Assembly: GCF_026151205.1 (NCBI RefSeq)
Contig: NC_087084.1
Span: 16,280,227 to 16,344,226, forward strand
Length of the DNA: 64,000 nucleotides
Direction of reading: 5' to 3'
Source of the DNA: Bolinopsis microptera
Lineage: Eukaryota; Ctenophora; Tentaculata; Lobata; Bolinopsidae
The translations under genes were made by a program, and so were the position numbers. Every line of letters begins with the position of its first letter. Position 1 is the first letter of the stretch. Positions 1-64,000 of this stretch are shown in pieces. The notes under the pieces were generated by a model, which saw nothing but the letters and a program-made list of their open reading frames with translations, did not search any database and had not been told where the DNA came from.

Positions 1-3000
1 TGGAGACTGGGGTTGTTGTCCTTATCCTAAAGCTGTGTGTTGTGACGATGGAGAGCACTGCTGTCCTCAAGGTTTGTCTCTTTAAAAAAGAACTTAAAAT
101 AAATGGTTGCAAAGTGGTGTCCAATCAGAACTTCTGATGAAACAAATAAACAATTAATTTGAATCCTTCGAAAATGTTTTACAAAATTAATTGGTAAATG
201 GGTCAAGAATCGGAGTATTTTGAATTCCAAGTTAAGATAAAGAGGCAGGACATTGAAATGAATAAATTGCTCGTATACCGCCCATTGCATTATTATTATT
301 TTTTATTTTATTTTGTCTCTTTTTAATTTAAGTTTCTTTGTCCCAGGTTACACATGTGACGTGAGTGCAGGAACATGTGACAGAGCCAGTACAAACACAG
401 AGCTCACATCCGGGTGGGATGAAGATTGCGGCGACGGTACAGCTTGTCCAGGTGGTACATCATGCTGCAAGATGACGGCCGGTTATTACGGTTGCTGTCC
501 TTACCCTAACGCTGTTTGTTGTCAAGATCAAAAACATTGCTGTCCTAATGGTTTGTTTATTATGATTTTAATTGTTTCTGATCATTTTATTTTGAACTGT
601 AAACCGTTCAGTCGCTTTAAATCGTCATTTAATGTAAATAAATTCATATTAACCTAATTTATGTGAGAGTTGGTTGAAAATGATTAAAGATTCTCGTTAT
701 GTTCTCTGTGTCTGTTGTCCAGTATTATGTTATCAATTATAGTAGTAAATCTTTCAAAGTACGAAATATCTCTTTAAAAGAGCATCCTAGGCACCTTATA
801 GATATCAAAACGCATAAAAAAGAAAACAAAACATCAACCATCTTCTAACTTCTTCCACTCCTCCCTATCTAAAGCTAAAAATCTAAGGTCTTCGAAATCA
901 GTCAAATTCTTAAGTCTAATATCAAGATTTCTACTAGTCAAGTCTTTTCTAATAACATCTAATACGTTTAAACATGGTCTACCCCGTCTCCCTTCCATAA
1001 AAATATCAGAATTTATAGCAAATAACATAGAGGTGTATGCTGGTGAGTCTTCCTGTCCTCTTAAGATATGTCCTAACATTCTCCATCGAAACTTAGAGAC
1101 TCTCACAGACAAGGGAGTGACATAACAACGAGCATAGAGTGCCTCATTAGAAATAACCCCAGTAGGCCATCTGATGTTGAGGATTCTTCGGAGGTGTTTG
1201 CGATGAGCAATATCAAGTTCATTCAACGAAGCTAGTGGTGCAGCCCAGGAGTTGCAGTTGTAGAGTAGAATAGAGACTACTTGTGCCTCGTAGATTTTGA
1301 TCTTCCTTTGGACTGAAATCTTGCTCTTCATCCAAACTTTCTGAAATTTACTAAAGGCAACATTACCAAGGAATATTCGATTCTTGATATCCTTAACAGT
1401 GCACATCAACGATCCTAAAGTTTTGTTAGAGCGCCACTCTTCATCACCTCTATACACTTTTCCAACAATCACCTTGCGTTTAACAGTGGGTTTAGGATCT
1501 GCTAAATAAAAATGGACAAATTCAGTCTTGGAAGAATTGATATGAAGGTCCCACTGCTGGAATATATCTTTAGCGATAGGAAGCATTTCTTTGAGTGGAG
1601 CAAGTTCAGTGTTATTAAAGTCAATATCATCAGAGTATCCTGTTTCGAGTGGCATGAATTCTTCTGAGATAGGAGGATTAGGGATTGGATGATTCACTGG
1701 GTAAGGTGTTGATGATACTTGGGAGAGTACAGATCTGAGGTGAATAAGTGCAGCGGCTTCAACAACAGTAAATAGATTACCTGATAGTGCATCTCCTTGA
1801 AATGCTCCAGTTGTGCTTTGGAACTCAATTGATACAGTATTATTGACTTTTACTTTCAACACTGTGTTTGATAATAGGAGCCGTACCATCCTAATTTCAT
1901 CACTAGTACAGCCAGCATCTTCAAGAACATTGAGTACTATTTCTCTGCTGATGGTGTCAAAGGCACTTGACATGTCTATACTCATTCTGTGGTAGCTCCA
2001 ATGCTTTCTAAGTACCACTGAGGTTAGCATACGTTGAGACCAAATGATATCGCCACAACTTCTACCTCTCTTGTAAGCACTTTGTGTAGGACCGGTGTAC
2101 TGATCTAGCTTGCCTTGGATACGTTTTAGGGTAATCATTGACAGTAATTTTCTGGAGCAGTTTGAGAGGGTGAGAGGTCTGATGTTTGCTGCTGGACCAA
2201 GTGGTTTCTTAGGCTTTTGGAGTGGAGTAATGTTGCCTTTTCCAATAGATGTTATGGTGGTGTTTGTTTCAAATGCGGTATTTATACAGTCTGCATATTT
2301 CTGAAATACACTTCTGTTTGCATACTTAATCAATTCACTTGGGATATCATCAGGCCCAGTGGCTCTACCACTCTTCAAAGCTTTAGCAGCTATCTCAACT
2401 TCAATAGCAGTAATAGGGTCAGCGAGAGGACTAGGTTGATCAAAGAAAGTGTCAATAGGCTCAACTGTATGTTTTGCAGTGAACTTCTCTTCAAAGTGGT
2501 TTTTTAGTGTAGCAGCTTTTTCAGTGTCTGTACCTATGAAGTTAGAGTTTTCATCATGCACACTTATGGTTGGAGCACGTTTGATACCTGCTAGTTGGCG
2601 AGTGGCTGCAAAGTATGCTCTAGAACTATCAGTTTCGTTTATCTCTTACGAGTGTCATTTTGAATACGATTGATTTTGGTACGTATAACTGATCTATCTT
2701 CAGAGGTGTTGTTCTGATTGAGTAGAGCTTGTAGAACTTTCTTTTCATCAGACATCTCTCGAATTTCAAGGTCATTACAAAAGTTTTTAGGGCGTTTCCT
2801 AGGAAGGTATCCAATACTAACCTCAGCAGCTTTATGTACATTGTGAAACAAACTATTCATTTCTTCCTCAGGGTTAGGATTAACAGGGCTGTCTGTTAGA
2901 ATATCATTCAATGTGTTGTTGTAATGCATTTTAGCAGCAGGATTACTGACAAGGGTTGTGATATCAAAATGCATTTTAGGTTTCTGTTTGGGGAAGACAA

Positions 3001-6000
3001 GGTGAGCGTCACTGAAGTTGAAACGTGTAATAACAATTTTATGATCAGATTTAACAAGAGTACCCCCATAACTTCGAGAATTCACTAAAAGTTTCTTCAA
3101 TCGACTGCTACATAGGACATAGTCAATTTGAGAGTAGTAGGGCAAAGTGCGATGTGAGTTTTTAGGAGCTGAGTAGTCTTTCATAAAACCAATTCTTGTT
3201 GTTATATGACGGACAGGGTGCTGGAAGCTAGTGTTGCAAGCAAAAAGTTTTTTATCAACAAGAAAATTAAGAAGATGCTCTCCATTTGAATTCCTCTTTC
3301 CAGACCCATACATACCCATAAAGTCATTATACCCGAAAACAATATCTGAATGAGACAATTTACCGAGTCGAGAGTTGAAATCTCCAAGAATATATAAGTC
3401 CCAACTTGATGGGATATCAACAGCTTTGCCAAGAAACTTGTAGAAATAATCACGTCTCTGCGGATACTTATCACAATTTACTTGAGTGTGTCCATAGGCA
3501 TTGATAACACGGCAAAGTCTTGGTTTACCTGATTTACTTGGTATCTCAAGATCTAGATAAGCAACCCTGTCACTGATACTGTTGTAACACTTGATGTAGT
3601 TGGTATAGACTGAATTTACAAGAAAACCAATACCTGCTTGCCACTTATTGTCAAATTGCTGAAAGTTTATGAAGCGATATTTGTGTGATTTCCCATCATC
3701 ATCTGTAAAATGCAAAACTGAATCCTCAAAGTGACGACATTTTGTTTCTTGCACAGCGAGAATGTCTATTTTACGATAATAGCAATCTCTCAAAAGTTCA
3801 TCCCGTTTAACTGGAGAAGTAATACCCAGGACATTAAAAGTAGCTAGAGTGAAGATTAGTGCTGTGCTTCTTCTTTTTTTTTTGCGTTCTGATGTAGATA
3901 ATCTACTCTGTACGTTGCCGCCAGAGCATCTGCCGAAATCACTCGAACAGGCCATCCTAAAAATTTATAATTTATTATCAATTATAATAAATCTAAAATA
4001 CTGATAAGCTGATACACTAGGTACTACTCTAAAATACTGATAAGCTGATACACTAGGTACTACTCTAAAATACGGATAAGCTGATACACTAGGTACTACT
4101 CTAAAATACTGATAAGCTGATACACTAGGTACTTGAGCCCACAGTTTGGCTCCATATTGAGCCATACTACCCATAAGTTAGTAGTTCATACTCAATTTTT
4201 CTAAAAACCCTTCTCGGAGCATATAAATCACCTTCAGAAGGATTCCGTAGAAGGAATTTCATTCCTTCATTCCATTATTGCATCTTTATACGGACTAAGG
4301 TTTAATTTGTTCTACTCACGGCAAAGTTTCCATTGCTGATAGTTCCTCTCAGGGAATGTTACCGTGTTATATCATCGTATCATATTTCAATATCCATTAT
4401 CCATTATCATTAGTGGCCAGAAAGCCAGTGAAAAGGCCTAGTATTAAATTGTTTTTATCGTTAAAACGTTATAAAGTTAGGTTAGCAAGGAAAATATACG
4501 ATTGACAATTTTCTGCGATATTTCAATAAATGTATATTGTATAGGGACATAAAGATACATAAAATGTATATTTGTATAGGTAAATTCCGCTCAAACTATA
4601 CCACCATGCATACATAACATAAGAAATCAAAGTTTCAACAATACAATACAATAAACTTCATTTCCCCTCAGGTCATACATGTGACTCCAGCTCTAAAAAG
4701 TGCTATCACCACCAATCAGAGGCCAATAACACCCTACAAGCCGGCCAGGTGATGGGTGATAACACCCTACAAGCCGGCCAGGTGATGGGTGATAACACCC
4801 TCCAAGCCGGCCAGGTGATGGGTGATAACACCCTCCAAGCCGGCCAGGTGATGGGTGATAACACCCTCCAAGCCGGCCAGGTGATGGGTGATAACACTCT
4901 ACAAGCCGGCCAGGTGATGGGTGATAACACCCTCCAAGCCGGCCAGGTGATGGGTGATAACACCCTACAAGCCGGCCAGGTGATGGGTGAGATTAGCCCT
5001 GCTCAACACATTCCTTCATCACGTGGTATGAGTAATAAAAGCATTCCTGAGGAGGGTTCTGGGGATGATGGAAAGGGGTTCTGTAAGGACGGCAAGTGGT
5101 GTGGCGTTGAGAAATGTTGTTATGATTCAGATGGTAAAACTGTTGGCTGCTGCAAGTTCGCTAAAGGTAATATTTTTGTTGAAACTCTTAGTTTTTTAGT
5201 TGAAACTCTTTATTCTTCAGTTGAAATTCTTAGTTCTTTAGTTACAACTCTTAGTTCTATCTTTGTAAATATGTGTGCCGTTATAATTGTTTGTCGTTAT
5301 AATTGTAAACAAGTTTGCGAATTTATAAGTATTTTTTATTCATTGAAATACTTTAAATTAATGAATTTATCTTTCATTCGGTGAGCTGGGAAACTCCCTA
5401 ATTCAGTTATTCAGGCCTGCTCAATGCTCAAGATAAGATAAGACTTGATAAGATAATACAGTACTTGTGACAGAAAAAACGTCATGATTTCATATTACGA
5501 GAACCTCGTGATATCAAGATAAAGTGATAACATTTTCAGGTGTGTGCTGTTCTAATGGTAAAAACTGTTGTAAGGCGACTGAAATATGTACACAGCAAGG
5601 AAGCTGCATTCCTTCCAACTCTTCTGGTATCGGTGAGAATTTTTTAATATTTTATCAATATCAGTAAGTCTGAACATTGAACAAGCTGAAATAACTGCTA
5701 ATTGTGGAGCCTTCCTACGGAATTGAGTACGAAGTAGGGTTCAAATATCAATATTCGATATTATTAATATTTTTGTGTATCAATGATACGATACTATGTA
5801 TCATTTAAAAAGGCAACATTTGTATTTATCACGTATTGACATATTTTGACAAAGCGAATTTTCAATAATTATCCCGAGCATAATTACTCAACAACCCCAA
5901 TCCAGGACCTTAAAGTAAAGTAATAATCTACCGTCTCTGAAAAAATTAGGCGTTCAGCATGTTCAGAGAAAACAATACAGGTGTTTTAATATTGAATGGG

Positions 6001-8192
6001 CGTGGTCTAAATTATTAGAATTTTCAAATTTTGACGACGGAATCCTCGAACCAGTAAGTACAGTATGCTATCTGCAAAGCAACAGCTCTCAAATATAAAA
6101 CACGGCGGAGCTATCAAGGCCAACGTATGTTCAGTGACTTTTGGCCCACCCTGTATGATGATGACATCAATGTATCTTTCTAACTGAGTAGAAAAGTCTA
6201 ATTCTGTAGCTTGTCAGGCTCCTTTTCACGGTGATTAAATTAAAGTTTCCTTGTTTCTCTTATAAACTATAGAAAATACATACGTTTATTATATACGGAA
6301 TATATGATAGAGGGAATAATGTGCATAGTGTAGCATTATAAATTACATATATATTCAGTATAATCAGTACTCAGTAGGTTACTCGATACATTCAATATTC
6401 ATGGGTATTAATTTGTATTTCCATAGTTATTCCGTGTTCCTTATACATCTAAACATCAGGGGAGGACGAGGAAAGTGCTGATTGCACCTCTTGTGCTGAA
6501 GGAGACACATGCTGTAGTGGACAGTGCTGTCCTCAATCTAACGGTGTGTGTTGTAATGACGGTGTCTCCTGCTGTCCTCATCAGTTCGAGTGTGATCTGT
6601 CACGTGGGCGTTGTATCCAGGTAAACTTGTTTGGTAAATTTTATGTTAGTTTATAGATAATTGTGATGTGATGGCTCTATATTATTGGGAGGATGTCTTT
6701 CTGCTGGTTATATTTCCCATCAAAACAATCACTGCGGTTTGTGGTTCTTCAGTAGTATAATAGGTATTTTTGAAGAAAAAAATGAGCGTGAATACTGTTT
6801 AACGATGACGACGGTTACTAGTGGAAGATTTTTGATTTTTGGTTTCTGATTTTCGAGTTTTAACTTTTCGCTCTAAAACGTAATTTGATCTTCTGCCTCG
6901 CGAATGCACGGCTTTGAATAAACAAGAAATGCGGCCGCTTTCCTTTTGTGGATGGCCGCTCAATTTCCCGATCCGGGATGAAGTATTTTATCATATTCCA
7001 TACTGCACCTGGGGACCCCTGTCTTTGCGGTTTATAAGCATGCAGATATGGCGGAGTGACAGGCCGAGCGCCGCCCAGTTGATATAATTCTATATTGAAT
7101 TTGAAAATCGTGTATATTTCTATGTAACCATATGTTTATTGTTTATGCAACCTGACACGGATTTGTGCAAAATAGTAATACTAACTCAAAATAATAATAC
7201 AATGCTATCAATTTGTCCCTAGCGGGATGCGTACATGGTGAAATTAACAATGTACTTGAACATTTCAGCACCGTGCGCCAACAATTGTTTAATTCAGATG
7301 ATCGCGCAAAATAACTTTGCGCAGGCAGACACGTGGGCGATAACTAGACTGGGGGCGAGGGCACGTACGCACGCACGCTCGCACGGTCGCAAGCTACCAT
7401 ATACAAAAAAAACCTCGATCGCTAACCCTTGTCCTTGACTCTTTTGTGCCTTCGGCACGAGTCATGGATCGGGAAAAAATCAGCTGACATCCTCTGTCCT
7501 CAGTTCAGTTCTTTTACTTGGAGAAAATAATGTTCGAAGGAACGTTGCGACCTGAACTATAGAGAGAAGAATCTGCAGTTGTTTATTAACTTGAGTACTC
7601 CATTGTGATGCAACTCATTCGAGTCACAAGACATATATACTCTATTATGATACACGATAAGTTACACGAGGATTACAGTGTTTTGCCTTCCTTATGTTGC
7701 GCGCCCGCTTCCGCCGAACGGATCGTTCATGTTAAAATGAGCGCGCACGTATGTTTATTCGCGCGCAAGTGCTGATATAAACAAACTTTATTTCATATCA
7801 TGAATTCCAGAATCCAATAACCCATGGAGACGGTGAACCCTTTAATTGATTTGCTTGATGTCTTGTAGAAGGAGTTAATGTTATTCAGTCCGAGGAGTCT
7901 CAATCCTCCCGTCTCAAGATGGCGTTTCTCTTCTATCATTATATAATACGACAAGTTGATCTTGGTGCTCGATGAATCAAAGAGAAAGTGATAGAAACTA
8001 CCATAGCGTACCTTTATTTAACATTTTACGTTTCAGAGAACCACTGGCCGGTTCCAGCCAATCAGCAAGCTAAGAAAACGGGAGAACGCACTTAGCTGTA
8101 AGACTCTGAAAGATTGTGGCAACGGCAGTTTCTGTCCTAAAGATTTGGAATGTTTGAACCTGTTCAAACTTTGCTACAGTACTCAACGAGAG
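1..8192 (+). CDS. GRN-like: Granulin/progranulin-like gene, 3' part (multi-exon)
   Basis: Granulins are secreted, disulfide-stacked growth-factor/lysosomal modules of about 60 residues. Exons read from splice sites and open frame: 1-71 (enters from outside the window), 347-550, 4672-5166, 5540-5632, 6460-6620, 8037-8192. The joins keep the frame; the first five are phase 1, so exons 2 and 3 begin with G(Y/H)TCD, the usual granulin module boundary. Paired-cysteine motifs are plain: GCCPYPKAVCC, HCCPQG, GCCPYPNAVCC, HCCPNG, QCCPQSNGVCC, SCCPHQFECD. The exon at 4672 adds a repetitive Asn/Thr/Gln-rich linker. The exon at 8037 encodes a different Cys-rich tail and stays open at its donor (8193). 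A possible last exon is 8651-8770: acceptor at 8649-8650, in-frame TAA, about 39 codons; weakly supported. The gene's start and signal peptide lie upstream of the window. Identity is sure; full exon structure less so. Confidence 0.9.
834..3955 (-). mobile_element. RTE-clade non-LTR retrotransposon, nearly intact
   Basis: The element copies itself by target-primed reverse transcription. 3955-2639 encodes an apurinic-like endonuclease (438 codons) with motifs TFNVLG, VQETK, NAYGHT, LGDFNSRLG, IDYVL and KSDHK. 2561-834 encodes the reverse transcriptase (575 codons) with SIDMSSAFDTI (motif A), GAFQGDALSGNLF (motif B) and YSDDIDF (motif C). The RT ends with an HLRRILNIRWP-type tail found in RTE and related LINEs. 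EN and RT belong to one reading unit, but the frame breaks once near 2640: the EN frame meets TAA and RT reading continues in another frame with sensible upstream residues. One frameshift in 3.1 kb suggests a young copy. It is antisense in a granulin intron; no ORF1 is seen, as is usual for RTE. Confidence 0.88.
3993..4133 (-). repeat. 36-bp tandem repeat, ~4 copies, at the RTE 5' end
   Basis: Four near-identical 36-bp units (containing GATAAGCTGATACACTAGGT, + strand) lie just upstream of the EN start codon at 3955, on the element's 5' side. They could be a tandem 5' UTR/promoter of the RTE or host sequence beside it; position favours the first. Confidence 0.75.
4728..4991 (+). repeat. Coding minisatellite in granulin exon (8 x 33 bp)
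   Basis: Eight head-to-tail 33-bp units lie inside the granulin exon 4672-5166. Each encodes the 11-residue unit NTLQAGQVMGD, the last ending GE. Units differ only at a few positions such as CTA/CTC for Leu and ACC/ACT for Thr. The period is a multiple of three, so copy-number change keeps the frame. It lies between two Cys-rich granulin segments and looks like a variable-length flexible linker. Confidence 0.95.
5174..5262 (+). repeat. Short degenerate tandem repeat in granulin intron
   Basis: Four imperfect ~25-bp units of the type GTTGAAACTCTTAGTTTTTT lie directly after the donor at 5167. The open frame through them is incidental. Confidence 0.7.
6921..7315 (+). repeat. Dispersed repeat, copy 1 (granulin intron)
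   Basis: About 395 bp here matches 18809-19219 with point changes and small indels, starting AACAAGAAATGCGG and running through GTGACAGGCCGAGCGCCGCC to GCGCAAAATAAC. No coding capacity. Family unknown; the sharp start in both copies suggests a non-autonomous mobile element. Confidence 0.85.
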
Positions 8193-8385
8193 GTATGATA
8201 CACATTTTTGTTTTCTTTGATAGCACAACTGCTGCTGCAGCGCTACAATCTGCGTTTTAAGTAATAATTTATCGGTTTGCTGTGAGGGCAGCATTAAATT
8301 CACGGTTCCAGTCTGATAAAATTCAAGGGCTGGATTAAAGCATCACGAGGCAGATTCACCATTGTACCTACTTCAAGACATGAAG

Positions 8386-8416
8386 TGGAGTAAACATGAA
8401 GTTCATGTTTACTCCA
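8386..8416. repeat. 15-bp perfect inverted repeat (hairpin)
   Basis: TGGAGTAAACATGAA, one central G, then its exact reverse complement. It lies downstream of the granulin exon at 8037-8192. Confidence 0.85.
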
Positions 8417-11400
8417 TTTTTTGTCATGATCATTTTCAAACAAAATGTTGAACGAGTGCTGTGTCTCGAAGGGCACACTGTTGTACTTCGCTTTTGATCA
8501 ACGCTCAAATGGCGTGAACACGAACAAATCCTTTGGGGTATGCTTTTAAAGCCTGGTTATAAATATTAGAATTTTGTTCATTTATCTACTTCAACTAGTG
8601 ATAATGACTTTCGTTTTCCTGTATGACACACTAATTCCAATTAATCTCAGGTTCACCAAAATATGATTGCGACTGCGAATGATTCTTGTGGAGTGATACG
8701 AAGAGTTTGGATGCTTTTTCAATTATCAGTCAGAGACACGATCTTCGTACTTGGCTGGTTTAATCTTTAAGTCCAACTTCATTTTTCGGAGAAAGTTTTA
8801 TTAGTTTCAGAATAATAACAAATTCAACATATTTGAATGTCTTGAATCAGATTAAAACACAATTGTTGTTTTCATTTAATGTAATGTTTTTGCGATAATA
8901 ATTTATTCTTGACGATTGAAAAGTCCAAAACTTTGATCAATTTTTACGTTTTCTAATGTTTTATTATCATTTTTAATTGTTAAGTATTGCAGTGGCGAAT
9001 GGTTTAAATGGATTTAATTATTTAAAACTGGGTTTCTCTCTTCTTGGTAAATGCATCATAGTAAAAATGAAAGGAATTAAAGCACTTTAGCAGTATACTA
9101 CAAATCTCTAATCGAAATTTGAATTACCCTTATTTTTGTTTTTGGTGCGGAGTCATACCGGAGCCTCCAATTTGTTGTAAAAACGTGCAATGCGTGACCA
9201 AAGAAGGAAACTAGATTACTGTCTACGTATGCCCATCACGTGGCAATTATCCCTGTGTTGACCTCAACACCAAGGCTTACTCATACACGCACAATATTAA
9301 ATTTGCTTATCTCTTATTGACTGACTTGCAATTTTAAAGGGAGTGTACAGGATGTTCATTGCTTGGGGTTAGGTTGCTAAATGCTAAATCCTACTTGCCG
9401 ACGCGCAGCTCTCGGAGCACTGCTTTCTACTACACTCGGTGCAGAAAAAGGTCTTTACAATATACTTATTGTAATATCGTCTTCCAACTAAAGTAATATA
9501 TTTGGGTTTCGTTTCGTGACATGATTGTGCGCACTTATGAAAAGGGTTTTTGCGTGCGCGAGTAAGACTAGAAAAAAATTCAGGTAATTCCCTCAGGGTT
9601 CAAGGACAGCCTGCCACAGAATTAAATAAGCTATCGATTAGATTTTAAATCAATCAAATTATTAAATCAACTATGATTTTAATTGGAATACGGAGGTAAT
9701 CAATTTACTAGTTACTGAACTAAATTTGCATAAATCGGCTGGCAGCACAAGTTTAAATAAGACCATAATCTAATATCGAAATAATTTAACTATTTTCCAT
9801 CACATTTTGCAACAACGATAAAAACAGGCACCGGAACTAATTCATTATTTAATTGACACCAAAGATGTAAAAAGAATTTACCACACAAAAACTCGGTTTT
9901 TAGTAATTAACACTCATGTAACAGTTAAAATAATCCCATCGAGACTTAAGGTTTAAATCATTAAAATATTCCAATATTCCAATATGTTTAAGCATATCCA
10001 AGAGTCATATCTATAATAAAACACCTTACATGGGTCGCATGTGAATCGCATTAATTAATCTCCTACAAAAGCTGAACAGTTTACCAAATGAAACTGGATA
10101 ACATGACTAGATGTAAGAAAATTTATCAGTCATTCGCATTTTCCACGACGATAAACTTCTAGAATTCTCGAATGTTAGTCGGTAAGAGGCACCCGTAAAA
10201 TTACAGCATAATGCGTACATGGTAATAAGGAACGTGACTCAAACGAAAATTACCCGTAATTCATAATATAACATCTCGTGGGCTTAAACCCTGAAAATGG
10301 GATGACAGCCAAAATATTTGACGACACAAACATTAAAGCTTCTACGTTATTCTTCCTTAGCATACGCTTGTATTAACAGTTAATTACAAGCTTACATTGT
10401 ACACGTATTGGAATATAATAGTTGATTAACATTTTATTAGTTAATTTATAGCACATATGCTTTTCTAGTAATGAACTATTACTGAAATAAAAGCATTGAC
10501 GTCAATCGAATAATTCGATGAGTATGAAAAGATGTCCGGGGCTGTAGCATTGTTTGGCAGTGATAGAAAATTCCTGAGTAATCCCAAACAAAGTAAGGAA
10601 AGAGCAAGAAGCAAATCAGATATAGAAGTGTAACTGCCAACTGGGGGAGACGAGTCAGTGGTTTGGGGGCTCAATCCAGCGTGTATCGATTTTAGAATTT
10701 GAAATATGCACAAATTCTAAAATCTCTTTTTACTAGGGTGTCATAATATTCAACATAATCTCTGCATTTCCCTTCCTGTTACTTAGGGAAGAGTTAAGTT
10801 TAGCATCTCCGAATTAGGTTAAACATTTAGATTATCCCACCTTCAATTTTCTGAGAAAATTTAGGTAACTTCAGCATATATAACAGATTTTTAAATTTTT
10901 CATAGGCTTTGAATTATTCAATATACCATGAACTTTATCTGCATGATAATGCAAATTGAAAATTACACCCATAAATAATTCAAGACGTGGTAATGTCAAG
11001 TTTACAAACATTAAATCCAAAGTGGCAACTACAAATTAACATCTAAAATTTGATACAGAGTCCCCCTTCTTCACTGTGGTTACTTTAGTTTGGGCATGTA
11101 TATTTGATCGGTTTCTGAAGGAACATATCATGCTTTCTTTACAAAGCAGAATATTGTGAAGCTTTTCAAAAAGTGCGCTCTTTCCGGGATGGACTTAATT
11201 AATCTTGTGTAAAAAGAATAGCCCCATTCGATTTTTTAAAAGCCAAATATTTAAACCACAAATCCCATAATATAGAGTTTTGTTTGAAACACGGAAAAAT
11301 TCCAGCCACACATACATACTCTGGTGAAATAAATTCCAAGATATTATATAAGTTACAGGAATAATAAAATCTATTATAGAAACTATCCCTCTTAATAGCA

Positions 11401-11429
11401 CACTAACACAGAACATCACACTATGCCCT

Positions 11430-11535
11430 ATAGCACTATAAGCACTAAGCAACTATAGACTATATGCACTATAGCAAGAACTATAGCACTATAACACTAT
11501 AAGCACTATAGCACTAATAAGCACTATAGCAAAGC
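11430..11535. repeat. Degenerate CACTATAG/CACTATAAG tandem repeat
   Basis: About ten imperfect 9-12 bp units of the type AGCACTATA/AGCACTATAG. Simple-sequence expansion with no coding meaning. Confidence 0.8.
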
Positions 11536-11715
11536 ACTCATCACCACTACGATAAAACGTGGTCCAATAAAACGGAGTTCGTGATCGATTCGGGCGATTT
11601 CCCTTTAGCCAATTAAAATCTCTCCTATAAGCTGCAGCTCAATCACCGTGGAAAATTCAAAAATATAGAAAACACGACGCTTAACAAGCTCATGTTTTTC
11701 ATATTATTTGTTGTT

Positions 11716-11716
<1 letters not shown>

Positions 11717-11766
<50 letters not shown>
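11717..11766. repeat. Uninterrupted 50-nt poly-C tract
   Basis: Fifty consecutive C (G on the other strand). Such runs are rarely stable and hard to sequence, so the exact length is uncertain. The G strand could form quadruplex structures. Confidence 0.95.
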
Positions 11767-11771
<5 letters not shown>

Positions 11772-12965
11772 ATTGTTATGGGTTGCAGTGTAACTAAGAT
11801 TAAACACAACCTGAGATATACTTTTATGTGGGTAATAGCAGCACTCCTTTGGGTGTAGGTGCTACCTATCTATGAGTTCTTTACTCTTTATCCTGTGTTG
11901 GAATCCGCTTCTTTGGGAATCAGTCTGCCATGAAATACTGCATCACATCGAAAGTTTTTCCCCAGAGAACCCTTGTTTATCTGCATGTATAGTTTTAAAA
12001 GTTATAGTTATTAAATATTAAATAATTAGTTATATAACATTCCTTAACTCGATCCTTACTTTTTTGGAAAAGACTACGCCTCGGATATTAGCGACGTATG
12101 GTTTGTATCGCCTTGTAACCAGATGTAGTTTTTATTTTTTTATCGTAAGTATAACCAAAAATGTGGAGGCTTCTAGAATATGACGTCAGTAAAAATAATT
12201 ATTGTAGGGGGCTATAATATGCAGTTTGCGTAATGTCTCTGATATAGGTGCTCACTAACCCGGTAAATGTCGATTCAAGCAATATGTTTTATCCTTAAAT
12301 TTTGAATTTAAACCCGAAATCTAGTCAGCTTCGAAATCCAATACTTCCGAAGTATACCCTACGAGACAAATTTAATTAAAAGGTACGTAATTCCATTTGC
12401 CACGGCGGTGAAATTTCGGGAGTGGTGAGGATAACAAATACCGGCGCTCTCTCATTCCGTCTGGAGGATTAAAGTCAAGTTAAAACTAACTTCGCCGGCG
12501 AAACTGTTATATAAGAGAAACAGCTTGTTACTTTTTTTTGTTAGAGGTGCCTAAACCTGGACTACACTGGAGAGAAAAAAAGATCAAAAAGAAATTGAAC
12601 TTGTAATTAGTTTTCAAATTTTATTTTATTTGATTTTCTCAATATTGGGCTTTAATTTTGTGAAATAAAGAAAGAAAAAATTGCCCAAATACCATATGTT
12701 AATTTGGGGTACGAAATCGTGGTTTTCGGCAAACATCCCATATTTTTCCGTTCCCTAAATCATTCAGGTTCGAACCAGGAATTATGTGCAATATAATTAT
12801 ATGTCGCGTAAGACGTAAAGGTAGATACCCTAGATATTATGATATCAGTTTTCTTAGAATTTCTTGTTGACGCTGGTTGGAGTGAAGATGACATATTTTT
12901 GATTCGAATAAAGTTACATAATTATAACATATTATATTGTACAATAATCCCTTAGCCAATAACTT

Positions 12966-13290
12966 GTATGTCAGGGTCAGGGTCAGGAGTCAGGGTCAGG
13001 ATCATGGTCAGGGTCAGGGTCAGGATCAGGTCAGGGTCAGGGGGGGTTTTTACCCCCCCCCCCCCCCCACCCCCCCCAGGGGGGGGGGGGGGTCAGGGTC
13101 AGGGTCAGGGTCAGGGTCCAGGGTCAGGGTCAGGGTCAGGGTCAGGTCAGGGTCAGGGTCAGTCAGGGTCAGGGTCCAGGTCAGTGTCAGGGTCAGGGTC
13201 AGGGTCAGGGTCAGTCAGGGGTCAGGGGTCATGGTCAGGGTCAGGTCAGGGTCAGGGTCAGGGTCAGGTCAGGTCAGTGTCAGGTCCGGA
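12966..13290. repeat. (TCAGGG)n hexamer array with internal poly-C/poly-G hairpin
   Basis: About 325 bp of GTCAGG/TCAGGG units with occasional slips, interrupted at about 13037-13092 by a G run, a long C run with one A, and a long G run that can pair. TCAGGG is one base from the animal telomeric repeat TTAGGG. The open frames through it (Val-Arg or Gly-Ser/Gly-Gln dipeptides) come from the repeat, not from a gene. Confidence 0.92.
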
Positions 13291-15847
13291 ATGTACTGGT
13301 GCAGCACGATGGGAAACCTTGCAGTACTCATAGCGATTTGTTTAGACTTACATATTTTTATTAATCGGTAACTTTTATAGACAATTAAATTCACATCTAA
13401 TCAATATTCTATATTAAACATATTAGTTTCTTAAGAAAAGATTAGAAAACACGCCGTTGTTTCATTGTAACAATCTGTTATTTAAAATCATTATTTTTAC
13501 AAAAATTAAACTATTGAACTCCTCAGTTAATCTATGTCATTTTAATTCGGGCGTCTGATTACATCACTCCGATGAAGACACATCAGCTCTACATCGCTGC
13601 GTAACACAACACAATAATAAAAGATACACTACACAACACACGTGATTACTACATATTACCCCCGCATTTAATTACTACAAATGTAAAGTGATTTGGGTTA
13701 AACTGGCGCACGTTGTCTTAGACCATTATCACAGCATGCTTCAACAATACGCACATTAGCTATGAGAGAATATGAAGCTAAAACCGACACGTTAAATTTG
13801 CCAAACTATTATCTCATTAATTAATTACCTTATTTTATAATTTGAGGATTTGTCTATTTTATTGCGCCCATTTCTACATCATAATATTTATCCTGTTTTC
13901 TTTCTATATTTTATAAACCAGACTAAGACTCTCTCAAACAAGCTCCTTGATTCTTGAGTTTCCAATCGGAAGATAACTGTTAACGAATGCTTTACAATTT
14001 CCGCCAACAAATTTTTTATCCTCACAAAATACTCATATTAGACCATAGCAGCAGGGGCACCTGTTGAAAGTTTTCAAGAAACTTCCTAGATAACCCCTCC
14101 GTGCAGAGTGTAAAATAGTACTCTTAACAGTTAACCACAGCAACCAATACGTGATAAGGCAAGTGTTAGGGTTTTGGAGTATTTGTTTCCAACTATAACA
14201 CGCCGCAATTGCGAAAACCTGCTTCCAAACTGTAGAGCTTCTAGCTTTCAATTCCTTTCATAATTTAACTGAGTAACCTGAATCTTGAAATTTTAGTCCA
14301 GCCGTGTATTTTTATAGTCAGGTACTTCAGGTACTATTCAAGTTGGTAATGATCCCCCCCCCCCTCCCCCCCCCCTATGATGCAACCACTATTTAACTCA
14401 CCTGTCAGTTTGTAATTATCAATAACATATTTGCAAACGAATCGCGTTTGTGATGGACAAACTCCAAGTATTTCATAAACATTCCAATAATCCCAGTATA
14501 TTAATATTTAGGCTGGATTCAGAATGATGGTATTATCAAAAAGTAAAATGTAAGCGCATAAGGAGTCCAACATTTCTTAAAAATTCCCATTATACAAAAC
14601 CATTTTAGTATCGGAAATAGTATACCACGTGTGTGTATGTACTCAAAATTAGGAAACAGGGTCAACATGACACAGCAGCCCACGTACACGCTAATTATAT
14701 ACGCAATTAGTACACGCTAATTGCTTCTAATTACTGCAGGCCAGTTATAATTACAGCCTGTGGATGCTTTATGTGTGGGCCATCCAGCACGTTTTTAGTA
14801 AGTTACCAATGGGACCAAACGAAATGGGACTGCACAATTATACACAATGCTCACGTGCGTTAACTTAACACTATGTACGTTAATACAGTTTTAACCGCAC
14901 TTTTTTGGCGGAAGCTCTAGAACATGGAAAAAGTGGTTCTATGGAAATGAAACAGCTGTTTTTTAGAAGCAAGGTTATTTCCCATAAATATTTTGTGTAT
15001 GTGCCCCTTAACTTCGTATTCATTAGCCCCATGCTATGACGCCGCATAATATTAGGTAAGATAATATAATATGTACTATCAATGTAGACGACACGTACAT
15101 ATTTCATACCAAGTGCATTGAGGTAATGCACAAGGAGGCCCTTTTGTAACTTATGAAATTCAAAAACCCTGACTTTTGCTAAAGTAACAAACAATGAAGT
15201 AGTCCACTGATAAGCGACGCTTGAAGGCTAACGTATAATATTACGTCATTTTTTCAACATACAGTAGGACGAATTAAAAAAAGCTCAAAGTACTCCAATA
15301 TCATTTGCTGACTTCCATGTTCCTCGTGATATTACATGTCTTATTTGAGGGTAACATTTATTTAATTGTAATTTTTTGGGGAGACAATGGAAGGAGCATG
15401 GACATCCTATAGTTCATCACATGATATTTTGAGCTCAACATGTGAGTGTGAAATTTGAATCGATATTTCTTGAAAAAATTAATCATCTGGTAGTGTTTCA
15501 GAGCATGGTGACAACCGAATCCACTGCACTGGTGAGGTAACTGAGAATTTGTTTGACTAAGTTATTGCGCATCTAATATGATTTTTGTCGAACTTCTCTG
15601 GAATAAGAAATAAATCAATGCAATAAATTATGGTCTTACATTTCACCGAAACTGCCGCAATGTATTCCTTTATTCGGGGCATTGTTTTAAATCTAGCGTT
15701 TTCCCAGAAGCTAAAAAAATCCGAAAAAGTGCTACACATATTATTTGGACCCAAATTTCATAGCTTCAGCGATCTATGCTTTATAAATTTCCTAAATTTT
15801 TTGATTGAAGAATGAATTTCAAATTTCTAAATCTTAAAACATTACAC

Positions 15848-18800
15848 TTACGTGGTAGAGAGTCTGGTCCTGGGCTGAAAGCTTTTGTTACATAAGATAT
15901 AAATATTCGGCATTACAACAATAACCCGATTCTGCTCCACGCTTCGATTATCTGAGAGAGAGATGAAAATGGCAGATCATGAAATTATTAAACAAATTCT
16001 TGATAAATAGGCCAAATGGAAAGTGCAACTTACACCGGCCAAGTAGCAGCCGGGCTTGTAAAGTCTGGACTACTATAGCCAAACGGTGATGTATATGATG
16101 TAATAATCTAGAATACCAAATATCCGCAAGTAACTAATCAGCTTCTTCCATCAGAGTTTCCGGGTTATATTATAATATTAACACCTTAATAACACCAGAA
16201 TGTTGTGTGTGTGGTGGTGTCTGTCTGTCTGATCGTCTGTGTGTACTTTCTAGGTCGGTTATACAAAATACAACGGTAAGAGTTACGGGACTGGTTTTTT
16301 CGGTAAGTGCTGACAAAACCTCTATGAAGCCCAAAGAACTTTTTTTTAAATCGGCCCTTGGTTAAGTGGTTTAATTGATGTTTTTGTACCACAAAATACA
16401 TAAAATTGCTTGAGCAGAACGGCAAGATTCCGGGGCTTGCTCTCTCTCTCTCATTACTGTATAATATGTTAGAGCTGCTTTTTAAGTAGCGTCATAATTG
16501 GATTAGCCCGGAAGATTCCGCTGTACTGTTAACCATAATAAGCTTATTAGGGGAGGGGGGGGACTGTAGTGTTTGGTATGTTTGGACTGCAGAGAGAGAG
16601 AGAGAGAAGAGAGTTCAACGACAATGTTATGCGGTTTTTTTCAAATATAGGCGGGTGGGTGCGGACTGCGGAGTTAACAAGGTTAATTTCTATAACGATT
16701 TAAATAAAAATGGAAAGCGTTCAAGACGGGAGTGATAGGTGTAATGTCCGGTGTCAGACCTGATGATCATGAAATGTGGTAGCCTCCGGCTAATATTGAC
16801 TTAATTATTCCACAAAAACTAACTGATTATGAGATTATTGTTTCTAAAACTATTGGGTCACCTAATGCGGGTTTTGACTCTAGCCGGGTAAATACTCCTC
16901 CCTTTTTACCTGTTAAACACTATAATATTATAAACATGTAGTGTGAACAACTATCCAATGTATCTCGGAGTTAGCTACACCTCGGTGTTGGCTCACCTCG
17001 TGTTGGCTACACCCAGTTTGGCTACACCTCGTTGTTCAGCAACACCTCGGTGTTTAGCTTCACCTTCGGTAGTTAGCTACACCTCAGTTGTTAGCTACAC
17101 CTCGGTGTTAGCTACACCTCGGTGTTAGCTACACCTCGGTGTTAGCTACACCTCGGTGTTAGCTTCACCTCGGTGTTAGCAACACCTCGGTGTTAGCTAC
17201 ACCTCGGTGTTAGCTACACCTCGGTGTTAGCTATTGAGGATACCACCAGAATTGCAAGATCCGAGAAATAGGAATTGTAGAATATTTTCCACAACAAATT
17301 ATAATAGATAATAGATAATAGATAATATAAACATACCTTGTCTCCTACCCATCCAGTTTCTAACATGGGCATGAAATAAGGCCATTTGCTCACCACTCCC
17401 TCGAACATTCCAGTCTTTATAAAGTAAGGATTTACCATCGTGAACTCTATCGGCAAATTCTGAAGGAAATATTCCACTTGTTAACAAACCATGCTGTAGC
17501 ATGTTTTGCATGAAATCGGATTTTTTTAATTAATGAAAATGGAAATGGATTATTCAGAAGATGTTTTATTATTTTATAAGCGATAGAAAAACAGAAACAA
17601 ATCAGAAAGGCGAAACCCAAGTATTTTCGCTGGCGGTGTTATTCACATACCTCTGCCATAATCTCAAATCTAAGAGCCTCGACAAGGCCCATTACAGCGA
17701 ACTTGCTGCAACTGTAATCCACCAGCTTTATCGAGCCGAACAGTCCTGCTACAGAGCTAATCGTGGTCACGTGTCCGTACCCTGAAGATAATGTTTACAG
17801 ATCTGTCACGTGTCAAACAAATATCAAGATCTGTATGTGAGAGTATTTAATGTCAGACTGATTGGCCAACCAAGCGGTCACTGACATTGGGTCCAAACTT
17901 TGGAACATCAATCTCGTTGATCTGGGGATCTATTACATTTCAGACTTCTTATCAAACGACCATAGTACCTTCATCGACTATTGTAACATCATCATGGGGG
18001 GACACGGGGGTATCCGGTAAACATGTCCTACTTTTAACGTTTAAAATATTGAATTTGTTGATCCTAATATTACACTTTCGTTTTTAAAGTCAGCAGCTGG
18101 GTAAGTTAAAGGGAATAAAATTCGTGTGTACAGTGTACACTGTACACACGAGTAAAAACATTTGTCCAACCAGCTTTTTTATTTCTGTCAATTCAATGGG
18201 TTATAGATTTAAATAGTCACCCAATAGACGGAGCAGTCGTTTTAAGAAACATTTCCTACACAGCCTCAATAAACTTTAATTTGATACAATTCCAATACAA
18301 ACTTTTGCTTTCGTGTAGGTGTATTATATAGTTATATTATATGAGACAAAAGGAGATTGTTACGGATACTGTATTGTGTATTGTGTAGTCTTTGTCACAC
18401 CTACTTAGAAACTATGCCAGGCATCTATCTGTACACACGCAAATAGTTTCCTTAGTATGCTTGAGGATTTCATCAAAACGGAAAGTTTGACTACATAGAT
18501 CCTAATTAAATTTTCTTTGTTTGGAATCACAAATTTCATAAACCGTGAACTCCCTCAATATTGTTGCAAAGTGGTATACCGTATATTATCAGCAAACGAT
18601 TTCTGGAAGGGGAAATTCCTACTTGGGAGGGTTACATCAAATATTCAAATTACTTCAGCTGGAGATAGATCAGATCGAAAAAATGCTATGGAGTTGATCT
18701 TGGCCGAGGGGGCACACTGGCACAGTGTGCACAGCTACAGTCCATTTCATTATTGCTAACTACAGTAAAACCCTGATTTAGACAAGTAGTACGGCGGATC

Positions 18801-21800
18801 GGGTAATTAACAAGAAATGCGGTCGCTTTTCTTTTGTGGATAGCCACTCAATTTCCTGATCCGTGATGGCGTATTTTATCATATTCCATACAACCTGGGG
18901 ACCACAGTCTTTACTGTTTATAAGCATGCAGATATGGCGGAGTGACAGGCCGAGCGCCGCCCAGTTAATATAATTGAATTTGAAAATCGTGTATATTTTT
19001 ATGTAACCATATGTTTATTGTTTATGCAACCTGACACGGATATGTGCAAAATAGTAATACTAACTCAAAATAATAATAATATGCTATTAATTAGTGCCTA
19101 GTGTGATATGTACATTACATGGATATGTACAATCATTACATGGTGAAATTAACAATGTACTTGGTCAGTTCAGCGCCCGCGCCAACAATTATTTAATTCA
19201 GATTATCGCGCAAAATAACCTCGGCACTTTGAGTCACGGATGGGGGAAAAATGTATCACGAATATGACCACGGTTATAACGGGGCACGTGATGTTGGCCA
19301 ATTCGTACTGAGGCTCCCCCCCCCCTCCCCCCTTCCCGTACTGATAATCAGAGTATTTCTTGTTAAAATTGTTTAAATCTCATTCCATATTGGCATGCAT
19401 GTGAGCTGAATTTGGCATTTTTACAATTTTGTATCTATCTTCTAACGTAACCCGTGATATTGACTATTATATCTTCTTTCCAAACCGATACAGAATTTCC
19501 TGCCAAGCAGATGTATTAAAATATATCAACATGTATTGCACGACTGTTTGCATTTTTGTTCTATTAACTTATTCTGTACACTGACCAAAGTACTATTTGA
19601 AGGTTCTAGGTGTTAAATGAAGTATGAAAAGAATGTCTATCTTAATAAAGAAGGTTTGGTTTATGTGGTTTACTACAAAGTAGCTACTTATGTAACAGAC
19701 AGCACCTACTATAAGTGTCGGTCTAGTGGCCCAGATATTCTGGAGTGTTGTGTTAATAGCATAATCTCCAGAAGACAAGGCCTGGTACCAAGACAAAGCC
19801 TGGTACCTGGAGGTATTAACTCCGAGGAACTACAACCTCCAGGGACTATGTGTACTATGTGTAGTGTGTACGTGACTACGTGTCGTGTATAATAATGGTA
19901 CACATAATGGTACACATCACAACATACTGTACATTTCGTTACGCCTGCTATATAATGTAGTGGTGACTGGTGGGAGCATTTTGTATGGGTAATTCAGTAG
20001 TTACACTCAATTGATCGCTAGATATTATCAGTAGCTCTCATAAATCCAAGTAGGTACTTACCATGTAGTTATGTAGTAGGTACTTACCAAGTAGTAAGTA
20101 CTTACCAAGTTTAGTGGGTACTTACCAAGTACTTACCAAGAAGTAGCTACTTACCATGATATTGTATAGATTATTACGGATTACCAAGAAGTTAAGTATG
20201 TACTTACCAAGCTCTCTCATGTCTTCTAGGAAAGTCTGGGTCACCCAGAAAACAGCCAACACGTTCACATCCATCGTCCTAAAACAAAATATATTATCAG
20301 TATAATGCAGAAAATATTAAATATATAACAACAAATTCCAGCCAATCCCGGATCATAACTAAACCCGACCTGCTACCTTACTCCTAACAATTAACATACA
20401 CTGAGCCAAAACCTTCTTAACTTTAGTGACACTAGAAAATCAGTTTTCAAATTAGAAATTAAAAAAAGAGGAACTACTTAGTATCACTTCGAGATGGCCA
20501 GGCCTACTCTCATGCTGTCTATATGTGATGATTAACTCTGAAAAACTAGGGACAACTGGGGAATGATCCCAGAACCTCGAGATTTCGCGTCTCTTGCTCT
20601 ACCAATTGAGCTACTGACCCTGATTCTCAGAGCGAAATCACCACTCATATACAGCACAATTTCATGCTTTGTGTGGAATATCATTTATCAGTTATTTAGA
20701 ATATATATTCGCATTTATCCACACTATATTTACATTACACGTACAACGTGATATCGTTATCAGTGCAGTGTGTACAACACCAACTACACCGATCAATTGC
20801 CAATCTGCGAAACATTTTAATTATTATTATCACTTCGAGATGGCCAGGCCTACTCTCATGCTGTCTATATGTGATGATTAACTCTGAAAAACCAGGGACA
20901 ACTGGGGAATGATCCCAGAACCTCGAGATTTCGCGTCTCTTGCTCTACCAATTGAGCTACTGACCCTGATTCTCAGAGCGAAATCACCACTCATATACAG
21001 CACAATTTCATGCTTTGTGTGGAATATCATTTATCAGTTATTTAGAATATATATTCGCATTTATCCACACTATATTTACATTACACGTACAACGTGATAT
21101 CGTTATCAGTGCAGTGTGTACAACACCAACTACACCGATCAATTGCCAATCTGCGAAACATTTTAATTATTATTATCACTTCGAGATGGCCAGGCCTACT
21201 CTCATGCTGTCTATATGTGATGATTAACTCTGAAAAACTAGGGACAACTGGGGAATGATCCCAGAACCTCGAGATTTCGCGTCTCTTGCTCTACCAATTG
21301 AGCTACTGACCCTGATTCTCAGAGCGAAATCACCACTCATATACAGCACAATTTCATGCTTTGTGTGGAATATCATTTATCAGTTATTTAGAATATATAT
21401 TCGCATTTATCCACACTATATTTACATTACACGTACAACGTGATATCGTTATCAGTGCAGTGTGTACAACACCAACTACACCGATCAATTGCCAATCTGC
21501 GAAACATTTTAATTATTATTATCACTTCGAGATGGCCAGGCCTACTCTCATGCTGTCTATATGTGATGATTAACTCTGAAAAACTAGGGACAACTGGGGA
21601 ATGATCCCAGAACCTCGAGATTTCGCGTCTCTTCGCTCTGAGAATCAGGGTCAGTAGCTCAATTGGTAGAGCAAGAGACGCGAAATCTCGAGGTTCTGGG
21701 ATCATTCCCCAGTTGTCCCTAGTTTTTCAGAGTTAATCATCACATATAGACAGCATGAGAGTAGGCCTGGCCATCTCGAAGTGATAATAATAATTAAAAT

Positions 21801-24800
21801 GTTTCGCAGATTGGCAATTGATCGGTGTAGTTGGTGTTGTACACACTGCACTGATAACGATATCACGTTGTACGTGTAATGTAAATATAGTGTGGATAAA
21901 TGCGAATATATATTCTAAATAACTGAACTACTTAGTACTTACAGTCAAATTAGAAATAAAAAAACAGGAAATACCTACAGTAAGTAATACTTACAGTTTG
22001 ATGTCAGCAGGTGTGAGGTCTCGGAAGAGTTTACCAGAAACCACGCCAGCAACGTTGAACACGTACGACACTTTTCCTACATCCGCTAAAGTCTGAAATG
22101 CAGACAAATTCATTGAACTGAATTTTTTAAATATCACATTTTATTAAAACGGTAATCAAACTGTATATCGACATACACAGTATCTCGACAATTATACCTA
22201 ATCTTATTCAACTTTCTACCTTAATTTTATGTAGTTATACACTTATTTTATGATTTAAAGTAATGATATAATATGTTAAATGTACACATTACACAATAAT
22301 ATCATCAATGTATAGATTCAAACAAGATTGCTAATACAACTGAGGTAATCTAATTAAAACATGTAAAACATGTTGGACAGATTTTTATCTTCGAGTAACT
22401 TAATGAAAATGGTAATTTGAGTAATCATTTTTCGCGCATGAATTCGATATTTAATAGAGGGTCAGTGATAAAAAACATGCCACAAAAACTTAATTTTAAA
22501 CATTTCAAGACTGTAATTACGAATGAATAGTAACAATAACCTGCTCATGAAGTTTGACGACATTTTCATGGTTAGCCACGTTACAGCAGTACCCATGCGC
22601 ACGGCCCCCAGACTGCACTATTTCGCGCACTGCGGGATATTATCTTATCTATTACTATAATTACTATTAATTATATTATCTTAATATGGTGCATCCTTGT
22701 AATACTATTGGTCATTGGTGGATAACATTAAGTTTCTGTACTACCAGTGTTAACAGAACTTGGAGTTATAATTATAATATATCGAGACATTATCAAGCAG
22801 ATCTATAATTATTAATTATTAATTATATGCATACTCTATAGAAATAGCAGCAAGTGAAATCCAGGTTATATGGTAATATTGGTGTAAGGGCAAAAGTGCA
22901 AAAGTGCAAAAGTGCAAAAGTGCAAAAGTCTACCTGTCTGTTTATTCGCCTCATCGTTGATATCAATACAGATTATCGTGTTCCCCATTGCAGCCAACTT
23001 GATAGCTAAATCTTTACCAATACCACTACCTGTACAAAGAGCTAAGTTAATAATCAGTTTCAAATTTAAAATGTAAGTACAAATGTTTTGGACAAAACTA
23101 AATCAGCAGCTTTTGGGGGTAAGAACTGTCTTATGTTATCTTGGTTGTTCTCTCGAAGAACCTAGACCAAATTCCACCACATAATTGGAGATGAGGTGCA
23201 GGTTCATAGATAAGCAGAGGGTAGGCCGGGGTAGGCCGGTAATCACTGTCATATCATATTCAATAAATTTTCCTGGTACCCATAGAGAAATTCTTATCAG
23301 CTGATTTGCCTCCAAAATGCCGAGCAATTTTAATGAACTGATATCATTTACCATTTACCGTCTCTTCTTTATTCAAATTTCTATCAGTCCTTAGTACGTT
23401 TTGGAGCTTTGTTTTCTTTCGAAACCATTCACCATTATATTTTAGGTTTCTCGCTTCTACAGAAATAATGTTTACGCGACAGTTGTTGTTGACGTTGTTC
23501 TTGTGTCACTGCTCTGTAGCTCACGATCAGGAGAGACGCCTCCCACCCTCAAGTGACCATGCGATAACCGAGATGAGACTCAACTTTAAGGAGGAGATGC
23601 TCAATTTGAGGGAAGAGGTAAGGAATAATTTATTTTTTATGGTTTTAGAGTGAAAAATTTAAATTTCACCTAGAATTTATAACAGGAATTAACTAAAATG
23701 TAAAAAGTTTATCGAATTTCTGTAATTAAAGATAGCGTAGCCTAGTATAGCTCCTTTAAATACAATATAATATATTATATAATAAACATCATAATCAGGT
23801 ACAAGATATATTGGGAGGTTCTGAAAGATCACTTTTTTGGATGATCAGGGAATTAATTGACGAAGTCAGAGAATATAAGGCCGAGGTAGTACAGCAAGAC
23901 AAAGTGGTGGAACAACTTAAATCAGACCTAACTACAGCTCTATACAAACTGGATGAAGTCAAGGAAAACCAGGTGATGCTGAAAAAGGGATATGATGTGG
24001 TACGATCTGAAGTCAGGCTAATATCTCAACACAAGCTGAGCTGGCAAAACACCACTGCCAGTTACAGAACAGCCGACTTCTTAGTGGACGGGGTTTACAC
24101 CAGGACAACAGACGAAACCATCAACCCAATACAACACAACTTAGCTGGGGTAAACCAGATAGTCTCCATTGATCTGGGAGGTTTCTTCAAAATACACACC
24201 GTCAAGATCTGGAACAGACTGTCTTCCTACCAGGAGCGAGGCTCGGGTCTCATAGTCTCCGCAGACCGGGTAATTATAGGTGTTACGTCAGGGTCACGTG
24301 ATTTGTACAGCGTCGTGGCCGAAACTGAGGTTTACGCCAGAACGATCACTATTAGACAACCAAATGAGGAACACATCAACCTTCTTGAGGTTCAAGTGTT
24401 TGGTTCTGGTCCTTATGGTCCGGAGGAATTTGTTTAGAACTTTAGAAGTGAGGGGGATACATACAAGAACTAAATCTAAACATTAGACTATTGAGAACGA
24501 AGTAAGAAAGGATTCATCTAGGCATTATTTTCTTGAAACCTGGTTTTGCATTGATTTAAGTAATTTGTGAGTTAACAGAAATTCGATTATATAGCAGTTT
24601 TATTGTACAAGACTAAAACAGTTAATTGGCATATGATTTTAAGTCACAATATAGGTTAACATTCCAAGTTAATTTATTTTTTACCGCCACGTTTTATGTT
24701 AAAGAAAATCTTGTGGTAATTCCTCTGATAGCCAGATAATAGCCAAAAAGTTTGATCACTTATATCATCTATCTTATTGCATTTGTTATAATTATCGTCG

Positions 24801-25127
24801 TGTTTCCATAATTTGTTATAAATTATCCTCGTGTTTCATTTTGATCAAATTAGCTGTGCAGGATTGGTAGAAATATGATATAATATTATTAGCTGTGCAG
24901 GATTGGTAGAAATATGATATAATATTATCAAACACAACCTAACAATAACTTGAATAAAACTAACCTGTTCCAGTTATGAGAATGTTCTCATTACAGATAA
25001 CTTTACTGTTTCTGTTGACAAACAGATAAGCAAACGCCCAGAACCACTCGTATATACCGACCTTGTAAAGCGTGAACACATCCTTTATAAAGGTGACACA
25101 TGCCGCTATAAAACTTTTCACACACAT
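15848..25127 (-). CDS. SDR16C/HSD17B11-like short-chain dehydrogenase, 8 exons
   Basis: This is a classical SDR oxidoreductase, probably membrane-anchored and acting on sterol, retinoid or fatty substrates with NAD(H). Exons (minus): 25127-24965, 23029-22934, 22629-22541, 22092-21995, 20278-20208, 17781-17651, 17459-17337, 15951-15848. All introns are GT-AG and exons 1-7 join in frame. Motifs in order: hydrophobic N-terminal anchor (IYEWFWAFAYLF), cofactor loop TGTGSGIG, acidic residue after beta-2 (CIDIN, favours NAD), NVAG, catalytic Ser in TTISSVAG, catalytic YSCSK, then NPYFIKTGMFEG. These match the SDR16C group (HSD17B11/13, RDH10, RDHE2). Exon 8 shows the expected family tail (VEQNRVIVVMPNIY) one base out of frame with exon 7, giving an early stop (see findings). 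A GTAAGTG donor just before the exon-8 stop leaves room for a ninth exon. An opposite-strand gene is nested in intron 1. The exact substrate cannot be read from sequence. Confidence 0.88.
16438..16613. repeat. (CT)n and (GA)n microsatellites
   Basis: A CT run at about 16438-16453 and a GA run at about 16592-16613 lie about 150 bp apart in the SDR last intron and are mutually complementary. Confidence 0.8.
16960..17235. repeat. 17-bp tandem repeat in SDR last intron
   Basis: About 15 units of GCTACACCTCGGTGTTA, regular from about 17085 to 17235 and degenerate before that. The unit contains the short inverted repeat ACACC...GGTGT. It lies between exons 7 and 8 of the SDR gene. Confidence 0.9.
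18122..18151. repeat. Perfect 30-bp palindrome without spacer
   Basis: TCGTGTGTACAGTGT is followed at once by its exact reverse complement. It lies in SDR intron 5. It could be a hairpin or a dimeric protein-binding site; nothing nearby decides. Confidence 0.9.
18809..19219 (+). repeat. Dispersed repeat, copy 2 (SDR intron)
   Basis: Same family and orientation as 6921-7315, with a small insertion near 19115. The repeats thus sit in introns of two unrelated genes. No ORF. Confidence 0.85.
20055..20210 (-). repeat. Tandem array of splice-donor-like motifs after SDR exon 5
   Basis: On the minus strand the authentic donor of exon 5 (CTTG then GTAAGTAC, at 20208/20207) is followed within 155 bp by six more copies of TGGTAAGTA, near 20149, 20129, 20118, 20098, 20081 and 20055. 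They are embedded in irregular ~12-27-bp repeats. Confidence 0.8.
20471..20483. repeat. 13-bp target-site duplication, left copy
   Basis: GAACTACTTAGTA occurs here and again at 21925-21937, immediately outside the two ends of the tRNA-headed composite repeat. It indicates a single insertion event in SDR intron 4. Confidence 0.85.
20549..20620 (-). pseudogene. tRNA-like head, copy 1
   Basis: 72 nt, reverse complement of the sequence analysed at 21648-21719, with the same arms and the same following T run. Confidence 0.7.
20895..20966 (-). pseudogene. tRNA-like head, copy 2
   Basis: Exactly 346 bp after copy 1, identical in the tRNA-like part. Confidence 0.7.
21241..21312 (-). pseudogene. tRNA-like head, copy 3
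   Basis: 346 bp after copy 2. A fourth minus copy starts at 21587 but is cut after 48 nt at the inversion junction. Confidence 0.7.
21648..21719 (+). pseudogene. tRNA-like head in the inverted copy (full cloverleaf)
   Basis: Standard tRNA geometry can be drawn: acceptor GGGTCAG/TTGTCCC (one mismatch, one G-U), U8-A9, D stem GCTC/GAGC with loop AATTGGTA, 5-bp anticodon stem AGAGA/TCTCG (one mismatch) with 7-nt loop CGCGAAA, 5-nt variable loop, perfect T stem CTGGG/CCCAG with loop ATCATTC. A-box TAGCTCAATTGG is good; B-box GGATCATTCC is near consensus. TTTTT follows within 4 nt. The invariant U33 is G, and T54/A58 are swapped to A/T. It is therefore tRNA-derived rather than an obvious working tRNA; the loop would read CGA if used. 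Confidence 0.7.
21925..21937. repeat. 13-bp target-site duplication, right copy
   Basis: Second copy of GAACTACTTAGTA, directly after the truncated inverted unit. Confidence 0.85.
23468..24437 (+). CDS. Secreted coiled-coil protein with F5/8C (fucolectin-like) domain
   Basis: Two exons, 23468-23617 and 23799-24437 (intron phase 0, GT-AG), give 262 residues. The first ~19 residues are a signal peptide (MFTRQLLLTLFLCHCSVA, H next). Residues ~25-115 are charged heptad-like helix (coiled coil, probably oligomerising). Residues ~120-255 resemble an F5/8 type C/F-type lectin jelly roll: TADFLVDGVYTR, QIVSIDLGGFFKIHTVKIWNR, RGSGLIVSAD, INLLEVQVFG. This fold usually binds sugars or phospholipids at the cell surface. 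The domain part contains no cysteine, unlike most fucolectins. The gene lies wholly inside SDR intron 1 on the opposite strand and looks intact. Ligand unknown. Confidence 0.8.
24848..24930. repeat. 40-bp tandem duplication
   Basis: Two consecutive copies of an AT-rich 40-bp segment beginning TTAGCTGTGCAGGATTGG, downstream of the nested F5/8C gene. Confidence 0.85.
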
Positions 25128-25499
25128 ACCTTGAGGGAATTTGTGGAATTTAGAGTCAATTAATTAAGTTAAGTAATTAGAATCTTTTTAATTTTAAACT
25201 TAATAAGGTTAGTGAAAATATCTGTTGATTTTGTAATTTAACTGTACGATTTACATGTTTATCAATTGGGATGGCAATTAATTTGCCACAGTATTAATTA
25301 CAGAAAGTTTGATTTTTATGAAGCGAAGGAAACGATAATAAGATATATATAAGCTGAACTATTATTTACAAATAAATTAAATATTTTATGATTATATCCT
25401 AACATTGAACACAATTAATGAAAAATATGTATATAAATCTGACGACCCGTCATATCCCTTAAAAGTGATGAACCTGTTCATGTTATATTATATAATCCT

Positions 25500-28400
25500 G
25501 TATCTGACTGAAAAGCCGCACAATGTTTTGAGTATACGAGGTTTGTGATGTTATTTGGGTTTATTGGGGTCTATAGATCAAAAAAAAATTGGGTAGACAA
25601 AAAGTTATGTGTCCACCAGGTCTGTGGCCACGCCCTTTTATATGATCGTGGGAAAATCTTACCTTTTCCTAATATAAATTCATATTTGCTCAATCAAAGC
25701 AAGTAGGGTATCAAAACTAATGTTTTTTGACCCAAGAAATCGATTGGTGACATCTATTTGACTTTCAGACCACTCCCAGATAAGATAACCACGCCCATAT
25801 TTACAATTGAGCGTAAAAATTTCCAAAAATGTAAGCAATTTTTTTGGGCAAATTGGGTGTTGAGACCTATGTTTTTTGACCCAAGAAATCGATTGGTGAC
25901 ATCTATTTGACTTTCAGACCACTCCCAGATAAGATAACCACGCCCATATTTACAATCGAGCGCCAAGAATTCCCAAATACTCATATGGATCTGAAGACAT
26001 TCCCGTCTATATAACTTCCGGCCCGGGGTTTGAGACTTGGAATAGCTCAAGTGACCCATCAGAAACAAATATGGCCTGGGTAGAAATTGTTACTATGGTG
26101 CCGTTTTGCGCAATTGACCACGCCCTTTTTTTGGCACTTTTGCGACTTTAAAATCAAAATAACTCCGCTTCTAATTGGAATTAAAAGCTCAACTTGGCTT
26201 TGAAGTTGTTCAGAATCATCACATTTAGGGGGGTAGAGCATATTTCTAAAGTCACTAGACATCAGGTTGTTGAGTTATATGACCACACCCTTTTTTTCTC
26301 TCGAGAGTCATAATTTGCACACTTAATACGAGATATCTCGGCTTCTGATTGAGCTAGGTGCTTATCCGGGGCATTAACTTGTTCAAAATCATCAGTTTAA
26401 GTAGGGTAGAGCATAATTTCAAAGTCCTCAAAGATCAGGTTGTTGAGTTTTTTGGCCAAAACCTATTTTTACGCTCTTGCGAGTAGCAATTGCAGCGCTT
26501 AAAATTAAAATTACTCAGCTTCTGATTGAAGTTAGGAGCTAAACTCGGGCAGCAAAATGGTCAGAATTATGATATGGAGTGGGGTAGAACGTGGTTTCAA
26601 AGTCCTCAGACATCAGGTTGTTGAGGTATTAGGCCACACCCTATTCTTACGATATCGCGAGTAGCAATTGACACACTTAATACAAAATATATCGGCTTCT
26701 GATTGGAGTAAAGAGCTAAACTCGGGCAGCAAAATGGTCAGAATTATCATATTAAGTGGGGTTAAGCATAATTTAAAAGTCCTCAAACATCAGGTTGTTG
26801 AGTTTTTTGGTCAAAACCTATTTTTACGCTCTTGCAAGTAGCAATTGCAGTGCTTAAAATTAAAATTACTCAGCCTCTGATTGGAGTTAGGAGCTAAACT
26901 CGGGCAGTAAAATGGTCAGAATTATCACATTAAGTTAGGTTTCAAAGTCCTCAGTCATCAGGTTGTTAAGTTGTTAGGCCACACCATATTTCTAAGCACT
27001 TACTTGCAACAATTACAAAACTCATTAAAAGGTATCTCGGCTTCTGATTGGAGTTCGGTGCTTAGCCTGGGCATGAAGATATTTAGAATTAGAGCAGTAA
27101 GGGGAGTAGAGGCTAGATCATGGTTCTACCTGATGTCTGTGTACTCTATTCAATGCGAAGCTTTGATCATTTTAATGTCCAAGATTAACACTCAACTCCA
27201 ACCAGAAGCGGAGATATCTTAGTATTTCATTATGAAATGCTGTTATCACAAATGCGTAAACTACTAATACCACTACTACTATGTCAGAACTAAGTCCGAT
27301 CTACGCCAGATAACCCCCTCCATACATCCCTGTCCCGCATCAAGGTTCGCAGTTCATCTTTAGAGTTTGTCGGTTGTCCCAACTACCTTCAGTAACATAG
27401 ACAAGTAGCTTTGTCTTGGTCGCGTAAAGGTTATGGTCTATTAACTCATAAACTTGATACCAGAGGACTTTGAGATTACTTCTCATGTGATAGTTCTGAA
27501 CATAATAAGCATGTTAATGGCCAAATTCAGCTTCGAACAAGGCCTGACCGAGGCCGAGGAAAAATCGCTATTCCTCGGTAAAACCGAGGCCGAGGCCGAA
27601 GACTCGGTCGACACTTGGCTTCGAACTCCGATCAGAAACCGAGTTATATTGATTTTAAGTGCTATAATTGCTACTGGCGAGAGCGTTAAAATAGGTTTTG
27701 GCCAAAAACCTCAGCAACCTGATGTTTGAGGACTTTTAAATTATGCTTAACCCCACTTAATATGATAATTCTGACCATTTTGCTGCCCGTGTTTAGCTCT
27801 TTACTCCAATCAGAAGCCGATATATTTTGTATTAAGTGTGTCAATTGCTACTCGCGATATCGTAAGAATAGGGTGTGGCCTAATACCTCAACAACCTGAT
27901 GTCTGAGGACTTTGAAACCACGTTCTACCCCACTCCATATCATAATTCTGACCATTTTGCTGCCCGAGTTTAGCTCCTAACTTCAATCAGAAGCTGAGTA
28001 ATTTTAATTTTAAGCGCTGCAATTGCTACTCGCAAGAGCGTAAAAATAGGTTTTGGCCAAAAAACTCAACAACCTGATCTTTGAGGACTTTGAAATTATG
28101 CTCTACCCTACTTAAACTGATGATTTTGAACAAGTTAATGCCCCGGATAAGCACCTAGCTCAATCAGAAGCCGATATATCTCGTATTAAGTGTGCAAATT
28201 ATGACTCTCGAGAGAAAAAAAGGGTGTGGTCATATAACTCAACAACCTGATGTCTAGTGACTTTAGAAATATGCTCTACCCCCCTAAATGTGATGATTCT
28301 GAACAACTTCAAAGCCAAGTTGAGCTTTTAATTCCAATTAGAAGCGGAGTTATTTTGATTTTAAAGTCGCAAAAGTGCCAAAAAAAGGGCGTGGTCAATT

Positions 28401-29012
28401 GCGCAAAACTGCACCATAGTAACAATTTCTACCCAGGCCATATTTGTTTCTGATGGGTCACTTGAGCTATTCCAAGTCTCAAACCCCGGGCCAGAAGTTA
28501 TATAGACGGGAATGTCTTCAGATCCATATGAGTATTTGGGAATTCTTGGCGCTCGATTGTAAATATGGGCGTGGTTATCTTATCTGGGAGTGGTCTGAAA
28601 GTCAAATAGATGTCACCAATCGATTTCTTGGGTCAAAAAACATAGGTCTCAACACCCAACTTGCCAAAAAAAATTGCTTACATTTTTGGAAATTTTTACG
28701 CTCAATTGTAAATATGGGCGTGGTTATCTTATCTGGGAGTGGTCTGAAAGTCAAATAGATGTCACCAATCGATTTCTTGGGTCAAAAAACATTAGTTTTG
28801 ATACCCTACTTGCTTTGATTGAGCAAATATGAATTTATATTAGGAAAAGGTAAGATTTTCCCACGATCATATAAAAGGGCGTGGCCACAGACCTGGTGGA
28901 CACATAACTTTTTGTCTACCCAAATTTTTTTTGATCTATAGACCCCAATAAACCCAAATAACATCACAAACCTCGTATACTCAAAACATTGTGCGGCTTT
29001 TCAGTCAGATAC
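25500..29012. mobile_element. 3.5-kb foldback element with ~1.37-kb terminal inverted repeats
   Basis: The ends are exact reverse complements: GTATCTGACTGAAAAGCCGC starts at 25500 and its complement ends at 29012. Arms (about 25500-26865 and 27645-29012) stay near-identical throughout, with scattered single changes. The outer arm contains a duplicated ~85-bp block (25730-25815 and 25879-25964; mirrored on the right). The inner arm is about five ~175-bp modules, each marked by ATCAGGTTGTTGAG at 26261, 26434, 26612, 26789 and 26957. The spacer of about 780 bp has no transposase ORF, and no clear target duplication is visible. This is a non-autonomous foldback/long-TIR DNA element of unassigned family, between the SDR and BBS7 genes. 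Confidence 0.88.
26261..26990. repeat. ~175-bp tandem modules inside the left arm
   Basis: Spacings between successive ATCAGGTTGTTGAG marks are 173, 178, 177 and 168 bp. Each module also has a TTCTGATTGGAGT-like segment and a (C)GGGCAGCAAAATGGTCAGAA segment. Mirrored modules occupy about 27645-28260. Confidence 0.85.
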
Positions 29013-29296
29013 TTGATTAATATTAGTTACAACTGCCCGGCAGTATCAAATAAAGAAATAATAACCTTAAAACCGTTATTCATCTGAAACGTCTGACTCT
29101 GAATTTTATGTACAATTTTTTGTACATAACATAATTTACAATATCTTAAATAACTAAAAACTGTATTGCCATGCTTCCTTTCAAATTTTCAAGATTTAAT
29201 CAGTCCCAGTGGCCCATCTGCATCAGTAAACATGTACATATTTATCGTGAATGAACTTCAAAGATATAAATTCTATTGCCGATCGATCTCGATAAC

Positions 29297-29302
29297 TTTA
29301 TT
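29297..29302 (-). promoter_or_regulatory. Candidate poly(A) signal of BBS7
   Basis: AATAAA on the minus strand, about 64 nt past the BBS7 stop. No experimental end is visible. Confidence 0.5.
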
Positions 29303-29365
29303 AGTATCAATAGATACCAAAAGTAAGTAACTAAATGACAACAATTTACACTGAACCCTCAATCC

Positions 29366-31504
29366 TCATACAGCAGATATCTCAAAGAAATCAACAAGCG
29401 TCTCAAGCTCGTAGTTATCCAGAACTTCCAGCAACATCGGAACTTTACTCTTCACATTTAGTCCCTTAAACTTGAACTTGTCAATGTAAAGATCTGTTAT
29501 CATGCCATACAACCTCTCCAGATGACAGGGCTGGAGTTTGAAGGCTGCTTGAAGCTTATCTGCGTTCTGTATAATGTCCTTGTACTCCGGGGAGAGAAAG
29601 TCCAAGTTTGGTTCGTGCATGGAAAGTTCCTTCAAAGCATCAATCAGTTGAACTTTCTTAGCAAGGAGAAGCTGCTCGTCTAACTTAGGATGTATTAGTC
29701 TAAGTGAATGGGGGATTGACTCTTCATTCAGCTCGTATGTAATGTTCACAGCAATTTTCCTCTGGGTAGCTAACTTGGTGATGACGTCCTTGAGAATGGA
29801 AATAGTGCTGATGTTATCAGATCTGAACTCAACTGCACCTTGTCTGTAATTACACTCTAACTGAGTGTCCAGGAATGTACTCTGAAAGAACATCGTTATA
29901 GACTCCCCAGAAGGACACTTGTCAGGCACCTCAGGGATACAATATCCAATCCAGGAATGCACCTCACCAAGACTGAACTTACCGCTCAGCTTCAAGGTGT
30001 TCATGGGACGTTCACTGTCGATAATGTGGGTACGGCGATGAAGAGAAAGAGGTTTGATCTGGTATTGCTTAAGTTGACAAGTCTTTGGTTGGATCCTGGG
30101 GGTGATGTACACTTGTAGTGTACCGTATTGTCCCTCTATAGACCGCACTTTTACATCCAGTCTGGTAGTGTTAGCTTGGCATCTGTATGTTGCGAGGAGG
30201 TAGTTCTTATCCTCTGGATCACATGCACTGTGGCTGACTACAGCTGAATTCCTTTCCACGTCTAGCAGATCTATGGGCACGTCACATTGCAGCAGAACGT
30301 TCTCGATTGGCATCTGAATTTCTATTGATAGCAGATAATTAGCATCGACCGGGTTTAAAGTGAACTTATCATTAACATGGAACTTTACAACCGCACTGAT
30401 AGCAGAATCCGAACCGGCAGACTTTTGATACTTTTCACGCTCGGCCAGAACTTGTCGCTTGAGATCCTCAATATCTTTCTTCAGATCATCTAGCTTCGTC
30501 TTGGCAGAGGGTGATATAATGTTCTGTGCAACGTGAGACTTTACCTGGGATGTCAAACTGATCACGTGCCCAGGGTATGTTGCTACCACTACATCTGCAT
30601 GTCCAGCAGATGTGATCAGTCCTGCTCCGATTGATGTGATGGATTCTGAAACATTCTTTGAGGTTATCAATTTGGGTTGGCCTTCCGAGATAGAGTAGAC
30701 TTCGACAGTACCATCATCTCTTGCAATCACCAATTCAGACACCCCATCGTTGTTTACATCGTATGTGTCAATTGCAGTGATTCCTCCTAGATTATTTGAG
30801 TTTGCTATTTCCCATCTGTGGCAGGGATTGTCTTTATTGACAGTACATAGACCTATGATCCCATCTTTTGTGCCATATATGAGATTATTGTGTCCGAAGC
30901 CACTCATAATATCAAATAAAGCTAAAGTTTCAGGCGAACCTGGAACTTCTGCTTCGTAGAGCAGCTCACTTCCTGATAACACTCTCAGTACCCTATCCTG
31001 ACATCCTAAAACTGGGAAAATATCCTTGCCAGAACCAGGAATACCTATCATGTCGTTAATCTTATCACAGGATAAGTAGAAGTGTGTATCCTGACAATTA
31101 GTGTACATGTTGTAGATATACTGGCCCGTTATATGTAGATCAGGTCCTGAAACGAACATAGATTTAATGCTGTCACTCAGGTTGGTTTCAAACATCAGGA
31201 ATTGCTTTCCGCGCTTTGTGAAGCCCCGCACTTCTGATCCGGAGGATACGAATATCTTTTCTTGTAACGATCCCTTGGCTCCTCCCAGCTCCAACCTTTC
31301 TACTTTAGGACCAGGCAGAGTTTTGAAGTCTACAACAGTTTCACTGCGCTTCATCTGAAAGCAGGTTAAAACTCCACTGTGGTCGGCAACCGCAACACGC
31401 TGAACCATCTTTTTTGCATTTGGAGGATTTGGAAGGACTTTCATGGACTTCATGGAAGTAGATCCGACGGTCATGAGATCAATACGGGATAGCTGGAACT
31501 CCAT
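29366..31504 (-). CDS. BBS7: BBS7, BBSome subunit (single exon)
   Basis: BBS7 is a core subunit of the BBSome, the coat that moves membrane proteins in and out of cilia. The 712-residue frame is the usual length (human about 715). Order: N-terminal beta-propeller (~1-330) with ADHSGVLTCFQMK, FKTLPGPKVERLELGG, EVRGFTKRGKQFL, LGCQDRVLRVLSG and ARDDGTVEVYSIS; a coiled coil (~335-365: KLDDLKKDIEDLKRQVL); a gamma-adaptin-ear-like domain (DVPIDLLDVERNSAVVS, SIEGQYGTLQVYITPR); then platform and helical C-terminus (RLYGMITDLYIDKFKFKG). No stop, frameshift or intron interrupts it. ATG at 31504 matches the family start. A good acceptor (CTGTTCAG, AG at 31520-31519) just upstream hints at a spliced 5' UTR. 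AATAAA (minus) follows the stop. The absence of coding introns is unusual for this gene. Confidence 0.95.
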   Translation of the reverse strand: MEFQLSRIDLMTVGSTSMKSMKVLPNPPNAKKMVQRVAVADHSGVLTCFQMKRSETVVDFKTLPGPKVERLELGGAKGSLQEKIFVSSGSEVRGFTKRGKQFLMFETNLSDSIKSMFVSGPDLHITGQYIYNMYTNCQDTHFYLSCDKINDMIGIPGSGKDIFPVLGCQDRVLRVLSGSELLYEAEVPGSPETLALFDIMSGFGHNNLIYGTKDGIIGLCTVNKDNPCHRWEIANSNNLGGITAIDTYDVNNDGVSELVIARDDGTVEVYSISEGQPKLITSKNVSESITSIGAGLITSAGHADVVVATYPGHVISLTSQVKSHVAQNIISPSAKTKLDDLKKDIEDLKRQVLAEREKYQKSAGSDSAISAVVKFHVNDKFTLNPVDANYLLSIEIQMPIENVLLQCDVPIDLLDVERNSAVVSHSACDPEDKNYLLATYRCQANTTRLDVKVRSIEGQYGTLQVYITPRIQPKTCQLKQYQIKPLSLHRRTHIIDSERPMNTLKLSGKFSLGEVHSWIGYCIPEVPDKCPSGESITMFFQSTFLDTQLECNYRQGAVEFRSDNISTISILKDVITKLATQRKIAVNITYELNEESIPHSLRLIHPKLDEQLLLAKKVQLIDALKELSMHEPNLDFLSPEYKDIIQNADKLQAAFKLQPCHLERLYGMITDLYIDKFKFKGLNVKSKVPMLLEVLDNYELETLVDFFEISAV

Positions 31505-31518
31505 GATTACGTCCCTAT

Positions 31519-33011
31519 CTGAACAGAAAGGTAGATTAAAAAGGGTTTAATAATTCATTAACATCATACGGTAGTTATATAAATTTAAAAGAAATGTCAT
31601 GAAGATTTTCCACGAACTAACAGGAACGATTGATCAAGGACCTTTTATGATCTAAATGATCGAACAGCTTTCAAATTAGAGGCCGGGTAAAATTAAAACT
31701 TTGAAAATAATGAGAAGTAAGAGAATGTGCGAGAGAGTGACATGTCACATTATATAGTGAGCTGCGAGAGCCGGAAATAAGTGAGAATTGTAAAATGTAA
31801 AATACTGATAACGCAATTTGAACTAATCGTTATCGAAATATCAAACAGCTAATGTCCTGAATAGATAAAATCCGGTCTTGGAATATTATTCATGAGAAAT
31901 GTTTTCTTGGGTAAATTTCTATTGATCCCGTTTGATGCGACAAGGAAAAGGCTCTTATCAGGAAAGGAATTATTCAACATTTCAATGCGACATCGTATTC
32001 ATGATATAAAAATATTTCTATCAAAAATTGAAAACGTAAAAAACATAAATCTGAATCAAAATTAGTGTATAATTATTTTCAATTCTTTTTTTTATATTTC
32101 AAAATTCAAATAAACTTTACATCAATGTATTACAGTTATATTTATAAAAGACCACAATATCTCCTGTGAGGCAAAAACATTGAAAGTGAGAGCTAGAAAA
32201 ATATTCCTAAGACTCAACACTACCAGACTACAGCTGGAGCTGAGAAACATTATGTTAACATCATAGTAAAATTCATTTCGGCTGATCCAAAACACGGTGG
32301 TAAAACCATATTAATTACATTGGTGCCGATGTTTCAAATTCTGTATTTTATGTAGGGTCGGCCCGACCCTACATAAAATACAGAATTTGAATCATTAATA
32401 AATAATCAAGAGAACAAATTAAAATGTATACGATACCTTCTTGCTACTACTCCACAGACGTACACGACATATCAACAAAACAACATAATTGTATATTATA
32501 TTCAATAAACTTTATCCAAAAATGCGATACAAAAAGTCATAACAAAAATTAGTTCATACGACGACAAACTTTTATAGCAATAACGTACACTCCTAGAAGT
32601 ACTACAAGACTAAATATACTACACATGATTACAAAAGCGTGGAATGCTACAACGGTGAACAAGCTAGATGATGTGAAGTGTGTAGGTATGTATCTAGTGT
32701 GACGCGAAATGGCGGGAATGGTACTGACCAATGAGAAGTGCAAAACGTGGGAGCCAAATATGGTTTGATTAAGGAGTAGAGGTAGTGTGTTAAATGCGAG
32801 GCGGAAGTGTGCGTGTCCTGAATAGAGATAACAGCTGGGCTTAATAACTCTTGAAAAAGAAAACGTAAAATATATGCTACAAAATCGAATGCCCTAAGTG
32901 TTGTAGAAATAAAGCAGTTAAAATCCAAATAAAAAACTTACATTATGATTATTCTCATTTTATCTTTTTATCGGTCCCAATCAACATTTAAAAAACACGT
33001 GACCGTAAATT
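31519..33011. other. BBS7-UGT intergenic region
   Basis: About 1.5 kb of AT-rich DNA between the UGT 3' end and BBS7. Apart from the 59-nt palindrome at 32333-32391 I see no gene; short minus-strand frames at 32.5-32.9 kb have no recognisable features. Confidence 0.6.
32333..32391. repeat. Perfect 29-bp-arm palindrome, 1-nt centre
   Basis: TTCAAATTCTGTATTTTATG...GGGTCGG, central C, then the exact reverse complement. In RNA it would form a long uninterrupted hairpin. It lies about 620 bp downstream of the UGT frame and 830 bp upstream of BBS7, both on the minus strand. Confidence 0.95.
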
Positions 33012-34686
33012 TTACTTTTCAAAAAGTAGCTGAATTCCGAAGCTGAACATTTTTATGACATAACGTACACTCTGAGTGTTAAATACGAGAAGGAGCAAAG
33101 GTATAACAAGGCAAAACTTTAAACTCAATATTGACATTCCATTGGAATATAACATCATATTATAGAGTTTAACCAAGGCATAACATAATAACCCTACCAA
33201 GGCAGTACCAATCACACAGACAGGTATGATTATATCCAAATAGTATATTTCTGCCATATTCTGTTGTTTTGTAACTGCATTCACCAAATAGTCCACATTC
33301 CCAAACTCAGCCACTTGCTCCACGTAAAACACGAGGTTCTCCCTCACATTACCCGGCTCATTCTCAACTATATCAAGCTTTCTTCATATTCCCATGATAT
33401 GTTCCATGATCAGTGATCATTGAGGTAACTACTTCTCTAGCTCGATACGGGATATCCTCCTTCATCAAGCTCTCTCCAAATCCTTTGAGCTTGACTAGCT
33501 CTGCGTTGATGAATTGGTCAGCAAACTGGGGAATACACAACGCAGGCACATTGTAGAAAATAGTCTCCAACCTACCGTTGTTACCGCAGTGGCTGACGAA
33601 AACTTTTACTTTTCCTGATCTTAGGAGATCTTTTTGGGGTGCCCAATCAAGCGGTAAAACAGATTCAGGGAATATTTTATCACAATATTTATCTACTTTA
33701 ACTATTACTCTTAGATCGAGTTCAATAAGGATGTTTATGAGTTCAGAAAACCAGGGAACATCACTCATCTTTGCATATGATCCAAAAGAGACGTAAATAA
33801 CATCCTTTCCGACTGACTCCTCTAAAAACTGAACAATTTGAGGGGAGAATTCTATAGGAGCATGTTTACTTTCCAAAAGATTTGCACACCCTATAGGGAT
33901 ATCATTTGGGGGGCGAAGAAACGGGAAAGTGAACGCAGGATGGTCGTTAGTAAGATACAATTTTACTGAATTTTTAACATCTCGTAAACTGGAGAATCCA
34001 AACTTTTCTAAGAAGGGCTGCATAGCTTCAGCCCCTGACTGGATAAAAGGCAAGAATATAAAAGCATCTTTTAACACTGATAGCTTCTCTGTAAATGAAG
34101 GAGATCGATGGAATCTGTGATTCAATAGTAAAGAGGGTTGACTGAAAACCAACATTGGGAGGTTATTATGAAGCAGTGCCAGCTCTATCATGAAACTAGG
34201 CTCGTAATTTACAACAGGGACATTTGTAACGGTACCAAGCAATGCCAAACCAGTATTTTCAACCTTCTCCCCTAGAATAACATCAAACTGAGTTCTGCTA
34301 AACATATCCAACACTTCCTCCCCTGAGAAAACTCCAGCAGATCTCTTCCAAACCTCTCTCCATACCTCAATGCAGCTAGGTCCAAACGCTTCCAATGCAT
34401 AGCCACTGTCACCTTTCATAACATCTGCTATACAATCCTTCCACATCATATCTTCATCTTGACTGTCCCACACCACAATATTGGCAACATGAATATTAGG
34501 ATGTGGGACACACTTGTCCAGTCCTCTTGATACAATGTTTACGAAGGTTATGTTGTGTCCAGAATCTGCTAAGATAAGGGCAAGGTCGTAAAGAGCAGTA
34601 AGATGACTTCCACCAAGGAGGGATCCAGCGAAGATGTTGGAAGTGTGGGAGATGGGAAGGATAAGAAGGATGACACGAAGTAACAT
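33012..34686 (-). CDS. UDP-glucuronosyltransferase-like protein, frame broken before TM anchor
   Basis: UGTs transfer sugar from UDP-sugars to lipophilic substrates in the ER lumen. 34686-33373 encodes 437 residues: signal peptide (MLLRVILLILPISHTSNIF), the N-terminal catalytic-His region (LLGGSHLTALYDLA), the acceptor domain, DVIYVSFGSYAK, and the UDP-sugar signature (WAPQKDLL, VFVSHCGNNGRLE, VPALCIPQFADQ). The frame then stops at 33373. The missing tail (IVENEPGNVREN, then LDIIIPVCVIGTALVGLLCY as the TM anchor) continues in another frame from about 33380 to the stop at 33012. The switch falls inside GAAGAAAGCTTGATATAG with no room for an intron. It is therefore a real frameshift allele/pseudogene, a sequencing indel, or a gene making a soluble form. 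The second-frame tail also contains an extra hydrophobic stretch (SLKFCLVIPLLLLVF). Confidence 0.85.
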
Positions 34687-34893
34687 CCTAAGAAGTTGGT
34701 TAATGAAGCAAAGAAATACTCATCATGTAATTCGGAAATTCAAGGTAAGTCTTCCCAATTGAACGATCAGACAAGATGATGGATGTAAATCTTCAAAATA
34801 ACTGAATTATATCTTGATAAAGCATCTGCTAAACATGTTATGAATCATTGTCAGTAGCACGTCAACCTAAGTTCCTAATTTGGAACTTGATCC

Positions 34894-34929
34894 ACTTTCA
34901 ACACTACTATATAACAAATAATTTGAGGT
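34894..34929 (+). repeat. 36-nt LINE 5' end shared by A and C (copy in A)
   Basis: Starts ACTTTCAACACTAC and ends AATTTGAGGT, directly before the LINE A ATG. Identical over 36 of 36 nt to the reverse complement of 49945-49980, with no similarity beyond. Confidence 0.9.
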
Positions 34930-35890
34930 ATGACACGAGGAGAAACGGCACGAAAACGAAATGTCAAGAAAAGTCCAGAGAAAACTGGTGCTACAGCGGA
35001 TGTAACTGAAGATGAAGGAGACCGTAGTTGTGTATGCAGAAGGTATATCGCAGAGGAGTTTTCATTAGCTTGTGCAACCTGTGATATGTACTGGCATTAT
35101 TGCTGTGTTGGACTGACAGGTCTGACACAAGAAGAAGGCGACCATCTGTCTAACTGGCGTTGTCAGAATTGTTTTATATCACCTTACATAAAAAGCAAAA
35201 GGACTCAGACCTCGAACCCTGATAATGAAGAAACAAAAATACTACGGAATGTTATTAGGCAGGAACTTGAGGCTCTTACACCTTGTATCAGAGGGGTTGT
35301 TGAAAACGCAGTGAACGAGAACATTCCAACTAACTTTGAGTCTGAAAAACCTAAAGAAATATCAAAGATAGTGAACCAGGCTTTCCAGTCCTTCGCTGAT
35401 GTTACTGCAAATAGTCAGAAGAAAGTTATGGAAGAAATGAGCCTACAGCAAGCTTCACAAAGTGTTGTCAGTAAAGTTCAGACTAAGATGCATATGAGCG
35501 AAATTTAAGGAAGCTCAATCTGTGTGTTTTGAATGTACCAGAGAGCAAGAAAGCTAACTCCAAGTTACGCCAGGAAGAGGACTCGAAGTTCTGCAAGGAG
35601 ACACTAAAGATTGAAAAAAGTGACTTTATCAGTTGCCATCGTGCAGGTAAAGTGGATCCAGGTAAGCCAGACTCCTGTCGGCCATTGATCATCCAGACAG
35701 CTGACGAGGAGTCAGTTAACTATTATTCCAACCATTGCATGGCAAGGGCTGGAAAGAGTCATCATACTGGATAAATCTGGATCTCTGCAGAGCAGACCGA
35801 GAGATCCGTTTTTTAGCCAGAGAAGAGAGGAAGAAGAGGCGGGAAGAAGCAGAGAAGGAAAAGACAGAGAAAAAGGTGGAGAAGAAGTAA
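34930..35890 (+). pseudogene. LINE A ORF1 (PHD finger, RNA-binding C-terminus), frameshifted
   Basis: 34930-35508 gives 192 codons with a PHD-type finger at residues ~34-81: CVCRR, CATCDMYWHYCC, WRCQNC (C-x-C, C-x2-C, H-x2-C, C-x2-C). A second frame (35529-35774) continues with LCVLNVPESKK, FISCHRAGKVDPGKPDSCRP, and a third with LDLCRADREIRFLAREERKK to about 35889. The last parts match the C-terminal RNA-binding region of CR1/jockey-like ORF1 proteins. At least two frameshifts. Confidence 0.75.
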
Positions 35891-35919
35891 ATAGCAGTGA
35901 TAAAGAATGTAGTCAGCCC

Positions 35920-38239
35920 ATGAATATTTTTTATACTAATGCTAATGGACTATTTAATAAAATTGATGAACTAAAATGTATTCTATCAGTTTATAAATCC
36001 ATTCATGTAATCTGCATTACAGAAACTCATTTTAATAGTGATATTTTAGATGCTGAAATTTTTATTGAAGGTTTTAATATGTTTAGAAAAGACAGAGATT
36101 TTAAAATCGATAACTCCACTAGCAACATAAGTGGAGGTGGAGGTTCTATTATTTATATTAAAAACAGTTGCAATGCTTCATTAGTGAGCTCATTTTTAAA
36201 AGCACCAGACTCTTAAGCTATTAATGTCAATACCTCTGGTGGATTGATTAGTATTTGTTGTATTTATAGGTCTACCTCTTTAAATTTAAAACAGAATAAT
36301 ATGTTATTATCTTGCATCAAGAACATATCTAGTGAAAAGAATGTTTTTGAAACCATTATCATAGGAGATTTTAACCTACCTAATGTATCTTGGGAAACTG
36401 GTAGTGTAAATAGTGGTATTTCGAGTAAGAATCAGGTTTTAATGATTCAACAAAAGTATATTGATTTATTTAATGACAGTGGTTTGACGTGGTACTTTAC
36501 TAACGAAACAACCAGAAGACGGCTTGTGAAAGATACTCTCCAGGAGAGTCTTCTTGATCAGGTTTTGTATACAAATGATGCTCTTGTCAACGGTTGTAAG
36601 ATCATTTCTCCGCTTGGCAAAAGTGATCATGTTGGGATACTAGTCGAACTGGTTGTTTCGCCCAATACTAACAAAAGTCCCAAACAAAAGATTTTAAAGC
36701 CTATTTGGGGTAAGATTTCCTCAGAAGAGTTATTTAACTTTAGTATGAATAATATTGACTGGGATTATAGTTGTACAAATAATGTTCAAGATATGTGGGT
36801 TGAACTACATGGTAAATTGGAGTCTGTTGCTGCAGCTGTCCCAGCTGCTTCGGTTTATCTCGACAACAGACCTGTCAAGTTGCCATGGAGTACAACTTCA
36901 CTTAAAAGAATGAGGAAGAACAAGGACAGAGCATGGGCTGAATTTGATATTAATCCTTCGGATATTAACTTTAGCTGTGCAAATAGCAAGCAGCGTATTT
37001 TTGAGGTGGCAGAAATTAAAGCTAAAGTAAATTATGAAAAGAAGATTACATCTAATTTAAAACAGAATTGTAAATCTTTTTACTCGTATTTGCGTAATAA
37101 ACGTCAAGTTAAGTCAAGTGTTGTTTCTTTAGATAGAGGAGATGGTACACGCACAGATAGTTCATCTGAGTCAGCTGAGGTACTTGCTAGTGTCTTTAGT
37201 TCTGTGTTTGTGCGTGAACCACCTGGCCCTCTTCCCCAAAATGAGAGTTATAACAAACAGGTTATTGATGATATGTAAATTAGCAGTTCTGATATCAAGA
37301 AGCAGCTTTTAAAGCTTAATGTTTTTAAGAGTTCTGGTCCGGATGGCGTTCATCCAAAGTTGTTGAAATCCTTAGCATACGATGAAAAGTTTGTTGAAGC
37401 TGTAACTAAATTATTTGTTAAGTGTTCAGAAACAGGAGTCCTGCCTGACATTTGGAAGACAGCATCTGTTGTAGCATTGTTCAAAAAGGGTGTTAAATCT
37501 GATCCCTTAAATTATAGACCTGTCTCATTAACTTGTATTTTGTGCAAAGTGTATGAAAAGTTGGTGAGGGCACATTTATTAACATTTTTAGAAGAACGAA
37601 TTTCAAAGCATCAGCATGGATTTGTGAAGGGTAAATCTTGTCTATCTAATCTCTTAGAGACATTTGATAATATTCTTGATATATTTAGACGAAGGTGCTC
37701 CTGTCGATCTTTTGTATTTTGATTTTAGTAAAGCTTTTGACACAGTCCCCCACTTTAGACTTCTATCTAAATTGGAGGGGTTTGGGGTCAAGAGAAAAGT
37801 TTTAGATGTTATAAAAGACTTTCTGACAGACAGAACCATGAGGGTTTGTGTAGAAGGACAATGGTCTGAGGTGAAACACGTGTTATCTGGTGTTCCCCAG
37901 GGGTCAGTATTGGGTCCTTTGCTATTTATTCTTTATATAAACGATTTACCTGACAATGTTAAAAATAAGATTAAATTATTTGCAGATGATCTCAAGTTAG
38001 TTTGTAATGCAGCTAACCATAGAAGTGTATCTGATGATATTTTAGAACTCGAAATTTGGGAGAGTATTTGGCACTTAAACTTCAATCCTGCCAAGTGTAA
38101 AGTAGTCCATATTAATTTGAATAATAATCCTAACTCGAATTATATTGTAAATGGAGTAGAACTAGAAGTATCTGCACAGGAAAAAGATTTGGGGGTTATT
38201 ACCTATAGCCCCAGTGGAATAAATTTTAAATATGACTAG
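35920..38239 (+). pseudogene. LINE A ORF2 endonuclease-RT, broken and truncated
   Basis: Pieces in order: 35920-36216 EN (YTNANGLFNKIDEL, CITETHF); 36217-37278 EN and linker (CCIYRST, IIGDFNLP, LLDQVL, KSDHVGI); 37279-37722 RT start (SSGPDGVHPKLLK, DPLNYRPVSLT) after an in-frame TAA near 37278; 37664-38200 RT core (YFDFSKAFDTV, VPQGSVLGPLLFILYINDLP, LFADDLKLV). Stops near 36216 and 37278 and a frameshift near 37690 make it inactive. The frame 38201-38239 is already foreign sequence. Confidence 0.8.
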
Positions 38240-38393
38240 GAATCCAGTTTGGGAAGAAAAAAAGGCTATATATTTTTCGGCCGCTCCGCGGCTATTATTA
38301 TTACCCATAGCCCCAGTGGAATAAATTTTAAATATGACTAGGAATCCAGTTTGGGAAGAAAAAAGGCTATATATTTTTCGGCCGCTCCGCGGC
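38201..38393 (+). repeat. 102-bp tandem duplication at the LINE A/LINE B junction
   Basis: Two copies (starting ATAGCCCCAGTGG) repeat at 102-bp spacing; each ends with the GC-rich inverted repeat CGGCCGCTCCGCGGC. They lie between the broken LINE A RT and the first recognisable LINE B codons (~38391). They could be tandem 5' UTR units of LINE B or an older repeat at which B was truncated. Confidence 0.75.
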
Positions 38394-38789
38394 CGACTGG
38401 TCACTCAAGCGATTGAGGATGCAAAATCAGTCATCGATAAACTCCTCTCGAGCTCCAGCGCAAAGGTTGTCATCTCCCTACCCACCCCAACCCCTGGATT
38501 AATCAGTGAACTTACCAACCAATTTGTCTCAGAAATAACACAATTTGTCTCAGCTAAAAGAGGGTTAAGTGACTTTTACCGCCGCCTATATACTGTAAAC
38601 AATACTGGAAACTTTTCCCGTGCCATCTCTGCTGCTGAGTCATCCCAAGACTCTCCTAACCCGTTGAAGGAGGACCAACTCCATGTCTCAGAGTATGGTT
38701 TGAAAAAACTTTGTTTGAATATTAAACTTGGCCTATACCGTGCCTTTGGTATGAGATCCCCTAGAAAGCAGCCCCCTACAGAGCGTTAG
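38391..38789 (+). pseudogene. LINE B ORF1 remnant (SGNH-hydrolase C-terminal half)
   Basis: About 130 codons open from the repeat junction to TAG at 38787-38789. AKVVISLPTPTPG and DQLHVSEYGLKKL resemble the late blocks of SGNH hydrolases; D-x-x-H of the last block is present. The GDS nucleophile block is absent, so the N-terminal half was lost. Esterase-type ORF1 proteins are known in CR1-like LINEs. The ATG at 38334 lies in the tandem repeat and is not the original start. Confidence 0.6.
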
Positions 38790-38841
38790 AGTAACCCTAA
38801 AATTCAAGAAAAAACAAGTATCACGAGATCAAGTCGCTGTG

Positions 38842-41800
38842 ATGTCCTGGAACATCCAGGACAGCACAGGAGACGGGTCTAACAAATTTGAAAATAGCGA
38901 ATTTTTGTCAATCCTCAAACAAGCTAACATTCTTTGTCTCCAAGAAACAAAGAAGCAAGTTAAGTTTGAAGGATACCTCTCTTTTAATAGCAACCGCAAA
39001 AATTCACGCTCAGGAGGGGTCTGCATTCTTGCTGAAAATGGCCTAAGAAAAGGTGTCTCTAGTGTGCTTTGTAATGAATCTGATGACATTATTGTTGCTA
39101 AACTGGACAAGAACTTTTTTAAACTTGATTTTGACCTATTTTTGGTATGTTATTATATTAGCCCTGCATACTCGTCCTATGTCAAGAAGAATCCAGATTA
39201 TACTGCTAATACCTTCTCTGCTCTTGACTCTATCTGTATCAGACTACGTCAAAAGGGAGAAGTTATTATGTGTGGCGATGCAAATGCAAGAACTGGAAAA
39301 CTCCCAGACTATATCCTTTCCTGTAATGCACCTGCCATCCATGACATCTATAACGACATTGGACTCGAGCACGACATAGAAGAACCAAGAAATAATTCTG
39401 ACCTTACAATATCTGAACCCCACTGCCAACACTTTCTTGACATGGTTATCAATAACCAACTCAAAATTCTTAATGGTCGTACCCTTGGGGACACCACTGG
39501 AAAAATGACCTGTCACAAATACAATGGAAGCAGTGTGGTTGACTATTTTGTAATCACCTCATGGGCAAGAGATCATGTAAACTCTCTCCAAGTAAAAGAG
39601 TTTACATCATACTCTGATCATTGTCCATTAGTCTTGAAACTCACTACATTTGAACCATTTGTCGCAAACTTCCAGCTCCCAGACTTTTCTAACTTTCCTT
39701 GTGGCTATAAGTGGGACAGCAACACCTCCCATTCACTATTTAAAAAAGCCCTTACCTCGCCCGAAATTATCAACAATCTGGAAAGCATTGTGACAAATGA
39801 ATTTAGCAGTACTCTGGAGGGCAATCACGAACTGAACGATGCAGTCATAAAATGTCTCCACAGTGCTGCTGATATAGCCTTAAAAGTGAAAAAGCCTCCC
39901 AAAAATTCTGCCCGTAAGAAATGGTTCGACCCACAAGTCAACTCCTCGCGGCGGAACCTAAATAGGCTAGCAAACCGGCTTGGTAGTAAGCACTGTAACA
40001 GTATCCTCAGACGAGAATACTTTAAGCAACGCAACAAGCATAGCAATTTTGTAAACAGTAAGAAAGTAGCTTTCCTTAAGAAGTTAAATGAAGCTATAGA
40101 AGAAGGTCACATACTCGACTGGAAAAAATTTAAACGGCTTAAACAAGAACATGACACTAGCCCCTTACTTGACAAATTTGATTTAGCTAGCTTCCATGAC
40201 TTCTTTGCATCCCTTTATAAAAAACCAGACCAGGAGCCAGATCTCACTCACCACAATCACAAACATTACCCTGAACCACCAGATCTGGATATCCTAAATA
40301 AGCTCATGTCAGAATCTGAAGTGACCTCTGCCATCAAAAATCTCAAAAAAGGTAAAAGTTGCTCAAACGACTTGATATCCAACGAGATGCTTCAGAGCGT
40401 AACTCCGCTTTGTCTCAAAGCCATCCTCAAAAACTTCAACCACTCACTGGTCTCTGGTTACTATCCATGGCACACCAGCATCATTACTCCTATTTACAAG
40501 TCTGGCAACCCTTTCAGCCCGGACAACTACAGAGCAATAGCTGTTGGTAGCTGTATGGGTAAACTGTTTTCTAGCATCTTACTTGAGCGTCTCCTGCACT
40601 TCAAAAAGCTCTACTGCCCTGACCCAAAAGAACAACTAGGGTTCTCAAAGGGTGCTCAAACAAATGACCACGTTTTTACCCTTAAGACAGTCATTGACAA
40701 ATATACCAAGGTTAAGAAAGCTCGCCTCTATGCATGCTTTGTTGATCTAAGAAAGGCCTTTGACACTGTATGTAGGGACCTCCTTCTGCACAAAATCACA
40801 TGCCTTGGAATAACTGGAAACTTCTTCAATTGCCTAAGTGATATGTATAGAAACTCAATAGCTCATATAAAAATCTCCAAACTCTTGTCCCCTAATATTG
40901 ACATTGGAAAAGGAACAGAGCAGGGACACCCTCTATCACCGGACCTTTTTAAAATCTATATCAACGACTTGTCATCTCTCCTGAAATCTGTTGGTGATTA
41001 TCCTATTCTAGCTGACGTCCTAATATCACATCTGCTCTGGGCTGACGATCTTGTCCTACTTGCCCTAAGTCCCAAGGCCTTGCAAGACAATATAAACATC
41101 CTATTCGACTTCTGTAACTCTATGGGCCTTGAAGTAAACATTAAAAAAACCAAGATTCTCATATTCTGCCCTCCTAAAAGAAAACAATCCTATGAAACAT
41201 TCATTTTGGGAGGCCAGCCCATCCAACACACCGAAAAATACTGCTATCTTGGCATTATATTCCACAGAAATGGATCTTTTACAGCAGCAAATACTGAACT
41301 GAGGGCCAAGGCTCTCCGTGCTCTCTATGGCCTCAAAGGCAATATCGTCAAAGATGCCCTCTCTCACCGTTCCCTAAACATTCTATTTGACTCTCTAATA
41401 AAACCGATACTGCTCTATGGCTGCCAAATCTTATGTCCTCACTCAAAAACCATGAGATACCTCTCCAAAACAGATAGCAAAGCCAACCCCCAGCATACTC
41501 TCAGGTACATCTCACAAGACCACTATGAAAGATTCCACCTTAAGTTTATCAAGTGGTCCTTGTCTGTCCATTCAAAAGCATCAAATATAGGCTGCTGGGG
41601 CGAAAGTGGGCGCCACCCCCTCTTCTTTGAAGCCTGCAAACTTGCAATAGATTTCTATAGTCGTCTTGAAAGCACTGAAAATGAACTCCTCTCCGCTGCA
41701 TTTCACGAGCAGATTATGCTGGGCCTTCCTTGGTACACCAACATCTCTAATCTTCTCACCAAATATAACTTCCCCCACTCATCCTCTTCAAAATCCAAGC

Positions 41801-42330
41801 TCTCTACCCAAATCAGTCACAACATGAGGGAAGAATTTGTGGATACCTGGAAATCTGCCAAGGCATCCTCACCTAAATTAGAATTCTACAATCAAATTAA
41901 ACATGATTTTGAACCAGAAACATACTTAGGAGTGGTTAAGATCCCCGATGCTCGGAAAAGCTTAACAAGGTTTCGTATTAGCTGCCACAATCTTTACATT
42001 GAGAGGGGCCGTTACGAAACCCCCCTAGTACCAAGAGAACATCGATGGTGCACTTTTTGCTTTTTCAGCAAGGGGCTTAAGCCTATTGAGGACGAAATTC
42101 ATGTTCTAACTGACTGTTTACTCTACTCCTCAGTTAGAGAAAAATTTAACTTCCATCCCAAAAATATTACTGACCTAGCCGGTTTGCTATCCGATAAAAC
42201 ACTAGACCCTACAAAATTTACTGCCACAGCAAGAGCAATCCATTCAATTCTCTCTGTGAACGAAAATTTTACAGCCTACTATAAGAGCCCAGATTTCCAC
42301 TCAAATACTGGCCAATGCATAATGCTATAG
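38842..42330 (+). CDS. LINE B ORF2: endonuclease-reverse transcriptase (1162 aa), intact
   Basis: One uninterrupted frame from ATG 38842 to TAG 42330. APE-type endonuclease, residues ~1-260: SWNIQD, LCLQETKK, CGDANARTG, VVDYFVI, YSDHCPL. RT, ~480-760: NDLISNEML, SPDNYRAIAVG, CFVDLRKAFDTV (motif A), GTEQGHPLSPDLFKIYINDL (B), LLWADDLVLL (C). The C-terminus has a CCHC-like finger, WCTFC...EIHVLTDC, common in LINE ORF2 tails. The endonuclease begins at once after the ATG, supporting this start. All catalytic motifs are present, so the enzyme could work, although the element's ORF1 is damaged. Confidence 0.92.
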   Translation: MSWNIQDSTGDGSNKFENSEFLSILKQANILCLQETKKQVKFEGYLSFNSNRKNSRSGGVCILAENGLRKGVSSVLCNESDDIIVAKLDKNFFKLDFDLFLVCYYISPAYSSYVKKNPDYTANTFSALDSICIRLRQKGEVIMCGDANARTGKLPDYILSCNAPAIHDIYNDIGLEHDIEEPRNNSDLTISEPHCQHFLDMVINNQLKILNGRTLGDTTGKMTCHKYNGSSVVDYFVITSWARDHVNSLQVKEFTSYSDHCPLVLKLTTFEPFVANFQLPDFSNFPCGYKWDSNTSHSLFKKALTSPEIINNLESIVTNEFSSTLEGNHELNDAVIKCLHSAADIALKVKKPPKNSARKKWFDPQVNSSRRNLNRLANRLGSKHCNSILRREYFKQRNKHSNFVNSKKVAFLKKLNEAIEEGHILDWKKFKRLKQEHDTSPLLDKFDLASFHDFFASLYKKPDQEPDLTHHNHKHYPEPPDLDILNKLMSESEVTSAIKNLKKGKSCSNDLISNEMLQSVTPLCLKAILKNFNHSLVSGYYPWHTSIITPIYKSGNPFSPDNYRAIAVGSCMGKLFSSILLERLLHFKKLYCPDPKEQLGFSKGAQTNDHVFTLKTVIDKYTKVKKARLYACFVDLRKAFDTVCRDLLLHKITCLGITGNFFNCLSDMYRNSIAHIKISKLLSPNIDIGKGTEQGHPLSPDLFKIYINDLSSLLKSVGDYPILADVLISHLLWADDLVLLALSPKALQDNINILFDFCNSMGLEVNIKKTKILIFCPPKRKQSYETFILGGQPIQHTEKYCYLGIIFHRNGSFTAANTELRAKALRALYGLKGNIVKDALSHRSLNILFDSLIKPILLYGCQILCPHSKTMRYLSKTDSKANPQHTLRYISQDHYERFHLKFIKWSLSVHSKASNIGCWGESGRHPLFFEACKLAIDFYSRLESTENELLSAAFHEQIMLGLPWYTNISNLLTKYNFPHSSSSKSKLSTQISHNMREEFVDTWKSAKASSPKLEFYNQIKHDFEPETYLGVVKIPDARKSLTRFRISCHNLYIERGRYETPLVPREHRWCTFCFFSKGLKPIEDEIHVLTDCLLYSSVREKFNFHPKNITDLAGLLSDKTLDPTKFTATARAIHSILSVNENFTAYYKSPDFHSNTGQCIML

Positions 42331-42458
42331 GACCTCAAAAATAGTATTATAAAACATTTCTATTTTATCCCTACACATTTGTAAATAACTAGAATTGTGT
42401 AACCTTAAATTATTTCAGAATTATAACTATTGTGAATTCAATAAGATAATTATCACTT

Positions 42459-42500
42459 TTGTATCCTTTGTATCCTTGTATCCTTGTATCCTTGTATCCT
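42459..42500 (+). repeat. LINE B 3' microsatellite tail (TTGTATCC)5
   Basis: Five consecutive 8-bp units mark the 3' end of LINE B. Confidence 0.85.
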
Positions 42501-44433
42501 GGTCAGCTCTTCTCCGAGGTCAAGATTAGTTTGAAATTCTTAGCATATCCATTAGAATAATTACCGGATGAATATGCAATTGTAAATTTTGAGATTAAAT
42601 AAAAAATTTCTGAGAATTCTTTGATTTATTTGAAACGCAAGGAAATATTTTTTAAACGCACTATATAGCCCCAAACTTGCTTACCAAATAGAGCGTTAAT
42701 GCTTTACTATCCCCAGCACATTGGACGATTCGCTACTTTTGAAGCGGTTTCGATCTTGTGTTGATACTTTTGAACTGACTTAGGGTCTGAAGCTTGCTTC
42801 TGCCAGGTTATATACAATCTTTGACAATGTACGATGGCAAACTTCGGATTTAAAGCGGGATAAGGATGTATAATGGAGGGGGTTATCTGGCGTAGATCTG
42901 ACTTAGTTTCGACATAGTAGTAGTAGTACTGGTAGTAGTAGTAGTTTGACATAGTAATTGACTAGACTACAATAATCTTAGGGAAAGTATACAACTCTAA
43001 AACCAAATTGTGAGTATTATTGAAATGCGGAAGCGAGCAAATCAAAAATACAATTTTAAAGTACTGTTTCACACTTGCACTGTACTCTAGATGATCTAGG
43101 ATGTGAAGCTTGCTTAAGCCTAGAACACACGAGTTCCCCTGATATAGTAGCAATGGCTAGATTCACTTCCTTCCCACTTACACTGTTGTTGAATGTTGAC
43201 TTGTAGCTACAATATTAAATTGATCGTGGAAATCGGTCTCGGATGTGAAACTAAAGGAGCCAACTTGAATCCATAAAATTTTGAATGCTAAATTTTAAAA
43301 TACCGCTCTATATTTACACCGTTCACCAGTTAATATGGCTGGGAGGATTGGGAGGATTCATAGATTGTCGATTGTTTAAGATTAACTTGATATTTTAGCG
43401 TATCAGAGCTGAAATTTTGCATGACTATTTCACATGACTATTTTACATGACTATTTTTTTCATATTCCGGGAAGTTGAGGAAGCAGGAATAGATAGCGCG
43501 CGTTTTCTGCGCGTTTTTTGGTGTCTGAATGCGCAAAAAATAGTCAAGCAATCTTATAGGTAAGAAATAGTCATGGAATCTAGGAATGCGCTCGATTCAA
43601 ACTTCGAGTCTATAAAGTAATGTAACATCGCGTGAGCCCTGAGAGCGATTATTTTAATTTAATTTTGAATTAATGTGAATATTTTTTGCACAAGAATCTT
43701 ATTTTACCGGTTATCAACAAATTTTGACTAGGTGTTAAATTCCTGGACGCCTGACTATTTGCCACTGGGCCCATAGCTCCTTGCTTTGGAATGAACAGAT
43801 CAATGAAACAAGAAATTCAATGAAACAAGAAATTTAATTTTAGCACATTTTACAGAATAAAAAGATGTAAAACAATTCATAAAATATAATGCCCATTTGG
43901 TGTATGACTTTTTGTCCTTGACTGCTAGTTTGGTTTTGGAAGGACAGGTAACTAACGGGGCAAGGAATGCGCGTGCCTGAAAGCTTTTGCACACACCGAA
44001 ACGCTAGTTCAGTTAGGTTTTTAGAGACAGGGCTCATTTTAGGACTAGAAGAAATTTGTTAGTAGACATTAGGGGTTCTGTTTATAGTTGTTACTATAGG
44101 TTGCAGTCTTGTTGTGACAAAAAGTCTACACTAAAACATGCTTTAGTTTATATTGTGTGGTTCAAGGATATAAAATGTGGCTTCAAGGTGGATATTAAAG
44201 AGCTTGCGAAAGATTATGGCCTTTGTATCAATAGTTATAATAAGCTATAAATATCTTAAACTATACAGTGCTAATTAAAAATTTCTTTATACTTCATTCT
44301 CAGATTAGATTTAAAAATTCAAAAAATATACATTTATTTTATTAATACCTTCTCACACATTCTTTACTCACAGGACAAGACTTGGAAAACAGTAGCCTAG
44401 AGGAATTTAATTGAGATGTGTGTGAACAGCCAG
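42501..44433. other. Spacer between LINE B and LINE C; includes a fragment shared with the foldback spacer
   Basis: No gene recognised. 42850-42950, read on the minus strand (CTAAGTCAGATCTACGCCAG and on), matches about 27265-27345 in the foldback spacer, including the ACT-trinucleotide run beside it. Short local duplications occur at about 43390-43450 (CATGACTATTT) and 43797-43835 (ATGAAACAAGAAATT). The LINE C 3' UTR occupies the right-hand part; its exact end is not obvious. Confidence 0.6.
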
Positions 44434-47400
44434 TTATAATGTTTGGAAAATAATATTTGTGCAGTCAAAATCTTTTACGGTCCAATCAAGCAGGGCGTGG
44501 TTATGCTGATTGGCTAATAGCGCACTTTTAAGTTTTCCTCGCAAGCACATTACACTAGTAGTAAAGTCAGTCATTCTGAACTTTGGGGTTAAAATGTTAA
44601 AAATTTTGGTTGACCTAGTGTTGTGGTTGTCAGGTGGGTCTACCTGACAGATAAGAAGGCAGGGTTTCCTCGACGAACATGTGTAACCCTCATATAGGGA
44701 TATTGGAGCACGGAATTTCATTATCTTGTAGAGCTCGAGGTAACTGTGGTATGTATAGAGATTTTGTATAGCTAGAATATTATTATGCTTGAATATCGGT
44801 TTGGTGTGTTCTTTTATGAAAAATTTTTGGTCAAGTTTCTGGTGTCCTATAGGCCTAGTACGTGCACAAGTCTTAAACTTATCAAGGTACGCCAGCCTAT
44901 CACCAAATAGTACTCTGAGACAGTACTTCTGAGCAGTAAATATTGAGCTTATACGTTGCTTAGCTGCCCCACCCCATACAGATATACAGTAGGAAAGATG
45001 TGATTCGAACAGAGTATAATATAATTGTTGATGTAGAAATTCTGGAAGGGAGCAGCGAAGTCTACATAAAGTGGATGTGGAATGATTTAGGGTTCGCTTA
45101 AGAGCTTTAATGTGATCTTCCCATGATAGGTTCTCGTCAATTATAACACCCAGAAATTTTGCGGATGAAACCTTTTTGATTGGATAGTTGTCTATAGTTA
45201 GTACAGGTTCAGGGTGTGATAAAATCTCTGACTTAGGACCTGCCATGTTGGGTTTGAAGTGTATGTAGCAGCACTTGGACATGTTTATATGTAACTTATT
45301 CGCTCTCATATAAGACTGTAATGATGACAAAAGCTCATTTCCTCGTTCATATGCCTCACGTTTTGTTTTGCCGACAACAAATATATTAGTATCATCAGCA
45401 AAGGTAACAAATGATCCTAGTTTAGAACTGTTTGTGATGTCGTTCATATAAAGAAGAAATAGGAGAGGTCCAAGAATTGAACCCTGTGGGACACCAAATT
45501 GAATAGATAGGGTATCTGATTTTTCTCCTACAACTTCAGTGTATTGTTGCCTGTTTGTTAAGTAGCTTTTTATGAGGTTATTTGCAACTCCTCTCACTCC
45601 ACATCCCTCTAATTTTATAAGAAGTGTTGAATGATCGATGGTGTCAAAAGCTTTGCTAAGGTCAATGAATATTCCTAAAACATGATTCTTAAGTTTAAGA
45701 GATTTCGTAATTAAATCTACAGAGTAATTGACTGCATGCGATGTAGAGTGAGATTTCCTAAATCCAAACTGTGTCTTCGATATAACTCCCTGGGAGCTAA
45801 CAAATCCGTATATTCTAGAATATATGAGCTTTTCAAAGATCTTACCGAAGACGGACAGTGTGGAGATAGGACGGTAGTTCTCGATTTCTTCTGGGTTACC
45901 TTTCTTATATACAGGTGTTATTTTACCAGTTTTCAGGACATCAGGAAATATACCTTGGGTCATAAGGATATTGAAGTAATTCGATAATACAGGTGCAATT
46001 ACATGAGATGACTTTTTTATTACACTTATGGGAATGTCACTGGCTTTACCATTTTCGAACTCTCTTATGATTTTCAATATTTCGTTCGAGGAGCAATCTT
46101 CTAACCTAATATTTTTTTCATTTCTTGGATTCAGGAAGTCATAGAAAGTTTTCATGGGTAATATAGGCAGGCCATTAGATAGATTATTCAGTGTCTCATT
46201 CAGCTTTGGTGCAATAGAGACAAACCAAGCATTGAATCCATTAGCAATTGCTCTTCTATCAACTATTCTTTGGTTATCAATGATAAATGGGGGCTTGGTT
46301 TGCCTCTTCTTTTTGCCTCTGAGTTCGTTAATAATTTGCCAGGTTTTCTTGCTGTTTTCACAGTTGTTTAGAATTTCGTTACAGTAATGCCAACGTTTGG
46401 CAGCTTTAATGATAGCTTTGAGCATCCTACGATAATCACTAAATACTTGGTATAGCAAGATATTACCACCAGGGTTCTTATTGGTAACGGTGTCAGACCA
46501 CTCCTTACGTAGCTCATGCTTTCTTTCTACAGACTGGATGATACTGTCTGTAATCCATGGGTTAAGTTTGGGAGTTCTTTTTGTCACTTTCGGTACCTCC
46601 AGTTTGCAGTGTTTGTCGAGTGTCTGGTCAAAACATGCCGTAAACTCATCAAATTTTGTTGAAGGAGTGAGCTGGTTTACCTTTACCTCAAGTTCAGTTA
46701 CAAAGCTTTTCAATTTGGAACTTGAGTAATCATAATAGCGGACATGTTTCTGAGGCTCTGTACTGCGAGGGGTCTCTACTGAAGTGAAGGTAAATATAGG
46801 GGCATGCTCACCAAGCCGTTCTTCAATAACACCTGATAAGACTATATTCTCAATTTTATTTGTTAAAATGTTATCGATGCAGGAACTTTTACAGTTTTGA
46901 CGAAAATGTGTTGCAATGGAGATAGTCGGGTAAAAGCCGTTTCTGTATAAAGTATCCTCAAAGAGCTGGGAACTGGTAGAAATATTAAGTATGTTTGAGT
47001 TAAAGTCTCCCAACAAATTGACAGTTTTCCCATTTAGCTGCTTTGCAAGTAGTTCCAGGGTTTCACAAAAGCTATCAAAGCAGCCATTAGGGGGTCGGTA
47101 AATGACTCCATGAACAATTTTGCTGCCTGCGCTATCTGTGGTTTCAACAAAGAGGCTCTCAATATTTGTAGTACAGTGTGATACGTTTTCTAAGACCACA
47201 GTATTTAAATGGTCAGATACATAGAGTGCAACACCTGTGCCTTTTTTCTTACCTGCCAATGTTTCTTGATAGAATCCTGTGTATGATGGAATTTGGTACA
47301 GGCCCTGCTGTGCAGGATCAGTATTGGTTTCAGCAAGACCAATCATATCAAACGAGTGCCCTATACTTTTGAGTTCAATTTGGAAGCTATCAAAGTTAGA

Positions 47401-47799
47401 TGCGTTTCCATCTATATTGTAGAATAAAGTTGATAACATAGATTTTTTTGAGGAATTGAGCTGCTTGATTGCATTTAAGAACTCGAGTTTAGAGTAGCGA
47501 CGGCAACGTTCAAGTACAAGGGCATATGATGCAATTAAGGCATCTTCCTGGTTTCTATTATCATAAAATCTATCAGAATCTATAGATTCCTCATCAGATG
47601 GAAATGGGCAGTACCGTTCCTCTGCAGAACTGGCACACTCGCAGCACATCCATAGTCCATTTTTGCATGAGTATTTAGCTGATTTGAAACACTTAGTATG
47701 GATGGCATTATTACAGTTTTCACACTCTAGTAAAGGTTGTCCGATGTTAATAGATCTACTACATGGCTCACACACATCTTTAATCATTTTCATAATCAT
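44434..47799 (-). CDS. LINE C ORF2: PHD-like finger, endonuclease, reverse transcriptase (1121 aa), intact
   Basis: N-terminal zinc finger, residues 10-55: CEPC, CENCNNAIHTKC, CKNGLWMCCEC (PHD-like). APE endonuclease ~120-340: LFYNIDGN, GLAETN, VIYRPPNG, LLGDFNSN, CIDNIL, GEHAPIF. RT ~560-830: ENYRPISTLSV, GIFIDLSKAFDTIDH (motif A), GVPQGSILGPLLFLLYMNDI (B), TFADDTNIF (C). A C-terminal region follows (HLSYCISVWGG). The ATG lies 5 nt after the ORF1 stop (TAG, TAAAA, ATG), an arrangement suggesting termination-reinitiation. No internal stop or frameshift; all catalytic residues present. Confidence 0.92.
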   Translation of the reverse strand: MIMKMIKDVCEPCSRSINIGQPLLECENCNNAIHTKCFKSAKYSCKNGLWMCCECASSAEERYCPFPSDEESIDSDRFYDNRNQEDALIASYALVLERCRRYSKLEFLNAIKQLNSSKKSMLSTLFYNIDGNASNFDSFQIELKSIGHSFDMIGLAETNTDPAQQGLYQIPSYTGFYQETLAGKKKGTGVALYVSDHLNTVVLENVSHCTTNIESLFVETTDSAGSKIVHGVIYRPPNGCFDSFCETLELLAKQLNGKTVNLLGDFNSNILNISTSSQLFEDTLYRNGFYPTISIATHFRQNCKSSCIDNILTNKIENIVLSGVIEERLGEHAPIFTFTSVETPRSTEPQKHVRYYDYSSSKLKSFVTELEVKVNQLTPSTKFDEFTACFDQTLDKHCKLEVPKVTKRTPKLNPWITDSIIQSVERKHELRKEWSDTVTNKNPGGNILLYQVFSDYRRMLKAIIKAAKRWHYCNEILNNCENSKKTWQIINELRGKKKRQTKPPFIIDNQRIVDRRAIANGFNAWFVSIAPKLNETLNNLSNGLPILPMKTFYDFLNPRNEKNIRLEDCSSNEILKIIREFENGKASDIPISVIKKSSHVIAPVLSNYFNILMTQGIFPDVLKTGKITPVYKKGNPEEIENYRPISTLSVFGKIFEKLIYSRIYGFVSSQGVISKTQFGFRKSHSTSHAVNYSVDLITKSLKLKNHVLGIFIDLSKAFDTIDHSTLLIKLEGCGVRGVANNLIKSYLTNRQQYTEVVGEKSDTLSIQFGVPQGSILGPLLFLLYMNDITNSSKLGSFVTFADDTNIFVVGKTKREAYERGNELLSSLQSYMRANKLHINMSKCCYIHFKPNMAGPKSEILSHPEPVLTIDNYPIKKVSSAKFLGVIIDENLSWEDHIKALKRTLNHSTSTLCRLRCSLPEFLHQQLYYTLFESHLSYCISVWGGAAKQRISSIFTAQKYCLRVLFGDRLAYLDKFKTCARTRPIGHQKLDQKFFIKEHTKPIFKHNNILAIQNLYTYHSYLELYKIMKFRAPISLYEGYTCSSRKPCLLICQVDPPDNHNTRSTKIFNILTPKFRMTDFTTSVMCLRGKLKSALLANQHNHALLDWTVKDFDCTNIIFQTL

Positions 47800-47804
47800 T
47801 TTTA

Positions 47805-49877
47805 CTAAGTGGGGTTGTTAGACCCCACTGACTGGTTGTGTTTTCCACGTCTTGTCCGCTCTTGCCTCTCTCTCACATACACCCAATGCTTCACACATCT
47901 CACAAATTTGGTAATACCATAAACTCCTAAATGAATATCATCACCACCTCTGGTCAGGTTGGTGGCAAGGAGTCCCCTACTATCTAAGAAGTGGCCAACT
48001 CCAAGGTGCCACACACTCTGGTTGAAGTTGGCACTTAACATTTCTCCAACAAGCCGATTGAAGGTCATAATGTTTTTGTTCATTTGAGGCAATCTTGATG
48101 GGAGGACTGCTGCGACGAATATTTTGATACTTGGGCAGAGCTTTCTTATCTGTTGAATCTTCAAGTGGAGAACGTCAACCAGCTGATGGATTTCATTCTC
48201 TCCTCTAAGGTTTTCTACCCGGAGGTCATTGGTACCACAAACGATAACAACGTTGCTGTACCCAATGCAGCGACAAGGGTCAATCAAACTGACTTTACCT
48301 GCCTTGACTCTTTCACCAGGGAAAGACTGGCCCATAGTACCAGCACCACACCCAAACTTGATTGTTTTGGTGTTCGAATCTCCCATAATGAGCGTGCTTC
48401 TTTTGAATTTGTTGTTAATGGCTCTAAGGGTAATGGAAAATCGTCCGTGTATGGCCGGGTTGACTTCAGTTTTTTGGGTGGCCTTGATTCCATGCTTGAA
48501 CCAAGCTTGTGAGGAACGAGTCATAATATAGGCCGAGTTGGATTCCAGGGACATTTCAGTCATTTTTGTAGGTGAATGGCCTTCATGGACAGGTACAAAG
48601 CTTATCTTTCTTACTTCTCCTATTGAAATTGTGGCTATTTCGGAGTCAGCAAGTATTTCTTGCTCATCGTCACAGTGGAAGGGTAACATGCTTTCCTCAA
48701 CCCCAGTGCTAGGAGGGAAGTAGTTTATGAGCACAGAGTTAGGCTTGTGTGTAAGTTTGCACTGGGAGGTGACTCTATCAATAGCAGCTGCTAATGGTGG
48801 TGGGATGGCTGGAGAGGAGGGGGCGTTTGTGTCTCCAGAGTATGTGTAGCTTTCTCCATATTTAAGGACTGACCTTCCGTTCATCTGGCTGAACTTACCA
48901 GCTTCTTTGCACTCAGTCAGAAAACTGGTGACCTCATCAAGCAGATTTTTGTCTAGGATGTCTACTTGGTAGTCCTTAATCGGCGGCATTACACATTTGG
49001 GGAGGGCTACTGTTGACCTCATCTCTTGTTTGACTGCTGCTGGAGGGCCCATTTGAGGGCTTCTGGATTTTTGGAAGGAGTAAATCTCTTCACTAAGTTG
49101 CGACAGTCTTGACTCAAGTGAAGATATCTCCACGGTGGGTATGCTGTTGGATACAGCACTCGAGATGGCATCAGATACAGCTTGGATGTTTTTGCTGTAG
49201 TCGACGCTAAACTTGAGAGCTTCATCCAATTTAGACGCGGTGCTGCTGTTTGGCTTGGGATGGATTGATGTGAAGCACCATGGACATTCCCAGTACTGAA
49301 GGATGGCATCAAGACCAATCTGTTGTGGGGAGCCACTTGTAATCTGGTTTGCTCCCTTGAGGTTGCTGCAGGAGGCGTGCCAATGCTGAGAGCATCTGCA
49401 ACATTTGAGAAGCCATTCTTTGCCCTCAGAGCTTGCTCGACAGGGGCAGTTACCTTTAATGGCACGTTGCTTTGGACTTCCTTGATCTTTTTCTTCTTCT
49501 TCTGTATGGAAGGGTGGGAACGGTTTGTAAATAGGGCTCATAGGGCTATGAGGACTATCTCTTAGGCCACCAGGGTCGATTATGAGGCTTGGACTAATTT
49601 TTAGGGTCAGAGATGTAGGTGGCTGTAATGTTGATGGTCCCGGTGAAGCAACAGTAAGCAGCTTTTCAGTTGGCAGACTGTTTGATCTTCGCCGTCCTGA
49701 GATGTTGGCTGCAGGGTTCTTCTGATTAGCCTTGCTTGTGAGGGGGCTCTTTCTGTGAAGAGGATTAGTCACTTTAGGGGAATGAGGTGGAGTAGCCTTA
49801 GCCTTAACAGATGCTGCAGGAGAGTTGTTTCTGGGCGAGCGTCTGTTTTGTGGTGGTGGTGTTGGAATTCTCTTCAT
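47805..49877 (-). CDS. LINE C ORF1: PHD-like finger + AlkB-type dioxygenase + SGNH hydrolase (690 aa)
   Basis: The start is the ATG at 49877; the frame is open 23 codons further to a GTG only. Residues 1-140 are Pro/Ser/basic-rich and probably disordered. PHD-like finger, ~144-201: CPC, CCRCSQHWHASC, WECPWC. Helical segment ~225-270. AlkB fold, ~335-490: YGESYTYSG, NSVLINYFPP, iron ligands in LPFHCDDE (H401, D403) and WFKHGI (H462), and the 2-oxoglutarate signature RFSITLR (R479, R485), i.e. H-x-D...H...R-x-S-x-T-x-R complete. SGNH hydrolase, ~497-660: MGDSN (S501), VVIVCGTNDLR (N550), DDIHLG (D646, H649). AlkB enzymes oxidatively demethylate nucleic acids; SGNH domains are esterases. Inference: an RNA/DNA-binding ORF1 protein that repairs or edits methyl marks on the element's RNA or cDNA. 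Domain calls are strong, the role is speculative. Confidence 0.9.
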   Translation of the reverse strand: MKRIPTPPPQNRRSPRNNSPAASVKAKATPPHSPKVTNPLHRKSPLTSKANQKNPAANISGRRRSNSLPTEKLLTVASPGPSTLQPPTSLTLKISPSLIIDPGGLRDSPHSPMSPIYKPFPPFHTEEEEKDQGSPKQRAIKGNCPCRASSEGKEWLLKCCRCSQHWHASCSNLKGANQITSGSPQQIGLDAILQYWECPWCFTSIHPKPNSSTASKLDEALKFSVDYSKNIQAVSDAISSAVSNSIPTVEISSLESRLSQLSEEIYSFQKSRSPQMGPPAAVKQEMRSTVALPKCVMPPIKDYQVDILDKNLLDEVTSFLTECKEAGKFSQMNGRSVLKYGESYTYSGDTNAPSSPAIPPPLAAAIDRVTSQCKLTHKPNSVLINYFPPSTGVEESMLPFHCDDEQEILADSEIATISIGEVRKISFVPVHEGHSPTKMTEMSLESNSAYIMTRSSQAWFKHGIKATQKTEVNPAIHGRFSITLRAINNKFKRSTLIMGDSNTKTIKFGCGAGTMGQSFPGERVKAGKVSLIDPCRCIGYSNVVIVCGTNDLRVENLRGENEIHQLVDVLHLKIQQIRKLCPSIKIFVAAVLPSRLPQMNKNIMTFNRLVGEMLSANFNQSVWHLGVGHFLDSRGLLATNLTRGGDDIHLGVYGITKFVRCVKHWVYVRERQERTRRGKHNQSVGSNNPT

Positions 49878-49944
49878 GACTGTGGATTGATCACGGGGAT
49901 GTGCTGAGTGCCCTCTGGGCTGCCACCACCGGCGAATTAGCTGC

Positions 49945-49980
49945 ACCTCAAATTATTTGTTATATAGTAGTGTTGAAAGT
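49945..49980 (-). repeat. 36-nt LINE 5' end shared by A and C (copy in C)
   Basis: Minus-strand copy of the motif at 34894-34929, first 36 nt of LINE C. In LINE C it is followed by 67 nt of different 5' UTR before the ORF1 ATG. Confidence 0.9.
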
Positions 49981-50895
49981 ATTAAAACATAAAAGCATGT
50001 ATTTCTAAAGCAAATCGTATGATCTGCTGGATTGTAAGGAACTTAGTTATTAGAGAAAAGGTTGTAATGATAGCTATTTATAAAGCTTTGATAAGACCTC
50101 ATCTTGAGTATTGTGTCCAATTGTGGAATCCAGTTGCGGCTCATGGAAGTTGGGGGACTGTTTTGGAGCTGGAGAGCGTCCAGAGGCGGTTTACCCGTCT
50201 TATTGATGAGGTGGGTACTCTTCCATACAGCTGCAGACTGGATATCCTCAATTTGACAACGCTGGCAGAGCGGCGAATACGTGGGGACCTTATCGAAGCT
50301 TTTAAAGTAACTAGTGGTTTGACTGAATATGGATCGGGTTTGTTCAGAATGAGCAGATCTGGTCTTAATCTAGTTTCAACCAATAGGTGTAATAAGAGTG
50401 TAACTAAAGTTAAGAATCTCCAGTCTTCTTTTCTTCCAGAGCGAGTCATTCCTTACTGGAACAAACTCCCTTCAGATGTCAAGAACTGCTCGACAGTTTT
50501 AAGCTTTAAAGTTAGATTGGAAGGATTTAAGAAAGAAATGATTTCTAAAAACAGTGTAAATGATTTTTATTTTTGGAATGTTTCGAATGAAGTTTTAGGG
50601 AAAATTGAAGGACCCAGTTATTTAAGCAATAAGGAGACACATAATGAATATCTTTGGTTTCATCCTTTTGTGACAAAGAAGTGTTTCATAAATCTTTATT
50701 CCACTGGGAAGTATTAATGAATTATTTATAGATAATGTATTAGATTTTATTAATTAATAAAATTGAATTTGATAAATTATTAATGTTGATGGAAAAATAT
50801 ATTTATTTAAATTATTTTTTTATTTAGTGCAATGATATTTTGTAGACACTTGTGATGATGTTATGTCATAATCTTTACTTACTTACTTACTTACT
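49981..50895 (+). mobile_element. LINE A, 3' portion (RT C-terminus and (TTAC)n tail)
   Basis: From about 49986 to the stop at 50717 the frame reads NIKACISKANRMICWI, YKALIRPHLEYCVQLWNP, RRFTRLIDEVGTLPYSCRL, LPERVIPYWNKLP, the usual tail of CR1/jockey-like ORF2 just downstream of the EKDLGV motif at which LINE A stops at about 38196. A short AT-rich UTR ends in TTAC repeats (50874-50895). Only a few codons are missing between the halves. Confidence 0.8.
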
Positions 50896-53022
50896 CTTAG
50901 TTATTTTCATACGAACTACATAGTTAACGATTTGAAAACATAAATCATCACAACAACATGTTATTGAAAAATGCTCGCACAGTACAATTACACACAACCT
51001 TTGATCAACGATAATTTCAACTAAGAACAATATGTTTCCATAGGACCGAAAGCAGAAGGTAGATATCACTCTGTGTTAATCATAATCCTCCCATTTATCA
51101 GAAACAATTATTAAGTCAAATTCGAAAGAATTTTCTCAAAATTGTCTGGAAAGTTCCAAATTTGAAGAAAACAACTGATTATGAGATTATATCCATAGAA
51201 GGAAAAGGTCAGAGATTAAGAACTTTCAGAAATTGATAAGTCAGAGTAACTGAGACCAGGGGCGTGAGATGATGGCACTGAGGGTTTGAAGAGAAAGGCA
51301 TTTCATAGAAAGAGAGGATTGGAACCTAACTTCGTTTGAAATGAGATTTGCAAGCTGAGTCCAATATTTTTATGGGTTCTCTTGTTATTTATAATCGAAT
51401 AATCAATAATCGAAATAATCATCACACCTTATTTTATACATGCCTTTTTATGGCCACTTTACCATGAACAAACGAACTACCTGAAAGAATTGCACTGAAA
51501 AAATCGTAGACTTATTACAATACTATAGTTATTGACGTAAAATTTCGCATAAATCTCATTACAAACCTAATTTGACTTACAGGAACATCAATTTCCCATT
51601 CAACTGTTATTTGATTAACAGAAGCAATAACCTTATTAAGCTATTATGTAACATCAAAAGAGCTGGAATCCCATCTGAGTAGAGCTGAAATCCGATTGAA
51701 ATAAGTAAAGATGTAAATAATATTAAAATTTATAATAATTATTATTGCTCCAAATGACTATTCACATTTCAGAACTATATTTTATGATGGAGCTGGAGAA
51801 CGTTTTTAAGATATCAGTAATGTGGGACAAGAAACTAATCTGACTGAGAGTAAAAATTTGTAAGGCATAGATGATAGGAAAACAAATTTTTTTAAGGAAA
51901 ACAAATTTAAATTTTGGTATTTATTTATAACAATCAAAACATATCATATCATAAAAATAAAGCCGCGCGTTGGTTGACTGCCTCAGTAAGGTGAATAATT
52001 TAAGCTTGAAGGTGCCCTGCGCATTTACAGAACCTTATGCGGCGATCACATATTCATGAGGACCTGTGAGCGCCAAATTTAATTTAAAGTTTCTAGAAAT
52101 CATACATCACTACGAGTTACTCATGCTTTTGGATTATAAGAGTGCGGATTGTCAGGTATTTCATTCATTCATACTTAATCGGTTTAAAGCTGTATATTTA
52201 GAACTCACTATTGTTTAAACTACGAAAGCAGAACGTAGATAATGGACAATATACCGACGACAATACCAAGGACCCGAGTGCCGCATTGACTTTTCCGGAT
52301 CCGTTTTTACCGAAGGCTTATCCACCAGTTACTCATGCTGCATGTATAGTCTGATAATATTTTGTCTTATCTCTAGCAAGCATTCTGTAAATTAAAGTGT
52401 CGTATTTATTATAGAAGAGCCAGCCAACCTCCGCATTATAATCTTTTGTGTGCCAAGTTCGTTTATAAAATCTAATCATATAATAAGATTGATCCAATAA
52501 TCTAAGATGAACGGTATATCATAGCTCATCGATATTAAAATCCGAATGGATGAATTAATCAAGTAATGTTCCCTTTCAACATTGATAACAGTAGTAAAAC
52601 AAAATTTAGTAAAACAAAATTTTTATTTACCACAAAACAATCAATACATATTTAATATTGTTATACATTTGCAAATAAATCTAAATTTAAATTCAGCTAT
52701 ATACACAATACACAGCCCGCCGCGCAGACAGCCACACATTGCTGAGAGATTCTCAGGTGCAGATGTAAGCGCCGCGCGCGCGAGGTTTGTTATCTTACAA
52801 TTACATGTCACGATATATATTATTAATTATCAGAGAATTTTAGAAGCAAAATAATAATTGCATATTGGGAAAATTTCGGTCGTTAACGCAGTACAGGGCG
52901 TGGACACTGCAATGCTAATAACGGAAAATTTTGAGGCACGAGTTTCATTCAGCTACCCAATTTATATGTGACATGTACTTGTATTAAATTCAGATAAATG
53001 TTAGTAACAATCGACGTCAACA
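50896..53022. other. Repeat-rich spacer without recognised gene
   Basis: Contains copy 1 of the ~457-bp direct repeat (51420-51876), a short GC-rich patch near 52718-52785 and a small duplication at 52590-52620 (AGTAAAACAAAATTT). No coding features supported. Confidence 0.6.
51420..51876 (+). repeat. Direct repeat, ~457 bp, copy 1
   Basis: Starts CATCACACCTTATTTTATAC and ends AAGGCATAGATGATA. Almost identical to 54398-54855, differing by a 4-bp and a few-bp indel near the 3' end. No ORF. Confidence 0.92.
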
Positions 53023-53874
53023 TTGTGCAACCATGTAAACTGCAAAATACGCCAGGAGCTCGAGTCAACACCACTGGCAAAGTTGATGTTCCAACTAGCG
53101 GCTGAGAAAGGGGCAAGTGCTTGGTTAACAGCACTACCTTTAAAAGAGTATGGATATCTGATGAATAAACAACAGTTCTCAGATGCAATAGCTCTCAGAT
53201 ACAACCTGAACTTGAAGGACTGCCCTAAAACATGTACGTGTGGCCAGAAATACTCAGCAAACCATGCGCTCATCTGCAAACTTGGTGGATATGTGTCACT
53301 GCGCCACAACTCGCTGAGAGACACCTTTGCAGAACTAATGAGAACTGTGAAATGCAAGGATGTGCAGACTGAGCCAGTTCTTCTTCCAGTTGATGGTCTA
53401 GAGTTACCAAGGGGAACAGTCCTAGGAGACCAAGCCAGGCTGGACATTTCTGCAAGATCGATTTGGAATGCTTCAGAGAGGGCATTTTTTGATATAAGGG
53501 TATTTCATGCCCCAGCCCCCTCCAATGCATGCAAACCGATACCAGCAATGTACCTGTCCCATGAAAATGAGAAAAAGCGATGTTACAATGCAAGGGTTCT
53601 TGAAGTGGAGAAAGGAAGCTTCACACCTTTAGTGTTCTCGACTTCTGGTGGAATGGGTGGTGAAGCTGAGAGACTGGTCAAGAAGCTGGCCAGTAAGATG
53701 GAGTACCACACTGGCCAGAGATACTCAGACGCCGTAGGATACATAAGAAAGCGCCTTCGCTTTGAAATTCTCAGAACAACAGTGATTTCTCTCCGTGGAG
53801 ACAGAGGTGCGAGAAAAAACATTGTTGATATAAACAGTCTAGATCTTAACTTGGAGCCACAAGGCCAAGGGTAA
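53023..53874 (+). pseudogene. Retrotransposon C-terminal nuclease-like fragment (284 codons)
   Basis: The frame opens without a natural start and ends at TAA 53874. Order: SAWLTALPLKEYGY, ALRYNLNLKDCP, finger-like CTCGQKYSANHALICKLGG followed by LRHNSLRD, then EPVLLP, DQARLDISARSIW and RAFFDIRVFHAPAPSN, EKKRCYN, FTPLVFSTSGGMGGEAE. The C-x-C...H...C plus RHN, then D-x(n)-(F)FDIRVF layout resembles the zinc-finger/restriction-like endonuclease tail of R2/R4-type LINEs. The same unit is common as an orphan fragment in marine invertebrate genomes. The preceding RT is absent. Family assignment is tentative. Confidence 0.55.
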
Positions 53875-53975
53875 TTTTTAATTGTTAAGGGAATTTTTTG
53901 AATTCTTAAAGGGTTGATTTTATATAGGGTCATTGCTATATTATTATGTGTATATTGTTTGAATAATTTTATATG
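53725..53975 (+). repeat. 3' end of the nuclease-like element, copy 1
   Basis: The last ~150 coding bases and ~100 bp of following DNA recur inverted at 55180-55429 and, more diverged, at 56697-56875. The shared downstream end (GGGTTGATTTTATATAGGGT) defines the element's 3' UTR. Confidence 0.85.
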
Positions 53976-54230
53976 TAAACTGCAAAATGTTAACGTAGGG
54001 CCTGTCGTGATATCATGGATCGCTTAGGTTCCACCAGGATCTGGTAGTCCTCCTAATTCTGCGGCCTCTATGTTTCGTCATCTCGCACAACTCTTTAAGA
54101 ATCTTGTGGATTTGGCATGTGAAAATTTGCAGCCTTCCAGACATTGATTGGGTTAACGAGGTGTCGTACGTCACCTCCAGATCGGGTGACAGGGGGCTGA
54201 CCAGGCCAGAACCCAATTGATTGGGTCTTA

Positions 54231-54275
54231 GGTCACGTGATTATGAGCCTGAGGTCACGTGACTATGACGTCACC
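54231..54275. promoter_or_regulatory. Cluster of two TCACGTGA and one TGACGTCA palindromes
   Basis: GGTCACGTGA at 54231-54240, GGTCACGTGA at 54253-54262 and TGACGTCA at 54266-54273. These match E-box (bHLH-Zip) and CRE/bZIP binding sites. No gene start is recognised close by, so this is only a candidate regulatory site. Confidence 0.4.
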
Positions 54276-54397
54276 AGACCTTCCTCTCCGTTTCCCGCTC
54301 ATTGGACCAGTTGGACCAGGTGAGCTTGCATGCATGTGAATGTGGGTGTAAATATAGCTGTACTGTAGTTTATACCTAATTAAACCCCTATAGAAAC

Positions 54398-54855
54398 CAT
54401 CACACCTTATTTTATACATGCCTTTTTATGGCCACTTTACCATGAACAAACGAACTACCTGAAAGAATTGCACTGAAAAAATCGTAGACTTATTACAATA
54501 CTATAGTTATTGACGTAAAATTTCGCATAAATCTCATTACAAACCTAATTTGACTTACAGGAACATCAATTTCCCATTCAACTGTTATTTGATTAACAGA
54601 AGCAATAACCTTATTAAGCTATTATGTAACATCAAAAGAGCTGGAATCCCATCTGAGTAGAGCTGAAATCCGATTGAAATAAGTAAAGATGTAAATAATA
54701 TTAAAATTTATAATAATTATTATTGCTCCAAATGACTATTCACATTTCAGAACTATATTTTATGATGGAGCTGGAGAACGTTTTTAAGATATCAGTAATG
54801 TGGGACAAGAAACCATCTAATCTGACTGAGAGTAATTTGTAAGGCATAGATGATA
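54398..54855 (+). repeat. Direct repeat, ~457 bp, copy 2
   Basis: Second copy of 51420-51876, same orientation, 2978 bp downstream; the nuclease-like fragment lies between the two. Confidence 0.92.
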
Positions 54856-55179
54856 ACAATCTTACTATATATAAAGCGAGACGATATATATATATTTATT
54901 TATCCGTGCCATTTTACTGACACCACGGCATCAACTTTAACGCAAAAACCGTAAAAGATATACAACTGAAACTTTTTTGACTGGTTCAAATGCTTTAATG
55001 GCCTCCAAATCAGTATGAAAAAATAAAAAATTGGCCAAGAAATAGGAGTTTTAGAGCCCAAAATTTGGTACCCCAAGTGGTGTCAAAAACGCTAATTAAA
55101 TAGGTAATAATTATTTTAGTCTCTTGAGCCTTGACACCACTTTACGGTTAGACGGGTTCCTGCTAGTATTAATTAATAT

Positions 55180-55429
55180 ATATAAAATTATTCAAACAAT
55201 ATACACATAATAATATAGCAATGACCCTATATAAAATCAACCCTTTAAGAATTCAAAAAATTCCCTTAACAATTAAAAATTACCCTTGGCCTTGTGGCTC
55301 CAAGTTAAGATCTAGACTGTTTATATCAACAATGTTTTTTCTCGCACCTCTGTCTCCACGGAGAGAAATCACTGTTGTTCTGAGAATTTCAAAGCGAAGG
55401 CGCTTTCTTATGTATCCTACGGCGTCTGA
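55180..55429 (-). repeat. 3' end of the nuclease-like element, copy 2 (inverted)
   Basis: Reverse complement of 53725-53975, near-identical, including the C-terminal codons. Stops sharply at GGCGTCTGA. Confidence 0.9.
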
Positions 55430-58099
55430 CATGATAACAATTGTTACTATGTCAAACATTTCTATTTATTAATTAACAACAAGCCCCTTTCTCTGTGCAC
55501 TGATCAGGTGATAACAAAGCTGTTCTGAAGCTCATGGATGAGACTTTGGGACTAGATCTGCTTTGAAATTCTATGCAGGTTAGTGTGGGTGCTGAGATGC
55601 ACCCCACACAAATCATTCCCAAGAAAAGAATTTTCATACTTATCAAGCAATTATTTTAATTGATATCCCTGTGTAACCTCCGCATCTAAAACGTTGTAGA
55701 GGGGCTCTATTAAGTATAATTTGATGTAAAGTGGGTTTGAGATGCACCCACATTTTTGCGCTAAATTATTGAACGCCTGCTTGTTGATGCTTAACACAAT
55801 TATGTATTAAAACAAAGTGCCGAGTTATCACGTAACATGAGATTATACATGACGTCAATACGAGCGCAGCTCCATTTGTCTCACTCCAAAAATAGAATTG
55901 AAAAACAGAAAAAATGCAGATAAACGAGACATGTGGATATAACACAACTTTGAAGCAAAATTTTGCAGTTATACTTATACTTTATAGTGTCCAAAAATCG
56001 TCTGCCTTCACATCCAGTGGGGTGTCTGGTTGATCAATATCAAAATAAAAGGCTATACAAAATTGTCATGTTATTGGTGTAGTCATGCCAAATTAGTAAC
56101 CAGGTTACAATAGTTCTAGTTGTTATCAAAAGCTTTAAACCACTATGCATTAAGCTATGGGATTCTTGAGCGTGTGCTTACATTGGAAGAAAAATACACA
56201 TCAGCAGTGATGTTCGTTAGCAGTGATGTTCGTTAGCTGCAGTCACCCCAAAGCAATGATGTGATAAATCTATGAAGTAGACCAAAGTGGCTCTTGTTTG
56301 TGAGAGGTGTAGATCAACTACCCGCCGAAGCAGTGGGTTAGGAGTCCCCCCTTTGACATACATTTCATTACAAAATTTAGCTTCTAATCCAGAATAGATT
56401 ACAAGGAACGATAAATTTCAGATACTGAATAATCCTAAAACAAGGCACTGAACAAAGATTTTTCCCATCGTATTCAGCAAAACTGAAAGGCATAAATTAT
56501 GATTAATGGCAATTTAAGCAACGTTGGCACTGACTAAACTCTGGACATCTATTCAATACAGATGAGAATAAAAGACAAGAGCAAAACATTTATTCCATAT
56601 TTGAACACGGCAATAGTACGACAAAACAAACAAAGTCCTCAGTCTTATGTAAAATGTATGTAGTAGGACTAAAACATAAAAATAAGGTTAAAAGTCAATA
56701 TTTGTGGGAGACAGAGGGGCGAGAAAGAACTTTGCTATGTAGAAAGTTTAGATTTGAAATTGGACCCGCAAGGCCAAGGGTGATTTTTAAAATATTGAGT
56801 TTTTGAAGGGTTGTTTTTATATTATAGGGTCATTGTGAGATTTTTAGTATACTGTTTGAAAAATTTGTACTTTAACAAAAATATTTGTCCAACCAATTAT
56901 TATTATGGGCGGCACTCAGCCTGCCGATCATTCCGCCAAATCTTTATGATTATGAGCATAAATATAATAGCCTGATGCCTGAGGTCCCCATGTAAAGCAT
57001 TTTATCACGTCGTGACCCCACTGTCGTTTCAACGATACAGGGGGAGCCGTGCACTCGTGCGCGGCGACGTTCATACAACGTATTATATGACAAATATTTA
57101 TTAAATTACACTTTAAGACAAAAATATTGTAGCGCGATGCGTTACTGTGCCGCGCCGCGCACTCAATGAGGCTTCTCACAGCGACCTCCTTAGATCGGCG
57201 AAATGCGCTACTGTGCCGCGCCGAGATGAATTGACATCGTCAATTAAACAAAAATAATAACACCTTTTAGTTAAGTTTAAAATTGATTGCATTTATTGTT
57301 AGTGGACTCGTTTCTAAAAATTGTGACGGGTAATAATAAAATAATATAATTATAATCTTAAAATAATTCAGAATAAAACAAATATTTTTTTTCAGAATTA
57401 AACAAATATTATATTCAAATCTCTTTATTCAACAATATTAAATCATTATAGGGACCTAATTTGTGGCTTGATCGTTATGTTAGGGCTATTCTGTTAGCTG
57501 ATGCTGACAGGCACCGCATGAGGCAGAGACTTAGGACCATTACGCTGGAGGCTTACAATGACCCTTTTTGAACCCCATGGCAGTGCTAGTTTTATTATGG
57601 TACAAATTGTAAATCGAAGTTATGAAAACGATCAGGTCACTCCTGTTTTACACTATCAACAGCTAATTTAAACAACCTAGATTGTACAACTCACTTTGAA
57701 GATTAAACTGTTAAGTGATGAGTGATTGGGCTCATTAAACATTTTAGTAGCGGAGACACGCGGATCAGCTTCTTGAGGTTCTAATAGTTCATTCAGACAA
57801 GAAATTTTACTTTTTCAAATTTAGTCGTTCAAGCTGCCTGAGTTCAGAAAGTTTGCCAAAGGGGTCCAGGTATTCTTGTCACTTTTACCCTGGGACGAGT
57901 GAATAACTTTTTTTACCTTTGATTTGAATACACCATGAGTGATTTCAAGATCGTTCAGTGCCAACATCTGACGGAATGAATTCCAAAGGCAACTAAAAGT
58001 AAAAGTAAAAGTAGTAGAAAAACTTGTCCAATGAATCAACCAAACATGTTCAGTTTTAAACTAATTACAACACTACAAATCTATTACATTTATTGAGAT
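55430..58099. other. Spacer without recognised gene
   Basis: Apart from the third 3'-end copy, there is AT-rich DNA with a GC-rich pair of short direct repeats near 57136 and 57204 (CTGTGCCGCGCCG), a 19-bp duplication at 56205-56235, and a 38-codon open stretch ending at 57571 (WLDRYVRAILLADADRHRMR) that looks like the tail of an unidentified ORF. Confidence 0.5.
56697..56875 (+). repeat. 3' end of the nuclease-like element, copy 3 (diverged)
   Basis: GGAGACAGAGGGGCGAGAAA, CAAGGCCAAGGGT, GGGTTGTTTTTATATTATAG: the same order as copy 1 but with many substitutions, thus an older insertion. Confidence 0.8.
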
Positions 58100-59378
58100 A
58101 TGTTATCCCCGCAACGTTTCACACCTTTCCTGAACTCATCCACATCCTCTGAAAGTACTCAACAGCGACAAGGTAACACATTTCAATACCAGTTTGCCTA
58201 CATCAAAGACGGCACTTGTAACACCTGTAATGATGCTCTAGCTAATGACACTGCTCTTACCTGCTTTTTGTGTAAATCGTCATTTCATGCTGTTTGTCGA
58301 GATGCTGATAAAGATAGGATTAATACTGATGTAATCTGTCCTCGCACTTTCTTCAAAGCATATTCCGACAGAAACGCAACCAAGGGTGTTAACAGTTCCA
58401 GATTTGGGACTTTTACGTTTGTGTGTAATGTCTGCAAGACACACTCCGAACAGAACTCCGCAGTCAGTGCCGAAAGTAAAGTCGACCTGATTGACAGGCG
58501 AGTAGATAATCTGACCCAATCTATGGAGGACATGAAGGGTTTACTTATGAAAGTTGTGAATATGAAAACATCTCCGGACATAACTGAAATTTCTTCTCCT
58601 TCATCTCCAGCACCAGTTGCCCCTTCATATCGTTCTGTATTAATCATGTCCAGCAAAATACCAGAAAATCAAGCTCAAGATCGCAAAGATGTTGACAAAA
58701 TCATCAAAGACAACCCTATTCATGCTGACAAACGGTATGTCAACAAGAAAGGGGAAATTGTGGTTGTGTGTCCGACAACGACTGACAGGGAAAATCTTGT
58801 CAAGAAAATATCCCAGCAACTTCCAGAAATAAAAACGCACCAGCCACCAGAACGTTTGCCCACAATCTCAGTTGCTAACCTTGCTGATAATTATTCTGAA
58901 GAAGATCTAGAAGACCTGCTCACCCCAACATTAAGGCATTAAAATCCCAGGGTGAAACATTTTCCGTACTAAAAGTTAAACCTCAGATCAAAAACAGCAG
59001 CAAGCATCAAGCTACTATACGAGTTAGTAACAATATTAGGAAAATCATAGAACAACAGGGAGATCGGCTATACATCAGTTCGTTTAGTTGCAAAGTTTAT
59101 GATCAATTTCATGTAAAACGATGCAACAAATGCCAAGCTTTTGGACACTACAGGTCGGAGTGTGAATCAGAAAAAGCTATTTGTGGTTATTGTTCCAAGA
59201 ATCATACGTCAGAAGATTGTCCAGAAAAGAAAACTAATAGTCTTATCCCATGCTGCATTAACTGCTCTAAGGGCAAGTATCGGGATGAAAGAGACACACA
59301 CACGGCATTTGATAGGACATGTCCAGCTTATGTTGCTGAACAGCAGCATCTCCGCAAAACTATCAATTACTACAGTTG
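58100..59378 (+). pseudogene. LINE D ORF1: PHD-like finger, coiled coil, RNA-binding and CCHC knuckles; one frameshift
   Basis: From ATG 58100: N-terminal finger CNTCNDAL...CFLCKSSFHAVCRDAD...FVCNVCK, a helical segment (IDRRVDNLTQSMEDMKGLL), and an RRM-like part (KGEIVVVCPT, ISVANLADNYSEEDLEDLL). The first frame stops at 58942. The continuation in another frame has CNKCQAFGHYRSEC, CGYCSKNHTSEDC and CCINC, gag-type zinc knuckles that bind the element RNA, ending at about 59378. Confidence 0.8.
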
Positions 59379-60857
59379 AAAAAACTTGTAAGCAGTGGTC
59401 TGAAATCCTCTCCGACAGAGATTCTTGGCTGTTGCTGGAATGTGAGATCTCTCAACAATAAGATTCAACCAATCATGGAATCTATAATCGACCAAAGAAT
59501 CTCTGTCCTTTTTGTCACTGAGACTTGGCTCACCAGCATGAAGAATGATGTTACTGCTACCATCAAGTCTTACGGCTATAACTTGATTCACTACATCAGG
59601 AAAGACTCCGTTAAATGCAGAGGCGGAGGAGTTGGAATTATTTACAATTCAAGTGATTTGAACCTTACTCCTGTGTTTGATAAGTGTGGAGATACGTTTG
59701 AAGCAGTTTTAGGAAAATTTCGGGACTCATCGGGTGATACTGTCCTCTGTGCTTGTGTTTACCGACCAGGGTCATTGACTGATGTCTTTTTTGAAGATTT
59801 GGATGAGTTTATTGGGAACATATTCATGAAATACAAGAAGTTTTTAATCTGTGGTGATCTTAATATTCATTTGGATGAACATAAATCAAGAAACACGGCC
59901 AAACTGACTGAAGTATTGGCCAGCTATGGACTGCATCAATACGTGAGAGATCCAACTCACAACAAAGGACATATTCAGGATGTTGTGATCTCCTCCCATC
60001 AGATAGCCAATCCAAAGAGTGTCACAGTAGACTCGCACACCTCGGAAATGTTTCCAAACTGTGACCATTTCCCGGTTACTTTTAGCCTCACAAAAACAGT
60101 TGCAAGCAATCTCAACAAGAAAAAAGTTATCACATTCAGAAATGTCAAAGAAATTGACAAAAATTGTTTTGCGGATAATCTTGCTGAGGAATTGGTAACT
60201 GTAATGGATCCTGAGGGTCTATCACAAGCTGAAATGCCGTCATTTGAAAGCCGCATCAGCCTATACAACTCTAAGTGCCTAACTGTGCTGAATAACCATG
60301 CTCCTCTCCTCACAAAGGAAATCAAAGAACGTAAGTCTGCCCCTTGGTTCGATGGTGAATATAAAGCACTTAGAAGCCAAAGAAGAAAAGCCGAGACAAA
60401 GTGGAAAATCTCCGGATCTTTAACTGACAAGACACACTATGAATCAATCAGAGAGCAGTGCACAGAACTCTCAGACAGGAAGAAACATGAGTTTTTCAAA
60501 GTCGAATTCATAAAGCATTCCTATTCTTCTAAGAGTCTTTTTAGATTTGTGGACACCTTTCTTGATCGGGATAAAAGCATTGTGTTGCCTTCGTCAGAGT
60601 CTCTCAAGGACACAGTCGAAAACTTTAACGTATATTTTCAGGAGAAAATAAAGGCAATACGTAATAACTTTGATCATGTGGAGTCTGACGATCAAACGCC
60701 CTCTTACTGCGGAGAAAAACTAGCTGAGTTCTCTCCAACTACTCTAGAAGAACTAGAGGAGATAATCAAGGCATCTGAGATCAAGTCTTCTTCAATTGAC
60801 CCTCTACCTGCAAACATCTTTAAAGAAAACCTTGAGGTTCTACTACCCGTCTTAGTT
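59376..60857 (+). pseudogene. LINE D ORF2, endonuclease part, cut by Penelope insertion
   Basis: Endonuclease motifs CCWNVRSLNNK, LFVTETWL, CACVYRPGS, LICGDLNIHL, IQDVVIS, NCDHFPVTF are all present; the linker before RT follows (IDPLPANIFKENLEVLLPVLV). Reading then enters foreign sequence and meets TAG at 60878. There is no clear ATG; the frame overlaps the ORF1 end by a few bases. Confidence 0.85.
60845..60857. repeat. Penelope target-site duplication, left
   Basis: ACCCGTCTTAGTT, repeated at 63547-63559. Confidence 0.88.
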
Positions 60858-63546
60858 CAATTTGGTTTGGACACATAGTAAGACAGCACAAATATAGGTG
60901 AATTCTTCGTATATTTACATCACTAGCCTATAAAAATAAAATTAGGTTAGACTAATGAAAGCAATTTTAAAGTTAACAACTTGAAAATTCAAAACAGATT
61001 TTAATCTGAAACTTTACTAAAGAGCTCAATGTGCTAGGTAGAATGGACAACAGAGCATAACAGATTATTCAGCGAGTAACTACAATCCTATTTAAACCAA
61101 AAATATTAGTTCTAAATTTTGAAATAAGAATGCTCTCTTCTCTATCAAGTGCTGTTGGTCGGACTTTTCTTACTACACCTAATTTAAAAACTCCCATAGT
61201 GAAATCAGATTTATGCGCTAGAAAACAATGCATGGAAAGTGCCGACTTCTCAAATGACAATTCATTATCAATTTTAAACTTGTTTCTGTGTCCATTCATT
61301 CTGATATGAAATGGAGAAACCGTTTGGCCGAAATAGGTATCGTCTTTTAGGCTCTGGGGAAGTTTATTACAAATTTGGCATTGGGCGACATAAATTATAT
61401 TGCTGTCCTTACATGTCAACCGGAAATCCAGAGTTAAATCCAAACCATTGACAGTGATAACTTCGTTGGAGTTGAACAGTTGGGGACAGGTTGCACAGCC
61501 TCTCCCCCCACAGTTTTGGCTGACGGTGACAGAATCCGTTTCGGAGCACGAACTGAGTTTTCTATTGCGCACTACTGTGTTGCCTATAGATGGCTGTTTA
61601 CGTAGTGCAAACAATATCTGTACGTCTCCGCATAATTGTTTGATGTCCTCACTAGTAGAGTGCACCAACTTCCTAAGTTCAGTGACCTCTTTGAAAAATT
61701 TCACTGAAAAGACAACTTTGTCAGTGATTGGCTTCTTTTCTTCCCTCTCATACAAATCGTGTTCTATTGACCTCAAGACTGCTTCAGGCTCTGTTTCCGT
61801 TAAGGTCCCCTCCTTGTGTCCACTTTTCATTAGGTCTTCTTTAAGTTCCTCCAGGTCCTCCACACAGGTGTGATCCTGCGAATTTCGCTTGATCACTCGG
61901 ATCATCTGTGAGAATACTACTGATTTAAAGACGTGGTTTGGGTGGAAACTATCAGTATTAAGGTAAAGCCTGGCATCAGTCTCTTTCTTAAATAGTCTGT
62001 AGTCGATGTTGTTGTTCTCCCCCAGGGAGAGTTCTACATCCAAGTAGTTAACTGATTTGCCAAACTGACAATCACCGAACTGAATTCCAAATCGTTTTGC
62101 GGCTTCATTTAGTTTCGACACAAAAAGATCAAATTGCCTCCTGGAGCCCTTCCAAATTCCAAAGACATCGTCGATGAAGCGTCGCCAGAATAAAATAAGA
62201 CTCCATAGCTGTATCATTTCAGGCCAGATGTTGATGAATAGCACCCAATGAAGCATGATATCAGCGACTTGACGCGAAATACAATTTCCAGTTGGGATAC
62301 CCTTTTTGCCTGTGTACACATTTTCTTGAAAAGTGACAAAGGAGTTTGTGAAGATAATCTCCGTGAATGTTTTCAGAATAGCCTTTCGTTTATCAATCAT
62401 AGTACTACCGTTCAGGGCATGTTCCAATGCAGACATAGCTATTTCAGGTTTTATGCTTGGATACAGACTGATCACGTCTAAAGTAAACAAGTTGATGGTG
62501 CTATATTTTGACATGTCTGCAGATTCATTAAGGTTTTTTATGTTACTGAGAAGGTCTGGTGTATCCAGGAGAAACTCCTGTTGGCAGTAAATCCTACTTA
62601 CATCTGTTAGGTATGGGCTAACCCACTTTTCTAGCCTGTAAAGGGGGCCCTCCTTAGTTGCATGGACAAGCCTGGTAGGGGGAACTATTTTCCCCTCAAT
62701 CTGTTGTGGACTTAATTTATGCAGCTTAAATAGAGGGTACACATAAGGGACTACTGGTTTGAATACATGTGCATGCATTTGGTTATTATTTTCATTAAGT
62801 CCAGTAATGAGTTTCTTGTCTTTTTCTGTGATTTTCCCCTCTGATAAAGCCAGAAGAACTGCATCCTTAACATTATTCTTCACATCTGTCATTTTCTCTT
62901 CAACTGACATTTGGGAATGAGCAAAGTTCTCTCTATCTCCTAAGTTCCTTTGAACACATTCCACAGCTTCCTTATAGTCAAGAATCAAGGTCGATCCTCC
63001 TTTGTCAGCTTTGGTGACAAAGATGTTCTCATCTTCTATATTTTTCAAAATCCATCTCTTCCCTCTCCTCTCTGCTGGTGTCAGGTTAGACTTCGGGTCA
63101 GCAGGCATGAAGCTGTTTACGAAACCCATCAGTTTTGTTTTTATTTCATCAAAGAGCGGGTTGCTGTACTCAGGATGCCTTCTTGAAGGTATCCTTAAGC
63201 CAGGATGTTCGTCTTCGTTGAAACTATTGTTCTCAGTTGGGTTATCATGAAAGAACGCCTTCCATGAAACTTTACGTAAGAACTCTTTGGTGTCATACTG
63301 AAGGTCTTCCTTACTTGCCTTTTTACTTTCCACAAAGTTCAAGCCTTTGGCCAGATACAAAAATGCTATATCGGGGACTTCTACATGGGACAGATTTCTC
63401 ACAACTGTGGACGATATCTCCTTGACTCTCTGTTCCAACCATAACTTTTTCCGGTTCTGCTTGTTTTTCTGGTAGCGTTTGCGCCCGGCCTTCTTCTTTT
63501 CGGCAGATGCTTTTCTCCACTTCTTGCGTTTGGAATTTGAAGAAGA
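60858..63546 (-). mobile_element. Penelope-like element with GIY-YIG endonuclease
   Basis: Inserted in LINE D with a 13-bp target duplication, ACCCGTCTTAGTT, at 60845-60857 and 63547-63559. About 2.7 kb, one long ORF, no visible long terminal repeats. It lies antisense to its host LINE and is intact while the host is decayed, so it arrived later. Confidence 0.9.
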
Positions 63547-63564
63547 ACCCGTCTTAGTTGACAT
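61069..63564 (-). CDS. Penelope-like RT + GIY-YIG endonuclease (831 codons), intact
   Basis: Order: a very basic N-terminus (KRKKWRKASAEKKKAGRKR); PLE core (WILKNIEDENIFVTKADKGG); RT motif A (LDVISLYPSI), motif B (GIPTGNCISRQVADI), motif C (RFIDDVFGIWKG), then VNYLDVELSL; a linker with CGGRGCATCP as in Neptune/Hydra-type PLEs; and a GIY-YIG nuclease (NIIYVAQCQIC, YFGQTVSPFHIRMNGHR). PLE RTs are related to telomerase. The first codons (MSTKTG) are read from the host LINE and its target duplication, so the native start is probably internal or lost. No stop or frameshift. Confidence 0.92.
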   Translation of the reverse strand: MSTKTGSSSNSKRKKWRKASAEKKKAGRKRYQKNKQNRKKLWLEQRVKEISSTVVRNLSHVEVPDIAFLYLAKGLNFVESKKASKEDLQYDTKEFLRKVSWKAFFHDNPTENNSFNEDEHPGLRIPSRRHPEYSNPLFDEIKTKLMGFVNSFMPADPKSNLTPAERRGKRWILKNIEDENIFVTKADKGGSTLILDYKEAVECVQRNLGDRENFAHSQMSVEEKMTDVKNNVKDAVLLALSEGKITEKDKKLITGLNENNNQMHAHVFKPVVPYVYPLFKLHKLSPQQIEGKIVPPTRLVHATKEGPLYRLEKWVSPYLTDVSRIYCQQEFLLDTPDLLSNIKNLNESADMSKYSTINLFTLDVISLYPSIKPEIAMSALEHALNGSTMIDKRKAILKTFTEIIFTNSFVTFQENVYTGKKGIPTGNCISRQVADIMLHWVLFINIWPEMIQLWSLILFWRRFIDDVFGIWKGSRRQFDLFVSKLNEAAKRFGIQFGDCQFGKSVNYLDVELSLGENNNIDYRLFKKETDARLYLNTDSFHPNHVFKSVVFSQMIRVIKRNSQDHTCVEDLEELKEDLMKSGHKEGTLTETEPEAVLRSIEHDLYEREEKKPITDKVVFSVKFFKEVTELRKLVHSTSEDIKQLCGDVQILFALRKQPSIGNTVVRNRKLSSCSETDSVTVSQNCGGRGCATCPQLFNSNEVITVNGLDLTLDFRLTCKDSNIIYVAQCQICNKLPQSLKDDTYFGQTVSPFHIRMNGHRNKFKIDNELSFEKSALSMHCFLAHKSDFTMGVFKLGVVRKVRPTALDREESILISKFRTNIFGLNRIVVTR
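63547..63559. repeat. Penelope target-site duplication, right
   Basis: Second copy of ACCCGTCTTAGTT; LINE D reading resumes directly after it. Confidence 0.88.
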
Positions 63565-64000
63565 AGTAAATGCTTCATTATCTTCTGGCAGTATTGATGG
63601 CGCTAAACTAGCTCATATCACACCCCTGATCAAGGGCCAGGGATTAGATAGTGATAATCTCAAGAATTACAGACCAATATCTAACCTTAGTTTTGTAGGC
63701 AAGTTGATAGGTAGGCAAGTTGATAGAAAGAGTAGTGCTCAGGCGTCTAAATGAACATCTAGAAAACAACAACCTGAACATCCCACAGCAGTCTGGATAC
63801 AAATCAAAACACAGCACCGAGACTCTGCTTGTGAGAGTTGTTAACGATCTGCTCATTGCATCTACAGAAAGCAAGGCAACTGTTGTTCTTCTCCTAGATC
63901 TCAGCGCAGCTTTTGATACAGTTGACCACTGCAATTCAAACTACTGAACATCCTCAGAAATGAGTTGGGAATAACAGGGACAGCTTGGAAATGGTTCAGC
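63547..64000 (+). pseudogene. LINE D ORF2, RT start after the insertion
   Basis: Resumes with IVNASLSSGSIDGAKLAHIT, NLKNYRPISNLSFVGKLI; a 16-bp tandem duplication (63695-63710 and 63711-63726) shifts the frame; then LNIPQQSGYKSKHSTETLL and LLDLSAAFDTVDH (motif A). A further frame change near 63930 precedes ILRNELGITGTAWKWF at the window end. Confidence 0.82.

Follow-up and report, generated by a model that had tools for sequence, protein, structure and literature searches.

An intact comb-jelly LINE with PHD, AlkB and SGNH domains in ORF1, and AlkB–SGNH pairs in other mobile-element families of Bolinopsis microptera

We report that a 64,000-nucleotide stretch of the Bolinopsis microptera genome (hereafter the window; contig NC_087084.1, positions 16,280,227 to 16,344,226 of the forward strand) contains a non-LTR retrotransposon, intact and recently amplified, with an AlkB dioxygenase domain and an SGNH hydrolase domain in its ORF1, and that several other mobile-element families in the genome, one of them a Helitron, carry the AlkB–SGNH pair, a recurrence absent from the initial annotation of this DNA. 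Elements with this AlkB–esterase pair may use it to free their own RNA or DNA of damage or marks.

The window copy occupies 43800..49986 on the minus strand, as do all of its parts given below, and is ~6.2 kb long; its ends come from aligning near-identical copies, the 3′ end at 43800 being common to L029–L032 and the 5′ end at ~49986 to L004 and L005. ORF1 (690 aa, 47805..49877) and ORF2 (1,121 aa, 44434..47799) meet at a TAG-TAAAA-ATG boundary. ORF2 encodes a non-LTR-type reverse transcriptase (45139..45906; Pfam RVT_1, E 7e-37) and, upstream of it, an APE-type endonuclease (46855..47421; Exo_endo_phos, E 8e-5, at 22.9 bits just under the cut-off of 24.5), for which loci L033 and L034 also give matches below the cut-offs; a second, PHD/C1-like zinc finger lies at its N-terminus (47632..47775; Pfam C1_1 at E 7e-4 and PHD at E 0.05, both below cut-offs). 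The 3′ tail (43800..43836) holds two copies of a 16–17-base unit (AATTTCTTGTTTCATTG-like); a guessed 20-base tail pattern had no match. With its two ORFs, these two enzymes, and dispersed copies that have a common 3′ end and a short tandem 3′ tail, the element reads as an APE-type LINE, and we infer that it is CR1/L2-like, a clade name taken from its domains.

The 5′UTR (49878..49986) is of a form without a ~820-bp segment that is present in five other copies (L002, L004, L005, L007 and L016), the junction falling near 49946–49953. The segment is missing with an identical junction in the window, L003 and L006, copies that come from two subfamilies; it resembles a spliced intron, but its ends would be GA-AG (TTTGAG/GATGTAG...TTTCAG/GTGCAG). 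Elsewhere in the window, two open frames on the plus strand (50019–50717 and 53023–53874) resemble, by eye, the C-terminal parts of further reverse transcriptases.

Along ORF1 we find a PHD finger (aa 140–205, 49263..49460; C144, C146, C159, C162, H167, C170, C198 and C201), long helices that probably form a coiled coil (aa 213–271, 49065..49241; from the predicted model alone), the AlkB domain (aa 295–492, 48402..48995; H401, D403 and H462, with R479, R485, N380, N385 and Y346) and the SGNH domain (aa 493–680, 47838..48401; GDS at 499–501, GTN at 548–550 and D646-x-x-H649). The match to Pfam 2OG-FeII_Oxy_2 (E 3e-17) is far over its cut-off, and the PHD (PHD_4, E 0.005) and GDSL matches are below theirs. 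NCBIfam gave no match in protein P0001 or in P0028, a Mnemiopsis leidyi relative with 42% identity, and two matches below cut-off in P0053. The frame, Pfam, residue conservation and the predicted model together bear out the combination of PHD, AlkB and SGNH that the initial annotation had proposed for this LINE ORF1. In an alignment of relatives the AlkB signature, which it had called complete, is so: H401, D403, H462 and R479 are kept in 58 of 58 rows, R485 in 57 of 58 and N385 in 57 of 57, while Y346 is tyrosine in 56 of 58 and E405 is invariant. The iron and 2-oxoglutarate ligands are invariant or nearly so, not drifting, and the AlkB double-stranded beta-helix is present in the predicted model and its fold matches; drift of the H/D/H/R residues and lack of that helix were the two outcomes named beforehand as refuting. 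The SGNH domain has the blocks of SGNH hydrolases and LINE esterases, namely Ser (block I), Gly, Asn (block III) and DxxH (block V), with S501 and N550 in 58 of 58 rows and D646 and H649 in 56 of 57. The C4HC3 zinc ligands of the PHD finger, for all its sub-threshold Pfam scores, are kept in 41–44 of the 42–44 covering rows. Judged by these alignments, the catalytic residues of both AlkB and SGNH are conserved across distant relatives.

Across the genome (264.65 Mb in 232 contigs; 64 matches scored out of 1,307 candidates) there are at least five full ORF1 copies at 99–100% identity, the window's included, and further ORF1 relatives comprising a subfamily at 83–86%, a family at ~60% and another at 43%; no stop is found in 50 of the 64 scored own-genome matches, many of which are partial. 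At the end of L030 (G000:C6, ~19135.9 kb), where a window-family copy has its 3′ end, a 60%-family copy adjoins it directly on the opposite strand, which looks as if one inserted at the other. A dN/dS comparison of the AlkB part among copies, which the initial annotation had suggested, gave evidence of purifying selection, with omega (Nei–Gojobori) between 0.10 and 0.15: 0.10–0.11 in five comparisons of the window family (A) with the 83–86% subfamily (A′), not all independent, as some copies are common to several, and 0.15 in two comparisons between A′ copies, likewise partly overlapping and not all independent. In the same A/A′ comparisons omega was 0.11–0.15 for SGNH and 0.06–0.16 for PHD (0.34 for the partly covered L018), and 0.37–0.47 for the N-terminus where fully covered (0.12 over 21 codons of L017); dN/dS was saturated against the 60% and 43% families (A versus B, A versus C), and L022 was left out for a stop. 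Near-identical copies have few AlkB changes, and these are not predominantly synonymous (one synonymous and three non-synonymous for L009 versus L011, one and two for L024 versus L026, none and one for L024 versus L025). On the omega values, both AlkB and SGNH are under purifying selection.

These data bear on whether the AlkB fold might be catalytically idle and only bind nucleic acid for ORF1p. RNA binding is the presumed function of ORF1 proteins, and neither an RRM nor a CCHC knuckle is found here by Pfam, which would leave room for a binding module; pure binding, however, would not need conserved iron and 2-oxoglutarate residues, which hold across the 58 rows, and the omega of AlkB is no higher than that of SGNH, so that we regard a binding-only role as highly improbable.

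By sequence comparison, the AlkB domain is nearest ALKBH2/ALKBH3. In a profile search of the PDB it matches ALKBH2 (1.5e-13) and ALKBH3 (4e-10) best, with further matches to ALKBH8 (6e-9) and to a solved DNA N6-methyladenine demethylase (1.2e-4), and FTO is among its fold matches; ALKBH2 and ALKBH3 match far better than FTO or the N6-methyladenine demethylase by both sequence and fold. ALKBH5-type enzymes are not among the 24 PDB sequences at E ≤ 0.01 in the profile search, and absence from such a list is not exclusion. We take the Y346 position to be the aromatic that stacks on the flipped base, and E405 of H-x-D-[DN]-E to contact the base, as in AlkB/ALKBH2. That conserved motif, which we also presume to be of the m1A/m3C type, speaks, like the much closer match to ALKBH2/3, against a reading in which the domain would be a counter-defence eraser of host-deposited m6A in RNA or of 6mA or other DNA methyl marks, with the PHD finger bringing it to chromatin; we think this unlikely, if worth keeping in mind. 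The eraser reading draws on the conserved PHD finger, on the N6-methyladenine demethylase and FTO matches, on the occurrence of the domain in different element types, which fits a common host pressure, and on the AlkB encoded by an orchid Gypsy transposon, which demethylates m6A RNA in vitro (PMC9289625), and is set back by a word search of one Mnemiopsis chromatin paper (PMC12221973), in which “6mA” does not occur.

The initial annotation had likened the H-x-D-D-E form to the viral AlkB subgroup more than to housekeeping enzymes. This is not supported: the form is also found in human ALKBH2 (HRDDE), human ALKBH3 (HSDDE) and the host's ALKBH2-like gene (HKDDE), and the best profile matches are the cellular ones given above. 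The fold itself does not decide between viral and cellular kinship, because the best Foldseek scores are alike for viral AlkBs (3.9e-13) and ALKBH2 (2.5e-13). A viral origin was also sought by a viral-contig scan (query A2), which returned 92 pattern matches and no confirmed relative. We know of no SGNH partner for viral AlkB domains. The AlkBs of plant RNA viruses and giant viruses have the fold in common with this domain; they are presumed to protect the virus's own nucleic acid (as cited in PMC9289625).

A genome search with PF13532 gave at least 151 AlkB matches (150 of 587 candidates scored). Among the matches examined, three look cellular, namely L035 (human ALKBH2, E 4e-60) and L036 and L037 (human ALKBH3, 2.5e-39 and 1.6e-27), one ALKBH2-like and two ALKBH3-like genes, none with SGNH in its frame. 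We examined 15 repeat frames outside the window's own subfamilies; they fall into some six groups and do not count as independent cases, and 13 of them have both AlkB and an SGNH-like domain. Their arrangements are AlkB–SGNH with a probable coiled coil in front (L041, L068, L070), PHD–AlkB–SGNH (L071, L072), AlkB–coiled coil–SGNH-like (L069, L054, L062), SGNH–AlkB–Helitron (L039, L056), and AlkB with SGNH in frames of 478, 521 and 485 aa that have R-x-S-x-S-x-R in place of R-x-S-x-T-x-R (L074, L075 and L076). Of the two frames without SGNH, that of L059 ends about a dozen residues past the last AlkB block, and that of L063 starts after the SGNH domain, a match to which lies upstream in another frame. 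L074–L076, picked from the genome-wide SGNH search and not in the PF13532 list, had been expected to be SGNH-only ORF1s, which proved wrong for all three of the three frames examined: hhalign finds AlkB at 8e-14 to 1e-10 (55-row AlkB profile) versus 0.032–0.075 for the best of 20 shuffles, with Pfam AlkB over cut-off only in L076, below it in L074 (PF03171, 0.002) and absent in L075.

The SGNH partner is over the Pfam cut-off in L074–L076, below it (E 3e-6 to 8e-3) in L056, L041, L070, L072, L068, L069 and L054, and gives no match in L062 at 0.05 or in L071 at 0.1. With an SGNH profile (57 of 59 rows passed the filter), hhalign gave 4e-14 for L041/L068/L070, 1.3e-7 for the Helitron, 1e-5 for L069 and only 6e-4 for L054/L062, compared with 0.14 and 0.24 for AlkB segments used as controls and 0.005–0.097 for the best of 20 shuffles each; in the fourth group (L054, L062) the SGNH evidence is weak, 6e-4 standing against a best shuffle of 0.005, with Pfam at 0.008 in L054. 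In a search of the whole genome for SGNH, which scored 150 of 424 candidates, two kinds of frame lay over the cut-off beside an AlkB match: Helitron-type ones (3,226 and 3,321 aa) and ones of 676 aa. Sixteen AlkB matches were selected with a partner in mind; a same-strand SGNH match lies no more than 2.5 kb away for 12 of them, and the other four are the three cellular genes and L056.

The carriers are of different kinds. The next frame on the same strand matches RVT_1 in L041 (3e-39) and likewise in L054 (8e-29), and a search with L041 (68 of 809 candidates scored) found at least nine near full-length copies at 99–100% and at least 14 near full-length frames at 58–60%, none with a stop. In L056 the 3,388-aa frame runs on into DUF6570, Helitron_like_N (3e-22) and PIF1 (7e-22), the full order at this locus (L056 with L066; G000:C10, ~16874.4–16884.5 kb) being SGNH, proline/alanine-rich repeats, AlkB, repeats, DUF6570, Helitron_like_N and PIF1 helicase; we class it as a Helitron on Helitron_like_N and a PIF1-type helicase in one frame. 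That two enzymes stay paired in such different elements, together with the profile match to ALKBH8, a tRNA-modifying enzyme, could suggest that AlkB and SGNH act on a protein or lipid target, or that AlkB acts in trans on host RNA and alters the state of the host; the nearest folds and sequences are nonetheless the nucleic-acid demethylases ALKBH2/3, and we give this account little credence.

In a tree of 40 AlkB rows from mobile elements and cellular genes (six of them cellular), the AlkBs of PHD-type LINEs and those of Helitrons form one group (99/94), to which the L041-like and L069 rows stand next (94/94). Mobile rows split from the six cellular rows at only 76/69, a weakly supported branch with the host's own ALKBH2/3-like genes on its other side, and long branches lead to the Helitron, group-4 and L069 rows. 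The 40-row tree is compatible both with a single capture and later exchange and with several captures. Exchange is plausible because the window element (46305–49877) and L007 are 96.5–98% identical over the first 1.5 kb of ORF2 and only 77.5–84.3% identical over ORF1 residues 267–600, a mosaic that points to block exchange between subfamilies. A similar contrast is seen against L006 (77–85% over the same ORF1 residues for L007 and L006 taken together) and, more weakly, against L016.

An esterase ORF1 in CR1-like LINEs was reportedly described by Kapitonov and Jurka in 2003. Cellular ALKBH2/ALKBH3 proteins have 20–26% identity to the window AlkB and are not fused. Metcalfe and Casane 2014 (PMC4120745) give, in their Table 1 for subgroups of 448 elements, PHD, RRM, CCHC, Tnp22, zinc-finger and esterase as ORF1 domains, PHD and esterase each being known in CR1-like LINEs; AlkB is missing from that table, as is any subgroup that has both PHD and esterase, and a word search of the main text finds neither AlkB nor dioxygenase. 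Like CR1/L2-like LINEs as described there and for ZfL2-1 (PMC3905857), the window element has two ORFs, EN-RT in ORF2, PHD in ORF1 or at the start of ORF2, and an SGNH esterase in ORF1; unlike them, it has an AlkB dioxygenase between the coiled coil and SGNH. In the open literature (Repbase and most subscription papers lie outside the search), the only transposon-borne AlkB we found is that of a Phalaenopsis Ty3/Gypsy element (PMC9289625), with none in a LINE or Helitron, and one Mnemiopsis genome paper (PMC11797021), searched by word, makes no mention of AlkB. The Phalaenopsis element is a plant LTR element with AlkB in a separate ORF2, closest according to its authors to ALKBH5-like RNA demethylases, whereas the elements described here are LINEs and a Helitron with an AlkB nearest ALKBH2/3 and fused to SGNH. 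Fish Helitrons captured texim SGNH genes, related to CR1 esterases (PMC4021074), and so likewise carry an SGNH hydrolase; the abstract of that paper has no AlkB, and here SGNH and AlkB are both N-terminal in one 3,388-aa Rep-helicase frame.

We consider it probable that ORF1p of this intact LINE packs RNA while its AlkB domain demethylates single-stranded element nucleic acid, its SGNH domain binds membrane or lipid and its PHD finger docks to histones. ALKBH2/3 remove m1A/m3C from DNA or RNA, and these methyl groups sit on the Watson–Crick face and stall polymerases. On the residue comparisons, the AlkB pocket is intact and of ALKBH2/3 type. Within the RNP that ORF1p would form with element RNA, AlkB would oxidatively strip N1-methyladenine/N3-methylcytosine-type groups from the RNA template and the first cDNA strand or, in the Helitron, from the single-stranded rolling-circle intermediate; since such groups stall polymerases, their removal would favour full-length copying, whether they are damage or host marks. 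Helitron and LINEs would have only single-stranded DNA or mRNA as a common substrate, and the single-stranded stages of their cycles are possible candidates. On the model proposed for ZfL2-1 ORF1p, whose SGNH binds lipids and hydrolyses esters (PMC3905857), the SGNH domain would be the particle's lipid- or membrane-binding esterase; the ZfL2-1 activities suggest that membranes are involved in this case as well. Docking to histone tails would fall to the PHD finger.

That LINEs and a Helitron carry the same AlkB–SGNH pair suggests a common host pressure. For annotators, most of the AlkB genes counted in such a genome can belong to transposons and not to repair. Ctenophores are regarded as the sister group of all other animals, and LINEs are among the most common animal transposons, with ORF1 proteins their less understood half. 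More tentatively, and leaning a little towards doubt, we propose that the AlkB–SGNH cassette may be a general accessory of the comb-jelly mobilome, moved among several LINE families and a Helitron at well over a hundred loci and keeping single-stranded intermediates free of methyl groups or damage, which would make it a previously undescribed anti-silencing or self-repair system. A LINE with a conserved predicted demethylase makes the role of methylation or alkylation of element RNA and cDNA in limiting retrotransposition directly testable.
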